A stretch of DNA of 64,000 bases from Candidatus Vallotiella adelgis (GTDB taxonomy: Bacteria; Pseudomonadota; Gammaproteobacteria; Burkholderiales; Burkholderiaceae). The notes below the pieces were generated by a model. It worked only from the letters and a program-made list of their open reading frames with translations, was not told the DNA's origin and did no database searches. Of the stretch, positions 1-64,000 are shown piece by piece. The stretch spans positions 682,001 through 746,000 of the forward strand of contig NZ_CP047396.1 in the NCBI RefSeq assembly GCF_020541305.1, in the 5' to 3' direction. Position 1 is the first letter of the stretch. Every line of letters starts with the position of its first letter. Position numbers and translations under genes: made by a program.

Positions 1-1
1 G

Positions 2-139
2 CTGTACTATGCAAACCTGCTGCCTGGCTCAGGCTTTATAGCGACGGTTGACATGCCCGCCCCAGCACTAACTAGTGAATCACTAGGCACGACATCAGCC
101 TCGGATGTCAACTCAGTAGTAGACGCATCAAAACGATAG
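2..139 (+). CDS. mrcA: possible C-terminal end of penicillin-binding protein 1A (partial)
   Basis: An open frame enters from the left edge and stops at TAG 137-139, giving 45 residues. It begins LYYANLLPGSGF and ends in a Ser/Thr/Ala-rich tail. Related Burkholderiaceae carry the bifunctional peptidoglycan synthase PBP1a next to cyaY, convergent with it, and PBP1a proteins of that group end in a similar Tyr-rich then low-complexity tail. The catalytic domains lie outside the window, so the name rests on position and a weak resemblance. The frame could also be an unrelated gene end or non-coding. Confidence 0.4.
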   Translation: MYYANLLPGSGFIATVDMPAPALTSESLGTTSASDVNSVVDASKR

Positions 140-192
140 GGCATTATGAGACTATTCTGAGAATATTGATCACTCTACAGAGGCTTGTCGGA

Positions 193-528
193 TCACAACG
201 CGCGAGTAAGCATAACTGATTGACCTGTATGCAGTGACACTACGGCAGACAACGTTTCAAAAAACTCGGTGGAGGTTCGGGTATCGAGCCAAACACCATC
301 AACATACTTAAAGTGATACCCACCAGACTTCGCTGCAATCCAGATTTCACGCATCGAAAGCTGCAGGTTTACGATGATCTTTGAATCGACGTCGAATTCG
401 AGCTTTAGTACGTTTCCGATTCGCTCGCATTCGACGTCGATACCCACCTCATCAGCCACATCTTCGACTGCAGTTTGCACGGCATCAAGCGTTTGTTCGG
501 CTAGCTCCAGATATTCTGCGTTGGTCAT
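193..528 (-). CDS. cyaY: frataxin homologue CyaY, iron-sulfur cluster assembly
   Basis: CyaY is a small cytosolic iron-binding protein that tunes the cysteine desulfurase IscS during Fe-S cluster assembly. The 111-residue product has the usual family length. An acidic N-terminal helix runs from about residue 4 to 30 (AEYLELAEQTLDAVQ, with a D/E-rich ridge). The conserved strand signature follows at about 64-85, including SREIWIAAKSGGYHF and the WLDTR turn. The ATG at 528 is preceded by GGAG with 7 nt spacing, which supports this start. The gene is divergent from lptM-lysA, only 23 nt away, as in Burkholderia. Nothing looks damaged. Confidence 0.93.
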   Translation of the reverse strand: MTNAEYLELAEQTLDAVQTAVEDVADEVGIDVECERIGNVLKLEFDVDSKIIVNLQLSMREIWIAAKSGGYHFKYVDGVWLDTRTSTEFFETLSAVVSLHTGQSVMLTRAL

Positions 529-551
529 GCTAAACTCCAGAACTTAGGTTA

Positions 552-872
552 ATGAGGTGTCTCATGCAGGTTACTTCAGGATTATCAAAAATTATAGCTG
601 GTCCACGCGTATGCATCGTCGTAGTGTCATGTAGTATCATAGCCTCAGGCATCGCCGTTCTTGCAGGTTGTGGACAACGAGGCCCGTTGTATCTGCCTAA
701 TGTGCCACCGTTGCCCAAACAACCGGCCTTCATTACACAAGCGGAGCGCGCTATCGACATATCATCGGCTCACGGCGTCGTGGACGCATCTCCGACTCCA
801 TTCATAAGCCCATTGCAGCACAATCTTCGGACCGCATCCAGTCTGTCTGTTCCACGATCCACCCACAATTAA
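552..872 (+). CDS. lptM: small outer-membrane lipoprotein, LptM (YifL) type
   Basis: A hydrophobic segment (about residues 19-38) leads to a lipobox LAGC with the acylated cysteine at residue 40. The family hallmark GQRGPLYLP follows directly, then a Pro-rich and poorly conserved tail. LptM helps LptD/LptE assemble in the outer membrane so that LPS can be exported. The N-terminal region before the hydrophobic core is long, so translation may begin at the second ATG (564). Its stop lies 3 nt before lysA, an arrangement common in proteobacteria. The last 40 residues have no recognisable features. Confidence 0.75.
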   Translation: MRCLMQVTSGLSKIIAGPRVCIVVVSCSIIASGIAVLAGCGQRGPLYLPNVPPLPKQPAFITQAERAIDISSAHGVVDASPTPFISPLQHNLRTASSLSVPRSTHN

Positions 873-875
873 TTC

Positions 876-2138
876 ATGGCTAATGCTTTCGCCTACATCG
901 ACGGTCAACTGCACGCCGAACGATTATCCGCCCACCAGCTTGCTGAAGAGTACGGAACACCGCTCTACGTCTATTCTCGTGCTGCACTAACTGAAGCATA
1001 TCAGTCTTATGTAAACGCGTTCACGGGCTATCGCTCGAAAATTTATTATGCAGTAAAAGCGAACAGTAATCTTGCTGTTTTGAACGTGTTCGCACGCCTG
1101 GGCGCTGGATTCGATATCGTGTCCAGCGGTGAATTCGCTCGCGTGCTGGCTGCTAGTGGTAAACCACACGATGTGGTGTTTTCCGGTGTCGGAAAACGTA
1201 CTACTGAGATACAAATTGTTTTAGAGGCAGGCGGACGTTGCTTCAATGTCGAGTCGCTAGACGAGTTAGAGCGACTAAACCAGATTGCTAGCGAATCGAG
1301 CCAGATTGCACCGATATCGCTGCGCGTGAACCCCGATGTCGATGCAAAAACCCATCCATATATTTCGACGGGCCTCAGGGCGAACAAGTTCGGCGTCGCT
1401 TTAGACGATGCGCGTGCAGCCTATCGTGCAGCGCTAGGCATGAAACATCTGCGCATTGAGGGAATCGACTGTCATATTGGGTCTCAGATTACTGAGATCC
1501 CTCCCTATCTGCATGCCATTGATAAGATACTCGAGTTAGTTGATCAAGTGGAAGCAGACGGCTCGTCAATTAACCATATTGACATCGGTGGTGGCTTAGG
1601 TATTCGCTACAATAATGAAACACCGCCAGATATCGGCACATTTGTGAGAACAATACTAAACCACTTCGATCGGCGTGGACATGGTCATCGTGAAATATGG
1701 TTTGAGCCTGGGCGCTCACTAGTTGGCAATGCGGGCATTTTGCTGACTCGCGTCGAATATTTAAAGACGGGGACAATCAAAAATTTTGCAATCGTTGATG
1801 CGGCAATGAACGATCTCGCGCGCCCCGCCATCTACAATGCGTATCACAAAGTTGACGCGGTTACACCGCGTGATGGCCAGCTACCTGCAACTTACGACAT
1901 CGTTGGCCCAGTATGCGAGAGTGGTGACTGGTTAGCTCGCGATCGATCACTTGCCCTAAAGTCCGGAGACCTGCTCGCGATACGGTCGGCGGGCGCGTAT
2001 GGGTTCGTAATAAGCTCAAACTATAATAGTCGACCAAGAGCTGCCGAGTTGCTCGTAGATGGCGCACGAGTGCACATGGCTCGACGACGAGAAACACTCT
2101 TGCAGTTGATGAATGGCGAATCGGTACTACCTGACTGA
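876..2138 (+). CDS. lysA: diaminopimelate decarboxylase
   Basis: This PLP enzyme makes L-lysine from meso-diaminopimelate, the last step of lysine synthesis. The 420-residue product is full length. The PLP lysine lies in YYAVKANSN (about residue 61), followed by GFDIVSSGE, the HIGSQ motif (about 202), the Gly-rich phosphate loop IDIGGGLG (about 237), EPGRSLV (about 278) and CESGDWLA (about 348). It starts 3 nt after the lptM stop, so the two are probably co-transcribed. With lysC at 50-51 kb it suggests that the diaminopimelate/lysine route is retained. No damage is visible. Confidence 0.96.
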   Translation: MANAFAYIDGQLHAERLSAHQLAEEYGTPLYVYSRAALTEAYQSYVNAFTGYRSKIYYAVKANSNLAVLNVFARLGAGFDIVSSGEFARVLAASGKPHDVVFSGVGKRTTEIQIVLEAGGRCFNVESLDELERLNQIASESSQIAPISLRVNPDVDAKTHPYISTGLRANKFGVALDDARAAYRAALGMKHLRIEGIDCHIGSQITEIPPYLHAIDKILELVDQVEADGSSINHIDIGGGLGIRYNNETPPDIGTFVRTILNHFDRRGHGHREIWFEPGRSLVGNAGILLTRVEYLKTGTIKNFAIVDAAMNDLARPAIYNAYHKVDAVTPRDGQLPATYDIVGPVCESGDWLARDRSLALKSGDLLAIRSAGAYGFVISSNYNSRPRAAELLVDGARVHMARRRETLLQLMNGESVLPD

Positions 2139-2955
2139 GCCAGGTAACGCAACTACGTATGACACACCACAGTATTCAGTCCTTCACGCGCCTAAGGCGC
2201 TGCGCTACTATCTGATGCTATGCAACTCCTATCTTGGTTGACTTAGCTGACTTTAGATTCTTGAATTATTTCTCTAGACATCTAATAGCTGGGTCAGCTA
2301 ATGGGAGATAGATACCTGTTGCTGCTGGGCGAGGCTAAGAATCACATATAGCGTCAGGAAATGCAGAGTAAGAAAAGTAGCTAGACTGGCTTATAGTCCT
2401 ATTTGTTCTATATAAACAAACAGTTCGACCAGCTCTGGTTATAGCCAGCGCGTATGTCTTATTTCACTGATTAGACTAGAAAAAGTCTAGTATTTCTGAC
2501 ATTCGCAATCTTTTGGGTCGAAATACTATAAGTTACGAAAGCGAGTCGACTCAGCAAAGCATCCGTTTTATCTGGCATATATTGATGGCGATAACCTGAA
2601 TATATGCCTCAGCGTACAAAAGTTTTACGTCGGACTAGCGACGCAAAAACTAGAGTTAAGGGGAGCGAATAATCTAGGACTACATGTTCTGGAGTATGCC
2701 GCTCTTTAAATCGACCAAAATTCAATGTGATCCGCAACTAACCCAGCGATACTTTAATCTTAATTTATGGCAAAATTCATATCTAAAAAATAGACTAATG
2801 ACATGACATTGTTCTCTTTCAGCTATACCATAATTTTCGGGAGATACACTGCGGATGTGTATTCTTACTAACCTGGGTTGCACTATCGAATCAACTGAGC
2901 TGAGTTAGAATTTAATTCTAATTACACTAATGCTAATCTGCCATATCTAGCTACT
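2139..2955. other. non-coding gap between lysA and yciB
   Basis: No open frame here looks like a gene. Related Burkholderia carry msrB upstream of yciB, and I looked for its Cys and Trp motifs without finding them. The stretch is AT-leaning and unusually rich in CTAG (7 occurrences counted in 2221-2700). Small imperfect hairpins are present, for example TTAGAATT/AATTCTAA near 2907-2923. Confidence 0.6.
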
Positions 2956-3486
2956 ATGAAGTTTCTACTTGACTTGTTGCCAATCGTGCTTTTTTTTGTT
3001 GCATTTAAAGTTTGGAACATTTATATCGCAACCGGTGTAACAATTGCTACTGTACTAATGCAGGTCGCGTGGTCAGGATTACACCATTGTCGAGTCCACC
3101 CAATATTGTGGGTAAATCTAGCAATCGTTGTTATATTTGGCGGCTCGACTCTGGTGCTACATAACGACACATTTATTAAGTGGAAGCCAACTGTTCTGTA
3201 CTGGGCATTCTCTTTGGCAATCATGTTTTCCCAATTTGGACTACGTAAAAATCTAATTCATAAGATAGTGAGCACTAAAATAAAGCTGCCCCCAGAGGTT
3301 TGGAATCAACTTAACATTGCATGGATGCTATTCTTCGTAGTATTGGGCATTGCTAATTTATTTATCGCGTATCGATTCTCTAGCGATACTTGGGTCAACT
3401 TTAAGCTGTTTGGTACGACTGGTGCGATGCTTTTATTCATCATTGTACAAAGTCTATGGCTTGCCCAATATGCAAAAGAAGGATAA
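2956..3486 (+). CDS. yciB: septation protein A family inner-membrane protein (YciB/IspZ)
   Basis: The 176-residue protein has five or six hydrophobic segments and matches the YciB family in length and layout. It opens with MKFLLDLLPIVLFFVAFK. The family-typical features KWKPTVLYW (about residue 75) and LNIAWMLFF (about 118) follow, and it ends in a short cytoplasmic tail. The family sits in the inner membrane and contributes to envelope integrity and cell elongation/division. The bolA start follows only 4 nt after the stop, and the order yciB-bolA-parvulin-purL matches Burkholderia. No damage is seen. Confidence 0.9.
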   Translation: MKFLLDLLPIVLFFVAFKVWNIYIATGVTIATVLMQVAWSGLHHCRVHPILWVNLAIVVIFGGSTLVLHNDTFIKWKPTVLYWAFSLAIMFSQFGLRKNLIHKIVSTKIKLPPEVWNQLNIAWMLFFVVLGIANLFIAYRFSSDTWVNFKLFGTTGAMLLFIIVQSLWLAQYAKEG

Positions 3487-3490
3487 GACA

Positions 3491-3799
3491 ATGAGCCATA
3501 TGCTTTTAAGTACCCCACTCAAGCAGCGCATCACATTAATCCGTGCGCGCTTGAGTGTCGCTCTCTCCCCGATTACACTAGAAATTTATGATAACAGCGC
3601 ACAACATGTTAACCATGACGGCGTAGCCGCTGGCGGCCACTATACGGTGACTGTTATTTCGTCAGCATTTGAGGGTTTGACTCGGATAGCTCGACACCGG
3701 CTGGTATATGATGCACTTTCCGATATGATGAAACATGATATTCATGCGCTATCAATCAATTCATACACACCAAAAGAATGTAATTCATCTTCCCGTTAA
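3491..3799 (+). CDS. BolA family protein
   Basis: The 102-residue product carries the BolA fold core: a Ser/Leu-rich first helix, LEIYDNSAQH, the HYTVTVISSAF strand, and the signature RHRLVYDAL near residue 75. BolA proteins bind [2Fe-2S] clusters with monothiol glutaredoxins, and some act as morphology or stress regulators. I chose the ATG at 3491 because AAGGA lies just upstream, inside the yciB end, and homology begins there. The product is slightly extended at its N terminus compared with typical BolA. It is probably co-transcribed with yciB. Confidence 0.88.
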   Translation: MSHMLLSTPLKQRITLIRARLSVALSPITLEIYDNSAQHVNHDGVAAGGHYTVTVISSAFEGLTRIARHRLVYDALSDMMKHDIHALSINSYTPKECNSSSR

Positions 3800-3808
3800 G
3801 ATATTTTG

Positions 3809-4561
3809 ATGAGAAAAATCTTCTGGTAGATCACGGAGTACTTGCGTAGTAGCGATACCCGCATTTGCCTAAAATATTGCCGTAATTAATGGTACTCCAA
3901 TACCGAAAACGCGCGCTGACGTTCTTTTGAAAGCACTTACACGACAAAGAAAACGAGACTCGAGGCAACTGCAGATGCTCGTTCGGGAGGATCTAATTAA
4001 TCGTGAGTTGCTAAGGAGAAGGCACTCCGGCGCGGCATTGTAGACCGGCCCAGCCCGAAGTAAAAGAACAAATCGTACTAGCTAACCAAAGTATTATGAT
4101 TCATGCGCTAATAGCTAAGTGCCACCGCAATCAAAGAACGCCATAAGCAGTTAGTTGAACGGACAAGTGTTAAGGAGTTACACTTATATCACATTCTCGT
4201 TCATAATGAACAATAAGCAAAGCGTTTAATTTCTAAGATTAAGGAAAGCGAGAGTTTCGAAGTACTCGCACAAAAATATTCGAAAGATCCAATCTCAGCT
4301 AAAAACGGCGGAGACTAGATTGGGCAAACCCTCAAAACTTTGTTCTAGAATTTGCGGATTAGCAAAATAATCTAAAAAGTGAAGTGATGCCCACGCCTTT
4401 TCATACACAGTTTGGTTGGCATATCATGCCGACTCAACAACTTACGAGTAATTCAACTCCTTCTAATAAGGAAAATCGAGTCGCAATTAGCTCAACCATT
4501 AGCTCAAGAAAAGCTGCAGAAACTAGTCTGTAAGTTACGAAAAAACGCGAAGATTCGGTAA
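3809..4561 (+). pseudogene. degraded parvulin-type peptidyl-prolyl isomerase (PrsA/SurA-like foldase)
   Basis: Translating this gap in shifting frames recovers an ordered parvulin protein. ATG 3809 is followed by a broken signal peptide. Then come IAVINGTPIPKTRADVL (about 3880-3932), LVREDLINRELL (about 3973-4010), HILVHNEQ (about 4190-4213), LAQKYSKDP then NGGD (about 4264-4314), TPFHTQFGWHI (about 4394-4428) and a C-terminal helix ending at TAA 4559-4561. In-frame stops and several frameshifts separate the blocks. The intact family member is a periplasmic chaperone with PPIase activity, found between bolA and purL in Burkholderia. The motifs make the identity firm; the residual frame coverage makes loss of function nearly certain. 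Confidence 0.88.
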
Positions 4562-4621
4562 CATATATGTAAGGGTTACACATCAAAATCCGATAAAAAA
4601 ATCGGCTTAATGCTAAGCAAA

Positions 4622-7600
4622 TCAACCTATCCAGCACCGTGCGTTGCGGTACAGCCGAAGCCAGGGACTTTCTTCACCCCACTCTTTTGGGTGCCAGCTC
4701 ATTTGCACAGTGCGGTGTACCCGCTCAGTATGCGGCATGAGCACAGTGAAACGCCCGTCCGGCGTGGTGATCGACGTAATACCCTGAGGAGATCCATTTG
4801 GATTAAACGGGTAGCGCTCGGTTACTTCGCCGTGATGGTCAATATAGCGCATCGCGACCTGCACGCTTGACAAATCGCCCTGTTGCGAAAAGTCCGCATA
4901 ACCTTCGCCATGCGCTACAGCAACAGGTAGACGGGAGCCCTCAAGCCCGGAGAAAAAAATAGACGGGGATTTTTCTATTTGCACAAATGAAAAGCGTGAT
5001 TCGAATTTCTCGGAGTAATTACGCACAAAACGTGGCCATGCTTGCGCTCCTGGAATCATCGATGCGAGACTAGTCATCATCTGGCAACCATTACAGATGC
5101 CGAGCGAAAACGTATCAGGACGTCCGAAAAATTCGGAAAACATATCCGACAATCGTGCATTAAAGCGAATCGTCTTCGCCCAGCCTTCTCCGGCTCCAAG
5201 CACGTCACCGTATGAAAATCCGCCGCAGGCTATAACACCGGAAAATTGTGTAAGGTCGGCTCGACCTTCAATTAGATCGCTCATATGTACATCGTACGCA
5301 TCAAACCCGGCGCGATGGAATGCGTAAGCAGTTTCTAAATGCGAGTTTACACCTTGTTCACGCAGAATAGTTACGCGTGGTCGATTACCGCTCGAGATGA
5401 ATGGTGCCGCTATATCTTCTTGTAGATCAAATGTCAAGTGCGGCACGATTCCTGGATCTGACACATCACTTAACGCTTCATACTCGGAGTCTGCGCATGC
5501 TGGATTATCACGCAGCCGAGCAATACGCCAACTGACTTCGCTCCAGATCTGGTATAATTTAGTACGGGGAGCTTCATAAATTTTTGTTACGCCGCAATAA
5601 ATCTCAATCACATCGCGCTCGTTAAGCTGACCAATCACGTGGCTCGCATTCGATAAACCAAATTTATGCAGAGTCGTGAGCACTCTATCGCGATCAACGG
5701 CGCGTACTTGCAGCACTGCGCCTAGCTCTTCAGCGAATAGCATGCGCACTGTTAGATCATCTCGCCGTCTAGTGATCTGTCGCGCCCAGTCTTTTTCGTC
5801 ACTATAGTCGAACTCGTGCCTATGCTCGAGAAGCGTATCTAGGTTTAGTGATACGCCAATATGGCCAGCAAAAGCCATTTCCGCTACTGTTGCAAATAAG
5901 CCACCATCAGAGCGGTCATGATACGCGAGTAGTTGACCATCGCGGTTGAGCGACTGAATCGCATCGAAGAAGCGCTTTATATCCTGTACATCATCTATAT
6001 CTGGCACACTATCTCCGACCTGTTGCGTAACCTGTGCGAGGATGCTACCGCCAAGACGGTTACGCCCACGTCCCAAATCGATTAAAATTAGGATGGAATC
6101 TCCAACTTCGGTTATGCTGTGTAACTGCGGCGTTAAATGGTTACGCACGTCTTCCACAGGCGCAAATGCAGAAACGATCAACGATACCGGTGAGATAACT
6201 TCTTTGTCGATACCGTTTTCACGCCACTGTGTATGCATCGATAACGAGTCTTTGCCAACCGGAATATCGATTCCTAAAGCCGGACATAACTCCATGCCAA
6301 TCGTCTTAACAGTATCGAATAATGCGGCATCTTCCCCGGCACTTCCGCAAGCAGCCATCCAGTTAGCTGATAGCTTCAGCTGATTCAGCGATGAGATTGG
6401 TGCAGCAGTAATATTTGTTATCGCTTCGCCGACAGCCATACGCCCTGAGGATGGCGCATCGATTACCGCAAGGGGTGATCGCTCGGCCATTGTCATCGCT
6501 TCACCACGAAAACCGGCATAGTCCATTGTGGTAATTGCACAGTCAGCTACTGGTACCTGCCACGGACCGACCATCTGATCGCGAACGGACAATCCACCAA
6601 CTGTACGGTCTCCGATCGTAATAAGGAAAGACTTGCTGGCAACAGTCGGATGCCTCAGCACTTGTGTTGCCACGTCTAATAGACTCAATCCGTTGATATC
6701 TATTGGCACAAACGTACGATGTACGCGCGTCACATCGCGATGTATCCGCGGTGCCTTGCTAAGCAACACTGCTATTGGCATATCGATTAGCATGTATGCC
6801 GTATTATCGGCGTTAACAGCATTGTCGATTAATTTTAACCGGCGTTCATTAGTCGTTATACCGACTACTGCCATTGGGCAGCGTTCACGCCGGCAGGTTT
6901 CTTGGAATGCAGGAAGATCATTGGCCGAAATCACGAGCACGTACCGCTCTTGCGCTTCATTCGACCAAATCTCTCTCGGCGACAACCCACTTTCTTCGAG
7001 TGGAACGCATTGCAATTGAAGATAGGCTCCTTTTCCAGCGCTGTTGACAATCTCCGGAAATGCATTCGACAAACCGCCTGCACCGACGTCGTGAATCGAC
7101 AGGATCGGATTGTCATCCCCGCGTTGCCAGCATGCGTTGATAACTTCCTGTGCGCGCCGTTGTATCTCCGGGTTACTACGCTGTACCGAATTGAAATCGA
7201 GAGCAGCTGTATTAACCCCAAAAACCATTGAGCTTGCTGCACCACCACCTATACCGATACGCATTCCCGGGCCACCGATCTGCACAAGTAGCGCGCCAGC
7301 CGGCAATGTATTCTTATGCGTATGTTCGTGCGAAATATTTCCGATACCTCCAGCAATCATAATCGGTTTGTGATAGCCGCATACGAGGCCGCCGATGTTC
7401 TGCTGATAGACGCGGAAATAGCCGCCTAAATTAGGGCGGCCGAATTCATTATTAAATGCGGCGGCACCGAGCGGCCCATCGATCATAATTTGTAGAGGTG
7501 ACGCAATACGTTCTGGCCGGCCATAACAGATGACATTGTCATCGGGACAGCGATCAGCAAGTGGCTGAGCGGCGTCACGTGCGCTTTCCCAGACCTCGAT

Positions 7601-8671
7601 TGCGTCGGGCAACTCTAGATTAGACACCGAAAAGCCGATTAACCCCGCTTTGGGCCAAGCACCACGTCCGGTTGAACCCTCATCGCGGATCTCGCCGCCG
7701 GCGCCTGTCGCTGCTCCCTGAAACGGCGAAATCGCTGTTGGGTGATTATGTGTCTCGACCTTCATTAATGTATGTCTCATCACCTCTACGGATGCATAGT
7801 GCCGTGTGTCGCCACTAGCGAACCAGGTTTGTGTGAGGCCACCCTCCATCACCGCAGCGTTATCTGAATATGCAATAATCGTCCGTTGTCCGCTGAGTCG
7901 GTGCGTGTTCTTGATCATCTGAAACAGTGACATATTCTGGTGTTGGCCATCAATCGTCCACTGTGCGTTGAAAATCTTGTGTCGGCAATGCTCACTATTA
8001 GCCTGCGCAAACATCATCAGCTCTACATCCGTTGGGTTGCGGGCCAGCTGCGTAAATGCTTCGACTAAATAGTCGATCTCATTGTCAGCGAGCGCAAGTC
8101 CTAGCGCGGAATTAGCTTCTACTAGCGCACTCCGTCCCCATCTGGCTATATCTACTAGCTGAATCGGCTTTCTAGGAAGCTTATAGAATAACTGACGCGC
8201 CGCGTCTCTCGTAGTTACTACGCTTTCAGTCATCCGATCGTGCAGAACCGCGGCAACCTGATTTCGTATCGGTCTACTTAATCTCTTCTTCATGTTGATC
8301 GACTCTGGTGAGCGGATATGCAATGTCACTACATACTCAATACCGCGCTCGATTCGATGCACATTCTCGAAACCGCAGTGCCGGGCGATATCAGTAGCCT
8401 TGGACGCCCATGATGAAATCGTGCCGAATCGCGGAATCACTAGAAAAATTTCGCCTCCATCATTGGCTAGCGCGAGCTTGTCATGCCCGAGTAATGCGGT
8501 CAGCTGCATCATGTCAGCACTGTTAAGCTTAGTATGTGAACAAATAAAATAGACGTAGCGTGCATGTACGCCGATCATAGTCGGCTCAATAGCCTTCAGA
8601 GTTTGTAAGAGGCGGTTCTTACGGAACTCGGATAGCGCCGAAGCGCCAGGAAAGAATGAGAAGTGGGCCAT
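4622..8671 (-). CDS. purL: phosphoribosylformylglycinamidine synthase (FGAM synthase)
   Basis: This large single-chain enzyme carries out step four of purine synthesis, converting FGAR, glutamine and ATP to FGAM. From [13 protein letters not shown] the product is 1349 residues, normal for the proteobacterial form. It has the N-terminal PurS-like region, the synthetase domains with [14 protein letters not shown] (about 305) and GVNTAALDF, and the C-terminal glutaminase domain with nucleophile Cys in [10 protein letters not shown] and a GEGYADF histidine-loop region. An in-frame ATG exists 13 codons upstream (8710), but family proteins begin at MAHF. The gene is convergent with the broken parvulin. 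No defects are seen. Confidence 0.96.
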
Positions 8672-9690
8672 AGGGCGTTGCATTAAAAATTTTGATCGTC
8701 TTGTCGACACAAGCAGACCCGACAGCCTGGTATTATGCGGTCACAGGAAACTGTTATTATACCGTGTTACGCTTATCAGGTTTTTCGGTTTAGTGGTAAA
8801 GATATGGTATTTCAGGCTTAAAAGAAGCAGTTAGCGTTTATTCCGCTAGCCACCGGTAATTTACACCGACCCCTCAAAGTATTTAGGTCTCCCGCATTAC
8901 GCTGCTCTGCTTTGAGCTACATCAGAGAAGGTACTCCGATGAGCATCGGATACGGGGTTTGCCGCTGCTACTAGCAGCCTAGTTAGTGGCTGAGTGTTGC
9001 TGAAAATGGAATCATCATTCACGATTCTGATATATCCAGCAGCGATTTAAAGATGCTTATTATCTAGAACTAACGTTTAGGCGTTACCTGAAACTATTTG
9101 AAAGAGTGGCACAAGTTATTTACCTGCCTAATATCATCGGGTTTATTAGTTATTTCGAACGCTGATATATCAAATCTGCATCGCCTAGTTAGATACTAGA
9201 TGTGAATACGAGAACATATAAAGTAACTAACTCTGCGTTTGCTAATCGATCCACATGCAGTAGGTATATCTAAAAGATAGCCTAGTTGCTGACGCGTAAA
9301 CTCTAAGCCATCGTCGATCGCTAGAGATTAACTTGACCAGTAATTCCTACACTAGTAACTAGGCAAATTAGTAGTGTGTTATTCAAGATATTCAGCGCTT
9401 TTCCATGCAATATATGTCTCTATATAAAGCATACTATATAGAGAGGTAGCAAGATTACTATAGTGGATAGTAATAGACCCGACAAGCGTATCACCAGCAA
9501 GTTCTTATTTTATTACAAAGCCGGTAATACTTCTTCTATGTGCTATTAAATCTAGTCAAACTAATGACTGCAATATGTTATGCATATTGTATACTTGATA
9601 CTAATACGTTATGCAATATAACTGTAAGTGCTGTGCCGATAAGCGTACCGGTCGCGGCTTCTCTTTTTCACGGAAACAAGAAAAAAGTCT
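8672..9690. other. non-coding gap between purL and pgi
   Basis: About 1 kb separates the divergent genes purL and pgi. No gene remnant is recognised. It contains a perfect 9-bp inverted repeat CTCTATATA/TATATAGAG with an 8-nt loop at 9418-9443, a smaller TCCGATG/CATCGGA hairpin near 8937, and a plausible pgi promoter. CTAG occurs 7 times in 9001-9480. Confidence 0.55.
9595..9622 (+). promoter_or_regulatory. candidate sigma-70 promoter for pgi
   Basis: TTGATA (9595-9600) and TATAAC (9617-9622) each match the -35 and -10 consensus at five of six positions and are 16 nt apart. They lie about 70 nt upstream of the pgi start on the same strand. AT-rich gaps yield such pairs by chance, so confidence is modest. 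Confidence 0.4.
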
Positions 9691-11325
9691 ATGAGACTCA
9701 ACTCGCTTCCCGCCTGGTCCGCCCTTTCAATCCACTATGAGTTGATTCGCCATGCGCATATGCGCGACTGGTTTGCCCCAGAGAACGATACAGCGCCTAC
9801 GCGGGCAGAACGTTTTACTGTTAGCGGAAGTGGGTTAACACTTGATTTTTCGAAAAATCGCGTAACTGACAAGACAATCGCATTGCTCGTTCAGCTCGCT
9901 CGCGAAACCAGTGTACAAAGGCGACGAGACGCAATGTTTTCCGGCGAGATTGTAAATCCGACTGAGGGCCGGGCTGCACTGCATACAGCCTTGCGGGCCT
10001 CAGACGCGAATGCACCATACGCCGTGCAGGTTAAAGCAGAGCGAAAAAAAATGGCGGCTTTTGCTGAGCGAGTGCGCAATGGACAATGGATAGGCTACAC
10101 GGGAAAGCCAATTCAGTATGTTGTCAACATTGGCATTGGAGGATCAGATCTGGGTCCAAAGATGGTTACACACGCATTACATCATCTAGCTACACCGAAG
10201 ATTCGAATACATTACGTGTCTAATATAGACGGTGTTGATCTGCAGCGAGTACTTGAACAGATCGATCCTGAACAGACGTTGGTAATTATCGTATCAAAAA
10301 CGTTTACGACGCTAGAAACGATGACTAATGCGCATTCGCTACATGACTGGTTTATGCGCAGCGGTTGTACTTCAGACCAGTTGGCTCGGCATTTTGTGGC
10401 TGTGTCAGCAAACCCACAGGAAGTAGTACGTTTTGGTATTGCACCTAATAATATGTTCGAGATGTGGGATTGGGTTGGTGGACGCTATTCCCTGTGGTCA
10501 GGGGTCGGGCTATCGGCAATGATAGCAATTGGTTCTAAACACTTTGATCGATTACTCGCAGGCGCTCATTTAATGGATGAGCATTTTCGACGCACGCCAT
10601 TAGCACATAATCTACCAGTACTGCTCGGGTTACTTGGTATTTGGTATCGAAATTTTTTTGGCTTACAAAGCTATGTTGTCGTGCCATATTCGGAGGCACT
10701 ACACTTTCTGCCGGCATATCTGCAGCAACTGGAAATGGAGAGCAATGGCAAGTCTGTTACGCTAGATGGAAACTTCGTAGACTACCCAACTTCGGCAGTA
10801 ACCTGGGGCGAATCCGGCACGAACGGGCAGCATGCATTTTTCCAAATGCTGCACCAAGGCCCAACAATTGTGCCCGTCGATTTCATCGTATCGCTCACGC
10901 CCGAACACCGCCTGCGCGGTCATCATGAAAAGCTGCTAGCCAATTGTTTTGCACAAGGTGAAGCGCTTATGGTGGGACGCACACAGGCGCAGGCGGAATG
11001 CATCGTCGGACTTGGGCAGGCAGAACTCGTACCGCATATTATTTTCCCGGGCAATCGACCAACCAATACAATCCTGCTTGATGAGTTAAATCCACAATCG
11101 CTCGGGGCTCTAATCGCGTTATATGAGCACAAGACACTTGTGCAGGCTGCTGTGTGGAATATTAACCCGTTTGATCAATGGGGCGTCGAACTTGGCAAGA
11201 TGCTTGGACAAGTTATCGAGAAAGACTTAATTGCAGCAGAAACAGTCAACCCGAGTAAGCATGATTCGTCTACTAGCGCGTTGATTGCGAGATCGAAGCT
11301 TCAATTCACTAGGTCAAAAAAATAA
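9691..11325 (+). CDS. pgi: glucose-6-phosphate isomerase
   Basis: The enzyme interconverts glucose-6-phosphate and fructose-6-phosphate. The 544-residue product is full length with a family-like N terminus (SLPAWSAL) and VDYSKN-type motif LDFSKNRVT. The substrate loop [11 protein letters not shown] (about 149), the SKTFTTLET phosphate-binding segment (about 205), the signature region [10 protein letters not shown] (about 264) and the catalytic Glu/His/Lys regions [10 protein letters not shown] and [10 protein letters not shown] are all present, and the C-terminal [12 protein letters not shown] is intact. The start ATG has only a weak purine run upstream. It is monocistronic, with a candidate promoter before it and a terminator after it. 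Confidence 0.96.
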
Positions 11326-11378
11326 ACTCGCGTTTCACACTGCTTTTAAGGTGTACTAGTACACTAAGAGTAGATAAG

Positions 11379-11410
11379 CTGACCATAAAAATAGGGGGTC
11401 AGTATTTTTT
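11379..11410 (+). terminator. candidate intrinsic terminator after pgi
   Basis: CTGACC and GGTCAG form a 6-bp stem, followed immediately by TATTTTTT. It lies 54 nt after the pgi stop. A separate perfect 14-nt palindrome, GTGTACTAGTACAC, sits just upstream at 11351-11364. Confidence 0.5.
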
Positions 11411-11493
11411 ACGGCTCTGTATAAAGTTTATATCTTAATCTATACTTGATACATAATTATCACATAATTGCCTTGTAGCTCTATTTAATACAC

Positions 11494-11787
11494 TTAAACA
11501 TAGGATATATGCGCTACTCGACTAACATACTGAGGTAAAGCATTGACTGCAAACGATTCGATATAAATCTGGCTTTCTAGAATAGCTGAACAAAGCTGAA
11601 CACTAAGACAATCTCCATGCTGCGCTATTAGCGATCGCGGATTAATAACATCGATAATCAACAGCTCGATTATTGCATCATAATTTTCTTTCCCATAGTG
11701 ACCCTTAATAATCGATAATGCTTCTGCAGATGTAACCCAGGGTTTTCTATCACTCACTAGGAGGATTTTTTCTGGCATAGCGGACAC
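11494..11787 (-). CDS. hypothetical protein, 97 residues
   Basis: I do not recognise this gene. The product is soluble-looking, with an amphipathic region SAEALSIIKGHYGKENYDAIIELLI (split here as SAEALSIIKGHYG and ENYDAIIELLI) and two cysteines. It starts inside the 3' end of the upstream transporter (31-nt overlap), so the two would be translationally coupled. The overlap and lack of any known motif leave two options: a small lineage-specific gene, or a chance frame at the eroded end of the transporter. Codon use is not obviously different from its neighbours. Confidence 0.45.
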   Translation of the reverse strand: MSAMPEKILLVSDRKPWVTSAEALSIIKGHYGKENYDAIIELLIIDVINPRSLIAQHGDCLSVQLCSAILESQIYIESFAVNALPQYVSRVAHISYV

Positions 11788-13088
11788 TTCTTCGTCCGGC
11801 TACCTCGATATAAATAGATACGTCTCTGGTTGGCTTCAGGAAAAACCGCGGCATGATTCAGCTTGGCACTCATGCGTTTATTTACCACCGCAGAACTAAC
11901 CAGTGCAAGCGATGCTAGTGCAAGTGGAACAAACGACAACCACAGTACTGTATTCCACCCATATTTCGCTAGTAAGCTACCGGACAGGAAGGAACCAAAA
12001 ACCATTGTTCCAAAGACGATAAAGTCATTAAGCGACTGTACTCGCACTTTCTCTTCCGGTTGATGGCATTCAAGTACAAGAGCCGAGGCCCCGACAAAAC
12101 CGAAATTCCACCCAGCGCCGAGCAAAATAAGCATAATCCAAAAATGCGTGATATCAACGCCGAGTAGGCCTATCGTGGCTGAAAGTGCAATAAGTACCAG
12201 CCCAGCCGTGACAACCCGTTGTGCAGAAAAGCGTGTGATTAGTTTTCCCGTAAAGAAGCTAGGCGCGTACATCGCGATAACGTGCCATTGAATTCCAAGA
12301 TTAGATGACGCTTGCGATAATCCGCACATTTGCATCGCAAATGGAGCAGATGTCATTAGAAAGTTCATTAAAAAATAAGAGACAACCGCGCAGATTACTG
12401 CGGTGACAAATCGAGGCTGACGAAGGATGAGAATGATCGGGCGTGCGCTATTATCCTCTGTTTTTGTTGGTTTTGGCAGATAAACTCCTTTTAGAGAACA
12501 AGCGGATAATATACCCATAACCGCTTGCGCAAGAAAAGTCACCGCGAAAGGGTGCGGTGTCCACAGGTCCATAGTTAAAGTGACAAGCTGGGGACCAATA
12601 ACACCCGAGAGAACTCCACCCGCCATAACAAATGATAGTGCTCGCGCGCGCTGATCGGGCGGCACGCAATCTGCAGCGGCAAAGCGGAAAGAAAGAACCA
12701 CGGCCGCATAAGCGCCGGCGAAAAAAGTCGCGAGGCAAAATAGCCAGAATACACCTAACATAACAGCCCAGGCTGCAAGCAGACCGGCAAGTACGCCGAA
12801 TCCGGCACCGAGCATGAAGGCTTCACGACGGCCCCAGCGTTGTACAATCGCTCCGGCTGGAAGTGATGATGCAGCCATCCCGACGACAAAGATTGAGATT
12901 GGCAGAGTTGCTAGAGCAGAACTAGGTGCGAGCGTGTTTCCGACGATGGCACCAGTCGCATATATAATAGTCGAATTCGCACCAGCGAGTGCCTGCGCAA
13001 TTGTAAGTCTAGCAATATTACTTTTTGCCTGCGTGTAAAGAATCGATGACGACGTGTTAATCATAGTCCCAACATTGACTTCTGGCAT
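11757..13088 (-). CDS. major facilitator superfamily transporter
   Basis: The 443-residue product has about twelve membrane-spanning segments in two halves. The MFS loop signature GAIVQRWGRREAF (about residue 80) follows TM2-3, and a polar central loop KPTKTEDNSA lies near 210. Family members are proton-driven exporters or importers, and the substrate cannot be read from sequence. The last 20 residues (RGSRTKKCPLCQKKSS) are strongly basic and look unlike a normal MFS tail, suggesting that the original stop was lost and the frame now runs into the next gene. An alternative start is Met9 (13064). Confidence 0.8.
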   Translation of the reverse strand: MPEVNVGTMINTSSSILYTQAKSNIARLTIAQALAGANSTIIYATGAIVGNTLAPSSALATLPISIFVVGMAASSLPAGAIVQRWGRREAFMLGAGFGVLAGLLAAWAVMLGVFWLFCLATFFAGAYAAVVLSFRFAAADCVPPDQRARALSFVMAGGVLSGVIGPQLVTLTMDLWTPHPFAVTFLAQAVMGILSACSLKGVYLPKPTKTEDNSARPIILILRQPRFVTAVICAVVSYFLMNFLMTSAPFAMQMCGLSQASSNLGIQWHVIAMYAPSFFTGKLITRFSAQRVVTAGLVLIALSATIGLLGVDITHFWIMLILLGAGWNFGFVGASALVLECHQPEEKVRVQSLNDFIVFGTMVFGSFLSGSLLAKYGWNTVLWLSFVPLALASLALVSSAVVNKRMSAKLNHAAVFPEANQRRIYLYRGSRTKKCPLCQKKSS

Positions 13089-13233
13089 AAAATCCAGCCC
13101 GATAATTGCAGCTTCGCTGACTTGTTTATTCGGGGAGGATGACCTGCTGGTTTTCAGGCGTGTAACTACGCACTGCTGGCGGTAATTAGTGGCTAGACTT
13201 TGTTCTTGACGATGCTTGTTATCTCAATAAAAT

Positions 13234-13275
13234 GCTTCTCCCATTAGCGCTATAATGAGCGCTAATGGGAGAAGC
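13234..13275. repeat. perfect 18-bp inverted repeat, 6-nt loop
   Basis: GCTTCTCCCATTAGCGCT and its exact reverse complement flank ATAATG. It lies between the MFS gene and tRNA-Val, with no T-run on either side, so it is not a classic terminator. An 18-bp perfect stem is far beyond chance. Confidence 0.9.
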
Positions 13276-13327
13276 GAGTTTCCAGTACAACCATAGTATA
13301 ACTATATGTGATGGATTACGAAAAGAA

Positions 13328-13403
13328 TGGTGGGTGCTGAGGGGTTTGAACCCCCGACCTGCGCCTTGTAAAAGCGCTGCTCTACCAACTGAGCTAAGCA
13401 CCC
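13328..13403 (-). tRNA. tRNA-Val (anticodon UAC)
   Basis: The minus strand folds as a 76-nt cloverleaf with acceptor GGGTGCT/AGCACCC, D-stem GCTC/GAGC, anticodon stem GCGCT/GGCGC, loop TTTACAA (anticodon TAC), a T-arm with TTCAAAC, and an encoded CCA (13328-13330). It lies downstream of lon, as in Burkholderia. Confidence 0.97.
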
Positions 13404-13414
13404 CTATTTCTCTC

Positions 13415-13438
13415 GCCGTCTCGTTTAACAGAGACGGC
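13415..13438. repeat. 8-bp perfect hairpin between lon and tRNA-Val
   Basis: GCCGTCTC and GAGACGGC flank an 8-nt loop. On the plus strand TATTTTAG follows. In the direction of lon and tRNA-Val transcription it sits 12 nt ahead of the mature tRNA 5' end, so it may be a processing or pausing structure. Confidence 0.55.
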
Positions 13439-13700
13439 TATTTTAGCGTATATTGACGTGCCTCTCTCAGTGAAAATTTTTCTACTGCAATTATCTTAAT
13501 ATCGATAACTGCAGTAGTCGGAAATTGTATTTGATGTAGGATAGTTTATTTGCCTACTGCAAGGTACAGAATACTATTAAGTATAACGCTATCACTCTTC
13601 ATTTTTCTTGATCCGAATACAATATACGTAGTTAATGAGTGAGGGCTATCTTGTTTAGACTCTAAATCTAGTATTGATTAGATAAGTTTTCGGACACATT

Positions 13701-16118
13701 CTAATGCTTTACGATCTCACCGCCCCCTTCCTTCATCTGGCTATCTGCAACTGATGCAGGTTTAGCATTGTCTTCCGACAGTGCATCTGGTATCCGCTCA
13801 AGCGCTAATTCTAGCACTTGATCAATCCAGCGAACCGGAACGATCTCGATCCTGTTTTTCACAGTATCCGGAATCTCAGCAAGATCTTTTACATTCTCTT
13901 CTGGAATTAGAACAAGCTTAATACTTCCGCGGTGCGCAGCTAGTAATTTCTCTTTTAGTCCACCAATTGGCAGTACTTCACCGCGAAGTGTAATTTCACC
14001 GGTCATAGCAACGTCAGCGCGTACTGGGATGCCGGTGAGCACTGATACTAGTGCAGTCGTCATCGCAACCCCTGCTGAAGGACCGTCTTTCGGCGTTGCA
14101 CCTTCCGGCACGTGGATGTGAATATCTTGCTTTTGAAACCCTTCGTCGGTGATGCCTAGCCGACGAGAGCGCGAGCGTACGACTGATCGAGCAGCCTCGA
14201 CAGATTCCTTCATCACATCGCCGAGCGATCCAGTACGAATCACGTTGCCTTTTCCAGGCATTAGTACGGCTTCAATAGTCAGTAAATCGCCGCCGACTTC
14301 TGTCCACGCTAGTCCGGTAACCTGGCCAATCTGGTTTTCCTTTGCCGCTAGTCCAACGTCAAATTTTCGTACGCCGAGGAATATATTCAGGTTGTCGCCA
14401 TTAATAGTGACTGTGCTGTCTGCTTTCTTCAGTAGAAGCTTCTTCACGACTTTGCGGCAGATCTTCGATATTTCGCGCTCGAGCGAGCGCACACCTGCTT
14501 CGCGCGTATAGTAACGAATAATATCGCGAATTGCTCCTTCGATTAGGTAAATTTCATGGTCTTTCAGTCCATTATTGCGCTTTTGCTTAGGAAGAAGATA
14601 GCGCTGTGCAATATTGAACTTTTCATCCTCGGTGTAGCCGGACAGCCGGATCACCTCCATCCGATCCAGTAATGGTGGTGGAATATTTAAAGAATTTGAC
14701 GTCGCCACAAACATCACGTCCGAAAGATCGAAATCAACTTCGATATAGTGATCTGAGAACGTATGATTTTGTTCCGGGTCTAGTACTTCGAGCAACGCAG
14801 AAGATGGGTCGCCTCGGTAGTCTCGCCCCATTTTATCTACTTCATCAAGCAGGAATAGAGGATTTCTCACGCCTGCTTTCATGAGGCTCTGCAGAATTTT
14901 TCCTGGCATTGATCCGATATAAGTGCGACGGTGACCGCGGATTTCACTCTCGTCATGCACGCCGCCGAGCGCCATGCGAACAAACTTGCGATTTGTGGCG
15001 CGAGCAATCGATTGCCCAAGCGATGTTTTTCCAACACCAGGAGGCCCAACTAGGCACAGAATCGGTGCTTTTACCTTATCTACGCGCTGCTGGACCGCCA
15101 GATATTCAAGGATGCGCTCTTTCACCTTGTCGAGACCGAAATGGTCTTTATCTAAAACAAATTCTGCATTTGATAAATCGCTATTAACCTTTCTTTTCTT
15201 GCGCCACGGAAGGCCAATCATAGTTTCGATATAGTTGCGTACTACTGTGGCTTCGGCAGACATTGGCGACATTAACTTCAGCTTCTTGAGCTCAGAATCG
15301 ACTTTTTTATTCGCTTCTTTCGGCATGCGGGAAGATACAATACGCTTTTCGAGCTCTTCAATATCAGCACCATCCTCACCCTCACCCAGCTCTTTCTGAA
15401 TCGCCTTGACTTGCTCATTTAGGTAATATTCGCGCTGGCTTTTTTCCATCTGGCGTTTTACGCGTCCACGGATGCGCTTCTCGACCTGAAGAATGTCGAT
15501 TTCTGATTCAAGTTGTACAAGTAAATGCTCTAAACGATCAGCAACAGGAAACATCTCTAGTATGTTCTGCTTCTGATCTAACTTTAATGGCAAGTGCGCA
15601 GCGATTGTATCAGCTAAGCGACTTGCTTCGTCAATTCCAGATAGTGACGTTAGAATCTCTGGAGGAATTTTCTTATTTAGTTTCACATACTGGTCGAATT
15701 GCGACACAATTGCGCGTCGAAGCGCCTCGGTCTCTGCATTGTCGGTATGTTTTATCTCTAGAGGCATTAACTCGCATAAGAATATCGTTTCCTGTTCTGA
15801 GAACGATAATGTCTTTGCGCGCTGCAGCCCCTCAACCAGCACCTTTACAGTACCGTCTGGTAATCTCAGCATTTGCAAGATATTGGCGATACATCCAACC
15901 TGATAGAGATCTTTTTCAGTCGGCTCATCTTTTGCAGCAGTCTTTTGGGCAACTAGCATAATTTGCTTTCCGCCCTCCATTGCCGAATCAAGGGCCTTAA
16001 TCGACTTTGGACGACCTACAAATAACGGTATTACCATATGCGGGAATACGACCACATCCCGTAGTGGGAGCAGTGGCAAAGTGGTACATTCAGTCGGGAG
16101 AAGTTGACTTCCTGACAT
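13701..16118 (-). CDS. lon: ATP-dependent protease Lon
   Basis: Lon degrades misfolded and selected regulatory proteins in the cytosol. From MSGSQLLP the product is 805 residues, the usual length; the 26 codons upstream of it have no family counterpart. Domains in order are the N-terminal substrate domain ([15 protein letters not shown]), a coiled-coil ([20 protein letters not shown]), the AAA+ module with Walker [12 protein letters not shown] (about 358) and Walker [10 protein letters not shown], and the Ser-Lys protease domain with nucleophile in PKDGPSAG (about 680) and catalytic Lys in [10 protein letters not shown]. It is the last gene of the tig-clpP-clpX-lon block. No damage is seen. 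Confidence 0.97.
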
Positions 16119-16314
16119 TTTTATCCCTATTGTGGAATCGGTTCTTTCAAGAGTTGAGATAATAACTACACATTGCAGCCGTGTAATGCAGACCAATATA
16201 AAAACTGCTATTCGGGTTGTATAATGTGCAAAATTTTGAAATTGACTCTACCTTAAAAGAAAAGCCGTCTACGTTGCTATAAATAACTCATTTCCACGAA
16301 AAACATATCGACGA

Positions 16315-17592
16315 TCAATTCCTCCCAGCAACTTTTTGCGCATCTTTATTATCATAGACTAATAACGGCTTACCCTGACCTTGAATGACGGTCTCATCAA
16401 CGATAATTTTACTAATCCCTTTAAGGGTAGGAAGGTCGTACATGACATCTAGCAATGCCTGCTCTAAGATTGAACGTAAGCCACGAGCACCTGTTTTACG
16501 ACGCATTGCTTTTTTTGCGACCGCTTGCAGTGCTGCTGGCTGAATCTCAAGCTCTACCTGCTCCATATTAAACAGCTTATGATACTGCTTCACTAACGCA
16601 TTCTTCGGCTCAACTAAAATCTGTATCAGCGCAGCTTCATCAAGCTTGCCTAGCGTCGCAACAACCGGTAGTCGTCCAATGAGCTCTGGAATTAAGCCAA
16701 ATTTAATCAGATCTTCCGGCTCGACATCCTGCAGTACCTCGCCTGCGTTATCATCTTGCTTACTCTTTACGCTCGCCCTAAAACCAATGCTAGTCTTTTG
16801 AGTACGATCTGTGATTACTTTTTCGAGACCATCGAACGCACCTCCGCAAATAAATAAGATATGAGTTGTATCAACTTGAATAAATTCCTGGTTCGGATGC
16901 TTACGACCACCTTTGAGTGGTACAGACGCTATCGTGCCTTCGATTAGCTTAAGTAGGGCTTGCTGCACACCTTCACCCGATACATCGCGGGTGATTGATG
17001 GGTTATCCGATTTGCGGCTAATCTTGTCAATCTCATCGATATAAATTATGCCGCGTTGCGCTTTGTCAACTTCGTAATTGCAATTTTGTAGCAACTTCTG
17101 AATTATATTCTCGACGTCTTCGCCAACATAGCCCGCCTCTGTAAGTGTGGTCGCATCCACAATTACGAACGGCACTTTTAGCAGTCTTGCGAGCGTTTGC
17201 GCAAGAAGTGTCTTGCCCGACCCCGTTGAACCAATCAGTAGAATATTACTCTTTGATAACTCAACGTCGTCTTTTTTATCAAGATGCTTTAAACGCTTGT
17301 AGTGGTTGTACACGGCCACTGCAAGAATTTTTTTAGCCTGTTCTTGCTTGATTACATATTGATCTAGAATCTTTCGTATTTCCAGCGGGCTCGGCAAATC
17401 TAATGGAGCAATCTCTATATTGCTAGATGTACCAGCCGCCTCGTCAAATATAATTTCGTTACACAAGTCAATACATTCGACACAAATGAAGACAGATGGT
17501 CCTGCGATCAGTTTTTGGACTTCGTTTTGACTCTTTCCACAAAACGAGCAATACAACATCTTCTCACTATTTGAATCTTTATTGTCCGTCAT
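16315..17592 (-). CDS. clpX: ClpX, ATP-dependent unfoldase of ClpXP
   Basis: ClpX recognises tagged proteins and threads them into ClpP. I start at [11 protein letters not shown] (425 residues) because GGAGG lies upstream with suitable spacing and homology begins there; an in-frame ATG 11 codons earlier is less likely. The N-terminal zinc domain has YCSFCGKSQ and CVECIDLC. Walker [13 protein letters not shown] (about 115) and Walker [10 protein letters not shown] are present, as are the ClpP-docking tripeptide IGF in KTSIGFRA (about 262) and sensor 2 GARGLRS. It lies 154 nt downstream of clpP on the same strand. Confidence 0.97.
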
Positions 17593-17746
17593 AAATATCA
17601 AACCTCCGCCGGACACTGATTGCATATTATACGCTGATTAACCTTAGGGGTGCGGAACCAGTTATACATCTATTGTTAGCGGTTTCCCATATCCCTCAGC
17701 AAAATCCCCAATGGCATAACAACAGCCTATCCTAGAAAATATCGTA

Positions 17747-18397
17747 TTATGGACGCTTATCTAAAACCTGGTCGATCAACCCATAGGCTTGCGCGTCCTC
17801 GGCTGACATGAAATTGTCACGATCAGTATCCCGCTGAATCTGCTCGACTGGTTTTCCAGTATGCTGCGCGAGCAAGTTGTTCAGACGCTCTTTTAGAAAT
17901 AAAATTTCTCGTGCCTGGATTTCGATATCAGATGCCTGTCCACGCGCGCCTCCAAGGGGCTGGTGAATCATCACGCGCGCGTTAGGTAGCGCAATCCGCT
18001 TACCTGCCGCACCCGCGGCAAGCAAGAATGCACCCATGCTAGCTGATAGTCCAATACAAAGTGTAGTTACGTCAGGCTTTATGAACTGCATCGTATCGTA
18101 GATCGCTAGCCCGGCTGAGATTGAACCGCCGGGGCTGTTAATGTATAAGCTGATGTCTTTGTCAGGATTTTCGCTCTCAAGAAACAGTAATTGTGCAACG
18201 ATTAAATTCGCAGTCTGGTCATTCACTTCGCCTACCAGAAAAACTAATCGCTCCTTGAGCAGGCGCGAGTAGATATCGTAGGCGCGCTCACCACGGCCAC
18301 TAGTCTCAACAACCATCGGAACAAGGCCTAGGGCTTTAGCCTCGAAATCCCGAGGTGCCTGTGCGGTTAGTTGATTGGGAAAATCTGCACAAAACAT
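17747..18397 (-). CDS. clpP: ClpP, proteolytic subunit of Clp protease
   Basis: ClpP forms the tetradecameric serine-protease chamber served by ClpX. The product is 216 residues. The catalytic Ser is in [11 protein letters not shown] (about 113), the His in [10 protein letters not shown] (about 138) and the Asp in the [11 protein letters not shown] segment (about 187); [11 protein letters not shown] and the C-terminal IDQVLDKRP are also family-typical. A purine run AAGGA lies 10 nt before the ATG. The gene is between tig and clpX with a hairpin upstream that probably ends the tig message. Confidence 0.97.
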
Positions 18398-18463
18398 TAT
18401 GCGTCCATCCTTCTGTCTGGAATTGTTAGATGCTGTCGTTGATGCACGCGATAACTGGAATGC

Positions 18464-18518
18464 AAAAACCGCACATAAATAATAGGTAGTGTTTGAAACT
18501 ATTAAGTAGGCGGTTTTT
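18464..18518 (-). terminator. likely (bidirectional) intrinsic terminator between tig and clpP
   Basis: AAAAACCGC (18464-18472) pairs perfectly with GCGGTTTTT (18510-18518), giving a T-run after the GC stem on the minus strand. A small nested ATAG/CTAT pairing shortens the loop. The placement 30 nt after the tig stop fits termination or attenuation before clpP. Confidence 0.55.
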
Positions 18519-18548
18519 CGAGGACTGCGCTATTATGTGGCACTATGC

Positions 18549-19889
18549 CTAAACCGCTGACCGGGCATTCACTAACTTTTCAAAACTAACTTCCTCATCG
18601 GTTACCTTCGCCTTGCCCAGCACAAAGTCAACGACGTTGCTCTCGACTACATGCGCTTCCACGTCGCCAAGGCGATTTTTGTCCGAATAATACCAGCGCA
18701 CAACTTCCTTTGGATGCTCATAGCTTTTTGAAAATTTATTCACTTGGGCTAGGATTTGCTCGGGTTTCGCTTCTAGCTGATACTTCTTGACCAACTCAAC
18801 TAGAATTAAGCCGAGCTTAACGCGACGCTCAGCCCACTCCCTAAGTATCTCATCTGGCAGCGGACCTCTCGCTGCAACGGAAATACTATGTTTCGCTAGA
18901 TCTTGGCGTGCTATTTGAACCAGACGCTGTAGTTCCTGCTCAATCAGCACATGCGGTACATCTAACGTAGTAAGCTGCAACAGCGCATCCATTACCTGAT
19001 TTTTGAGAATAAATTTCGTAAGTCGCTCTGCTTCTCGTTCCAGACTCTCCTTGATTTTCGTGCGAATTTCTGCTGGGCTGGCATCTTCGATATCTTGGAA
19101 CTTCGCTAATTCCGCATCGATTGTCGGCAAATTCGGCCATTCGATCTTATTGGCGGTAATTGTAAAGCGCGCGATTTTTCCAGCAATTTCTTTGCTATAA
19201 TAATTACTGGGGAATTTTACGTCGCATTCTCGCGACTCACCTACACTTAAGCCTAGAACTGTCTGCTCAAATTCTGGCAGCAGCTTGCCTTCGCCAAGTA
19301 CAAATGTAAAATTCTCTGCACTTCCGCCGAAAAATCCTTCCCCATTTATCTTACCTACGAAATCAATTGTTACGCGATTGCCGTTTTGCGCACCGATAGC
19401 GCTATCGACCGTGCCTGCCTTGTCGTGGGAGCGGAAATGCACTGCCTGCTTGCGCAAAATTTCGATAGCATAGTCAATCTCCGCGTCGCTAATCTGTGCT
19501 CTCTGGCGCCCGATTTCTGCGCTTGAGATATCACCAAGTTTTACTTCTGGATAGACCTCGAACGTCGCATCGAATGTATATACCTCGCTACGATCCACTT
19601 CCTGTTTTGCTGTAAAGGTTGGTTGTCCTACTATGCACAAGCTCTCAGCGCGGATGATGGTAAAAAATTCTTTGCCGATTTTATCGGTAAGTGCTTCTTC
19701 CGTAACTTGTCTGGCATATTGCTTCATGATGATTTTCAGTGGTACTTTTCCGGGACGGAAACCAGGCATGCGGACATTACTTGCTATCTTGCGGATACGT
19801 GTTTCTATTTCCTTTTGAATAATCTCATTCGGCAATGAAATCGTCATCCGCCGTTTAAGTTTTCCGAGATTTTCTATAATGTTAGCCAT
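18549..19889 (-). CDS. tig: trigger factor, ribosome-bound chaperone with PPIase domain
   Basis: Trigger factor meets nascent chains at the ribosome exit tunnel. The 446-residue product has the ribosome-binding N domain with signature [10 protein letters not shown] (about residues 41-50), the FKBP-like domain (about 165-250, [18 protein letters not shown]) and the helical C-terminal cradle. A strong AGGAGG is about 9 nt before the ATG, one of the best ribosome-binding sites in the window. As several other prolyl isomerases here are broken, its PPIase domain may carry more of the load (inference). Confidence 0.96.
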
Positions 19890-20776
19890 GAATGCAATTC
19901 CTCCTAAAATATTGAGTAATTTGAGTATCTGGCTCTCAGTGCGCTAAACGACGACTTCCAATATCGAAAGATGGTTAGCCGCGCGTTCCATTAGCCCCTC
20001 TACATTTAGGCCGCTTAGCAGAAGCAATATAACTTTTGCCGATTCATCTGGTTGAACTAAACTCTTGACCGACTGAGTACGCGTATCTAAAAAGCCGTTC
20101 AAGTGTGGTACAAGCGATGCTTGATTGAAACAAAATCAGCATACCCAGGCCAAGAATCGCATGATCTGTGCCACTGTTACCTTTGGACTCGCTATTAGTG
20201 ATCGCACTGACCTAGTATAATCATCTCACTATTTAGTGAGATAAAATACTAATAGATGTATTATAGCTATATGATTAGGCCTGCATTTCTCACAAAATTC
20301 TGTTAGTCGCGCTATCAAGAAGAAGAGGCATGCTTGCTTGTGTTTGGGGGATGATCGGCAAATGCATCTAACCAGGATAAATGCTCGATAAAATTCAGCA
20401 GTCAACTGGGGGGAGTATTTACGATATAAAAAGCGACTAAGTTAGATATGTAATGCGCTAGCGCGTTGACATGTTATATGCGATTCCCACCTTAATACCG
20501 ACATTAAGAAAGCAGGTGACGGCAAGAATAATGATTTTGAGATAGCCGCAATTATATGCTCTAGAACCGACTCATAGTACAACTTCCGGCGCCAAACAAA
20601 GAAATTGCAGTAATTCAAACCCATGCACCAGTTAATTCTAACCCTGAATCGCACAAATCAAAAATTGACACGAAGCCTGCTTTGGTTGCCTTATTTTTCA
20701 GAAAAATAAGGCAACGGATTAAGACAATAAAGAAAAACAGAAATAGCACTGCTGCCTGCGCAGTGCGGTAGATCTA
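19890..20776. other. gap upstream of tig
   Basis: No intact gene is present. It holds one degraded open stretch (see 19944-20135) and two perfect hairpins. One is ATCTCACTA/TAGTGAGAT with a 2-nt loop at 20223-20242. The other is TTGCCTTATTTTT/AAAAATAAGGCAA with a 3-nt loop at 20686-20714, about 60 nt before tRNA-Leu. Confidence 0.6.
19944..20135 (-). pseudogene. degraded open stretch, possibly a TetR-type regulator C-terminus
   Basis: On the minus strand 64 codons are open between TGA (20136-20138) and TAG (19944-19946) with no start codon that would make a credible gene. The translation includes AKVILLLLSGLNVEGLMERA, whose Leu-rich helix pattern recalls the ligand domain of TetR-family repressors. 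The similarity is faint and I would not assign a function. Confidence 0.25.
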
Positions 20777-20863
20777 TGGTGCGAGGAAGGGGATTCGAAC
20801 CCCTACGCCTTTTCAGGCGTCAGGACCTAAACCTGGTGCGTCTACCAATTTCGCCATCCTCGC
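20777..20863 (-). tRNA. tRNA-Leu (anticodon UAG)
   Basis: The minus strand gives an 87-nt class II cloverleaf with acceptor GCGAGGA/TCCTCGC, anticodon loop TTTAGGT (anticodon TAG), a long variable arm CGCCTGAAAAGGCG, T-loop TTCGAAT and an encoded CCA. Pair 27-43 of the anticodon stem is a C-A mismatch; the other four pairs are normal. It lies upstream of tig, as in Burkholderia. Confidence 0.96.
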
Positions 20864-21057
20864 GTCTAGAAAAGCAGCGCATTGCACGCCGCATGATTGG
20901 CTATTTTTACAACTTAGTGAGTTTGACTAAAGGCCGCAATTTTAAAATTCTAATCTATTTTTTATATATTGTCTTCACCTCATATATGGTGAATGTTAAA
21001 GTTCTAGATTTTCTGCGCAGAATATGCCGTGTTCCTCTCTTTTGTATTGTTCTTCGC

Positions 21058-21879
21058 GTGAATATTGACGATTATTGCCAGAAAAAAGCGGCGCCTGCCG
21101 GGTCTAGCACATATTATGCTCTGTGGCGAGCGCCCTTAACCGCGCAACCTTTATTAACCGCGCTATATGCATTGCATCGGGAGCTTTCGGAAAGTGTAAG
21201 TGAAGTGAGTGATCCCACAGTCGGACGCATTAAGCTCGCATGGTGGCAAAATGAATTTGTCGCCTTAGCGCGAGAGGCACCAACTCACCCAGTAACCCAG
21301 GTAATCGCCCGTCATTACGGCAACACAGCGCCAATCGGAACGTTTATGACGTGGTTATCTGGTTATCAGATGGACCTGGATCAGACACGCTATCTTGATT
21401 TTGTAGGATTGCACCGTTACGTGGAGCAGGTGGGTGCTGCGTTGGCGAATATCGTAGCTGGAATTACTGCACACGAGCCAACTAACTTAAAATCATGGGC
21501 CCCGGTTCTCGGGCGGGCATTACTACTCGCTGATATCGTTGAGCGTACCGGAGAAAATGCACGATGTGGCCGCATCTACATCCCAACCGAAGAAATGCAG
21601 CGATTCGGCGTTACGGCTACTGATATTCAGCATTGCCGCTATAGCAAAGGCTATATACAATTGATGTCTTTTCAGGTTTCCCGAGCACGCCGCATGCTTA
21701 ATGAGGGACTCGGCGCAATGCCAGCCACCGAGCGAAAGCTGCAGCGCGTGCTCCGTGCGCAAGCTGCTATGTCACTCGCGTTACTGCACGAACTTGAAAT
21801 AGAAGACTATCGCGTTTTATGTCAGCGTATCGCTTTAACGCCGCTACGTAAGTTGTGGATTGCCTGGCGCATATGCTAA
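21058..21879 (+). CDS. squalene/phytoene synthase-like protein (HpnD-like) lacking both Asp-rich motifs
   Basis: From GTG 21058 the 273-residue product aligns with the all-helical trans-prenyltransferase fold, resembling betaproteobacterial HpnD (presqualene diphosphate synthase). It opens VNIDDYCQKKAAPAGSS and contains KLAWWQNEF, GYQMDLDQ and RCGRIYIP. The two metal-binding motifs are gone. The first, normally REVDDVVDE, reads RELSESVSE (residues 41-49); the second, normally RDVGEDA, reads ERTGENA (162-168). Catalysis as a synthase is therefore doubtful. It may be a non-catalytic relative with a scaffold role, like mitochondrial NDUFAF6, or an enzyme decaying in frame. Upstream in-frame ATGs (such as 20983) exist but lie outside family homology. 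Confidence 0.75.
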   Translation: MNIDDYCQKKAAPAGSSTYYALWRAPLTAQPLLTALYALHRELSESVSEVSDPTVGRIKLAWWQNEFVALAREAPTHPVTQVIARHYGNTAPIGTFMTWLSGYQMDLDQTRYLDFVGLHRYVEQVGAALANIVAGITAHEPTNLKSWAPVLGRALLLADIVERTGENARCGRIYIPTEEMQRFGVTATDIQHCRYSKGYIQLMSFQVSRARRMLNEGLGAMPATERKLQRVLRAQAAMSLALLHELEIEDYRVLCQRIALTPLRKLWIAWRIC

Positions 21880-22330
21880 CAAACTTATTCCCATTATCAA
21901 TTTTTTTAGGGGTGATCGTCATATTTAAGCGCTAGTTTAGCGTAACAAATTAAGAAGCGTTCGCGCCCTTGAACAATCTTTGTTTTGTAGTACTTATTAC
22001 GTTTCTATCTAGGCGATAAGATTTTTTATAACACGACCGGAAAACGTGTATTCCTGAATAAGATGTAGCTTTACGAGTACTGCGACCTAATACTTCTTAG
22101 TCAAGATAGTATGAACTGCTGTTGCTTTTTCGCCAACAACGAAGCATACACGTACAAAAAGAACGAGATATAAATTGCATCGTTAGCTCCGACCACACCC
22201 TATCCTGTAGGGTTTACGTTAACACTTAAGCTACCCATATGCCGACTACCGGCGAATTATCAGTACTTGAAGGCGTTTATCAGCTGTAAAGGGCCGAATC
22301 TGACTACTCCACCTATCGCAGCAGCACTCC
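21880..22330. other. non-coding gap between the HpnD-like gene and ispF
   Basis: The two flanking genes converge here. I see no gene remnant and no T-tailed hairpin. Confidence 0.5.
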
Positions 22331-23605
22331 TTAATGGCTAGCGAGAAGCACTATAGCCTGCGCCTCAATAGCCTCGCCACGACCGAGATAGCCTAGTCTT
22401 TCGTTGCTTTTCGCCTTAACATTAACTGCATTACAGTCCAGACTAAGATCAGCCGCAATATTTTCGCGCATCGCTAAAATATATTTAACAAGCTTAGGCA
22501 TCTGCGCGATTATTGTGCTATCTACGTTAACGATATCATAGCCTGCTTTTACCACCCGACAAGCCGCCTCACGCAATAGCATTCGGCTATCGGCGCCAGC
22601 AAAGTGCGGATCGGTATCAGGAAAATGATATCCAATATCACCTAGTGCCGCAGCACCGAGCAGCGCATCGGTGATCGCGTGCAGTAGCGCATCGGCATCC
22701 GAATGGCCGAGCAGCCCGAACTGGTAAGAAACTATGATACCGCCGAGTACTAGTGGGCGGCCTGGCACGAGCGCATGCACGTCATACCCCTGACCGATTC
22801 GAAAATTCATGCGTGACTCTCCTACTCGGTTGAGTAATATGATCGGCTCGTCGACCCTAGCGCCGGTCAAGCGTGCGGCATCATGCTTGAGGAATGCTTC
22901 AGCTAACATAAAATCTTCCGGATACGTCACCTTAAAATTACGTAAGTTGCCCCGCACAACCCGCGGGGTATGGCCAAGCGATTCGAGTGCAGAAGCTTCG
23001 TCAGTTACCGAATAGCCACGCATCTGCGCTTGAAAAAGCGCCTCGCGCAGCGTGCCGATTCGGAACATTTGTGGTGTCTGCGCCTGCCACAAATGGTCGC
23101 GCGGCTCAGTCGCATCAATACGCAATGTCGTCGGTTTATCGTTGTCTACAGTAAACTGCGGCGAATTGACCCGCTTGAGCGTGTCAGCCACCGGCATAGC
23201 TACAATACCGCCAACAGGATCATCTTGTACCGCAGCTATTAAAGTTCGGATTAACCTCGGCGTAATGCCGGGTCTGGCCGCGTCGTGGACCAAGACCCAG
23301 TCATCACTGCTCGCGCCATATTCAGTCAGCGCAAGCAGTCCATTGTGTACCGATTCGTGCCGAGTTTCTCCACCGCATCGCCTAACCATATAACGCAACG
23401 CGCTGAAGCGTCGCGGATCGAAATAGTCGTCATCAGGTGCGATGACCACTAGTGTTTGAGTAAACTCCGGACATGCATCGAATGCTGCTATCGAGTAATA
23501 CAAAAGATCGCATCCGGCAATTATCTGGTACTGCTTCGGTATTAGCGAGCCTGCGCGCGAACCGGTGCCGGCGCAGACAATTAGAGAAAACAGGCGGGAA
23601 GTCAC
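22331..23605 (-). CDS. ispDF: IspD-IspF in one reading frame: CDP-ME synthase and MEcPP synthase
   Basis: Residues 1-235 are IspD (MEP cytidylyltransferase), with CAGTGSRAG and LIPKQY at the nucleotide loop and HDAARPGI (about 107). Residues 266-424 are IspF (MEcPP synthase), with zinc ligands in GYDVHAL and [13 protein letters not shown] and the C-terminal [15 protein letters not shown]. They catalyse steps three and five of the MEP isoprenoid pathway. Burkholderia has two adjacent separate genes. Here no stop separates them; a linker of about 30 residues ([18 protein letters not shown] and following) joins them. The IspF ATG (22810) keeps its own GGAGAG, so free IspF (159 residues) can also be made. 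Divergent from mfd. Confidence 0.93.
22817..22822 (-). promoter_or_regulatory. internal ribosome-binding site before the IspF start
   Basis: GGAGAG on the minus strand sits 6 nt before ATG 22810, which begins [11 protein letters not shown], the conserved IspF N terminus. Retention of a good site inside a fused frame suggests that IspF is also translated on its own. Confidence 0.6.
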
Positions 23606-23649
23606 AAGAGTCTCACGATCTCTATAAAGTCACAATGAAAGACAGATTT

Positions 23650-23655
23650 TATAAT
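23650..23655 (+). promoter_or_regulatory. candidate -10 element for mfd
   Basis: An exact TATAAT lies 43 nt before the mfd start in the 92-nt region between the divergent ispDF and mfd genes. No convincing -35 hexamer is present at 16-18 nt upstream. Confidence 0.3.
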
Positions 23656-23697
23656 AGGCGCCTCAATTTTCCGCCCATAGCCCCTTATTATCTATTC

Positions 23698-26600
23698 ATG
23701 CTAAATTATCCTCTTACCCCGCCTGATTCACTATCCATATCTTCCATCTGTCCAGTTCCATTTATTAAGGAAGGTCGAGTCTATAGGTTCGATGGCGCAT
23801 CGGGGTCTGCTGATGCTCTGGCTATTGCACGCTATCATTTAGCGTATCGCCATCGCATACCGATGCTTACGATAATCTGCGCATGCGCAGTTAATGCACA
23901 ACGTTTGCAGCAAGAAATCAGCTACTTCGCCCCTAGTGCGTGTATTCGTCTTCTACCAGACTGGGAAACTCTGCCATACGATACTTTTTCGCCACACCAA
24001 GACCTGGTTTCTGAACGCCTTGCCACGCTGCACGATCTAGGCGCAGGATGCTGCGACATACTCATTGTTTCTGCTACAACCACGTTGTATCGGATGCCAC
24101 CAGCCACGTTCATGGCTTCGTATACTTTCGGGTTTAAACCAGGCCATCAGCTAGACGTAGCTCAACTAAAGTCTCGCCTCATGCTAGCTGGTTATCGGGA
24201 TGTGAGAAAGGTCGTGCACCAGGGTGAATATTGCATCCGCGGCTTGTTAATCAATTTATTCCCAATGGGATCATTGTTACCGTACCGAATCAACCTATTC
24301 AACGACCGGGTAGAATCGGTACACGCATTTAATCCCGATACGCAGCAGAGTCTTCACCCGGTACACGATGTACGCCTACTGCCTAGTCGTGAGTTTCCGT
24401 TCGACGAGACTGCACGCACTGCATTTCGCGCTCGATGGCGGTCTGAATTTGCAGGAAAACCGTTGCGCGCGTCAATCTACCAGGATATCGGAAATGGAGT
24501 GGCATCGGCAGGTATCGAATACTACCTTCCACTGTTCTTCGAGAGCACGGAAACGCTGTTTCATTACCTGCCGGAGCATACACACTTAGTGCTAGTCGGC
24601 AACGATATTGAAGCGTCAATCCGGCAGTTTATCGCTGAGACGACGCAGCGATACCAATTTCTATCGCATGATTGTGACCGTTCTATTCTGAAACCTGAGC
24701 GACTATTTATATCCGAGCACGACTTCTTTGCATTAGCTAAGCCGTTTGCGCGCCTCTTGATCGGCGCGAAGCCACAAGATGACGTCCAGCGCTGGTCGAT
24801 GCCGCTTCCATCGCTAGCGATGGACCGACACGCGCACGATTCACTTAAAGTGCTACGACGCTATCTCGGAACAGCAGGTCAGCGAGTTCTGCTCATCGCA
24901 GAGTCAGCTGGGCGCCGAGAAACCATTGCCCAATTACTTGCTGAGCACCATCTTCAGGTCTTACTATTCGATTCGTTTGACGCATTTATACAAAGCGACG
25001 CACAGTTTGGGTTAGCTGTTGCACCTATTGCATCTGGCTTCGCGCTACCAGACGAGCATATTGCGCTAGTCACTGAAAATGAGCTATACGGGCCGCTCGC
25101 ACGCCGTTCCAGCCGTTGTCGCCAAGCACAAGTTAGCAATATTGATTCAATGGTGCGTGATCTATCTGAACTGAAGGTCGGTGACCCAGTCGTTCACTGC
25201 CAGCACGGAATCGGACGATATATGGGCCTAGTAATGATGAATCTAGGCGAAGACGACACCGAGTTCCTACACTTAGCATATCAGGGTGATAGCAAGTTAT
25301 ACGTTCCGGTATCACAGTTGCATGTGATCTCTCTCCACGGTGCTACTACTTCAGATAACATACCACTTCATGCGTTAGGCTCAGTTCAATGGGAAAAAGC
25401 TAAACGGCGTGCTGCCCAGCAGATCCGCGATACCGCGGCGGAGCTGCTGAACCTGTATGCACGTCGAGCGGCTCGCCAAGGACACGTGTTCGCGCTGAAT
25501 TCGCGCGACTACGTGCGTTTTGTAGAAGGCTTTGGTTTCGAAGAGACGCCGGACCAGACCGCTGCTATCGCCGCGGTGCTTGGTGATATGACTAGTGGAA
25601 AGCCAATGGATCGATTGGTTTGTGGCGACGTTGGATTCGGTAAAACCGAAGTCGCGCTGCGAGCAGCCTTTATTGCAGTGTTCGGCGGCAAGCAAGTTGC
25701 TTTATTGTCTCCGACAACGCTACTGGCCGAGCAGCACATGCAGACATTCACCGACCGTTTTGCCGACTGGCCAGTGCGTATTGCCGAGTTATCACGGTTC
25801 AAGTCAGCTAAGGAGGTCAATACTACGATCCAAGAAATCAACACTGGTAATGTCGATATTGTCATTGGCACCCACAAACTGCTATCTGCAGATGTGCATT
25901 TTAAGGGCCTAGGGCTCGTGATTATCGACGAAGAGCACCGATTCGGTGTGCAGCAAAAAGAGGCCCTAAAGGCTCTGCGCGAGGAAGTCGATGTACTAAC
26001 ACTGACTGCTACACCAATTCCTCGCACGCTAGGCATAGCCCTAGAAGGGCTGCGAGACTTCTCAGTAATTGCTACCGCGCCGCAAAAACGGCTAGCAATT
26101 AAGACCTTTGTACAGCGAGAGGAAGATGGCATAATCCGAGAGGCAATGTTGCGCGAGCTAAAACGCGGTGGCCAAGTCTACTTTCTACACAATGAAGTTG
26201 AGTCAATTAACAGTCGCCGCACAGCACTTGAGATACTAGTGCCAGAAGCCCGAATTGCGGTAGCACACGGCCAAATGCACGAACGCGAGCTTGAGCGCGT
26301 GATGCGAGACTTTTTGGCGCAACGGGCTAACGTTCTACTATGTACAACAATTATCGAAACCGGGATAGACGTTCCGAGTGCAAACACGATTTTAATCCAT
26401 CGCTCCGATAAATTTGGCCTAGCGCAACTACACCAGTTACGGGGGCGCGTCGGCCGTTCTCATCACCAAGCGTACGCCTACTTGTTAGTCAACGATCCGG
26501 AGTCACTAACCACACAGGCACAACGCCGTCTCGAGGCAATCCAGAAAATGGAGGAACTGGGGGCTGGGTTTTATCTCGCAATGCATGATTTAGAGATCCG

Positions 26601-27186
26601 CGGAACCGGGGAGGTGCTTGGCGAGAAACAGTCAGGCGACATGCAAGAAATTGGCTTCCAGCTGTATACCGATATGCTTAACAACGCTGTACGCTCCTTA
26701 AGAGATGGACAGGAGCCGGACTTCAACGCACCGCTAACTGCCACCGCCGAGATTAATCTACACATAGCAGCAATCCTGCCATCTGAGTATTGTGCAAATG
26801 TTCCGGAGCGCTTATCGCTATATAAGCGCTTAGCTAATTGTGAAAAAAGCGAAGCTGTCGACAGCATTCATGAAGAATTAATTGACCGCTTTGGCAAGCT
26901 ACCAGTACAAGCGCAAGCGTTGATTGAAACGCATCGACTCCGGTTAATGGCTAAGCCAATGGGCATCCTTAAGATAGATGCATCGGAAAGTGAAATTTGG
27001 CTACAATTCTCGCCGAATCCGCCAATCGACGCTATGCATATCATCGAAATAGTGAAGAAATATCGTCATATCCAACTGGCAGGACAAGACAAATTACGCA
27101 TCGAGTTGCATAGCCCTAACCTGCCGAGTAGAGTGGCAACAATCAAAAAAACACTGCAGGTGCTGGGTGCAACAGACATGCAATAA
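23698..27186 (+). CDS. mfd: transcription-repair coupling factor Mfd
   Basis: Mfd pushes stalled RNA polymerase off damaged DNA and recruits UvrA. From ATG 23698 (MLNYPLTPPD) the product is 1162 residues, full length; 75 codons upstream are open but have no family match. It has the UvrB-like N-terminal module (LLPDWETLPYD, about 90), the polymerase-interacting domain (GDPVVHCQHGIGRYMGL, about 490), then the RecG-like motor with Walker A GDVGFGKTEVALRAAF (about 643), IIDEEHRFGV and RGRVGRSHHQAYAYL, and the TRCF C-terminal domain. No damage is seen, which contrasts with the loss of mutS. Confidence 0.97.
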   Translation: MLNYPLTPPDSLSISSICPVPFIKEGRVYRFDGASGSADALAIARYHLAYRHRIPMLTIICACAVNAQRLQQEISYFAPSACIRLLPDWETLPYDTFSPHQDLVSERLATLHDLGAGCCDILIVSATTTLYRMPPATFMASYTFGFKPGHQLDVAQLKSRLMLAGYRDVRKVVHQGEYCIRGLLINLFPMGSLLPYRINLFNDRVESVHAFNPDTQQSLHPVHDVRLLPSREFPFDETARTAFRARWRSEFAGKPLRASIYQDIGNGVASAGIEYYLPLFFESTETLFHYLPEHTHLVLVGNDIEASIRQFIAETTQRYQFLSHDCDRSILKPERLFISEHDFFALAKPFARLLIGAKPQDDVQRWSMPLPSLAMDRHAHDSLKVLRRYLGTAGQRVLLIAESAGRRETIAQLLAEHHLQVLLFDSFDAFIQSDAQFGLAVAPIASGFALPDEHIALVTENELYGPLARRSSRCRQAQVSNIDSMVRDLSELKVGDPVVHCQHGIGRYMGLVMMNLGEDDTEFLHLAYQGDSKLYVPVSQLHVISLHGATTSDNIPLHALGSVQWEKAKRRAAQQIRDTAAELLNLYARRAARQGHVFALNSRDYVRFVEGFGFEETPDQTAAIAAVLGDMTSGKPMDRLVCGDVGFGKTEVALRAAFIAVFGGKQVALLSPTTLLAEQHMQTFTDRFADWPVRIAELSRFKSAKEVNTTIQEINTGNVDIVIGTHKLLSADVHFKGLGLVIIDEEHRFGVQQKEALKALREEVDVLTLTATPIPRTLGIALEGLRDFSVIATAPQKRLAIKTFVQREEDGIIREAMLRELKRGGQVYFLHNEVESINSRRTALEILVPEARIAVAHGQMHERELERVMRDFLAQRANVLLCTTIIETGIDVPSANTILIHRSDKFGLAQLHQLRGRVGRSHHQAYAYLLVNDPESLTTQAQRRLEAIQKMEELGAGFYLAMHDLEIRGTGEVLGEKQSGDMQEIGFQLYTDMLNNAVRSLRDGQEPDFNAPLTATAEINLHIAAILPSEYCANVPERLSLYKRLANCEKSEAVDSIHEELIDRFGKLPVQAQALIETHRLRLMAKPMGILKIDASESEIWLQFSPNPPIDAMHIIEIVKKYRHIQLAGQDKLRIELHSPNLPSRVATIKKTLQVLGATDMQ

Positions 27187-27566
27187 ACATTAGGTTAGTG
27201 CATGAGAGCGACGCGCTATGATGCTCATGTATATTGCGCTCAGCACGTAGGTTAAATTCTACATGCACGGTTTTAGGAAAAGTCACTTTCTATAGAAGTT
27301 GTAATAGATGCTTGTCTGAGCAAATTATGTTGAACTAGAGCCACATTATGTTTGCATCTGCGATATCGGCAGCACTGCGTCATCGTACCAGCATATGACG
27401 GCACCACGCAGGGTAGGATCATACTATCTGGCCACACTAACGTAGTACCAATCGATAAACAGCACTAGGACGTAATCTTGTTATTGCTTATATTGAAGAT
27501 GGCAGGCTCTATGGACGAAGAAGCTAGTGATATAGGGGTAGGGGGTTTATTAGCAGCACCGCGGCT

Positions 27567-27588
27567 TGCATTTGCTTCCGCAAATGCA
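27567..27588. repeat. perfect 9-bp inverted repeat, 4-nt loop
   Basis: TGCATTTGC and GCAAATGCA flank TTCC. It lies 70 nt from the stronger hairpin at 27659. Confidence 0.8.
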
Positions 27589-27658
27589 GTCAAGCTCAGG
27601 CTTTTTCTAAGCCGATTCATGTCGTGCTTTCATTCGCGAGGAAGTTCTGCAGATTTTC

Positions 27659-27693
27659 GACAATGCAGCCTTCTGATCGAAGGCTGCATTGTC
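27659..27693. repeat. perfect 15-bp inverted repeat, 5-nt loop
   Basis: GACAATGCAGCCTTC and its exact complement flank TGATC. There is no U-run on either strand. It lies in a gene desert inside an open frame that I consider spurious. Confidence 0.9.
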
Positions 27694-28819
27694 AGTGAGC
27701 TAACTAGTATGCGCCCAATCATCACCCACAAGGGATCGATATATACCGCTTCTGCGTGCACAGGCACGCAGCTCATTCATCGGCTGCCGCCAAAGAGACT
27801 TAATGCAATCGAGTATGCGGCGTGGCTGATTGAGTATATACAGAACGTCGCGCAATGTCACTCTTCGCCAAGGGTCGTTGGACATACTGTATGACGTGCT
27901 GTTTGCAACTGCACCACAGAATTAGCACGATAATTGGTGGAAGCGCGATGAATACAGCCTTAACACACTGCGAATTTCAGTTCGAATTTCGTAATCTGCC
28001 AACGATAGATCCGTAAACTATCTTAGCGCAGATTAAAACGTATACGTGTGATATCTTAACTTCCGCAAAATGCAGCGTGAGCACCCAGGTCTATACAATA
28101 GAGATCTCGGTAATTGCTACTGTCCCTGGGCTAAACGCCAGGGATCAGGGCATCGATTACGAAACTAGTGAGGGGGGGGTATTGACCGCCAATTAGCACA
28201 AGCGCAAGGGTGCCTCTAGCACCGAAACTAGATTATTCCAGCACGCCGAAATCCCAACCATCGTCTGTAGTAATGTGATCTAGGTAATATTGAGCCAGCT
28301 TACAAACCAAACACATTTGTTTCGCTCGAGCCACTTGGCGCAAGCGAGTTATTTATTCGACAACTCATTCTAGTCTCGAAGTTGCTGTACATACCGAAAC
28401 TGGTTATGGCGCTACTTTCCTCTAGGTATTAGGCACGTGTCCGTGAGGCACTTATTAACAATCTACATATCTACCGATGGTCAGAGCGCACAAAATCCAT
28501 CAGATTTCTCTAGATCTGATCCAGCGTCTGCACCGCTAGCTTTCATTTGCTAGCGATAAATAATATACAACGCGCCCTCCCCGGCAGGCATTTAACAAAG
28601 TCTTATGCGTCACAACGAACAAGCACAGCTGCCTTATTTATCTGGTTTCAATAAGCAGTCGATGCAATGAGACGTAAATTTCGTAACAGTGATAATAAAG
28701 ATAGGCCTGATGCATAGTGCAACTAACTTGATGCCAGTGCTTTACACTTGAGCCTACTCCAGGCTCCTATATTCACAGAATAACCATCACATGATGGTGC
28801 CATCTGCAACTAGCTACGT

Positions 28820-28862
28820 ATAACTATGCCTCACTTGCTCTAAGAAAGTGAGGCATAGTTAT
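28820..28862. repeat. perfect 17-bp inverted repeat, 9-nt loop
   Basis: ATAACTATGCCTCACTT and its exact complement flank GCTCTAAGA. No gene is within 700 nt on either side, so a terminator role is hard to argue. Confidence 0.9.
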
Positions 28863-29325
28863 CAGAATACATGTGTGGCAGTTCTTTCTGTACTGCTTGC
28901 CTAGACCAGCTACGCTGATTGAGCTGCAAACTAACCGGTCAACTCGAAACGAAGTATTATATAATTCGGCTATTATTTTAGCTGACCGACTGATACCCAG
29001 GAATAGGTGTGAGCGCATACCCAAGTCTTTGAATTTTTTTCATGACTTTCATTCATTGCTACCGACATCTAGAAGAAATGCATAGCCGTGTTACGGCTGC
29101 GCGTTATAGTACCAAAACAAGGTAGATTTTGACGAACATATACATTCTCTAGGTGCTAACAGATAGCTTAACTAAATATAAATATTTGATAGTATTCTCT
29201 CACGCTGCTGTTGAGGAAGATATTCTTTATTCGCGGTCTAGCGACTTGCTGCTCCGCAGCTTACAAGCTTTTTCGCTCTATAGAACGATCACAAATCAAG
29301 CGATTTTATATTTTTTTGAGCTGTG

Positions 29326-29356
29326 ATAATTGTTTTTTCTTAGCAAGAACAATTAT
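29326..29356. repeat. perfect 9-bp AT-rich inverted repeat upstream of pspA
   Basis: ATAATTGTT and AACAATTAT flank a 13-nt loop containing a T-run. It is about 285 nt before pspA. Confidence 0.6.
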
Positions 29357-29640
29357 AGCAAGCATATGTGAGATTGTGCCATGACAGCAAGGATAACTGT
29401 TCAGTTCTATCAATGCACATGATATTATCAGACCTAAAAATTGATACGTTGCATATCATTTTCACATTAAAAAATATTGTGGTACAACAAATGCGTGATC
29501 ATCCATACTAAAGTATAGGTATCATCTTCGTTAAGCTAAGCTTACGGAGTAAAGTACATCAATGGTTGAAAACCATTTTCTCAGTTCCTGATGTTTGCGA
29601 TAATCAATACTGGGATGTAATCTCATCAATGGAGAAACTC

Positions 29641-30336
29641 ATGTCGATACTGAACACTATGTCTCGTACACTCAAGGGTTTGTTAAACGACGCGACTGAG
29701 TCAGTTCAGGACCCCGCCCGTGACGCGCGGCAGATTGTGCGTGAACTTGACGACAGAATCACGCAAGCAGAAAACTCATTGCTTGAAGTTGAAGCGCAGG
29801 TCGCAGTGCATCGTAGCAAACGCGATATTGCTGATGATAAGATAAAAAAGTACGGGAGTGGAGCAAAACGCGCGCTTCAAGCTGACGACGAAGTACTAGC
29901 TCGCGAAGCACTCAGTGCCCAAGTAAATGCGCAGTCTGAACGCGACGCCATTACGAAAGAACTAGCAGCACTAGAGCCCTCAGTAGAACTGATTAAGCAG
30001 AAGATCAACGATATGCGCAAGCGGCGCAACGATTTTAATGCGCGGTCGAATATCTTACAAGCTGAGCAGCAGATTGCGCAAGCAAAAGATACAGTAGCTA
30101 CTGTGATGGGCGGCATCGGCGACCAAAACCTTTCGACAATATTTCAAAAACTCGAGGATAAAGTCGCACTGCAGAACGCACGCTCTGACTCTCGACTAAA
30201 CTCGGCTGATGAGCTCAGTGGAAAAGCACTAGATGATAAACTAGCAGCCCTCGATCAGGCACCCTCTGTGGAGGATCGTCTAGAAATGCTTAAAAATCAA
30301 CTAAACATAACTCCCAAACCGTCAACACAATCGTAA
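29641..30336 (+). CDS. PspA/IM30 family membrane-stress protein
   Basis: PspA-type proteins are coiled-coil proteins that coat and stabilise stressed inner membranes. From ATG 29641 (MSILNTMSRTLK) the product is 231 residues. GGAG with 7 nt spacing precedes this start, while the frame upstream only offers a TTG. It has the N-terminal amphipathic helix, then long coiled-coil helices (ITQAENSLLEVEAQVAVHRS; ALEPSVELIKQKI; AKDTVATVMGGIG), and the C-terminal LDQAPSVEDRLEMLK. It is followed 69 nt later by a TPR membrane protein, a pairing I recall from Burkholderia. It appears intact. Confidence 0.88.
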   Translation: MSILNTMSRTLKGLLNDATESVQDPARDARQIVRELDDRITQAENSLLEVEAQVAVHRSKRDIADDKIKKYGSGAKRALQADDEVLAREALSAQVNAQSERDAITKELAALEPSVELIKQKINDMRKRRNDFNARSNILQAEQQIAQAKDTVATVMGGIGDQNLSTIFQKLEDKVALQNARSDSRLNSADELSGKALDDKLAALDQAPSVEDRLEMLKNQLNITPKPSTQS

Positions 30337-30405
30337 ATTGTATATCGCCAGATTTCTGGCGCGCATTGCGCATGAATATGAGCCGATACATAGCTCGACT
30401 AAACA

Positions 30406-31485
30406 ATGAAAAAACTATGGGCAATCATTCTAGCCAGCACTACTATTGCAGTATCAACTGCAGTATTTTCCGTGCCCAGCATGCGCGAGATCAATAACGT
30501 AATTACTCAAGAAAACTGGCAGAAAGCACATAATCAGCTTGTCGAAGTATTGCGCGCACATCCAAACAGTACTCATGCACACTATCTGTACGGCCAAGTA
30601 CTTGCGAAAGAGGGTCGACCTCAAGACGCGCTGTCTGAGCTTCAGAAAGCGCAGAACCTTGATCCTGAACTGCGATTTGCCTCTAGTGTAGTGCAATTCA
30701 ACATCATCAAAGCACGCGTGCGAAAACAGATTAAAGCTATGATAGCACGAAGTGAAGTATCACAATCTATAGTCGAACCGCATTACAATCTATCGATTGG
30801 TGTGTGGATTAGCTGTGTTGTTATAATGCTCGCACTGATTGCACTACTAGTGCGACGTGCAGTGCTATACACGCGTTTTAGAGATGATAGTCACACACAG
30901 GAGCAACGTCGCGCTCAACTTAAGCGGGCGACCGATTTGCTAAATGCGACACGCTCTCTCAAACTTGATATTCGCCTGTCGGCGGTACCCGGACATGAAT
31001 CAAGACTTGATGAAATCGACACGATCGAAACGCAATTGTGCAAGTTAACCGATCAGCTTGCGAATAACGATAGTCCAATACCAGACTACACGCTCCAGGA
31101 GCTTGAGCGTCGTCTAGATAGTCTCCAAGCCCACGCTGAAAGACGAAATCCCCCGAACCAAATCACAGGTAACTCTGATGCTAGCAATGTAAAACAAAAT
31201 ACATCCGTATATACACAAGAAACCGAATGGTTCGGCCGAATACGAGGTGGTGTAGCGCCATCATATTCGGCGACATTGCAACCAGGCTGTGCCGGGCTTG
31301 CTATAGGTGGACTTTTGACTGGTGTTTTGCTCGATCAAACGCTCTCCTCAGGCAGCCGCGAGCGGATGATTGAGGAGGAGAGTAATGCAATCTTCGACGA
31401 AGGACGTCAGTATGTCGATATAAATACACAAATCGACCCTGAATGCGATATTAGTCTTGTCAACGAAGACTCAAGCTGGACTTAA
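30406..31485 (+). CDS. TPR-containing membrane protein, function unknown
   Basis: The 359-residue product has a signal peptide or N-terminal anchor (about 1-22, ending VFSVPS). A TPR pair follows (about 30-95: ENWQKAHNQLVEVLRAHPN; HYLYGQVLAKEGRPQDALSE). A single transmembrane helix lies near 130-150 (WISCVVIMLALIALLV), then a charged helical region. A Gly-rich hydrophobic patch near 290-308 (GCAGLAIGGLLTGVLL) resembles the tails of Burkholderia TPR proteins encoded after pspA. The layout suggests a periplasmic TPR domain facing outward and a coiled cytoplasmic half. The role is probably membrane stress or quality control with PspA, by context only. Confidence 0.65.
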   Translation: MKKLWAIILASTTIAVSTAVFSVPSMREINNVITQENWQKAHNQLVEVLRAHPNSTHAHYLYGQVLAKEGRPQDALSELQKAQNLDPELRFASSVVQFNIIKARVRKQIKAMIARSEVSQSIVEPHYNLSIGVWISCVVIMLALIALLVRRAVLYTRFRDDSHTQEQRRAQLKRATDLLNATRSLKLDIRLSAVPGHESRLDEIDTIETQLCKLTDQLANNDSPIPDYTLQELERRLDSLQAHAERRNPPNQITGNSDASNVKQNTSVYTQETEWFGRIRGGVAPSYSATLQPGCAGLAIGGLLTGVLLDQTLSSGSRERMIEEESNAIFDEGRQYVDINTQIDPECDISLVNEDSSWT

Positions 31486-32860
31486 AAATAGCTAATATAT
31501 TACGCGCAGTTGATAAGGCGCCTACTATAACTACTACTGTGACATAAATTCGCTAACGCATAAACGCCCGATAAACCGCTCAAGCCCAATCCAACAACGT
31601 GGCTCACTTTTATGGTAAATGAGCTTGTCATATCAAGTCAGCTGAATAAAATATGCCTTTCGATAAATATTAGACTCATGTCTTAGTGCAATAAAAAACT
31701 ATGATGAGATTTTCTTTAGCTATGAAGCCTATTGCAATATTAAGATTGCAATAGAGCATTACACGCTCTATAAAAAATTGTATATTTTTATGTTTCTGGA
31801 TATTTCCAGTTCACTGAATCTACGGTAGAGATCTAATGACGCTGATCTAGCTAATGCCGATTTCTAAAGAAGAGCACTTTAGTAACTAAAACAGATTGTA
31901 GAGATATGAGCCTAATTTCCTACTAGAGTGGCATCCGCCTTTCTTAAATGGGTTGAATAGTCGCAATAGTTTTACGCATAGAATACAACACAGATCTTAT
32001 ACCCAATTAATGGATACGTAGTCGATTATCTTTAGGCGGAGACTCCCATTCCCTAAGATGTCTGCACTATTCATATGCTTATTAGAAAGAGTTAGCCAGA
32101 TCTGGAAGGTCATAAGATTACTCGTGAATTCGTGACCAGTATAAATAAAATACCAAATCGTATGCAAATTCGAAAAAACAGGACTTCGGCAGATTATAAG
32201 ATGAGCTGTTTTAACCGCCTATATCACGGCTTTTTTCTAAACCGCGATATAAGTTAATCTACATTTTTCTATTTTCGTGTAATATCATAACCGCTACGCG
32301 ACCGTAGCCTTGTTTGGAGAATACAAGGCTATTGATTATTTTCCTGATAGATAGATTGTGGTGTATCCGCGGTAGCACGCGAATTAGTGCCACGTCGTAC
32401 TACATCCGACATTCCGGTGTCATCAAGTCATGTCTCGAACACACCATCACTTTATAATTAGCATGCAGGACTAAATGAGCTGCAGAAAAAATTCTGCATA
32501 GTTCAATTGCACTATTCGTAACCATATATACCCAACATTGGGTATGCTTTGACGTGAATATTTACATTCGGAGCAGATATATAGCAAGGTGCTTCCAATC
32601 TATTCCTTCTAATAAATTAATATGCATAGATGCACGTTGGAATTTAGTGATGCATAAGCATCAAACAGATTATTTTCACCTTCCTTACACAGGTTCCGTA
32701 TATTGATGAGATTAACCGATTAGCTATTTAATTTTTTTAGCGAGTCTGTGCAGTTTTGCCGTATCCTATGTCATAGGAGTACCCCGTCCTGCGACGGGAG
32801 AATCTAAGTATAACATTACTAACGAGGAACACAATGCTCGTCTAAATGCTGGTAATTTTT
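31486..32860. other. 1.4-kb non-coding gap
   Basis: No gene or readable remnant is seen. It holds a perfect 10-bp inverted repeat CTATTGCAAT/ATTGCAATAG with a 6-nt loop at 31729-31754, and a 9-bp repeat TAGCCTTGT/ACAAGGCTA near 32306-32332. Confidence 0.55.
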
Positions 32861-32937
32861 TGGGGTGGCCGATGGGGATCGAACCCACGACAACAGGAAT
32901 CACAATCCTGGACTCTACCAACTGAGCTACGGCCACC
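32861..32937 (-). tRNA. tRNA-His (anticodon GUG)
   Basis: The minus strand forms a full cloverleaf with acceptor GTGGCCG/CGGCCAC, anticodon stem CAGGA/TCCTG, loop TTGTGAT (anticodon GTG) and T-loop TTCGATC. An extra 5' G at -1, diagnostic of tRNA-His, is encoded, with discriminator C and CCA (32861-32863). It lies just downstream of dusA on the same strand. Confidence 0.97.
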
Positions 32938-33113
32938 ATTACTAGTAACTAATTATATATGCACTATACACAGTAACACTTACTCTAATCTCATCTACGG
33001 ATTGTACGCAGGGATTTCCTATTTGGCTAGCAGTTAGATGTAAATTCTGATTGCAATACTAGCTTAATTTGCTATTACCCGCATTGTACGATCCTAATCG
33101 GCCAATGAGCTAT

Positions 33114-34094
33114 TCAACAATAGCGTTGAGCCTCTTCGATTATACGCGGATCGCCAGTAGCTAGCTTTTGTTGATCTGATAATATGCGACGCCAATCTCG
33201 TGCGCCAGGCTGGTTGCGATAAAGTCCCAGCATATGTCGCGTGATAGCGCCGATATACGTGCCACAAGCTTGTTGAGCTAAAATGTACTCGATCATTGCC
33301 TGTTCAACCTCATCTCGTGTGCGCACTAGCGCTGATGGATCGTAAAATCGCTTATCAACATCTGCGAGCAGAAAGGGGTTTTGATAAGCTCCTCGTCCAA
33401 TCATTACGCCATCAACGTAACGCAAGTGCTCATGCGCTTCATCTAGTGTCTTGACGTTTCCATTGATAATAATCTCCAATTCAGAAAAGTCACGCTTGAG
33501 CTGATATACATAGCTGTACTTCAACGGTGGAATTTCTCGGTTTTTTTTTGGCGAAAGTCCTTTTAGGATCGCATTTCGTGCATGCACTATAAATACCCGG
33601 CTTCCGCCTTGTGATACAGTGCCTATAAAATCGCGCACAAACTCATAGTCATTAATTGTATCTATACCAATTCGGTGCTTAATCGTAACTGGTATGGCAA
33701 CCGCGTCGCGCATTGCTTTTACGCAATCAGCAACTAGCTGTGCCTCCTTCATTAAGCAAGCGCCGAAGGAGCCACGCTGCACCCGCTTAGACGGACAGCC
33801 ACAGTTCAGATTAATTTCATCATAGCCCCACCTCTCTGCAAGTTTCGCGCATCGCGCGAGATGATCCGGCTCGCTACCGCCAATCTGTAATGCAATCGGA
33901 GCTTCCTGTGGCATGAACGATAGATGCCTGGTAGTATCGCCATATAAAAGCGCATTAGTCGTTACCATTTCTGTATATAGATAGACATATCGGGATAATT
34001 GCCGGTGGAAATAGCGACAATGGCGGTCAGTCCAGTTCATCATTGGCGCGACACAAATGTATCGGGCACGATAGACGTTGAAGTTAATCATCAA
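33114..34094 (-). CDS. dusA: tRNA-dihydrouridine synthase A
   Basis: DusA is an FMN enzyme that reduces uridines 20/20a in the tRNA D-loop. The 326-residue product is normal. The TIM barrel begins CVAPMMNWTDRHCR (about 15). The catalytic Cys is in NLNCGCPSKRVQ (about 98), followed by TIKHRIGID (about 141), FIVHARNA (about 172), the phosphate-binding INGNVKT and GVMIGRGAYQNP. A Met-Met start leaves the first residue uncertain by one codon. It probably shares a transcript with tRNA-His. Confidence 0.94.
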   Translation of the reverse strand: MMINFNVYRARYICVAPMMNWTDRHCRYFHRQLSRYVYLYTEMVTTNALLYGDTTRHLSFMPQEAPIALQIGGSEPDHLARCAKLAERWGYDEINLNCGCPSKRVQRGSFGACLMKEAQLVADCVKAMRDAVAIPVTIKHRIGIDTINDYEFVRDFIGTVSQGGSRVFIVHARNAILKGLSPKKNREIPPLKYSYVYQLKRDFSELEIIINGNVKTLDEAHEHLRYVDGVMIGRGAYQNPFLLADVDKRFYDPSALVRTRDEVEQAMIEYILAQQACGTYIGAITRHMLGLYRNQPGARDWRRILSDQQKLATGDPRIIEEAQRYC

Positions 34095-35130
34095 AGCAGT
34101 AGTCGAGCACGCACAGGTACGAAGAATCCCATTAATATTTTAGCATTTCTTTGGCAGTCTTATGCTCGCACGAACCCCTTCTTTCCGTCCCTATTCTAGG
34201 CTGCACTAAGATAAGAAAATCCCCAATTCAAGAATTCAAGAATGCGCTCTCTCAAAACTTAGACTTATCTAAATAGACTGTTTTACTATACGCGACAGCA
34301 CCCGAAGTGCTGTCCATATGCTGACACCCTTAGTCTCTACAAGGACCACGAACTGTTTTCCGCAGTAAACTGACTAGCGCTTAATCAGACGAAAAAAAAT
34401 TAGGATCCGCAAGCGCCGTTATACAAATTGAGTAGGCACAAATTACTACTGGTCAACTATCAATTAGGTTAATCATGATCTTCTCTGTAACGGCGTACTT
34501 CAATCATAGATTATCTGGTATATTTAGTAGAGGCTTTATAGCGATATTCAAATAAAGCATGTTGATCATTATCGACCAAGAGTTCCAAAATGGTGTTGTT
34601 CGATTAATTACTAATTACCGCTATAAGATATCCGTCTATAGGAATATTAACCCTCTAATTTTCATATAAATATCGGAAAAATATTTTTAATATAATTAAA
34701 TTTTTTCTTGTAATGTATCGATTCGCAATACACAATAAGGCCGCGCTCGCCACTGGCGTAGATGTATGTAAATATGCCCTGTCATACGAGCTGACTTTTG
34801 AGTAATTAAAATCGGCGACAGTAACGATGATGTTTACGCGCTTGAGCGTAATAAAATTTATCTAAATCGTAATGTAATGGATGAATATTATTCATAACGT
34901 TTTTTCTGTAAAGAAAATTACTTGTAGATATTTTTTATTATATGATTGATATTCTAATCAATACAATTTTGATTTCCTGGGCCGTAACCTTATTAAGATA
35001 AGATAACTTATCGACTATGGCAGGCGTACCCAACTCTAACCACGCTAAGCTGTCGGCGATATAAAAACGCAGCATATTAGCCATGCGTCTAATGTGAAAC
35101 TATTCACCATTGTCCCATAATATTCGATTA
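34095..35130. other. 1-kb non-coding gap between divergent dusA and the Nudix gene
   Basis: No gene remnant is recognised. The part at about 34630-34710 is very AT-rich. AATTCAAG is tandemly doubled near 34225. No convincing promoter pair was identified. Confidence 0.5.
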
Positions 35131-35667
35131 ATGAAATTTTGTTCTGTCTGTAGCTACACAGTAAGTCTATGCGTGCCTCCCGGCGATAATCGCAAGCGTT
35201 TTGTGTGCGATAACTGCAATACAATTCACTACGTGAATCCACGTAATGTAGTTGGAACAGTCCCAATCTGGGATAATAAGCTGTTACTATGTCGTCGAGC
35301 CATAAAACCGCGCTATGGATGCTGGACATTACCGGCTGGCTTCATGGAAATAGGCGAGACAACGGCGGAAGCTGCTATACGAGAGACTCTAGAAGAGGCG
35401 GGGGCGCGCGTCGAGCTTCAGATGCTATTCACTGTACTCAATGCGCCATATGTACATCAAGTTCATCTATTTTACCTCGCGAGACTGCTCGACATCGACG
35501 TGCAAGCTGGCGCAGAAAGTTTAGATGTGAAGCTATTCGATGAAGCCGATATTCCGTGGGATAAGATCGCGTTTCCAACCGTTGGGCGAACTCTGCACCT
35601 TTTCTTTGCTAATCGTATCTCGGGCGGCTATGGCTTGCACTCCGGTAATGTCTTTTACTCGCAATAG
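35131..35667 (+). CDS. Nudix hydrolase with N-terminal zinc ribbon
   Basis: From ATG 35131 (MKFCSVC) the product is 178 residues; a TTG 7 codons upstream is unlikely. A four-Cys ribbon (CSVC near 4-7, CDNC near 28-31) precedes a complete Nudix box starting GFMEIGETTAEAAIRE and continuing TLEEAGA (about 70-92). The architecture resembles NADH/ADP-ribose pyrophosphatase-like Nudix proteins that clean up nucleotide derivatives; the substrate is not deducible. Its last codons and stop are part of a 45-nt perfect palindrome, so the C-terminal residues (NVFYSQ) may have been rewritten by that event. Confidence 0.88.
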   Translation: MKFCSVCSYTVSLCVPPGDNRKRFVCDNCNTIHYVNPRNVVGTVPIWDNKLLLCRRAIKPRYGCWTLPAGFMEIGETTAEAAIRETLEEAGARVELQMLFTVLNAPYVHQVHLFYLARLLDIDVQAGAESLDVKLFDEADIPWDKIAFPTVGRTLHLFFANRISGGYGLHSGNVFYSQ

Positions 35668-35689
35668 TATTGCGAGTAAAAGACATTAC
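35645..35689. repeat. 45-nt palindrome (22-bp arms, 1-nt centre) over the Nudix stop codon
   Basis: The left arm runs 35645-35666 (ends TTTTACTCGCAATA) and the right arm 35668-35689 is its exact complement (begins TATTGCGAGTAAAA). The stop TAG 35665-35667 is at the apex. It could protect or end the mRNA, but the arms are longer and more perfect than usual terminators and lack a following T-run. Confidence 0.95.
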
Positions 35690-36483
35690 GCGGTTGGCTT
35701 GCGATTTTGCCGTATTAGGAAAATACTTCTCGTAGAATATACTAAGCAGTTGTCTAGACGCAATATCTATGTCCGGCATACCGAACTTACTAGATTCCTT
35801 GGTTTATCCTAGATTATTTTTCCCGGCTTTACTATGCGCGGAATGAGACCAGCGTCGCATACAGCCTGCTTGACTTATGCTACCCGTGCATCGCTTTATA
35901 GTGCTTAGTCAATTCATATGTCTATTCTATTTAAGGCCTTAAACGCATTTAGCAGGAGCTCTGATAAAAGACATAATAAATGCTTGTTTACATTTATTTA
36001 AACTTAAACTAGCATGTACTACAATGCGCTATATTGCAATCTTACTAAGATAGTATGGTAATAAACATTGCCTATAGCCGAGCTGCATACCGTATCAAAA
36101 TAAATCTGCAAGCAGTCCTCAGTATTATCTTCGGGGCACTATGAAGTGCTAAGATTTTGCGCATCAGTCCGATAGCTCAGCGAGCTGAAAAAGAAAATAC
36201 GCATAATGAATATTATTCATATCTCGCATTCAACTTTCTATAGTCTGTATATTCTACGAACTTATATTAGACGATTAAAGTTACTGTACGTGTGTTTAAG
36301 ATGCTAATTTTCAAAAACAGCGAGATAGTGTACTAGGTAAATTGCAATCTACTTGAGTAAATGCGTCTAGGATTATGGGCACAACTGAGATCCTGGATGA
36401 GATCATATATCTCAGTTAAACGGCTTGTACGTAGATAAAATAACCAGCTTTTAATTTCAGAGCATGCGCTCTACTTATTCTCC
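35668..36483. other. non-coding gap between the Nudix gene and pyrD
   Basis: Apart from the right arm of the palindrome I see no gene. Burkholderia commonly has aat and ate (N-end-rule transferases) before pyrD; no motif of either is readable, so they appear deleted or eroded beyond recognition. Confidence 0.5.
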
Positions 36484-37527
36484 GTGATTAGTTCTCTTTA
36501 TCCCCTCGCACGGGCGCACTTGTTCCGTATGAATGCGGAGACCGCTCATCACTTAACACTGTGCCTGCTAGACATAGCAGCACGCGCCGGCTTCGCACAT
36601 TACCTTTTCCAAAAGGTGCCTGATGCGCCACGTACCGTGATGGGTTTAACATTTCCTAACCCGGTAGGACTTGCTGCTGGCTTGGATAAGGATGGTGCTT
36701 GCATCGATGGGTTGGCGGCTCTTGGATTTGGCTTTATCGAGATCGGTACAGTGACGCCTCGACCTCAAGTGGGTAATCCGAGACCTCGCTTATTTCGTTT
36801 GCCGCAGGCCGATGCATTGATTAATCGAATGGGCTTTAACAACTGCGGAATAGATATCCTCGTTGCTAACATTCGAGCTGCAAGTTATCATGGTATATTA
36901 GGACTAAACATTGGCAAGAATACCGATACACCGCTCGATCGAGCGGCCGAAGACTATCTATTCTGTTTGGAACGCATCTATCCATTCGCCAGCTATATAG
37001 CAATCAATATTTCATCACCGAATACAAAGAACTTACGTCAGTTACAATCTGCCGATGCATTAGATGCGCTACTGGGTACGCTCAAGGATAAACAGCAGCG
37101 GCTGGCTGATCGGTATAGAAAGCAAGTGCCACTGGCATTGAAAATTGCACCGGACCTTGATGATGAGCAGATTAAATCGATTTCGGACATGCTACTGAAT
37201 CACCATATCGATGGTGTGATCGCAACCAATACCACCTTATCGCGTACCGTAGTGAAAAGCCTGCGCCATGGCGACGAAGCTGGTGGCTTGTCTGGTCGGC
37301 CAGTGTTCCACTTGTCAAACCGAATAATCCGCCAATTATACGCCCGATTGGGCGATGCAGTGCCAATCATTGGCGTAGGTGGAATTTTCACGGGCGAGGA
37401 TGCAAAAGCAAAGCTTACGGCTGGTGCATCATTGGCACAAATTTATACTGGTCTGATCTACCGCGGGCCGACGCTCGTGGCTGAATGCGTACATGCTACT
37501 GCCAGCTATTTAATGCCTACTTCATAA
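36484..37527 (+). CDS. pyrD: dihydroorotate dehydrogenase (quinone), class 2
   Basis: This membrane-associated FMN enzyme oxidises dihydroorotate to orotate using quinone in pyrimidine synthesis. The 347-residue product starts at GTG ([14 protein letters not shown]), matching the family N-terminal helix that contacts quinone. It has [10 protein letters not shown] (about 63), [15 protein letters not shown] (about 82), NRMGFNN (about 118), [11 protein letters not shown] (about 177, with the catalytic Ser), APDLDDEQ and the FMN phosphate loop IIGVGGIF. A 16-nt palindrome lies inside it. No defects are seen. Confidence 0.96.
36931..36946. repeat. 16-nt perfect palindrome inside pyrD
   Basis: CCGCTCGATCGAGCGG lies in the codons for TPLDRA. 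It has no spacer, so it would form only a strained hairpin; it is listed as one of a set of coding palindromes. Confidence 0.75.
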
Positions 37528-38874
37528 GAAATATTACCAACAAACTTCAGTATGAATAAAGCCGTACTGTGCGGGTCGCTACTCATCACCGTCTACTAAA
37601 AGAGAAAATGATGCAACTTTCGCCGCTCAGAAAATAAATATTTGTTATGCTAGTCGGCATTACGCTCAACGCAGCTTTTTATTGGGCCGCAAGCACTATA
37701 GTATCGGTAATCACGGCGACTTAACTACTACGTAGTGCGCAGAAGTCATTGCCATTGACTACCCCCCACCAGTCGCTACCGCTTTATGCCAGCGTAGCAA
37801 GAGTGTGGTACTAGATTTATATCACCTGCTTGTGAGGGACTACAGGGCTAACTGTAGCGCTATCTCGCGCTGCTTATGCAGTACTAAATACCATATACCA
37901 TACCTATCTACAAGCGTTGATTCCCCAGTGGAATCGGCGTATTTCTAATACTGAACAAGTATTTTCTAAAATGGTTGCATAGTTTCCGAAAGCAAACACC
38001 TTTCGGATCGGCTAACTTTCCGTGGTAGTACCTTCGTAATATTCAGGTAAATCTCGCTCATAGAAATTGTATGGATATGCCATGGTGGATATACCAATTT
38101 GTGAACGGAACTTTCAACATACTGTCTATCCGACTCGAGGAGCTAAAAGTGATTTAAAATGTATGGCATAAGTACTATAGCAAAGACAGTGAAATACCCT
38201 ACTTGATAGTATCTTCTAGATTCGTGGTGCCGGAATAGAATGTAATACATCTAAAATAAATGCGATCGATCGGTTTTATAGCCTAATAATAGCTGCGGTC
38301 CCGGTTAAGTTTACCCCCTCTTCAAGCACTAGCATCTATTACTGCAGTATGGCACTGAATAATATTGATATATGAACTGCCCAATATGGAATATAGATTC
38401 TTACTTTGTATCTTCTACAAAATAAGCTGCTCGTATCAATATCCGGCACGTATGCCGTACTAACCATCGCGGCAATTATATAGTAAGAGTTTATATATAG
38501 AAAAAAAGCTACCTTATAGCATGTCTCGTCGATTGACTATATCGGATTAAGTCGACAGATTAATAATCGTAATTCCAAATTACTAATCTCAGGCCAGAAG
38601 TTTTTAACTGTGAATTTGCTTAATCTAATCGTGACAAAGGTGCGACTCATAGTGTATCTTTGTTCAGATACAGAGACAGTACCGGATTATACGGCAGTAT
38701 AATCCGGTATAATCTAGCCTATGCATAGCAACCAGATTGCAGCCATAGCTGCTAGGCGAAGCTAGCATAATAGTTAGCAGCACTCGGCACAGGATTTGCC
38801 AACCAATCAAGTCTCAAGGCTAGCACAATAGCTCGTCGCCGAAAGAAGAGTCATGAGTTTGATTATCCGGAGCT
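37528..38874. other. 1.35-kb non-coding gap between convergent pyrD and tadA
   Basis: No readable gene remnant is seen. It holds a perfect 12-bp hairpin at 38681-38708 and a GTATCT/AGATAC hairpin near 38654-38671. Confidence 0.55.
38681..38708. repeat. perfect 12-bp inverted repeat, 4-nt loop
   Basis: ACCGGATTATAC and GTATAATCCGGT flank GGCA. It lies downstream of both pyrD and tadA but has no adjacent T-run. The repeat unit TCCGGTATAATC is partly copied again just after it. Confidence 0.85.
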
Positions 38875-39438
<564 letters not shown>

Positions 39439-39582
39439 CTAGAGCAACGGAAACTGCCGCAGACGACTCAGTATTCAGCAATATAATAGAATAGTCGTAT
39501 GACACCAACTACTAGATATATAGAAATTCAAGTGCGCGTTGATATACTGCGTCTAAAGATAATAGTGCCTTATACAATCTGG

Positions 39583-39608
39583 CAAGCCAAGCTATACAGC
39601 TTGGCTTG
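39583..39608. repeat. perfect 11-bp inverted repeat, 4-nt loop
   Basis: CAAGCCAAGCT and AGCTTGGCTTG flank ATAC. It lies 45 nt downstream of the squalene-synthase-like gene on the minus strand, so it could help end that transcript, but no U-run follows. Confidence 0.8.
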
Positions 39609-39652
39609 AAGTATTCGAAATACACGCGACGGATATTAAACCCTAAGTTTCT

Positions 39653-40756
39653 TTAATCGCCATCTCGCGCAGTACAGTGCAGCCAAAATTCTATCGGAGT
39701 AATCAATTGCTGCATCCATGCACGAAGCAATGTATTAGACCCAACAAGCGTAATCGATATGGCAATAATACTGTATATATGCCGTCGCCGAATCTTATCA
39801 GCCGAATTAGGCGTCAACCAGTCTACGCTATTCACTAATAACAGCAGTGTTTTTAAACCGATAGCGATCGGCCAAAGGCATGCTAATCTCAGACGTAGAG
39901 ACGAACGACGGATTGCTAGAGTATAGTCGATTGCGTCGTAGAACTGATCTAGCGCATGGCGCACTAATTCTTGCATAACCGGACGTGCCCGACCAGCTAC
40001 TTGAGCAGATAACATATCCTGCGGCGTTAAACCGTAACGCTTAAGCATCGTGGATGGTAAGTAGCAGCGTCCAATTCGCAGATCCTTTGCGCAATCGCGT
40101 AGCACATTAGTTAGCTGTAGTGCTCGGCCAAATCGCACACCTAGCTCTAATATTGATACAGAATCGCCGATCAGCGCTCTCGGCAGATGCCTATAAATCA
40201 TCTCTGTCCAGAATTCACCGACGCAGCCACCCACCATATAGGTGTATTCATCAAGTTCGTTCCACGTACTCAAAGCCACGATCTGACCAGAGTTCTCGTG
40301 TGGAAACGTATTTAAATCGAATTCCATTCCGCGCACAAGCATTGACACAATAGTGCAGACTGCCTCACGATCGCGTGCGTCCAAGTTCTGCAAGATTATT
40401 AATGCCGGCTCAAGCGATGCTAGAAGAATCAGCTCATCAGAGTGTTGTTCTTGCACGGCTAACTGTTTAGTAATCTCGTGAAACAACAGCCCGTGATTCT
40501 GCTTATCGCCATTCATGTACGCTCGCAATATTGATAGCATCTTGGGTCGAAGCGGGTGATCAATGAGTGGTGTGTCCGCAATTGTGTCAGCAGCGCGCGC
40601 TAGCAAATATGCTAGGGCTACCGGTTCTCGCATTTTAGTGGGTAGCACACACAGTGTTAAGTAGAACGAGCGGGATACACTCTTAAGTAGCGGGCCTAGC
40701 AGAAAAATGCGTTCTGTAGCTACATTGAGCTGAGAGTCGAATAATAAATCGGACAT
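39653..40756 (-). CDS. squalene synthase-like enzyme (farnesyl-diphosphate farnesyltransferase family)
   Basis: From MSDLLFDSQ (ATG 40756) the product is 367 residues. It has the SQS/PSY helical fold with both catalytic Asp motifs: DTIAD (about 77-81) after LLARAA, and DCAKD (about 220-224) in NVLRDCAKDLRIGRCYLP. SRSFYLTL near the N terminus and a hydrophobic C-terminal segment (YSIIAISITLVGSNTLL) resemble the membrane anchor of squalene synthases. It likely condenses two farnesyl diphosphates to squalene, feeding hopanoids. No cyclase gene is in the window. An in-frame ATG 9 codons upstream lacks homology support. Confidence 0.82.
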   Translation of the reverse strand: MSDLLFDSQLNVATERIFLLGPLLKSVSRSFYLTLCVLPTKMREPVALAYLLARAADTIADTPLIDHPLRPKMLSILRAYMNGDKQNHGLLFHEITKQLAVQEQHSDELILLASLEPALIILQNLDARDREAVCTIVSMLVRGMEFDLNTFPHENSGQIVALSTWNELDEYTYMVGGCVGEFWTEMIYRHLPRALIGDSVSILELGVRFGRALQLTNVLRDCAKDLRIGRCYLPSTMLKRYGLTPQDMLSAQVAGRARPVMQELVRHALDQFYDAIDYTLAIRRSSLRLRLACLWPIAIGLKTLLLLVNSVDWLTPNSADKIRRRHIYSIIAISITLVGSNTLLRAWMQQLITPIEFWLHCTARDGD

Positions 40757-42744
40757 CGCGCGGCTATAAATTAACAATTGCAATTAGTATTATACTGGTT
40801 TACAGATCGGCATCACTGCACCGTTAGATTTAGTAATCATAAACACTCGACACATCTAGAGGCTCCCCTTACAAATTCTTGAGTAAGCTGTACGATTCGG
40901 GTTAGCATGCCACTTTTTTTACAGTCTTTTTATTGCCGCGCAAATCTAGCGTTCTTTTCCAATAGAGAAACCTACCCGAGAACCATCTAGCTTTGATATA
41001 AACACCTCGTAGTATCCTGAGTACCCAAGTTTGATATTCTAGAAATTTCTTCATGTATCGTAAAAGGTATAACTCATTTTCTAGTGTCCACTACAACATA
41101 TTGATATCTTATCGCTATACTTCGTTACTTTTTTATAGTATTAATTATAAAAAAACAGCGTCTTAACTAAGAAGTAATATTTAATGCTGAGTTAATATAT
41201 ATAATATGTTCTAACATTTGAACATTTTTTCATAAAAAATAACTTCTTATACTAGAAATATTTTGTCTAAACTATGAATTTTTTATTACTTAAAGCTGTT
41301 TTATTAAAAACATAGGAAGTGACTTTATCATTTTTTATATAAATATCTATATAAAAAATAAAAATTCAATAATATTTCTTGATAGAAAATATTAAAAATT
41401 GATATAAAATTAAAACATTATTATCATCAAAAAATTTTATTTTATAAAAATGAAATTAAGAAGAGTAATATATTTTCACTCTAGTATTTTACTTATAAGT
41501 AGTAATATATAAATGTATATTCTAGTCCGATAAATATTTTTTAGTAAGACAACCGTTATCTAGAAGATAACTATCTTTCAAGTGCATGGAACCGGACTAT
41601 TTTATTAAAATTACATTCCATAAAAATATTATTCAATATTTTAAGATACAGATTGTAGATACCTACACTATAGTAATAAATATCGTTTTAATTAACTATA
41701 ATAGTTATATTCTGATAAGAACAATGCAATTTAGCATAGCCAGCTAACAGATTCGCTCTATTAAAAATAGAATTAAAGATAAATAGATAAATAATTTTCC
41801 CAATAATTATTGGGCTAGTAGCCATAGAAATATGAGCTAACACGGATCCATGCGTGTGTCACATTCAGGTTTTTAGATGCAAATTACCATTTTGTATTGT
41901 CTTTTCTTGATTTTTACTTGCAGATTTTACGATACTACTCACGAGTTTACGAAAAAATCTGCTAGTTGCATGAAATAACAATGATACCTATATATAATAG
42001 GTGCTTAGCGCGCTTGCGCGTCTACTAGCTATTTCTAGAATAGCATATATAAAGAAATAGTTACTACCTTGCTACATGACTGAGACTTAGGCTTATTAAA
42101 GCTACAGCGTGTGTATTTATGCCAATAAATTTAAGCATATATCTCGTGCCTTGTGCTTTCCTAGATTTGTGAATCGTAGTTTGATTCCTCTGTCTCATAA
42201 CTTTATTTAAACTAAAATTAAATTTTCATCAAGGCTATCCCGAAGTTTTCGAACTAATCGCGGGACCCTATATCCCCCACACCCTGCTTCAGGGTTATCG
42301 TAATGATACTGATTCTACTGACGAGTTGAAATCCTGTGTATTATAATCTTCTGCTATAAAGCTGAGTAACAGTATAAAACAACCGAATACAAACATGTTC
42401 TGACAGTCGTCAGAGGTACGTTGATTTCGACGTAACAAGACCCGAATAACAGAATATTCTGCACAAGAGTTTTTTTACATAACTCTAGAAACTAGAAAAT
42501 AAAACGACTATATTCTAATTTAATCGATATACGTGAGCTATAAAATGGTCTATTAAAAATATTAGCACTAAGATGTGGAAACTTCAACTCTATACACTCT
42601 CAGATTTTTAATGTTGCATATTGCTTATTAATACTTTTTCTCAATTTTGTAAGAGACTATAAAAACTTTTGATAAAGCTCAATAGCTGTCTACATAAAAA
42701 CTAATCTTGCATAAATTGCATGATTCTTATTTTTTAATTCCTGA
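40757..42744. other. 2-kb non-coding gap including an extreme AT-rich island
   Basis: No gene remnant is recognised. Between about 41080 and 41720 the composition drops sharply: I count 32 G/C in 41221-41460 (about 13%). No DnaA-box cluster, tandem repeat array or IS end is visible. A perfect 16-nt palindrome CCCAATAATTATTGGG lies at 41799-41814, and GTTATCT/AGATAAC near 41556-41572. Confidence 0.7.
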
Positions 42745-44289
42745 ATGATATCATCTACACCTCTTGATTTTTTGCCTCCCGTCATTATGTGGTTTCGCGA
42801 TGATCAACGCCTAACCGATAATCCCGCGCTTGAATATGCTATTACTACAGGTCATCCTATCGTATGCATCTATATTCATGATTTAGAACCACAAAATATA
42901 CGCCCGTCTGGCTTAGCTGTACGCTGGTGGCTTCATCAATCTCTCAACGCTCTTCATGTTGCACTTGCAGCGTTAGGCGGTGAATTAACCGTCCTTCACG
43001 GCTCCGAGTTGCAGACCATCGCAGCATTCGCTACGGAAATTGGTGCGATTAAGGTATGCTGGAATCGGAGGTATTCAGTGTCGCAACGCGCAACTGACGC
43101 CGAGATTGAGATGATTCTCAGTGCACACAACATTGCGACCTTCACTTTCAACGGACACTTATTACGAGAACCATGGGACGTAACTACACAAGATGGTCCT
43201 CCATTTCGTATCTTCAGCGCGTACTGGCGAGCTGCACGCCATAAGTATTCCCCTCCAACGCCACGGCCTAAACCGCAACGCATCGATTTTTTTCCTGTGT
43301 CAGAAAACATCGCTGTGATTGCGCGATCGAAAAATTTATCGCAATCAGTACTCCAGCCTTTCAGGCCTAAGTGGGCCGGCGGACTGAATGAAACGTGGCA
43401 ATGTGGCGAGCAAGCTGGATGGATTCAGTTAGATGATTTTCTAGCAAATACATTAACCTACTACGGGCGTAGACGCGATATTCCCGCCATGCAATCGACC
43501 AGTCGGCTGTCTCCATATCTTCGTTTCGGTAATCTATCGGTACGTCAAGTATGGCATGCTATATTATCTAGGATGCATGACGCACGCCTCTGTTATGGAA
43601 ATGAGCAAATCTCGCCTACTGCGAGTGGAAGCGTAGATAAGTTTCTTAACGAGCTTGGTTGGCGAGAGTTTGCATACTATCTACTTTATCATTATGCACC
43701 GCTACATCAAGTCAATTTGAAACGGCAATTCGACGCTATGCCATGGCGTGCGGATTCTGGGGATCTGTGCGCATGGCAGCAAGGCTGTACCGGCTATCCA
43801 ATCATTGACGCCGGTATGCGTGAACTGTGGCATACCGGTTGGATGCACAATCGCGTGCGGATGGTAACGGCATCGTTTCTCGTTAAGCATCTGCTTATCG
43901 ACTGGCGAGAAGGAGAGGCTTGGTTCTGGGATACACTCGTTGATGCCGACGAAGCTAGTAATCCTGCGAATTGGCAATGGGTAGCCGGTAGTGGTGCCGA
44001 TGCGGTACCTTACTTTCGTATCTTTAACCCAATTTTACAAGGTAAAAAATTTGATCCGCAGGGTTCTTATGTACGGCGCTGGGTGCCCGAACTTATGCCC
44101 TTACCGAGCGAATGTATTCATACGCCATGGCTCGCACAACCGAAACAGCTAGCGAATACTACATTGATTCTGGAAAATCAGGAATATCCGCTTCCGCTAG
44201 TATCTCATCCGTATGCGCGAGAACGAGCGCTGAAGGCAATAGAGTACATTCGTAGATGCAAAATCGAGAATTCAAATTCGTTATCGTAA
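42745..44289 (+). CDS. phr: deoxyribodipyrimidine photolyase (class I)
   Basis: The light-driven FAD enzyme reverses UV pyrimidine dimers. The 514-residue product is complete. The N-terminal antenna domain begins VIMWFRDDQRLTDNPAL, and the catalytic FAD domain has SRLSPYLRFGNLS (about 252), WREFAYYLLYH (about 310), GYPIIDAGMRELWHTGWMHN (about 350-369), the SFLVKHLLIDW segment, DADEASNPANWQW and YFRIFNP. All read cleanly. Photolyase is unexpected in a strict endosymbiont unless the host or symbiont is light-exposed. It stands alone between long AT-rich gaps. Confidence 0.95.
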   Translation: MISSTPLDFLPPVIMWFRDDQRLTDNPALEYAITTGHPIVCIYIHDLEPQNIRPSGLAVRWWLHQSLNALHVALAALGGELTVLHGSELQTIAAFATEIGAIKVCWNRRYSVSQRATDAEIEMILSAHNIATFTFNGHLLREPWDVTTQDGPPFRIFSAYWRAARHKYSPPTPRPKPQRIDFFPVSENIAVIARSKNLSQSVLQPFRPKWAGGLNETWQCGEQAGWIQLDDFLANTLTYYGRRRDIPAMQSTSRLSPYLRFGNLSVRQVWHAILSRMHDARLCYGNEQISPTASGSVDKFLNELGWREFAYYLLYHYAPLHQVNLKRQFDAMPWRADSGDLCAWQQGCTGYPIIDAGMRELWHTGWMHNRVRMVTASFLVKHLLIDWREGEAWFWDTLVDADEASNPANWQWVAGSGADAVPYFRIFNPILQGKKFDPQGSYVRRWVPELMPLPSECIHTPWLAQPKQLANTTLILENQEYPLPLVSHPYARERALKAIEYIRRCKIENSNSLS

Positions 44290-45008
44290 CCAAGTATGCA
44301 CGATTCCGTTTTCCGTTGATTAGGATGCATCATGCGTGATGTGACCCCGTCGAGATCTACGTATTAATATAGCCCATCGAGTTCAGCGGTATGCTAGACA
44401 GCAGTTAATTCTCAATAATTCTCTTCGGGTGACACGGCGAGAATACTTTGGTACAAGCCAACATAACGTTTATCGCTTCGGGCCGATAAACCAACACTAT
44501 ACGCTAGTGCGTATTGTTGTATAAAGTCAGCTTGACTCACGCCATTATCAGAATTGTATAACGCTGTAAGCTAACAGTTCCTCAAACTATTATATGTATT
44601 CATACAATGCACGATTGATTCGGTATATTCATAAACATTTTTTACTAAAATAGCCGATAGCACGCCTTCGCAGGTTCTAACTCAACCACTGGTTGTTGCT
44701 CTCGATTTCGGCACTAGCGCCTGGAGATAGCAGCAACAGCGCGAAAGTAGTTTTCATATAGGGAGAAAGCATCATAGCGCTTAAAAAATAGTGTCTGCCT
44801 GACTATGGGCCAGAGAAGTAACCGCTACCATACTGTGTCGTTACCGATGTGTGACCATCCAGTCGTCCAGCTGTCGTGCCATAATTTATGCAATACACTG
44901 CAGGAATATTTCTGAGGCGCGGTATAATTGCTTGTTTTACTCCACCCTGGCGTTCGCTTCTGCCCGCGTGCGTTCCAGGAAAGTCGATACCGTTTGCTCA
45001 TCTGCGCA
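44290..45008. other. non-coding gap upstream of yqhA
   Basis: No gene is present. A hairpin GTTTATCG/CGATAAAC with an 8-nt loop lies at 44468-44491. A short frame near 44665-44735 reads PLVVALDFGTSAWR before a stop, hinting at a lost protein with a DFGT phosphate loop, but it is too short to name. Confidence 0.45.
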
Positions 45009-45581
45009 ATGTCTTCTAGTCATTCTCTCTTTTCCTCATCTGAGCCGCGCCGCATGCGTGCACTTCCATCACTAATCTTTTGTAGTCGCTGGTTACAATT
45101 ACCCCTATACCTAGGTTTAATTCTGGCACAAGCTATCTACGTCTTCTTATTCCTAAAGGAGCTTTGGCACCTTCTATCACACGCAGCCCTGCTAACTGAA
45201 ACCAGTGTGATGCTGGTAGTTCTTGGATTGATTGATGTTGTCATGATCTCGAATTTACTGATTATGGTAATTATTGGGGGCTATGAAACGTTCGTCTCCC
45301 GATTAGGTCTAGAAGGTCATCCGGACGAACCGGAGTGGCTTGATCATGTCAATGCCGGTGTGTTGAAAGTCAAGCTCTCAATGGCGCTAATCAGCATTTC
45401 TTCTATTCATTTGCTCAAAACCTTTATCGATCCAGACCAGCATTCTTCGCAGGCAGTAATATGGCAGGTTCTAATCCACGTTTCATTCTTGCTATCGGCG
45501 TTCGTGATGGCTTGGGTAGATCGACTTACATCGCACATGACGCATGTTCCAATTTCGGTTGCCACTCCAATCCATGATTAA
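45009..45581 (+). CDS. UPF0114 / YqhA family inner-membrane protein
   Basis: The 190-residue product has four hydrophobic helices and the highly conserved family block IDVVMISNLLIMVIIGGYE (about 76-94) followed by SRLGLEGHPDEPEWLDHV and ISSIHLLKTF. The function of the family is unknown. I choose ATG 45009 (MSSSHSLF); a later Met (45054) is also possible. It is 50 nt upstream of fumarase, a neighbour I recall from Burkholderia, and probably co-transcribed. Confidence 0.85.
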   Translation: MSSSHSLFSSSEPRRMRALPSLIFCSRWLQLPLYLGLILAQAIYVFLFLKELWHLLSHAALLTETSVMLVVLGLIDVVMISNLLIMVIIGGYETFVSRLGLEGHPDEPEWLDHVNAGVLKVKLSMALISISSIHLLKTFIDPDQHSSQAVIWQVLIHVSFLLSAFVMAWVDRLTSHMTHVPISVATPIHD

Positions 45582-45631
45582 GTCGTTTATTTTACTACCC
45601 GCTAATATGGGGCCTTTTATGAGAAAATACG

Positions 45632-47155
45632 ATGACAGTCATCAAGCAGGAAGATCTGATCCAGAGCATTGCCAATGCTCTGCAATATATCAGCTATTAC
45701 CATCCGCTAGACTATATTAAGGCGCTGGCCCGTGCTTATCAGCACGAAAAAAGTGTGGGAGCAAAAGACGCAATCGCGCAGATTTTGACTAATAGCCGGA
45801 TGTGCGCAGAAGGGCGTCGACCGATTTGCCAAGATACCGGTATTGTTACAATCTTTATTAAGGTTGGTATGGAAGTGCGCTGGGATGGCGCAACAATGAA
45901 CGTGACAGACATGATAAACGAAGGCGTTCGGCAAGGCTACACTTACACAGATAATGTGCTACGCGCTTCGATCGTTAATCCCCCAGAAGGTGCTCGTAAG
46001 AATACCCGAGATAACACGCCAGCAGTAATTCACTATGAAATTGTTTCTGGCGACAAGCTTAGCGTACAGGTGGCAGCAAAAGGCGGTGGCTCGGAAAATA
46101 AATCGAGGTTCGCAATGCTGAATCCGTCTGATTCTATCATCGACTGGGTGCTTAACATGGTAGCAGGAATGGGGGCTGGATGGTGCCCGCCTGGCATACT
46201 TGGGATTGGCATAGGTGGTACTGCTGAGAAAGCGGTATTAATGGCTAAAGAATCACTGATGGATGTAATTAACATCCAAGATGTAATTTCCTGTGGGCCG
46301 CGAAATTGGATCGAAGCGCTGCGTGTTGAACTTTACGAGAAAGTCAACGCGCTCGGCATCGGCGCCCAGGGGCTGGGGGGCCTCTCAACCGTGTTGGATG
46401 TAAAGATCATGGCAGCACCTACGCACGCAGCCAGCAAACCACTTGCGATTATCCCAAACTGTGCGGCAACTCGTCATACGCACTTCATACTTGATGGTTC
46501 GGGCGTCGTTCGGCTAGATCCACCGCCAATTGAAGCCTGGCCCAATATACATTGGCAGCCGAACACTAAAACTAGCCAGCGCGTGGACCTCGATACACTA
46601 ACGCGAGAGCAAGTCGCTAGCTGGAAGTCCGGTCAGCCGCTGTTGCTCTCGGGTAAAATACTGACCGGACGTGATGCCGCGCATCAGCGTATTGCCGACA
46701 TGTTAGCCAATGATCAACCGCTACCCGTCGACTTCACAAACCGCGCAATTTATTATGTCGGACCAGTTGACCCAGTGCGCGACGAAGTCGTCGGGCCGGC
46801 CGGCCCGACGACTTCGTCGCGCATGGATAAATTCACCGAAATAATGCTTGCACAGACTGGCCTTATTTTGATGATTGGTAAGGCCGAGCGTGGCCTGGTT
46901 GCGATTAATGCAATTAAAAAGCATAAGGTTGCCTACCTAATAGCAGTTGGCGGTGCCGCGTATTTAGTATCTAAGGCAATACATAGCGCGCATATAGTCG
47001 CATTCGAAGATCTTGGGATGGAGGCTATCTACGAGTTCTCGGTTAAAGATATGCCGGTTAGCGTTGCAATAGATTCTAATGGGACATCAGTCCATCAGAC
47101 TGGCCCTAGGAAATGGAAAAATAAGATTGGCAGACTATCGATTGCAACCGTGTAA
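45632..47155 (+). CDS. fumA: fumarate hydratase class I (4Fe-4S)
   Basis: The enzyme hydrates fumarate to malate in the TCA cycle using an oxygen-sensitive [4Fe-4S] cluster. The 507-residue chain is full length. Cluster Cys candidates are in RRPICQDTG (about 66) and IPNCAATRH (about 280). The family block PVRDEVVGPAGPTT (about 381-394) and GGAAYLVSKAI are present, and the tail MPVSVAIDSNGTSVHQTGP is normal. The codons for VRDEVVGPAGPTTSSRM form a 48-nt perfect palindrome; I recall TTATR rather than TTSSR in homologues, so two residues may have been templated. No strong ribosome-binding site precedes the ATG. Confidence 0.95.
   Translation: MTVIKQEDLIQSIANALQYISYYHPLDYIKALARAYQHEKSVGAKDAIAQILTNSRMCAEGRRPICQDTGIVTIFIKVGMEVRWDGATMNVTDMINEGVRQGYTYTDNVLRASIVNPPEGARKNTRDNTPAVIHYEIVSGDKLSVQVAAKGGGSENKSRFAMLNPSDSIIDWVLNMVAGMGAGWCPPGILGIGIGGTAEKAVLMAKESLMDVINIQDVISCGPRNWIEALRVELYEKVNALGIGAQGLGGLSTVLDVKIMAAPTHAASKPLAIIPNCAATRHTHFILDGSGVVRLDPPPIEAWPNIHWQPNTKTSQRVDLDTLTREQVASWKSGQPLLLSGKILTGRDAAHQRIADMLANDQPLPVDFTNRAIYYVGPVDPVRDEVVGPAGPTTSSRMDKFTEIMLAQTGLILMIGKAERGLVAINAIKKHKVAYLIAVGGAAYLVSKAIHSAHIVAFEDLGMEAIYEFSVKDMPVSVAIDSNGTSVHQTGPRKWKNKIGRLSIATV
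46776..46823. repeat. 48-nt perfect palindrome inside fumA, no spacer
   Basis: Twenty-four bases (46776-46799, ending GTCGTCGGGCCGG) are followed directly by their exact reverse complement (46800-46823). It encodes part of a conserved fumarase block, so both protein and DNA symmetry are maintained at once. The chance of a specific 24-bp perfect match is negligible. Confidence 0.97.
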
Positions 47156-47270
47156 CAGATCATCAAGCTATGCGGCTCCGCTGCACGGTTTCATATTCAT
47201 CGAGTAACAGACTGCTTGCTTTAATTCATGGCCGGCCCATTTTGTACGTACCTTCCACAAGGAATTAATC

Positions 47271-47744
47271 ATGCAAGGCAATAAGCAAGTCATCGAATAT
47301 CTAAACTCTCAATTGAAAAATGAACTAACGGCGATAAACCAGTACTTTCTACATGCGCGGATGTATCGTCACTGGGGGCTAGGCAAGCTGAGCAAGCATG
47401 AATATGATGAGTCAATTAGTGAAATGAGACACGCTGACTCGCTGATCAAGCGTGTATTTGTGCTTCATGGCCTGCCAAATCTACAAGATTTGCACAAGCT
47501 ATTGATCGGAGAGACTGCACAAGAAGCCCTTGAATGTGACCTGAAGCTAGAAGTAACATCCCAAGCAACCTGTAAGAAAGCAATTGCGTATTGTGAGTCT
47601 GCACAAGACTATATGTCACGCGAGATCTTATGCCATATCTTAGACGACACGGAAGCGCATATCGATTGGCTCGGAACACAGCTCGAATTAATTAATAAAG
47701 TTGGTATCCAACATTACCAGCAATCCATGATATCTGCTACCTAA
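47271..47744 (+). CDS. bfr: bacterioferritin
   Basis: Bacterioferritin forms a 24-subunit haem-containing iron-storage shell. The 157-residue product has ferroxidase ligands Glu18, Glu51, His54, Glu94 and His130 and the haem ligand Met52 (SEMRHAD). Position 127, Glu in E. coli Bfr, is Thr here (DDTEAH), a change that may be shared by close relatives; Glu128 is retained. AAGGA precedes the ATG at good spacing. Fumarase is upstream, and murI and bfd downstream on the same strand. Confidence 0.94.
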   Translation: MQGNKQVIEYLNSQLKNELTAINQYFLHARMYRHWGLGKLSKHEYDESISEMRHADSLIKRVFVLHGLPNLQDLHKLLIGETAQEALECDLKLEVTSQATCKKAIAYCESAQDYMSREILCHILDDTEAHIDWLGTQLELINKVGIQHYQQSMISAT

Positions 47745-47790
47745 TCGTAAGCAGCAGTAAGATACCAGCGAGATTCCGGCGTGGTGAATA

Positions 47791-48633
47791 ATGGTACGTA
47801 ACGAATCGCCAATTGGTATATTCGACTCAGGGGTAGGTGGGCTATCGGTGCTGCGGGCCATTCGAGCGGCATTACCTGATGAAGCGCTGCTATATTTTGC
47901 TGATTCTCGCTATGCGCCATACGGTAAGCGCGATAACGCGTTCATTACGGCACGCATGTTAGGTATTGTGCAGTGGCTCGAGGCACAACATGTGAAAGCA
48001 ATCGTAGTGGCCTGCAATACCGCAACCGTGCACACGGTGTCAATACTGCGCAAGCGTTTTCAGATGCCAATTATTGGCGTCGAGCCGGGTATCAAACCCG
48101 CAGCGCTGCGGTCACGCACCCGTGTAGCTGGTGTTCTAGCAACTGCTAGCACGCTTAAAAGCGTGCGCTTTAATACACTACTCACCCAGTACGGTAGTGA
48201 TTGCCGATTCATATGTCAGGCAGGTCATGACCTTGTTGATGACATCGAGTCAGGTGACACTGATTCACCAGTTGTAATGCGCCATTTATTGGCTCGCCTG
48301 CAGCCGATCTTATACGCCAGCGCCGATACACTAGTACTAGGCTGTACCCACTATCCCTTTCTATTAAAGGCAGTACACGTACTTACAGATCAGCAACTTA
48401 AGGTTATTGATACCGGCGAAGCGATCGCACGTCAACTAATGCTCAGGCTAACAGACCAGCACTTATTAATTAAGCCTGATCCACCTGTTACACAGGTTGA
48501 GTCTATATTTTTACCAACACCATTACGATTTGTCACGACAGGTGACGCTCTGCAATTAACCCGTATGACTTGGCAATTACTCGGTGTTAATGTGGCAGCT
48601 GAACACGTAGAAATAGCATCAGATTCGGGCTAA
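47791..48633 (+). CDS. murI: glutamate racemase
   Basis: MurI supplies D-glutamate for peptidoglycan. The 280-residue product opens PIGIFDSGVGGLSVLRAI. It has the two catalytic cysteines in VVACNTATVHT (about 70) and LVLGCTHYPFL (about 184), and PIIGVEPGIKPA between them. It starts 46 nt after bfr. With lysA/lysC it indicates that cell-wall synthesis is retained. A perfect GCACGCTT/AAGCGTGC hairpin lies within it at 48149-48166. Confidence 0.95.
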   Translation: MVRNESPIGIFDSGVGGLSVLRAIRAALPDEALLYFADSRYAPYGKRDNAFITARMLGIVQWLEAQHVKAIVVACNTATVHTVSILRKRFQMPIIGVEPGIKPAALRSRTRVAGVLATASTLKSVRFNTLLTQYGSDCRFICQAGHDLVDDIESGDTDSPVVMRHLLARLQPILYASADTLVLGCTHYPFLLKAVHVLTDQQLKVIDTGEAIARQLMLRLTDQHLLIKPDPPVTQVESIFLPTPLRFVTTGDALQLTRMTWQLLGVNVAAEHVEIASDSG

Positions 48634-48703
48634 TCTTGATATAGCCAATGGCTGAGCCCTATATAGGGAAATAGCGAACAAGCTTGCTTATATCGAAATA
48701 AAG

Positions 48704-48722
48704 AATAATAATAATTTGCATT
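48704..48722 (+). promoter_or_regulatory. candidate Fur box upstream of bfd
   Basis: AATAATAATAATTTGCATT matches the 19-bp E. coli Fur consensus at 12 positions and consists of repeated NATAAT-like hexamers. It ends 21 nt before the bfd ATG, where a repressor would block transcription. AT-rich surroundings raise the chance of a false match. Confidence 0.35.
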
Positions 48723-48743
48723 CATATTACTATTATTTGCTCC

Positions 48744-49007
48744 ATGATCGTCTGCATATGTAAGTCTGTTTCCCATCATGCTATTCGTGCAGCACTAGAG
48801 TCTAGTGCATTAACGTTTGATGAGCTACAATTCGAGTTTGGCGTGGCAACGTGCTGTGGAAAATGCAAGGAAACTGTGTATGACCTGCTTTCTGCCTGCG
48901 ACAGCAGAACTAACGTAGCGCGTCATATATCCGCCGGCGTCTCTCGGTTATGTTATACGAATGCAAAGCAGCGGCCTAAGGCTAACTCATATAAAGCCGA
49001 AGAGTAA
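48744..49007 (+). CDS. bfd: bacterioferritin-associated ferredoxin
   Basis: Bfd is a small [2Fe-2S] protein that reduces bacterioferritin to release stored iron. The 87-residue product has the four cluster cysteines in MIVCICKS (Cys4, Cys6) and the ATCCGKC segment (about 36-42), with helix-turn features typical of BFD domains. The last 25 residues are basic and unconserved. The partner bfr lies 1 kb upstream with murI between. A possible Fur box precedes it, consistent with expression under iron shortage. Confidence 0.92.
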   Translation: MIVCICKSVSHHAIRAALESSALTFDELQFEFGVATCCGKCKETVYDLLSACDSRTNVARHISAGVSRLCYTNAKQRPKANSYKAEE

Positions 49008-49989
49008 GTATTACGCTAGCTGATTTGTGGCTCTTCTCTTTGCTCGTTAAAGCTAGCAAATGTATTTATTAGGTTGAACGAGTGAAGAGAAGAATGTATA
49101 GAACCACTACTTGGGAAAAGTTTTCAGAAATTATGTTCGGCACACTCTGCTTTGTTTCGAAGCAAAACCCGACATTATACACTATCTAATCTAGCACGAT
49201 GCAGTAACACTGCCCCGATTATCCTGGAATCGGGGCAGTCAATTTATTGGTGTTCTGATGAACATAACGAATATACTCCGTCATTTTTCGCTGAAATATA
49301 ATCTATATCACTTTTTCCGAAACTAAAATTTTTTGTTATAAAAGTTTCACTGCAGCTAATTAGCAACATTCTATGGAAAACATAAGTTTTTTACTCCTGC
49401 TATATCTTCAGGCTCCGACAAACTATTTTAATTGCCGAGCGCTATCTAGATAATCTAAAAATAGTGGAACCAGATACATCTGAGATAAACAGATGTTATT
49501 GTCGAACAATGACGCTATACTAACTAGTATGCGCTAACTATGTATACATGAGAATCTAATCAAACAAAATTCAGCTATATATGTACAAAATATAAAAATA
49601 AGTAATGCCGTATAAGGTTATACTATGCTTTCGTCTAGATATCGCTCGGAAATTAAAATATACAGATAAGTTATTATTAAATCTGTTTTCTCAGAAATGT
49701 TTTAAATAACAAAATTTTATGAACTAATATAGAATAGTTAAAGTGTAAATATAATTAACTTTTATAACTATTAGTATTTTATACGATATATTTTTCGGTA
49801 GTAATAAATAAATAACATACAAATAAAAAATATATTAATTGATGCAGTTTTTACGTATAAGGCATAAATACATGAAAATTTAGCTAAACAGATCAGAAAC
49901 AGAATTGCCAAAACAATCGATATGCTAGGTACTCTCCAAGAATTTTTCTTGGTTAGCGGCTATACTATCCATAGATGTTACTAATATAC
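49008..49989. other. AT-rich non-coding gap between bfd and tRNA-Ser
   Basis: No gene remnant is recognised, and the second half (about 49560-49880) is very AT-rich. It holds a perfect 12-bp inverted repeat ACTGCCCCGATT/AATCGGGGCAGT with a 7-nt loop at 49209-49239, and an imperfect 16-bp pairing (CTTCTCTTTGCTCGTT region near 49031 with 49076-49091). Confidence 0.6.
49209..49239. repeat. perfect 12-bp GC-rich inverted repeat
   Basis: The arms flank ATCCTGG. It is 200 nt after bfd and not followed by a T-run, so a terminator role is possible but weak. Confidence 0.8.
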
Positions 49990-50082
49990 TGGCGGAGACG
50001 GAGGGATTCGAACCCTCGATCTAGGTTTAGCCTAAATGCTCCCTTAGCAGGGGAGTGCCTTTGACCTCTCGGCCACGTCTCC
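49990..50082 (-). tRNA. tRNA-Ser (anticodon GCU)
   Basis: The minus strand folds as a 93-nt class II tRNA with acceptor GGAGACG/CGTCTCC, anticodon stem CTCCC/GGGAG, loop CTGCTAA (anticodon GCT), a long variable arm with TAGG/CCTA stem, T-loop TTCGAAT and encoded CCA (49990-49992). It lies downstream of lysC, as in Burkholderia. Confidence 0.97.
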
Positions 50083-50174
50083 AAACTTTTCCTCTGTAGG
50101 ACTTTCCCTGTAAAAATGCCCGCGCGTCGTAGAGAAAATGCTGCGATCCTACATACACTTACATCAATTCTCCA

Positions 50175-51428
50175 TCACGCCTGGTCGAGCTCAAACGCTT
50201 TATGAAGCGCACGCACAGCAAGCTCCATGTACTTTTCATCGATCAATACTGATATCTTAATCTCAGACGTCGAGATCATCTGGATGTTAATGTTCTCCTC
50301 TGACAATGTTCGAAACATCTTACTAGCGATGCCTACGTGAGAACGTATGCCAACGCCGACAACCGATACCTTAGATACCTTTGGATCGCCTAGCACTACT
50401 TCCGCATTTATATTCTCATCGGCGTGATGAGTCAGGATGCCCATTGCGCTCTGATAGTCACTACGGCCGACAGTAAACGTGAAGTCAGTTTTTCCTTCTA
50501 TACTAGTATTCTGAATAATCATATCGACATCGATATTAGCATCGGCAACCGGCCCTAGGATCTGGTAAGCAATACCTGGCTTATCTGGTACACCTATAAC
50601 CGCGATACGTGCCTCATCACGCTGAAAAGCAATTCCGGAGATAACAGCTTGTTCCATTTTTTCATTTTCTTCAAAAGTAATTAGTAGGGTACCAGAACGC
50701 ATTTCATCGTCTAATGGCATTAACGGATCAATCAGGCTCGACAGTACGCGAGTCCTGACCCGATACTTTCCGGAAAATTCAACCGAACGAATTTGCAGAA
50801 CCTTAGAACCGAGACTAGCCATTTCTAGCATTTCCTCAAACGTAACCCGATCCAGTCTACGCGCTTCTTCGACAACACGCGGGTCTGTCGTATATACGCC
50901 GTCGACGTCAGTATAGATTAAGCATTCGTCAGCGCGCATTACAGCTGCAATCGCAACTGCCGACGTGTCGGAACCCCCTCGACCTAACGTGGTAATGTGA
51001 CCCTCGGGGTCTACGCCCTGAAAACCTGCGATGACGACAACCTTGCCAGTCTCTAGGTCAGCTAGCACACGTTTATCGTCGATTTCGCTGATCCTAGCTT
51101 TCGTAAACGCGCTATCTGTCTTAACCGCAACCTGCCAGCCCGCATAACTAACCGCATCGACTCCCTCCTCTTGAAGTGCAAGAGACAACAAACCTACGCT
51201 CACTTGCTCACCCGTCGAAGTAATCATATCAAGTTCTCGCGGGTTAGGTTGTTCCGAAATTTCTCTCGCAAGTGCAAGTAAGCGATTAGTTTGACCGGAC
51301 ATTGCGGATGGCACGACGACTAATTGGTGACCCGCCTTGTGCCACTTCGCGACGCGCGTCGCGACATTCCTGATACGCTCAACTGAGCCCATGGAGGTGC
51401 CGCCGTATTTATGTACGATAAGTGCCAT
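50175..51428 (-). CDS. lysC: aspartate kinase
   Basis: The enzyme phosphorylates aspartate, the first step to lysine/diaminopimelate, threonine and methionine. From MALIVHKYGGTSMG the product is 417 residues; an ATG 4 codons upstream is less likely. The kinase domain has KYGGTSMG, STGEQVSVGLL (about 70) and LGRGGSDTSAVA (about 150), and two C-terminal ACT regulatory domains (about 265-415) keep feedback-site elements such as IGVPDKPGIA. An 18-nt palindrome (51347-51364) encodes NVATRVA. It ends just before tRNA-Ser. Confidence 0.95.
   Translation of the reverse strand: MALIVHKYGGTSMGSVERIRNVATRVAKWHKAGHQLVVVPSAMSGQTNRLLALAREISEQPNPRELDMITSTGEQVSVGLLSLALQEEGVDAVSYAGWQVAVKTDSAFTKARISEIDDKRVLADLETGKVVVIAGFQGVDPEGHITTLGRGGSDTSAVAIAAVMRADECLIYTDVDGVYTTDPRVVEEARRLDRVTFEEMLEMASLGSKVLQIRSVEFSGKYRVRTRVLSSLIDPLMPLDDEMRSGTLLITFEENEKMEQAVISGIAFQRDEARIAVIGVPDKPGIAYQILGPVADANIDVDMIIQNTSIEGKTDFTFTVGRSDYQSAMGILTHHADENINAEVVLGDPKVSKVSVVGVGIRSHVGIASKMFRTLSEENINIQMISTSEIKISVLIDEKYMELAVRALHKAFELDQA
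51347..51364. repeat. 18-nt perfect palindrome inside lysC
   Basis: TCGCGACGCGCGTCGCGA has no spacer and falls in codons for NVATRVAKW. I recall Lys rather than Thr at the fourth residue in Burkholderia, so symmetry may have changed the protein. Confidence 0.75.
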
Positions 51429-51651
51429 TGTTGTTATCAACCAGAGGAGAAAGCACTCTGGTGTTTAGGTGGAGTAGTTCGACAGAAGAAGAACAAACGG
51501 AAGACGGTTCTGTCAGCGTTTGCGCGCTTACTTAATCGTGCAAAAAACGGAAGATAAGACGCTAGAAATAAAGATTTTATCGTATTCTAATACTCTTCAC
51601 AAGAGAAAATACGCATCGTTCGTGCAGTGCATTTTCGACTGGAAAATCGCG

Positions 51652-53109
51652 CTAATTATTATCTTGGTGCCATTCTATTTTCACATGACCGCAACCCGCT
51701 ACATTGGGATCCACCCCTAACCTAGGCACCCACAGCAATGTATTCCCAATAAACAACAGCGGAACATCGCGGTGCCAGGCTGGTATCGCCGCCTCTTGGA
51801 AGAGATTTTTTAATGTGCGGCGCGGACCTCCGGTGCGTAATCGCATGCGTTCAGCACCGTGGCGCTTACGCACTGTAAGGGGAGCTAATTCTAGAACGCT
51901 GCGCTGTACCCCCTGTTTATCTTCAGAACTACACGGCACAAAAAAAATCGATCCCTGCCACGCCGTCAGCCGCCAGGACGGCTGGCCCGACCATCGTAAC
52001 TCGGCGCTCGGCCGTATCACGTTATAACTAGCCGATCCGGAACTCTCGCGTTCCCACCAGATCTTATTACGATATAAACGAAGATAATGTGTATCGTGCT
52101 TGATCCGAAGCACTGCATCATTCCCAGATTCGCGCAATTGACGCAGTATTTCGTTAATGCGTGCTGTAGAAGTCATCGCTAATTCTGACTTGCGTATCCA
52201 GAAGCGGAGAAGATTTATCGCACGCTCATAGCTCAGCTCCATCAGCGCACGCCGCGACAAAGTGGGACCGGTAGATACTAGTGTCACAACGTCGGCTGAC
52301 TGGCTAGAAAATATGCATGCACGAAAATCGATCGTTACTAAGTCCTCTAGTAAACGCTGTCCGGTAGCGGCATGTCGCGTCGTTCGCGCCAGTGTCTCAC
52401 GATACCCAGGAAAATGTACGGCTAATATTGGCATCACATGCCGCCGTACTACATTTCGCGCATATCGCATATCTCCGTTTGATTCGTCATCGATCCAGTG
52501 CAGCATACATTGACGCGCATATGCATCGAGAGAGGCTTGATGCACTGATAATAAAGGGCGCACCCGGAGAAGGCCGTTCGGCAACAAACGATGCAGTGGC
52601 ATTGCGGATAGTCCGGGCAGACCCGCGCCACGCAGTAATTGCAACAACACAGTCTCAGCTTGGTCATCTGCGTGATGGCCAAACCACAGCACGCGGACGT
52701 GGTGCACTGAACACATTTTCTCAAGTGCTGCATAGCGCTCGTCACGCGCAAGAGCTTCTACACTTTTCTGCGGCACATGCGCAATCGAAACAGTCCGAGA
52801 ATCGAAAGTGATATTAAGCTGATTTGCGATATTGGCGCAATGGCTTCGCCAGGCATGAGCATGCGGACTCATTCCATGATTAACGTGGAATGCAACACAC
52901 CGTCGCGTGCCTAGCACACGGATTGCCGCATGCAGTAGCACTGTGGAATCGATACCACCGCTGAAGGCGATCGCAACAGTCTCACTGCAGCTTAGTGCTC
53001 TGGCCTGAGCTGCTACCGCTTCTATAACTAAATGTTTGACTGATGATTTATTTATACTAATAGTACTCCTACTCGTATGGATATCACCATGACGCATGTC
53101 GCGCTGCAT
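51652..53109 (-). CDS. tilS: tRNA(Ile)-lysidine synthase
   Basis: TilS converts C34 of tRNA-Ile(CAU) to lysidine so that it reads AUA. The 485-residue product has the PP-loop SGGIDSTVLLHAA (about 50), the HVNHGMSPHA segment, the GHHADDQAETVLLQLLRG motif (about 143), and the C-terminal TilS domains with MRLRTGGPRRTLKNLFQE (about 435). Its ATG overlaps the accA stop by one base (TGATG), indicating translational coupling. It is intact. Confidence 0.95.
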   Translation of the reverse strand: MQRDMRHGDIHTSRSTISINKSSVKHLVIEAVAAQARALSCSETVAIAFSGGIDSTVLLHAAIRVLGTRRCVAFHVNHGMSPHAHAWRSHCANIANQLNITFDSRTVSIAHVPQKSVEALARDERYAALEKMCSVHHVRVLWFGHHADDQAETVLLQLLRGAGLPGLSAMPLHRLLPNGLLRVRPLLSVHQASLDAYARQCMLHWIDDESNGDMRYARNVVRRHVMPILAVHFPGYRETLARTTRHAATGQRLLEDLVTIDFRACIFSSQSADVVTLVSTGPTLSRRALMELSYERAINLLRFWIRKSELAMTSTARINEILRQLRESGNDAVLRIKHDTHYLRLYRNKIWWERESSGSASYNVIRPSAELRWSGQPSWRLTAWQGSIFFVPCSSEDKQGVQRSVLELAPLTVRKRHGAERMRLRTGGPRRTLKNLFQEAAIPAWHRDVPLLFIGNTLLWVPRLGVDPNVAGCGHVKIEWHQDNN

Positions 53110-54083
53110 CAGGGATTGTCTAGTGGAGTGGTCTTATATTTTCCGTAACTCATTAGACGTTCGAAGTGGCGGGCACATAAATCGTTTGAACTCATGCCTT
53201 GTAAATATCGAAGCGAGTTGGATAGTGCATGATGTAGTATTTCTGCCATTCTTTTTGGATCTCGGTGTGCACCTCCTAGTGGCTCGTTCACAATTTCATC
53301 AATCAGGCCAAGCGCTTTAAGTCGATGTGCAGTCAAGCCTAGCGCTTCTGCTGCCTCTGGTGCTTTTCCCGAATTCTTCCATAGAATCGATGCGCATCCC
53401 TCGGGGGAAATCACTGAATAGGTCGAGAACTGCAGCATTAACACAGTGTCCGCAACGGCAATAGCCAAAGCGCCACCGGAACCGCCTTCGCCAATAATTG
53501 TCGCAATGGTCGGCACTTTTAATTCAGCCATCATATACAGATTTCGTCCGATTGCTTCAGACTGGCCACGTTCTTCGGCACCTACGCCCGGATATGCACC
53601 CGGCGTATCGATAAATGTAAAGATCGGCAGGTTAAATTTATCAGCGATTCGCATTAGTCGCTCAGCCTTACGATATCCTTCGGGGCGAGACATACCAAAG
53701 TTGCGCAACGCACGCTCTTTAGTGTCACGTCCTTTTTGTTGGCCTATTACCATACATGGACTACGATTAAAGCGTGCTAAGCCACCAATAATCGCGAAGT
53801 CATCAGCAAAAGATCGATCACCGTGTAATTCATGGAAATCTGTAAATAGCTCGTTCACATAGTCGAGGGTATAAGGGCGCTGCGGATGCCGTGCAACCTG
53901 CGACACCTGCCAAGGTGATAAGTGCGCATAGAGATTCTTTGTTAGTTGCTGCATTTTTTTAGACAGCTGCTCAATCTCTTCCGAAACATCGACAGCTGAA
54001 TCGTCCTGCATGAAGCGTAATTCTTCGATCTTTATTTCGAGCTCTGCAATTGGCCGCTCAAAATCCAAAAAAGTGATCTTCAT
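53109..54083 (-). CDS. accA: acetyl-CoA carboxylase carboxyltransferase subunit alpha
   Basis: AccA with AccD transfers carboxyl from biotin to acetyl-CoA, the first step of fatty-acid synthesis. From [16 protein letters not shown] the product is 324 residues, as in relatives. It has the N-terminal coiled region, AVARHPQRP-type segment [14 protein letters not shown] (about 69), [14 protein letters not shown] (about 130), the oxyanion [15 protein letters not shown] (about 205) and the [11 protein letters not shown] motif (about 232). Its stop overlaps the tilS start. AccD and the biotin subunits are not in the window. Confidence 0.95.
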
Positions 54084-54246
54084 GTGTTTGAATCCTTGAA
54101 CCACCAACAGCGCAGATTTTCATTGTGTTCACTCTATTGGAACCAGCTTTGCACTATCAATTAATATAAAACATAATGAGTTTTTGACTCAACATCGAGA
54201 GCAAAGATTGCCGTACCATATCAACGCACGTCTAATATTATGTGGA

Positions 54247-55197
54247 TTAAGCTTGTTTGCTTAGCGACTCTAAACTGCGCCACATATACCACGTTGCAAC
54301 AGTACGCCACGGCTCCCAATTCGCGGCAACCTCTCTAGCTTCGCTGCGCGTAACCGGTTCGCCGCTAAAATAGTTGAGACTAATCGAACGGATGAGCCCG
54401 ATATCATCCAGCGGCAGTACGTTTGGGCGCATCAGATTAAAAATTAAGAACATCTCAGCAGTCCAGAAGCCAATCCCACGTATCTGCGTAAGCTCGTCAA
54501 CAACTGCTTCGTCATCCATTAATGCCCATGATGAAATATACAGTGCATCAGACGTAAAATGCTGCGCGAGCTCGAGAATGTACCCCGACTTTCTTTTAGA
54601 CAGTCCGCACTCAATCAATCGGGTCCATCCAAGCTGCATAATGCAGGATGGTGAAATCAATGGACAAGCGGCCTTCAGTCGTGCCCATATCGTCTGGGCA
54701 GCGATAACCGATATTTGCTGCCCAATAATAGCGCGGGCAAGTGTTATAAACGGATCACCATGCGATATCAAATGAACAGGGCCGAACTGCGGGATCAACT
54801 TTCTTAGTATGCGATCGCGATGTACTAGGTCTGAACACGCCTGATCCCAATAGTCAGGTCGAGATGTGGCGTTCTTCCTTTCTTGCGATTCAGCTGAAAT
54901 CAACGCGCTGGTTGTCATAGCGGTTGATTGACGAGCTAAGTCGGCGGCTAACACTAGCGAACGCATATTGTTGCAACTTGACTCTTCGTTTGGGATCACA
55001 CGAGTAACTTGACGTGATGCGATATCATTCAGCACAGTTGCGCAGCGCGATGTACGCGCATGAGTAACGTCGGACTTTACTGCATCCGGCAGTGTCTTTT
55101 CCTCAGTACCGCGCACTGCTTGGTTAGCCGCTAACATCTTGTCCTCTAACTGCGGACTCATATTGACGCTACTTCGCCTTACTACACGCGTCGCCAT
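54247..55197 (-). CDS. DNA-3-methyladenine glycosylase II type (AlkA/HhH-GPD)
   Basis: This base-excision enzyme removes alkylated purines. The HhH-GPD domain occupies about residues 110-310, with [16 protein letters not shown], the hairpin [18 protein letters not shown] (about 230-247) and the catalytic Asp in VLPLDDIGL (about 257). The first 100 residues are low-complexity, polar and not family-like, so the true start may be later. The 5' end overlaps the cysS stop region by 16 nt. It remains open and apparently functional. Confidence 0.85.
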
Positions 55198-56582
55198 TCA
55201 GTCGTTCCACTCAGCTTGTCTTCAAGAACAATACCAGAATTAAGTAATGCTGCTCGTATTCGGTCCGCTTCGGTATAGTTTTTCGCATGCTTAGCTCGCT
55301 TACGCGCTTCGATTTGTTCAGTAATCTGAAGAACATCGGGTTGCATAATCTCTTCCGCAGTGGGAGATCGCTTCTGTAAATATTCGTGCGGATCGTATCT
55401 AAGTAGACCTAATATGCTAGCCAACCCCTTCAGCTGCCGTGCTAATGCGCGATCGCCAGTGCGGTTTAGGTCCGCAGCCAAGTTGAATAAAATTGCGAAT
55501 GCAGCAGGTGTATTGAAATCATTGTTCATTGCAGCACGGAATGCTAACGCATGGCGCTCATTCCAGTCCAGCGCGTGATCGTCTGGCGAGACTCTCTTGA
55601 GCGCTGTATAAAGTCGTGTGAGCGCCGCTCGTGCATCGTCTAGATGGCAGTTACTATAATTCAGTGGTGAGCGATAATGAACAAGCAAGATCAACATCCT
55701 AATGACTTCGCCATCATACCGACGCAAAACACTACGCAATGTAAAAAAGTTATCAAGTGATTTTGACATCTTCTCATTATCGACGTTGACAAACCCGTTA
55801 TGCAGCCAGTAATTGACGAAATGATGACCGGTCGCGCCCTCGCTCTGTGCGATCTCATTTTCATGATGAGGAAACTGCAGGTCCTGCCCGCCGCCATGAA
55901 TATCAAAGCGTGGGCCAAGTAACGCGCAACTCATTGCTGAGCACTCAATATGCCAACCCGGCCTCCCCCAGCCCCATTTGGAATCCCATCTAGTTTCATG
56001 GGATTCATTTTCTTTAGAGCGCTTCCACAGCACGAAATCAAGCGGATCTTTTTTTGCATTATTTTGTGAAATACGCACTCCAGTGCGTAAATCTTCCAGC
56101 GATTTTCCTGATAACTGGCCGTATGCAGAAAACTTGCGCACAGAATAATTGACATCACCATCATGGTTTTGGTATGCATATCCGTTTCGCTCGAGTGCAT
56201 CGATCATACCTAGCATCTGCGGAACAAATTGTGTAGCACGCGGCTCATGGTCAGGACGTTGGATATGCAGAGCCGCCTCATCCTCGTGCATTGCCTCAAT
56301 GAAACGATCGGTCAGAGCGAGGATCGGCTCCCCATTTTCTATCGCACGACGAATGATCTTGTCGTCGATATCAGTAATATTTCGTACGTACGTAACTCTA
56401 TAACCGAATGTTTTAAGCCATCGCCGAATCATATCAAACACGACCATGAGTCGACCATGACCAACATGGCAATAGTCATAGACAGTTATGCCACATACGT
56501 ACATACGTACTTCGCCGTCGTACAAGGGAACAAAGCTTTCTTTGCGGCGACTAAGCGTGTTATATAGGTGGAGATGATCCAT
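55182..56582 (-). CDS. cysS: cysteinyl-tRNA synthetase
   Basis: This class I synthetase charges tRNA-Cys. From [15 protein letters not shown] (ATG 56582) the product is 466 residues; 29 upstream codons are open but not family-like. It has zinc and HIGH elements in [18 protein letters not shown] (about 24-41), [12 protein letters not shown] (about 207), [16 protein letters not shown] (about 232) and the KMSKS loop (about 268). The C-terminal [13 protein letters not shown] is intact. It overlaps the glycosylase gene downstream. Confidence 0.95.
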
Positions 56583-56803
56583 AAAAATTCGTGTGCCAAG
56601 CGCTGCTAAACGTAGCCAGTTACAATGTTCACGCGGCACGCTACCTGTATCTCGGCGGGAACTGGTCAACCGCCTAAATTATTTATTTTGGGAATCGACC
56701 GGGTCAGATGCTAGCGACGTAGAAACTGTTAACCGCTTTTATGCTCGGAAACAGTCGGAGATTTTGTTAGAATACATCAGAGTATAACACCGTCCAACAG
56801 CCT

Positions 56804-57343
56804 ATGAATACGATCCGCAATTGCATCGTACTTACAGCACTGAGCCTCTTCTCGGTCGCTACGACTAAAGCACACACGCAAGCTTTGTCTACAAAAAGTG
56901 ATAGCGCATCAAAAATCGATTATGCACTCTCTCAGCTTGACGAGTACATTCGCTGGAACCCGCGCGATGCACAGGCACGCTTCAAGCGTGCTAATTTGCT
57001 CATGCAGTTAGATCGAGATGACGATGCGATGACTGCGTATAAAGCGCTCACGCAAACTTATCCAGAACTTCCCGAGCCGTATAATAACCTAGCGTCAATA
57101 TATGCAAAGCGTGGTAAGCTAGATGAAGCTCGAGTCATGCTTGAAACAGCAGTACACGCCAGTCCAGGCTATGCGCTCGCGCAGGCTAACTTAGGTGATC
57201 TCTACCTACGACTGGCGGCAGAGTCGTTTGAGCAAGCTAGAGCACTTGAACCACATGATGCGTATTCGGCAAAACGAAGTCGGCAAATCATGCAACTGTT
57301 TAGGAGCGCATCGGCAGGCGTCGATACGGTGGGCACACAATAG
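56804..57343 (+). CDS. periplasmic TPR protein
   Basis: The 179-residue product has a signal peptide (about 1-24, MNTIRNCIVLTALSLFSVATT...AHT). Three to four tetratricopeptide repeats follow: WNPRDAQARFKRANLLMQL, PELPEPYNNLASIYAKRGK and PGYALAQANLGDLYLRL. TPRs mediate protein contacts; the partner is unknown. In Burkholderia a similar protein lies between cysS and the ppiA-ppiB-lpxH genes, and the remnant of ppiB downstream supports this order. It is intact. Confidence 0.78.
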   Translation: MNTIRNCIVLTALSLFSVATTKAHTQALSTKSDSASKIDYALSQLDEYIRWNPRDAQARFKRANLLMQLDRDDDAMTAYKALTQTYPELPEPYNNLASIYAKRGKLDEARVMLETAVHASPGYALAQANLGDLYLRLAAESFEQARALEPHDAYSAKRSRQIMQLFRSASAGVDTVGTQ

Positions 57344-57682
57344 CTGTGCTAGCCTAGCTACGCCTCTACAAAATGTAGCACCAAAGAATACCTTCTCCGA
57401 TCATCATCATACGCGCTAATACAACGTTTTCGCACCCTATATAGTAAAGCAGACGAAACACTCTTGCTCTATAGTTAGAGCTAGCTTATGCTGGCGATGT
57501 CGTGTTGTGCCGTAGGAAGCATATGATATGTGTTTCTTCAAACAAAGATTCTAAGGCTAAAAACGAAACATAAAAACCGCCTTTATTTGTCTTGGCTTAG
57601 TGCAATACTAATGGCATTAGTGCCGGTGTACATGTGTATTTAGTTTCGAGCGTACCGCTTACGACGTTAATGAGTGAGGCTC
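57344..57682. other. gap with a possible ppiA signal-peptide remnant
   Basis: No intact gene is present. A short frame near 57568-57640 reads KHKNRLYLSWLSAILMALVP, shaped like a signal peptide but without a start codon. ppiA, a periplasmic cyclophilin, is expected here by gene order, but no cyclophilin motif survives, so the assignment is weak. Confidence 0.3.
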
Positions 57683-58059
57683 ATGCTGTACTGTAATACA
57701 AATACAGAGCATCCTCTACGCACGATCGATCACTTCGCCTCCAATGTGATAGCGAATCAATGAGATAATGATCGTCGCATTATTCGGCGATTTATAGCTC
57801 ACGTCAGTAGTATCAAATAATGGGTAGAGACAAAGAATATGCGGGCGCCGATCCTCTGCTGCGCAATAACAAGAATCAGGAATCTATATTAGGCGAAGAG
57901 AAAAACTAGTGATTTATCAACGATAACCAACTTCCCGGATTACACCACACTAATACCTTGGGCTGAGGAGGCTAGATGGTATGCAGTAAGGCGGCCAAAG
58001 ATATGAATGTTCCTGACAAAATTAAATCGATTCGTCTGAGACCGGGATACACGAGTTGA
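57683..58059 (+). pseudogene. ppiB: degraded cytosolic cyclophilin (peptidyl-prolyl isomerase B)
   Basis: ATG 57683 starts MLYCNTN, like the ELHTN opening of PpiB. After a deletion of about a dozen codons, RTIDHFASNV continues in frame (cyclophilin KTVDNFVSYV), then TGA. Nucleotide-level remnants continue in order: YDN-FHRVIDGF region (about 57755-57800), APIKNEANN (about 57843), INVNDNDFLDHT (about 57915-57955), WYAV (57977) and MNVPDKIKSI (58003-58032, family MDVVDKIKAV). Stops and indels break it. It lies directly before lpxH, as ppiB does in Burkholderia. The remembered family sequence is the only comparison used. Confidence 0.72.
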
Positions 58060-58826
58060 CTTCGGCTGATAGTAGTGCCGCATCGCGCGTACTACTGCTA
58101 ATATCCGATCTACATCTCAGTGAAGCGCTGCCACGCACTGTAAATGCGTTCGAGTATTTCATCCGTGTCACCGCGCGCAACGCCGATTCAATATTCATTC
58201 TCGGCGACCTGTTTGAGTATTGGATCGGAGATGATATGCTCGCGTTACCGTTTGCGCGACATATCATGAAACTAATGGATACGCTATCGGAACATCGAAT
58301 TTCCCTATATATTATGCATGGCAATAGAGATTTCTTGCTCGGCCGACGCTTCATAGCGTCTACGGGTGCAATACTATTGCCCGACCCATTCGTCATTACC
58401 GTCTTTGGTGAACGCATTGTACTTACGCACGGCGATATATTATGCACAGCTGATGTGAACTATCAACGATTTCGTCGCATCTCGCGCAATACGTTAGCGC
58501 AAAACCTGTTTCTTACGCTCCCTCTGCGCTGGCGTAAACGGATTAGTGAGAGCATGCGACGCAAGAGTCTCGCCAGACCAGTGCAATCATCGACACAGTA
58601 CGACGCGATACCCGACGCACTGATGCGTCTATTCTCTTCGACTAATACTCGTATAATGGTGCATGGCCACACGCATTTGCCTGCTTGCCATCATCAGCAT
58701 GGCACTGCACGCTGGGTACTCCCAGACTGGGAGCTGGACCATGGTTTGCAGCGTGGCGGCTATCTAAGGATAGATATAGATGGAATCCACATGCTACCAC
58801 TCGATACTTGCGTTGGAATGACTTAA
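58056..58826 (+). CDS. lpxH: UDP-2,3-diacylglucosamine diphosphatase
   Basis: LpxH cleaves UDP-2,3-diacylglucosamine to lipid X in lipid A synthesis at the inner membrane. The 256-residue product has the metallophosphoesterase motifs ISDLHLSE (about 16), GDLFEYWIGDD (about 50), MHGNRDFLLGRR (about 88), LTHGDIL (about 125) and VHGHTHLP (about 198). No ATG is available; the frame is open only from a TAA at 58023, and TTG 58056 is the likely start. The unusual start may reflect disturbance by the eroding ppiB just upstream. With lptM it implies that LPS is still made. Confidence 0.92.
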   Translation: MTSADSSAASRVLLLISDLHLSEALPRTVNAFEYFIRVTARNADSIFILGDLFEYWIGDDMLALPFARHIMKLMDTLSEHRISLYIMHGNRDFLLGRRFIASTGAILLPDPFVITVFGERIVLTHGDILCTADVNYQRFRRISRNTLAQNLFLTLPLRWRKRISESMRRKSLARPVQSSTQYDAIPDALMRLFSSTNTRIMVHGHTHLPACHHQHGTARWVLPDWELDHGLQRGGYLRIDIDGIHMLPLDTCVGMT

Positions 58827-59452
58827 GTGACTTTCTTCTAAATAAGCTTTCCAAGCTTATATTAAGTCTAAATTTTTGTCCAGCACTCGTGAAATTGTAT
58901 AAACACATTATAGAGGCGTTCAAGCGCTTCTACCGACTCATTAATCTGCCATAACTGCTGCACTACATACTTGATCAGTCCTTGAATTACCAGCGACAAA
59001 TAATATCGAATATACAGTATGCAACGTTATACCATATACAGAAGATAATTTTTTAATAGCATTTCTTTGTTTTACTATCCACTCAATTGACGGGAATAGC
59101 GCCTGTCGATCTAAATCTAGACGTATTATATTTGTCGAATTTCCCAACCTCCATCCGACAAATATATGCTGACAGATACCTTTTAATACCGGCTACATGC
59201 TGTTGTAAGCAAAATACGAAGCACCAGCTCAGCTCTATATTTCGAGCAATAGTTGTACATTTCTAAGTAGGACCAGCGGGACATGAAAATCATGTTAGTA
59301 GACGTCTTCCAAGAGATATATGCGGCAGAGTGCTCTTATTAAATGATAGCTACATCTTCACGAGTGCCACTAAAGATAGTGGCCTACAGATTATAAGCAG
59401 GCCATTGTATTAAGAGCTCGCATTGACAGAATGCCAAGTGTAATATAGGAAA
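58827..59452. other. gap after lpxH, possible trace of cysE
   Basis: No intact gene is present. In Burkholderia the serine acetyltransferase cysE lies near trmJ. On the minus strand a 68-codon frame (58941-59147) ends VAGNSRTDQVCSAAVMAD, loosely like the CysE hexapeptide repeat GENARIGSNAVV, and nucleotides near 59190-59250 faintly resemble the GIEIHPGA region. This is a weak reading. A perfect ATAAGCTT/AAGCTTAT hairpin lies near 58841-58859. Confidence 0.3.
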
Positions 59453-60286
59453 CTATCGATCGTGGCTACGAAAATCTTCCGACTTCAATAGAATATGCTT
59501 CGCGATACCTCGCACGATATTGACCTCTTCACGTTTAAGGCTAGCTCGAGCAAAAAACCGGTGTAGCCGTAGCATAAGTTTCTTCGGGCTAGAGGGATGA
59601 AGAAAGTCTAGTGCAATAAGCGCATTCTCTAGATGTACAAACATGCGATCGATTTCGTCGTGGGTCGCTAGCGACATAGCCATGCTAGCAGGGCTAGCAT
59701 GTGGATGCTGTTTAGTAGTATCTAGTATAGCCATCCGAAACTCGTAAGCGAGCACTTGAACCGCCTGTGCGAGGTTTAGCGAGCTGTAGGCAGGATTGGT
59801 AGGAATATGCACTAGTGCGTTGCAACGCTCGACATCGACATTGGATAGCCCCGTACGCTCATTACCAAAAACTAGCGCGATATTGCCGACTGCCGCTAGT
59901 TTACAAGCCTGCAACGCAAGTACGCGCAGCGACCGCGTTGTTGGTTCCCACTCACGCTCACGCGCAGTTAGCGCCATAGACCAGTGAACATCAGCCAATG
60001 CATCGGCGAGCGTTGGAACGATATGTGCGGCCGTCAATACATCGTCCGCACTGCAGGCCATAGCCTGCGCGTCGGAATCAGTGCATACCGTTTCAATCCG
60101 TGGAGCGACTATTACAAGCTGGGAGAAACCCATTGTCTTCAAAGCACGGGCCACTGCGCCGACATTGCCGGGATGGCTGGGCTCAACAAGAACGAAGCGC
60201 ACCGACGTAAAACTGCCCTTCAAAAACGAAAAAACCGAAAGATTGCTGTGCCAATGAGCAGGTACGCTAGACCACCAGCCAAGCAT
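59453..60286 (-). CDS. trmJ: tRNA (cytidine/uridine-2'-O)-methyltransferase TrmJ
   Basis: This SPOUT enzyme methylates position 32 of several tRNAs. The 277-residue product has VRFVLVEPSHPGNVGAVARALKTMG (motif 1; split VRFVLVEPSHPG / NVGAVARALKTMG), the knot residues LVFGNERTGLSN (about 140) and SSLNLAQAVQVLAYE (about 170), and a helical C-terminal extension typical of TrmJ. The first 27 residues are variable. It is divergent from suhB, as in Burkholderia. A CATGCTAGC/GCTAGCATG palindrome lies inside it (59681-59701). Confidence 0.93.
   Translation of the reverse strand: MLGWWSSVPAHWHSNLSVFSFLKGSFTSVRFVLVEPSHPGNVGAVARALKTMGFSQLVIVAPRIETVCTDSDAQAMACSADDVLTAAHIVPTLADALADVHWSMALTAREREWEPTTRSLRVLALQACKLAAVGNIALVFGNERTGLSNVDVERCNALVHIPTNPAYSSLNLAQAVQVLAYEFRMAILDTTKQHPHASPASMAMSLATHDEIDRMFVHLENALIALDFLHPSSPKKLMLRLHRFFARASLKREEVNIVRGIAKHILLKSEDFRSHDR
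59681..59701. repeat. perfect 9-bp inverted repeat inside trmJ
   Basis: CATGCTAGC and GCTAGCATG flank AGG, within codons for HASPASM in the C-terminal region. It is one of several coding palindromes in the window. Confidence 0.75.
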
Positions 60287-60350
60287 AGGCTTATCGAGAT
60301 TGAGTCTAATAGAGTGAGGATATAATTCACGGTTTAGGGATTAATATACA

Positions 60351-60368
60351 AGGGTTTTATAAAACCCT
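60351..60368. repeat. 18-nt perfect palindrome between trmJ and suhB
   Basis: AGGGTTTTATAAAACCCT is centred on TTTATAAA. It lies in the divergent promoter region, so it could be an operator for a dimeric regulator, or a chance AT-rich symmetry. Confidence 0.6.
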
Positions 60369-60558
60369 CAGTGGCATTGAAGTTGCGGGTAGCATTGAGG
60401 GTCTACCAACCCGAAGCGCCGCTTACTGATAAAATGATAGCTGATTCAGCTAGGATACGACACTAAGGTGCTGACATACAGCGCTTTGCATAAATTTGAT
60501 ATACCTTGCCACGCAAGATCGTACTGCGGTCAATGACATTACACCTAAGGAAACGCCT

Positions 60559-61359
60559 ATGCATCCAATGCTCAATACTGCTGTTAAGGCTGCACGCCGC
60601 GCCGGACAGATCATCAACCGCGCATCACTAGATATTGATATACTGCAGGTGACTAAAAAACAGCATAATGATTTTGTCACCGATGTCGATAAAGCAGCTG
60701 AAGCGGCAATCATCGAAATACTACACATCGCATATCCAGACCATGGATTTCTCGCTGAAGAGTCTGGCGCTAATGATAGAGAATCAGAATATTTGTGGAT
60801 TATTGACCCACTAGATGGTACAACAAACTTTATCCACGGATTCCCACAATACTGCGTATCGATTGCGCTTTCCTATTGTAGCTGCATCACACAAGCTGTG
60901 GTATATGATCCCACACGCAATGACTTATTCACTGCATCACGTGGCCGTGGTGCGTTTCTTAACGACCGACGTATCCGCGTATCGCGACGTGACCGTCTGG
61001 CTGATGGGCTCATTGGTACTGGCTTTCCGTTCCGCGATGAGAGAAAATTAAGCGAGTACCTAAAGCTATTTAATGAAATGACACGCGCCTGCGCCGGCTT
61101 ACGCCGGCCCGGTGCGGCTGCGCTAGACCTTGCATATGTCGCTGCCGGCCGTTATGACGGATTCTTTGAGCAAGGCATTCACCCATGGGACGTCGCTGCT
61201 GGTAGCCTGCTCGTCACTGAAGCGGGAGGGCTGGTCGGCAATTATACAGGTGACTCCGCCTTCTTGCATCAGCACGAAATCGTTGCAGGCAACCCGAAGC
61301 AGTATGCACAGATGGTGCAAATCTTAAAGCCGTATAGCGAGGCAGAAAGAAGAGTCTAA
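60559..61359 (+). CDS. suhB: inositol-1-monophosphatase family protein SuhB
   Basis: SuhB hydrolyses inositol phosphates and in E. coli also acts in the rRNA antitermination complex with NusA/NusB. From ATG 60559 ([16 protein letters not shown]), preceded by AAGGAAA, the product is 266 residues. The lithium-sensitive phosphatase motifs [14 protein letters not shown] (about 86) and [15 protein letters not shown] (about 218) are present, with EESG (about 67). Upstream in-frame ATG (60496) lacks homology support. It is intact. Confidence 0.95.
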
Positions 61360-61659
61360 ATGGTAAAAAGACCAAATTTGAATGCACTGGATCAAGATAT
61401 GATCTATTAAGATCATAATCGCTAGCGTGTATCGATGCTGAGTATGTCAACGAGAGAGCATCCGGTGATCCTTGCACACGCCTGATAAAAGCGCACCTCA
61501 CTCGCATAGATTAGAGGTTTTTCATTCATTACTACCGTAATACCAGATAATCCAGCACCCCCAAAGTTACGTCGACACAGCCAGAGAACTATCGAATAAT
61601 ATATTATTCGAATCTATTAGGCTCATTATTTGGCTAATAGGAAACATGCCTATTAGGAA

Positions 61660-61951
61660 ATAGGTTTATTTGTCAACGTATATGTATCACCTGAATCGCC
61701 TCGTGAGGGATTAATCTAACACCCATCAATATAGTGCCAGATAACTACTAGTAGCATCAAACATTAAAGAGCGCAGAATGCTATATCACACCAGGGCTCC
61801 AGATGTTTGAAAACAAAGCACTTTCGGCGTAGAAACGAGCGCTCGCGCGAGAAGGCACGTTAGAAATAGGCTCTTATAGCTTTAGTATTGCGCATTAATA
61901 ATTAGCATCGTGTGGCGTGTGCTCTAGCCAAGTTAGATGTACTCGCATCAC
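61660..61951 (+). pseudogene. mutS: fragment of mismatch-repair protein MutS
   Basis: In one frame from 61734, VPDNY is followed by two stops and then HQTLKSAECYITPGLQ. This continues MFENKALSA, stop, KRALAREGTLE, which is the MutS core-domain sequence (typically RRQTLKNAERYITPEL...DKALSAQERALARE). After a +2 shift HRVACALAKLDVLASL (61916-61951) continues the match (typically QRVASALAELDVLAAL). Nucleotides 61660-61733 loosely match the preceding region. The ATPase domain is not found. This corresponds to the middle third of MutS. An unidentified remnant (AIEDILGNFPRNAASSVTSR, 61984-62043) follows. Mismatch recognition by MutS is lost unless another copy exists. Confidence 0.85.
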
Positions 61952-62153
61952 TCTTGATTTATAGCACGCTTCTACTACGTGCAATCGAAGACATACTAGG
62001 CAATTTTCCCCGAAATGCGGCTAGCTCTGTTACTAGCCGTATGGATGCGGATCAATCGGCGCGCTACTATCTAACCAAAATCCAGCGCTAGCATTTAGAC
62101 CCTATCAACTAGTCGGTTGATGGCTATCTTGCACCACCTAAGGCAAGCGATAG

Positions 62154-62672
62154 TCAATGCGGCATCGTCAATGGGCAATTATCGTCCGAGCTGATAACTT
62201 CGAGTCTATCGCCGCCATGCGCGTGGACCTCATCGAGAGTCGCCTTGCGAACGTCCCTAACTGTCAACGAAAATCGTAAAGCCATTCCAGCTAAAGGAGG
62301 ATTGCCATCTAGAACAACCTTGTCTTCGACGAGATCAGTTACTGTATAAATTATCGTATCGACTGCGTCATGCACGCCTGCAGGCGTTCCCTCGAACTGC
62401 ATCCCAACTTCGAGCGGCTCAGAAAATCGCTCTCGACGTTCGATGTTAAGCAATTTAGAATCATAGTCTCCGAATGCATCAGCTGGCTCAAGCTGGATCT
62501 GCGTTGAGAACCCTGTCTCATGGCCCTCTAACACTTCCTCGATTTTCGGAAATGTTTGATGATACCCGCCATGCAGATAGATGATCTGCTTTTCTTCTTC
62601 CTCGATCCAGTTACCCTGGGCATCCGATAGCTTATAGACAACAGAAACGATGGTATTCTTCGTAATTTTCAT
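62154..62672 (-). CDS. FKBP-type peptidyl-prolyl isomerase, SlyD-like
   Basis: From MKITKNTIVSVVYKLSD the product is 172 residues; an ATG 12 codons upstream has no family support. The FKBP half-barrel and the inserted flap domain are visible: LHGGYHQTFPKIEEVLEGHE (about 36-55), QLEPADAFGDYD (about 63) and VVLDGNPPLAGMALRF (about 128). The short acidic tail lacks the His/Cys-rich metal-binding tail of E. coli SlyD. With tig it is one of two intact prolyl isomerases here. The initiator side has no clear ribosome-binding site. Confidence 0.85.
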   Translation of the reverse strand: MKITKNTIVSVVYKLSDAQGNWIEEEEKQIIYLHGGYHQTFPKIEEVLEGHETGFSTQIQLEPADAFGDYDSKLLNIERRERFSEPLEVGMQFEGTPAGVHDAVDTIIYTVTDLVEDKVVLDGNPPLAGMALRFSLTVRDVRKATLDEVHAHGGDRLEVISSDDNCPLTMPH

Positions 62673-64000
62673 TCGACTCTCTAGAATATAAACCCGTATT
62701 ATACGCACGCTTGTGTGGACCTACCCACTGGAGCCGTGTGTGTTATCGCGAGTTGTTTTTAACACACATATCGGCTACTCGCGTCCGCGTTTATCGGCTG
62801 CACTCTACTCCAATATCTTGATATAACTACTTTCCATCTTGATAGCGAAGGAAGATAGTTGATGCGGCGGCGCTAATGAGAAACATTATTGTTAGTTTAA
62901 TAGGCTCTTCTTAATATTTATCTCAGGTTATCTAGATAGTGTTAGTTGATCTGATATAGCGTGACGATGTTGAATCACGCATGATCTAGCAGTGTATGTT
63001 GCGTGGCGATGTTAGTTGGGACAGTGCGAACATTGAATATCTAAACACTTGCTAGCTATCTGCGCGTTAGCATCAATTGATATTACCCGTTTAGAGAAGT
63101 GAATCTACTGTCTACATGAGCGAGTAGGGCTTGTGGGCTATGCAGTTATTCCAACTGTTGCTTATAATATTAGTTAGGCGTTATGATAGATTTTAATGTG
63201 ATTCAGACGGTGTAGCAGCAACAAAACTTTTACTGTGCTCAGGATGACCACCAAAAGTAATTCAGGATTTTAGCCAATCAAGAAACGAGCGATCACGTCG
63301 GGCGACATGCTTTACCTAACTCCGAAAATCGGACACAATAAGATTGTGCTAAGCAGACACGTAAACTGTTGAAGTAGTTGTTCGCGCGTCTTTAAATATC
63401 AGACCTCTCCCAAAAATTCCTGTACTATTCTGCCGAGCATGCAGCGCTGGTTTAGATGCGAGTCTCCGAACTACATGCATTCAAATTAAATGCATGTAAG
63501 CAAAAATTCAGCTGTTCTACATCCAGAAACAGTGTAGGAGGTTGTGGTTGTAGATTAGGCTGAGTAGATTCCTGAGTCGTGTGCAGATATTACGGAACTT
63601 TTCGGAAATTACTGGAGTAGTACGAAACGTGAGTATTTTGAGCTACTCGTGTGCATCGCTGTCGTGGCATGCGTTTGTTGTTCGGCGCATTGTCGAAAGC
63701 AGTGTTAATGAATTTGAAAACGCTTTTTCTATACGACAACATGCGTCATTAGTTAAATAGAGACTGAGCAAAGCTAGTACAGGACTAGCATAAAGCTATT
63801 ACTGCGCTAGCTATTCAACGAGTCCTTCCTAAGGGAAGGTAACACATCCAGAATTCGTTTATGACATATCTATTGTATAAATAGCATGGTCCAGTTTAGA
63901 TACAGATTACTAATCTGTAGGAAAAGACAGACCTTCTGTTTTCCGTAAAATAAGATTCTGTCTAGAACAAGTAATGAATCCACCTAAGATTTATCGACGG
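62673..64000. other. 1.3-kb non-coding right end
   Basis: No gene or readable remnant is seen. It holds a 9-bp repeat TGTGTGTTA/TAACACACA with a 14-nt loop at 62737-62768, and a perfect 10-bp repeat TACATGCATT/AATGCATGTA with a 7-nt loop at 63472-63498. Confidence 0.5.

Follow-up and report, generated by a model that had tools for sequence, protein, structure and literature searches.

The question raised by this locus is how a long, perfect palindrome came to lie within the coding sequence of an intact fumarase gene, and why it is kept there. The window, a stretch of 64,000 nucleotides (G000:C1:682001-746000) from a source genome of 1.24 Mb in two contigs, contains an open reading frame identified by profile search as a class I fumarate hydratase gene (Pfam Fumerase, 1.2e-93, and Fumerase_C, 7.2e-81; TIGR00722 and TIGR00723 both above cut-off). 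As had been predicted from the letters of the DNA, 48 bases of this gene (46776-46823) form a palindrome without a spacer, whose two arms of 24 nt are 100% complementary and which is in frame on the plus strand, at codons 382-398 of 507 (Table 1). It reads VRDEVVGPAGPTTSSRM. Judged from sequence, this is the arrangement of a coding palindrome of the Nematomorpha type, a perfect repeat in an intact gene with both arms lying within a conserved stretch.

Table 1. Coordinates of the fumarase palindrome and of the other features discussed. Positions are those of the window unless a locus is given; arm and spacer lengths are written as arm+spacer+arm.
Feature	Position	Strand	Description
Class I fumarate hydratase gene	45632..47155	+	Intact ORF, 507 aa; Pfam and TIGR matches
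Palindrome, left arm	46776..46799	+	Base 2 of Val382 to base 1 of central Ala codon
Palindrome, right arm	46800..46823	+	Base 2 of Ala codon to base 1 of Met398; exact reverse complement
T393 T394 S395 S396 R397	46808..46822	+	T393 and R397 align with T503 and R507 of 5l2r
Codons Ser395 Ser396	46814..46819	+	Replacements making the peptide self-antisense; Ala-Thr in 95/110 homologues
mutS remnant	61728..61859	+	3 in-frame stops; G000:C1:743728-743859
Perfect inverted repeat	13234-13275		18+6+18
Perfect inverted repeat	20685-20715		15+1+15
Perfect inverted repeat	27659-27693		15+5+15
Perfect inverted repeat	28820-28862		17+9+17
Perfect inverted repeat	35645-35689		22+1+22
mltG self-antisense palindrome in G005	L213:2991-3039		22+5+22
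mltG self-antisense palindrome in G002	L209:4939-4985		17+13+17
glyS coding palindrome in G000	L158:11552-11586		17+1+17
metE coding palindrome in G000	L142:17138-17176		17+5+17

The centre of the palindrome falls between bases 1 and 2 of the alanine codon, so that base 1 is placed opposite base 2 and wobble opposite wobble. In this register the peptide pairs with itself as R-R, D-S, E-S, V-T, V-T, G-P, P-G and A-A, the D and E standing opposite the two residues that follow Thr-Thr. Two non-wobble pairs fail when these residues are Ala-Thr, and none when they are Ser-Ser. Both strands of the palindrome in the window encode RDEVVGPAGPTTSSR and, with Ser-Ser in place, copying either arm onto the other therefore leaves the protein unchanged. 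The chain 5l2r is a Leishmania fumarase of 604 residues; we take its T503 and R507 to be Thr467 and Arg471 in the literature numbering, in the active site, and the self-antisense residues presumably surround this threonine and arginine. A literature search for a paper on the catalytic threonine found none.

The genus is represented here by eight genomes: the source genome, three reduced sisters (G002, G003 and G005; 1.1-1.2 Mb) and four large-genome congeners (G001, G004, G006 and G007; 3.3-3.8 Mb). We infer that the reduced sisters are the adelgid symbionts "Ca. Vallotia" and that G003 is Ca. Vallotia tarda. The contigs of G003 are of 1,123,864 and 72,431 bases and the second contigs of G002 and G005 of 67,397 and 61,393 bases; plasmids of 67 kb in V. 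lariciata and of 61 kb in V. cooleyia are given in an excerpt of PMC8857208. In a tree calculated from the whole fumarase gene, palindrome columns included, the source genome groups with the three sisters and is placed outside them; the tree carries a warning of unequal base make-up.

The 48-mer was compared in 110 homologues, comprising the window and loci L003-L111; L001 and L002, which are copies of the window, were omitted, and eight loci that fail a stricter motif were retained in the analysis of codon usage and pairing. The two residues after Thr-Thr are AT in 95 homologues, ST in 11 and SS in four, which confirms the replacement given in the original prediction, and the four with Ser-Ser are the window and the three reduced sisters. 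A wider search for the Ser-Ser version covered 399 genomes of the order; its pattern also picks up the ordinary left arm on the opposite strand and is blind to other left arms (such as RDEAV) and to AGY serines. Among the matches listed, in a table read by eye, matches on both strands occur in two of the 399 genomes (G000 and G385).

Outside the reduced group, the 106 homologues pair at 11-20 of the 24 positions and none has fewer than four mismatches. The alignment bears out the expected ancestral asymmetry of the block, the four large-genome congeners having 6, 6, 7 and 8 of 24 pairs mismatched, so that an asymmetric inverted repeat, the raw material of quasipalindrome correction, is found at the same place. 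Congeners with VRDEVVGPAGPTTATR already form 14 of the 16 non-wobble pairs, and part of the symmetry of the palindrome is evidently imposed by the peptide. For the eight wobble pairs, a null expectation was obtained by holding the peptide fixed and redrawing the codons from each gene's own usage, with 4000 draws per gene. The mean for the window gene was 1.86 of 8, and none of the 4000 draws gave all eight. The four symbionts have 8, 8, 7 and 6 of the 8 wobble pairs against 1.9-2.0 expected, levels attained in 0, 0, 0.02% and 0.3% of the draws; because the four are related these are not four independent tests, and it is the matched differences between them that carry weight. The other 106 homologues average 2.89 wobble pairs against 2.63 expected, which is chance, and in none of them are 7 or 8 formed. 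Relatives having the same palindrome by codon choice, the outcome named in advance as telling against arm copying, were thus not seen in this set.

The palindrome is present in all four reduced genomes compared, with differing letters. It is perfect over 48 bp in G003, where a Val→Ile change adds one pair and so extends it to 50 bp; 23 of the 24 pairs are formed in G002, the sole exception being G-U, and 22 of 24 in G005, with mismatches A.G and U.C. All the positions that vary among the four within the 48 columns are wobble positions. Both sides have changed in seven of the 24 pairs and a single side in none, and 97.9% of the 96 cells are paired. The covariation, 0.278, is reached in 0 of 500 shuffles and is at most 0.072 when the partners are slid; the percentage paired is likewise reached in 0 of 500 shuffles and the seven doubly changed pairs in 1 of 500. 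The five measures include one that counts against the pattern: for further pair types, the symbiont number is reached in 47 of 500 shuffles. Among the four large-genome congeners no both-side changes were found, and 71.9% of cells are paired at the true register versus 18-44% when the partners are slid. Arm identity has therefore been kept over evolutionary time in the four reduced genomes, as in palindromes of the Nematomorpha type, and the notion of a single, recent or fleeting event is not sustained.

The six pairs mismatched in every congener are all formed in the source genome, the derived letters being the reverse complement of the other arm. Relative to the congeners, right-arm columns 38, 39, 42 and 47 carry the letters of the left arm, columns 39 and 42 being the Ala→Ser and Thr→Ser changes, and left-arm columns 20 and 23 carry those of the right arm. 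Pair 2/47 is G.G in the congeners; its right side has changed in the source genome and its left side (column 2) in the three sisters. The original prediction of a right arm rewritten from the left is upheld for the four right-arm columns, and with it the account of Ser-Ser as a product of left-arm copying, but it is incomplete, since the left arm has changed as well, at columns 20 and 23 and in the sisters at column 2. Because left-arm columns also moved towards the right arm, the alignment suggests that arm copying, if real, went in both directions and took place more than once. At 0.12-0.20 changes per column, the symbiont fumarase branches are too long to show that several letters changed simultaneously in one event.

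We consider that the palindrome is probably the product of recurrent quasipalindrome correction by template switching, bidirectional, silent at the level of the protein and self-maintaining, and we put the probability of this reading at about 0.8. On this view the block is an old quasipalindrome, dictated by the conserved peptide. At least one template switch in the ancestor of the reduced symbionts, whether by fold-back of the nascent strand or by a jump to the other strand, would have put the left-arm D-E codons into the right arm and so created Ser-Ser. Thereafter, copying of either arm would be synonymous, and later point mutations at wobble positions would be copied across repeatedly and in both directions, so that the arms evolve as a concerted pair in a tract ending about where copying would alter the protein. 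This reading draws on the anatomy of the palindrome, the matched changes, the contrast with the congeners and, as described below, the mltG case and the loopless excess in the sampled symbiont DNA; template switching would be the agent, and silence to selection the reason for persistence. Three observations make template switching, in our judgement, the likeliest agent: the founding change corresponds exactly to the copying of an arm; the unrelated mltG gene shows the pattern again, and loopless palindromes are plentiful outside ORFs; and the other relatives pair no better than chance.

Matched changes on both sides would also result from selection on a functional RNA hairpin or DNA cruciform, serving mRNA stability, attenuation or as a protein site, in which compensatory point mutations maintain the stem. 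The predicted hairpins are indeed very stable in the four symbionts, at -48.8 (source genome), -47.7, -44.8 and -39.1 kcal/mol, compared with -15.7 to -26.4 in the congeners, and the one exception in G002 is a G-U pair. The mismatches in G005, however, are not G-U intermediates, and the chance-level pairing in the 106 other homologues gives no sign of an ancestral function. Although the stem is kept within the four reduced genomes, conservation beyond the peptide constraint is not found outside them. The location within the gene, at codons 382-398, also speaks against a selected stem, as do the same pattern in unrelated mltG and the many loopless palindromes outside ORFs, and we regard such a stem as unlikely.

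The remaining alternatives are weaker still. That a single recent template switch occurred in the source genome alone would fit the right-arm changes, which follow the left arm, Ser-Ser included; it is distinctly improbable, as it is contradicted by three sisters with Ser-Ser, near-perfect pairing and other letters, and by the changes in the left arm. Codon choice combined with the peptide constraint accounts for a part of the symmetry, homologues with VRDEVVGPAGPTTATR being forced by the peptide into their 14 non-wobble pairs, but, given how rarely the codon draws reach the symbiont wobble pairing (with the same caveat that the genes are related), it is scarcely plausible as the whole cause. 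An assembly fold-back artefact is very unlikely indeed, to the point of being negligible: four separate assemblies carry different letters in an intact frame, and Ca. V. tarda, the presumed G003, was assembled from Illumina and nanopore reads according to an excerpt of PMC8692619.

Inverted repeats elsewhere were counted in symbiont samples totalling 1,024 kb (464 kb of G000, 400 kb of G003 and 80 kb each of G002 and G005) and in control samples totalling 880 kb (400 kb of G007, 240 kb of G004, 120 kb of G018, of similar GC, and 120 kb of G020). With arms of at least 16 and a spacer of at most 2, there are 18 perfect repeats in the symbiont samples versus 0 in the controls; with arms of at least 12 there are 45 versus 5, four of these five being in the 17%-GC G020. 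Removal of the two fumarase palindromes, from G000 and G003, leaves 16 and 43, respectively. First-order Markov versions of the symbiont samples contain 0 repeats at arm ≥12 and spacer ≤2. When spacers of 0-12 are admitted at arm ≥12, nine repeats in G000 lie inside ORFs of at least 150 aa and 37 outside, and a higher density within ORFs of the symbionts was not found (9 in 281 kb in G000, 4 in 235 kb in G003 and 8 in 319 kb in G007). The symbiont excess is thus outside ORFs and among the loopless palindromes. At short self-antisense sites outside fumarase, an endosymbiont-specific wobble excess was not found either, the wobble pairs formed being 24 of 43 in G007 (12.7 expected) and 20 of 40 in G000 (10.9 expected, fumarase subtracted).

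A second self-antisense palindrome is present in mltG (TIGR00247 above cut-off) of G005 and G002, in different letters and with three matched pair changes between the two. In G003, the site shows two mismatches against the G002 arms, with 4/4 doubly changed pairs matched, and five against the G005 arms, with 5/5 matched. In the congener G007, where the peptide was compared, it is somewhat different at this site, and the sampled part of G000 did not show the site. Taking all repeats outside fumarase with arms of at least 12, pairing is retained in 64 of 98 doubly changed pairs, versus 125 of 458 over eight slid controls (8/52, 17/60, 21/64, 19/65, 12/48, 7/42, 24/62 and 17/65). mltG is part of the count of 64/98, in which comparisons run both ways, some loci overlap and some repeats may be terminators under selection, and, as only two repeats are comparable between the large-genome congeners, the test has no real congener control. 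In G003, 8 and 9 mismatches are found in the coding palindromes that G000 has in glyS and metE, respectively; persistence of coding palindromes is thus not general.

A palindrome of this length had been taken as a hint of weakened hairpin cleavage by SbcCD or of relaxed repair. Profile searches gave no match to SbcD in any of the eight genus genomes, palindrome-bearing or not, and for SbcC none above cut-off, with weak matches in four of the eight; in the family, SbcD has a match in 28 of 60 genomes and one above cut-off in 9 of 60. Weakened SbcCD is accordingly not supported as an explanation, and its loss was rejected as the cause, SbcD being equally undetected in the four palindrome-free genomes of 3.3-3.8 Mb. 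Relaxed repair is left with a partial case: MutS, above cut-off in all four large genomes, is represented in all four reduced ones by fragments with stops (that of the window is in Table 1). The loss of MutS is a correlate of the palindrome, by association only. A 2003 paper by Yoshiyama and Maki is said to speak in its title of template-switch hotspots resistant to mismatch correction. Loss of exonuclease VII was rejected, xseA being above cut-off without stops in 8/8 genus genomes. Exonuclease I had no match in 8/8, with a model that matched just 1 of 14 control genomes, and so does not separate the symbionts from their congeners; RecB is above cut-off in 8/8. In an excerpt of PMC8692619, mutS, mutL, recG and recQ are named among the pseudogenes. 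We would give even odds to the broader proposition that a self-antisense peptide makes a palindrome self-perpetuating, arm copying being invisible to selection on the protein because both strands encode the same residues, so that the arms evolve in concert while the lineage lasts, and that arm conversion is a leading source of substitutions at the inverted repeats of this clade, in genes and in decaying DNA, once MutS had been lost from a genus in which neither SbcD nor exonuclease I is detectable.

The closest known system is that of the coding palindromes of hairworm mitochondria. Excerpts of PMC6649704 describe, in Nematomorpha, perfect inverted repeats in protein genes with both arms coding for conserved residues, palindromes of up to 284 bp, and arm conversion by template switching as an origin that the authors consider and that requires no function; repeats above 65 bp occur only in phases 1 and 2, the wobble-to-wobble phase 3, the most restrictive, being absent above that length. 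The fumarase palindrome differs in lying in a bacterial chromosome and in the strictest phase 3, and in that matched synonymous changes allow its arms to be followed across four species. Rickettsia palindromic elements, which the same excerpts name as palindromes in protein genes of reduced bacteria, are insertions said to lose arm identity with time (PMC6649704), whereas the fumarase palindrome is a conserved block in place, with no insertion. In E. coli, quasipalindrome template switching makes an imperfect inverted repeat perfect by arm copying (excerpts of PMC7202029 and PMC6357072), in laboratory reporters and at hotspots; in fumarase, a single protein-silent site would have undergone such events repeatedly in the course of evolution. 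Arm homogenisation by template switching in yeast genes leads to clustered amino-acid replacements, with some events recurring (PMC8604942, in excerpt), but there the comparison is of strains, and here one founding pair of replacements would have been followed by silent repeats in a bacterial lineage. RNA hairpins created and maintained by template switching, with matched stem changes explained by copying, are described in part of PMC8794818; those cases are RNA genes under structural selection, unlike a protein gene whose other relatives have no stem beyond the peptide constraint. According to an excerpt of PMC10434271, a survey finds the highest inverted-repeat frequencies more often in endosymbiont genomes. 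Among the best literature matches listed, from a coverage outside which most subscription journals lie, none described a bacterial chromosome in which matched changes maintain a coding palindrome.

Matched changes in a stem are usually taken as strong evidence of a functional RNA. Those in fumarase fall within protein-coding sequence for which nothing points to an ancestral stem, and at a site where copying is silent in the protein. If arm conversion is the true cause, covariation alone would be weaker evidence of function, at least where repair has eroded, and the symbiont clade would offer a natural system in which to measure template switching over evolutionary time. The rule of phase 3 plus a self-antisense peptide predicts further sites.

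The second contig of the source genome (66 kb) is probably a plasmid; for a piece of it, the best eight plasmid records listed are all from Mycetohabitans. It carries recB (G000:C2:1587-5273, L244), which is also found on the second contigs of G002, G003 and G005, and this gene is a possible reason for retention of the contig.

Near the start of the same fumarase gene lies a separate inverted repeat of 10+1+10 (window 45662-45682). Its doubly changed pairs match 2/2 in G003 and 2/2 in G002, and 4/10 and 3/10 of its pairs, respectively, are mismatched.
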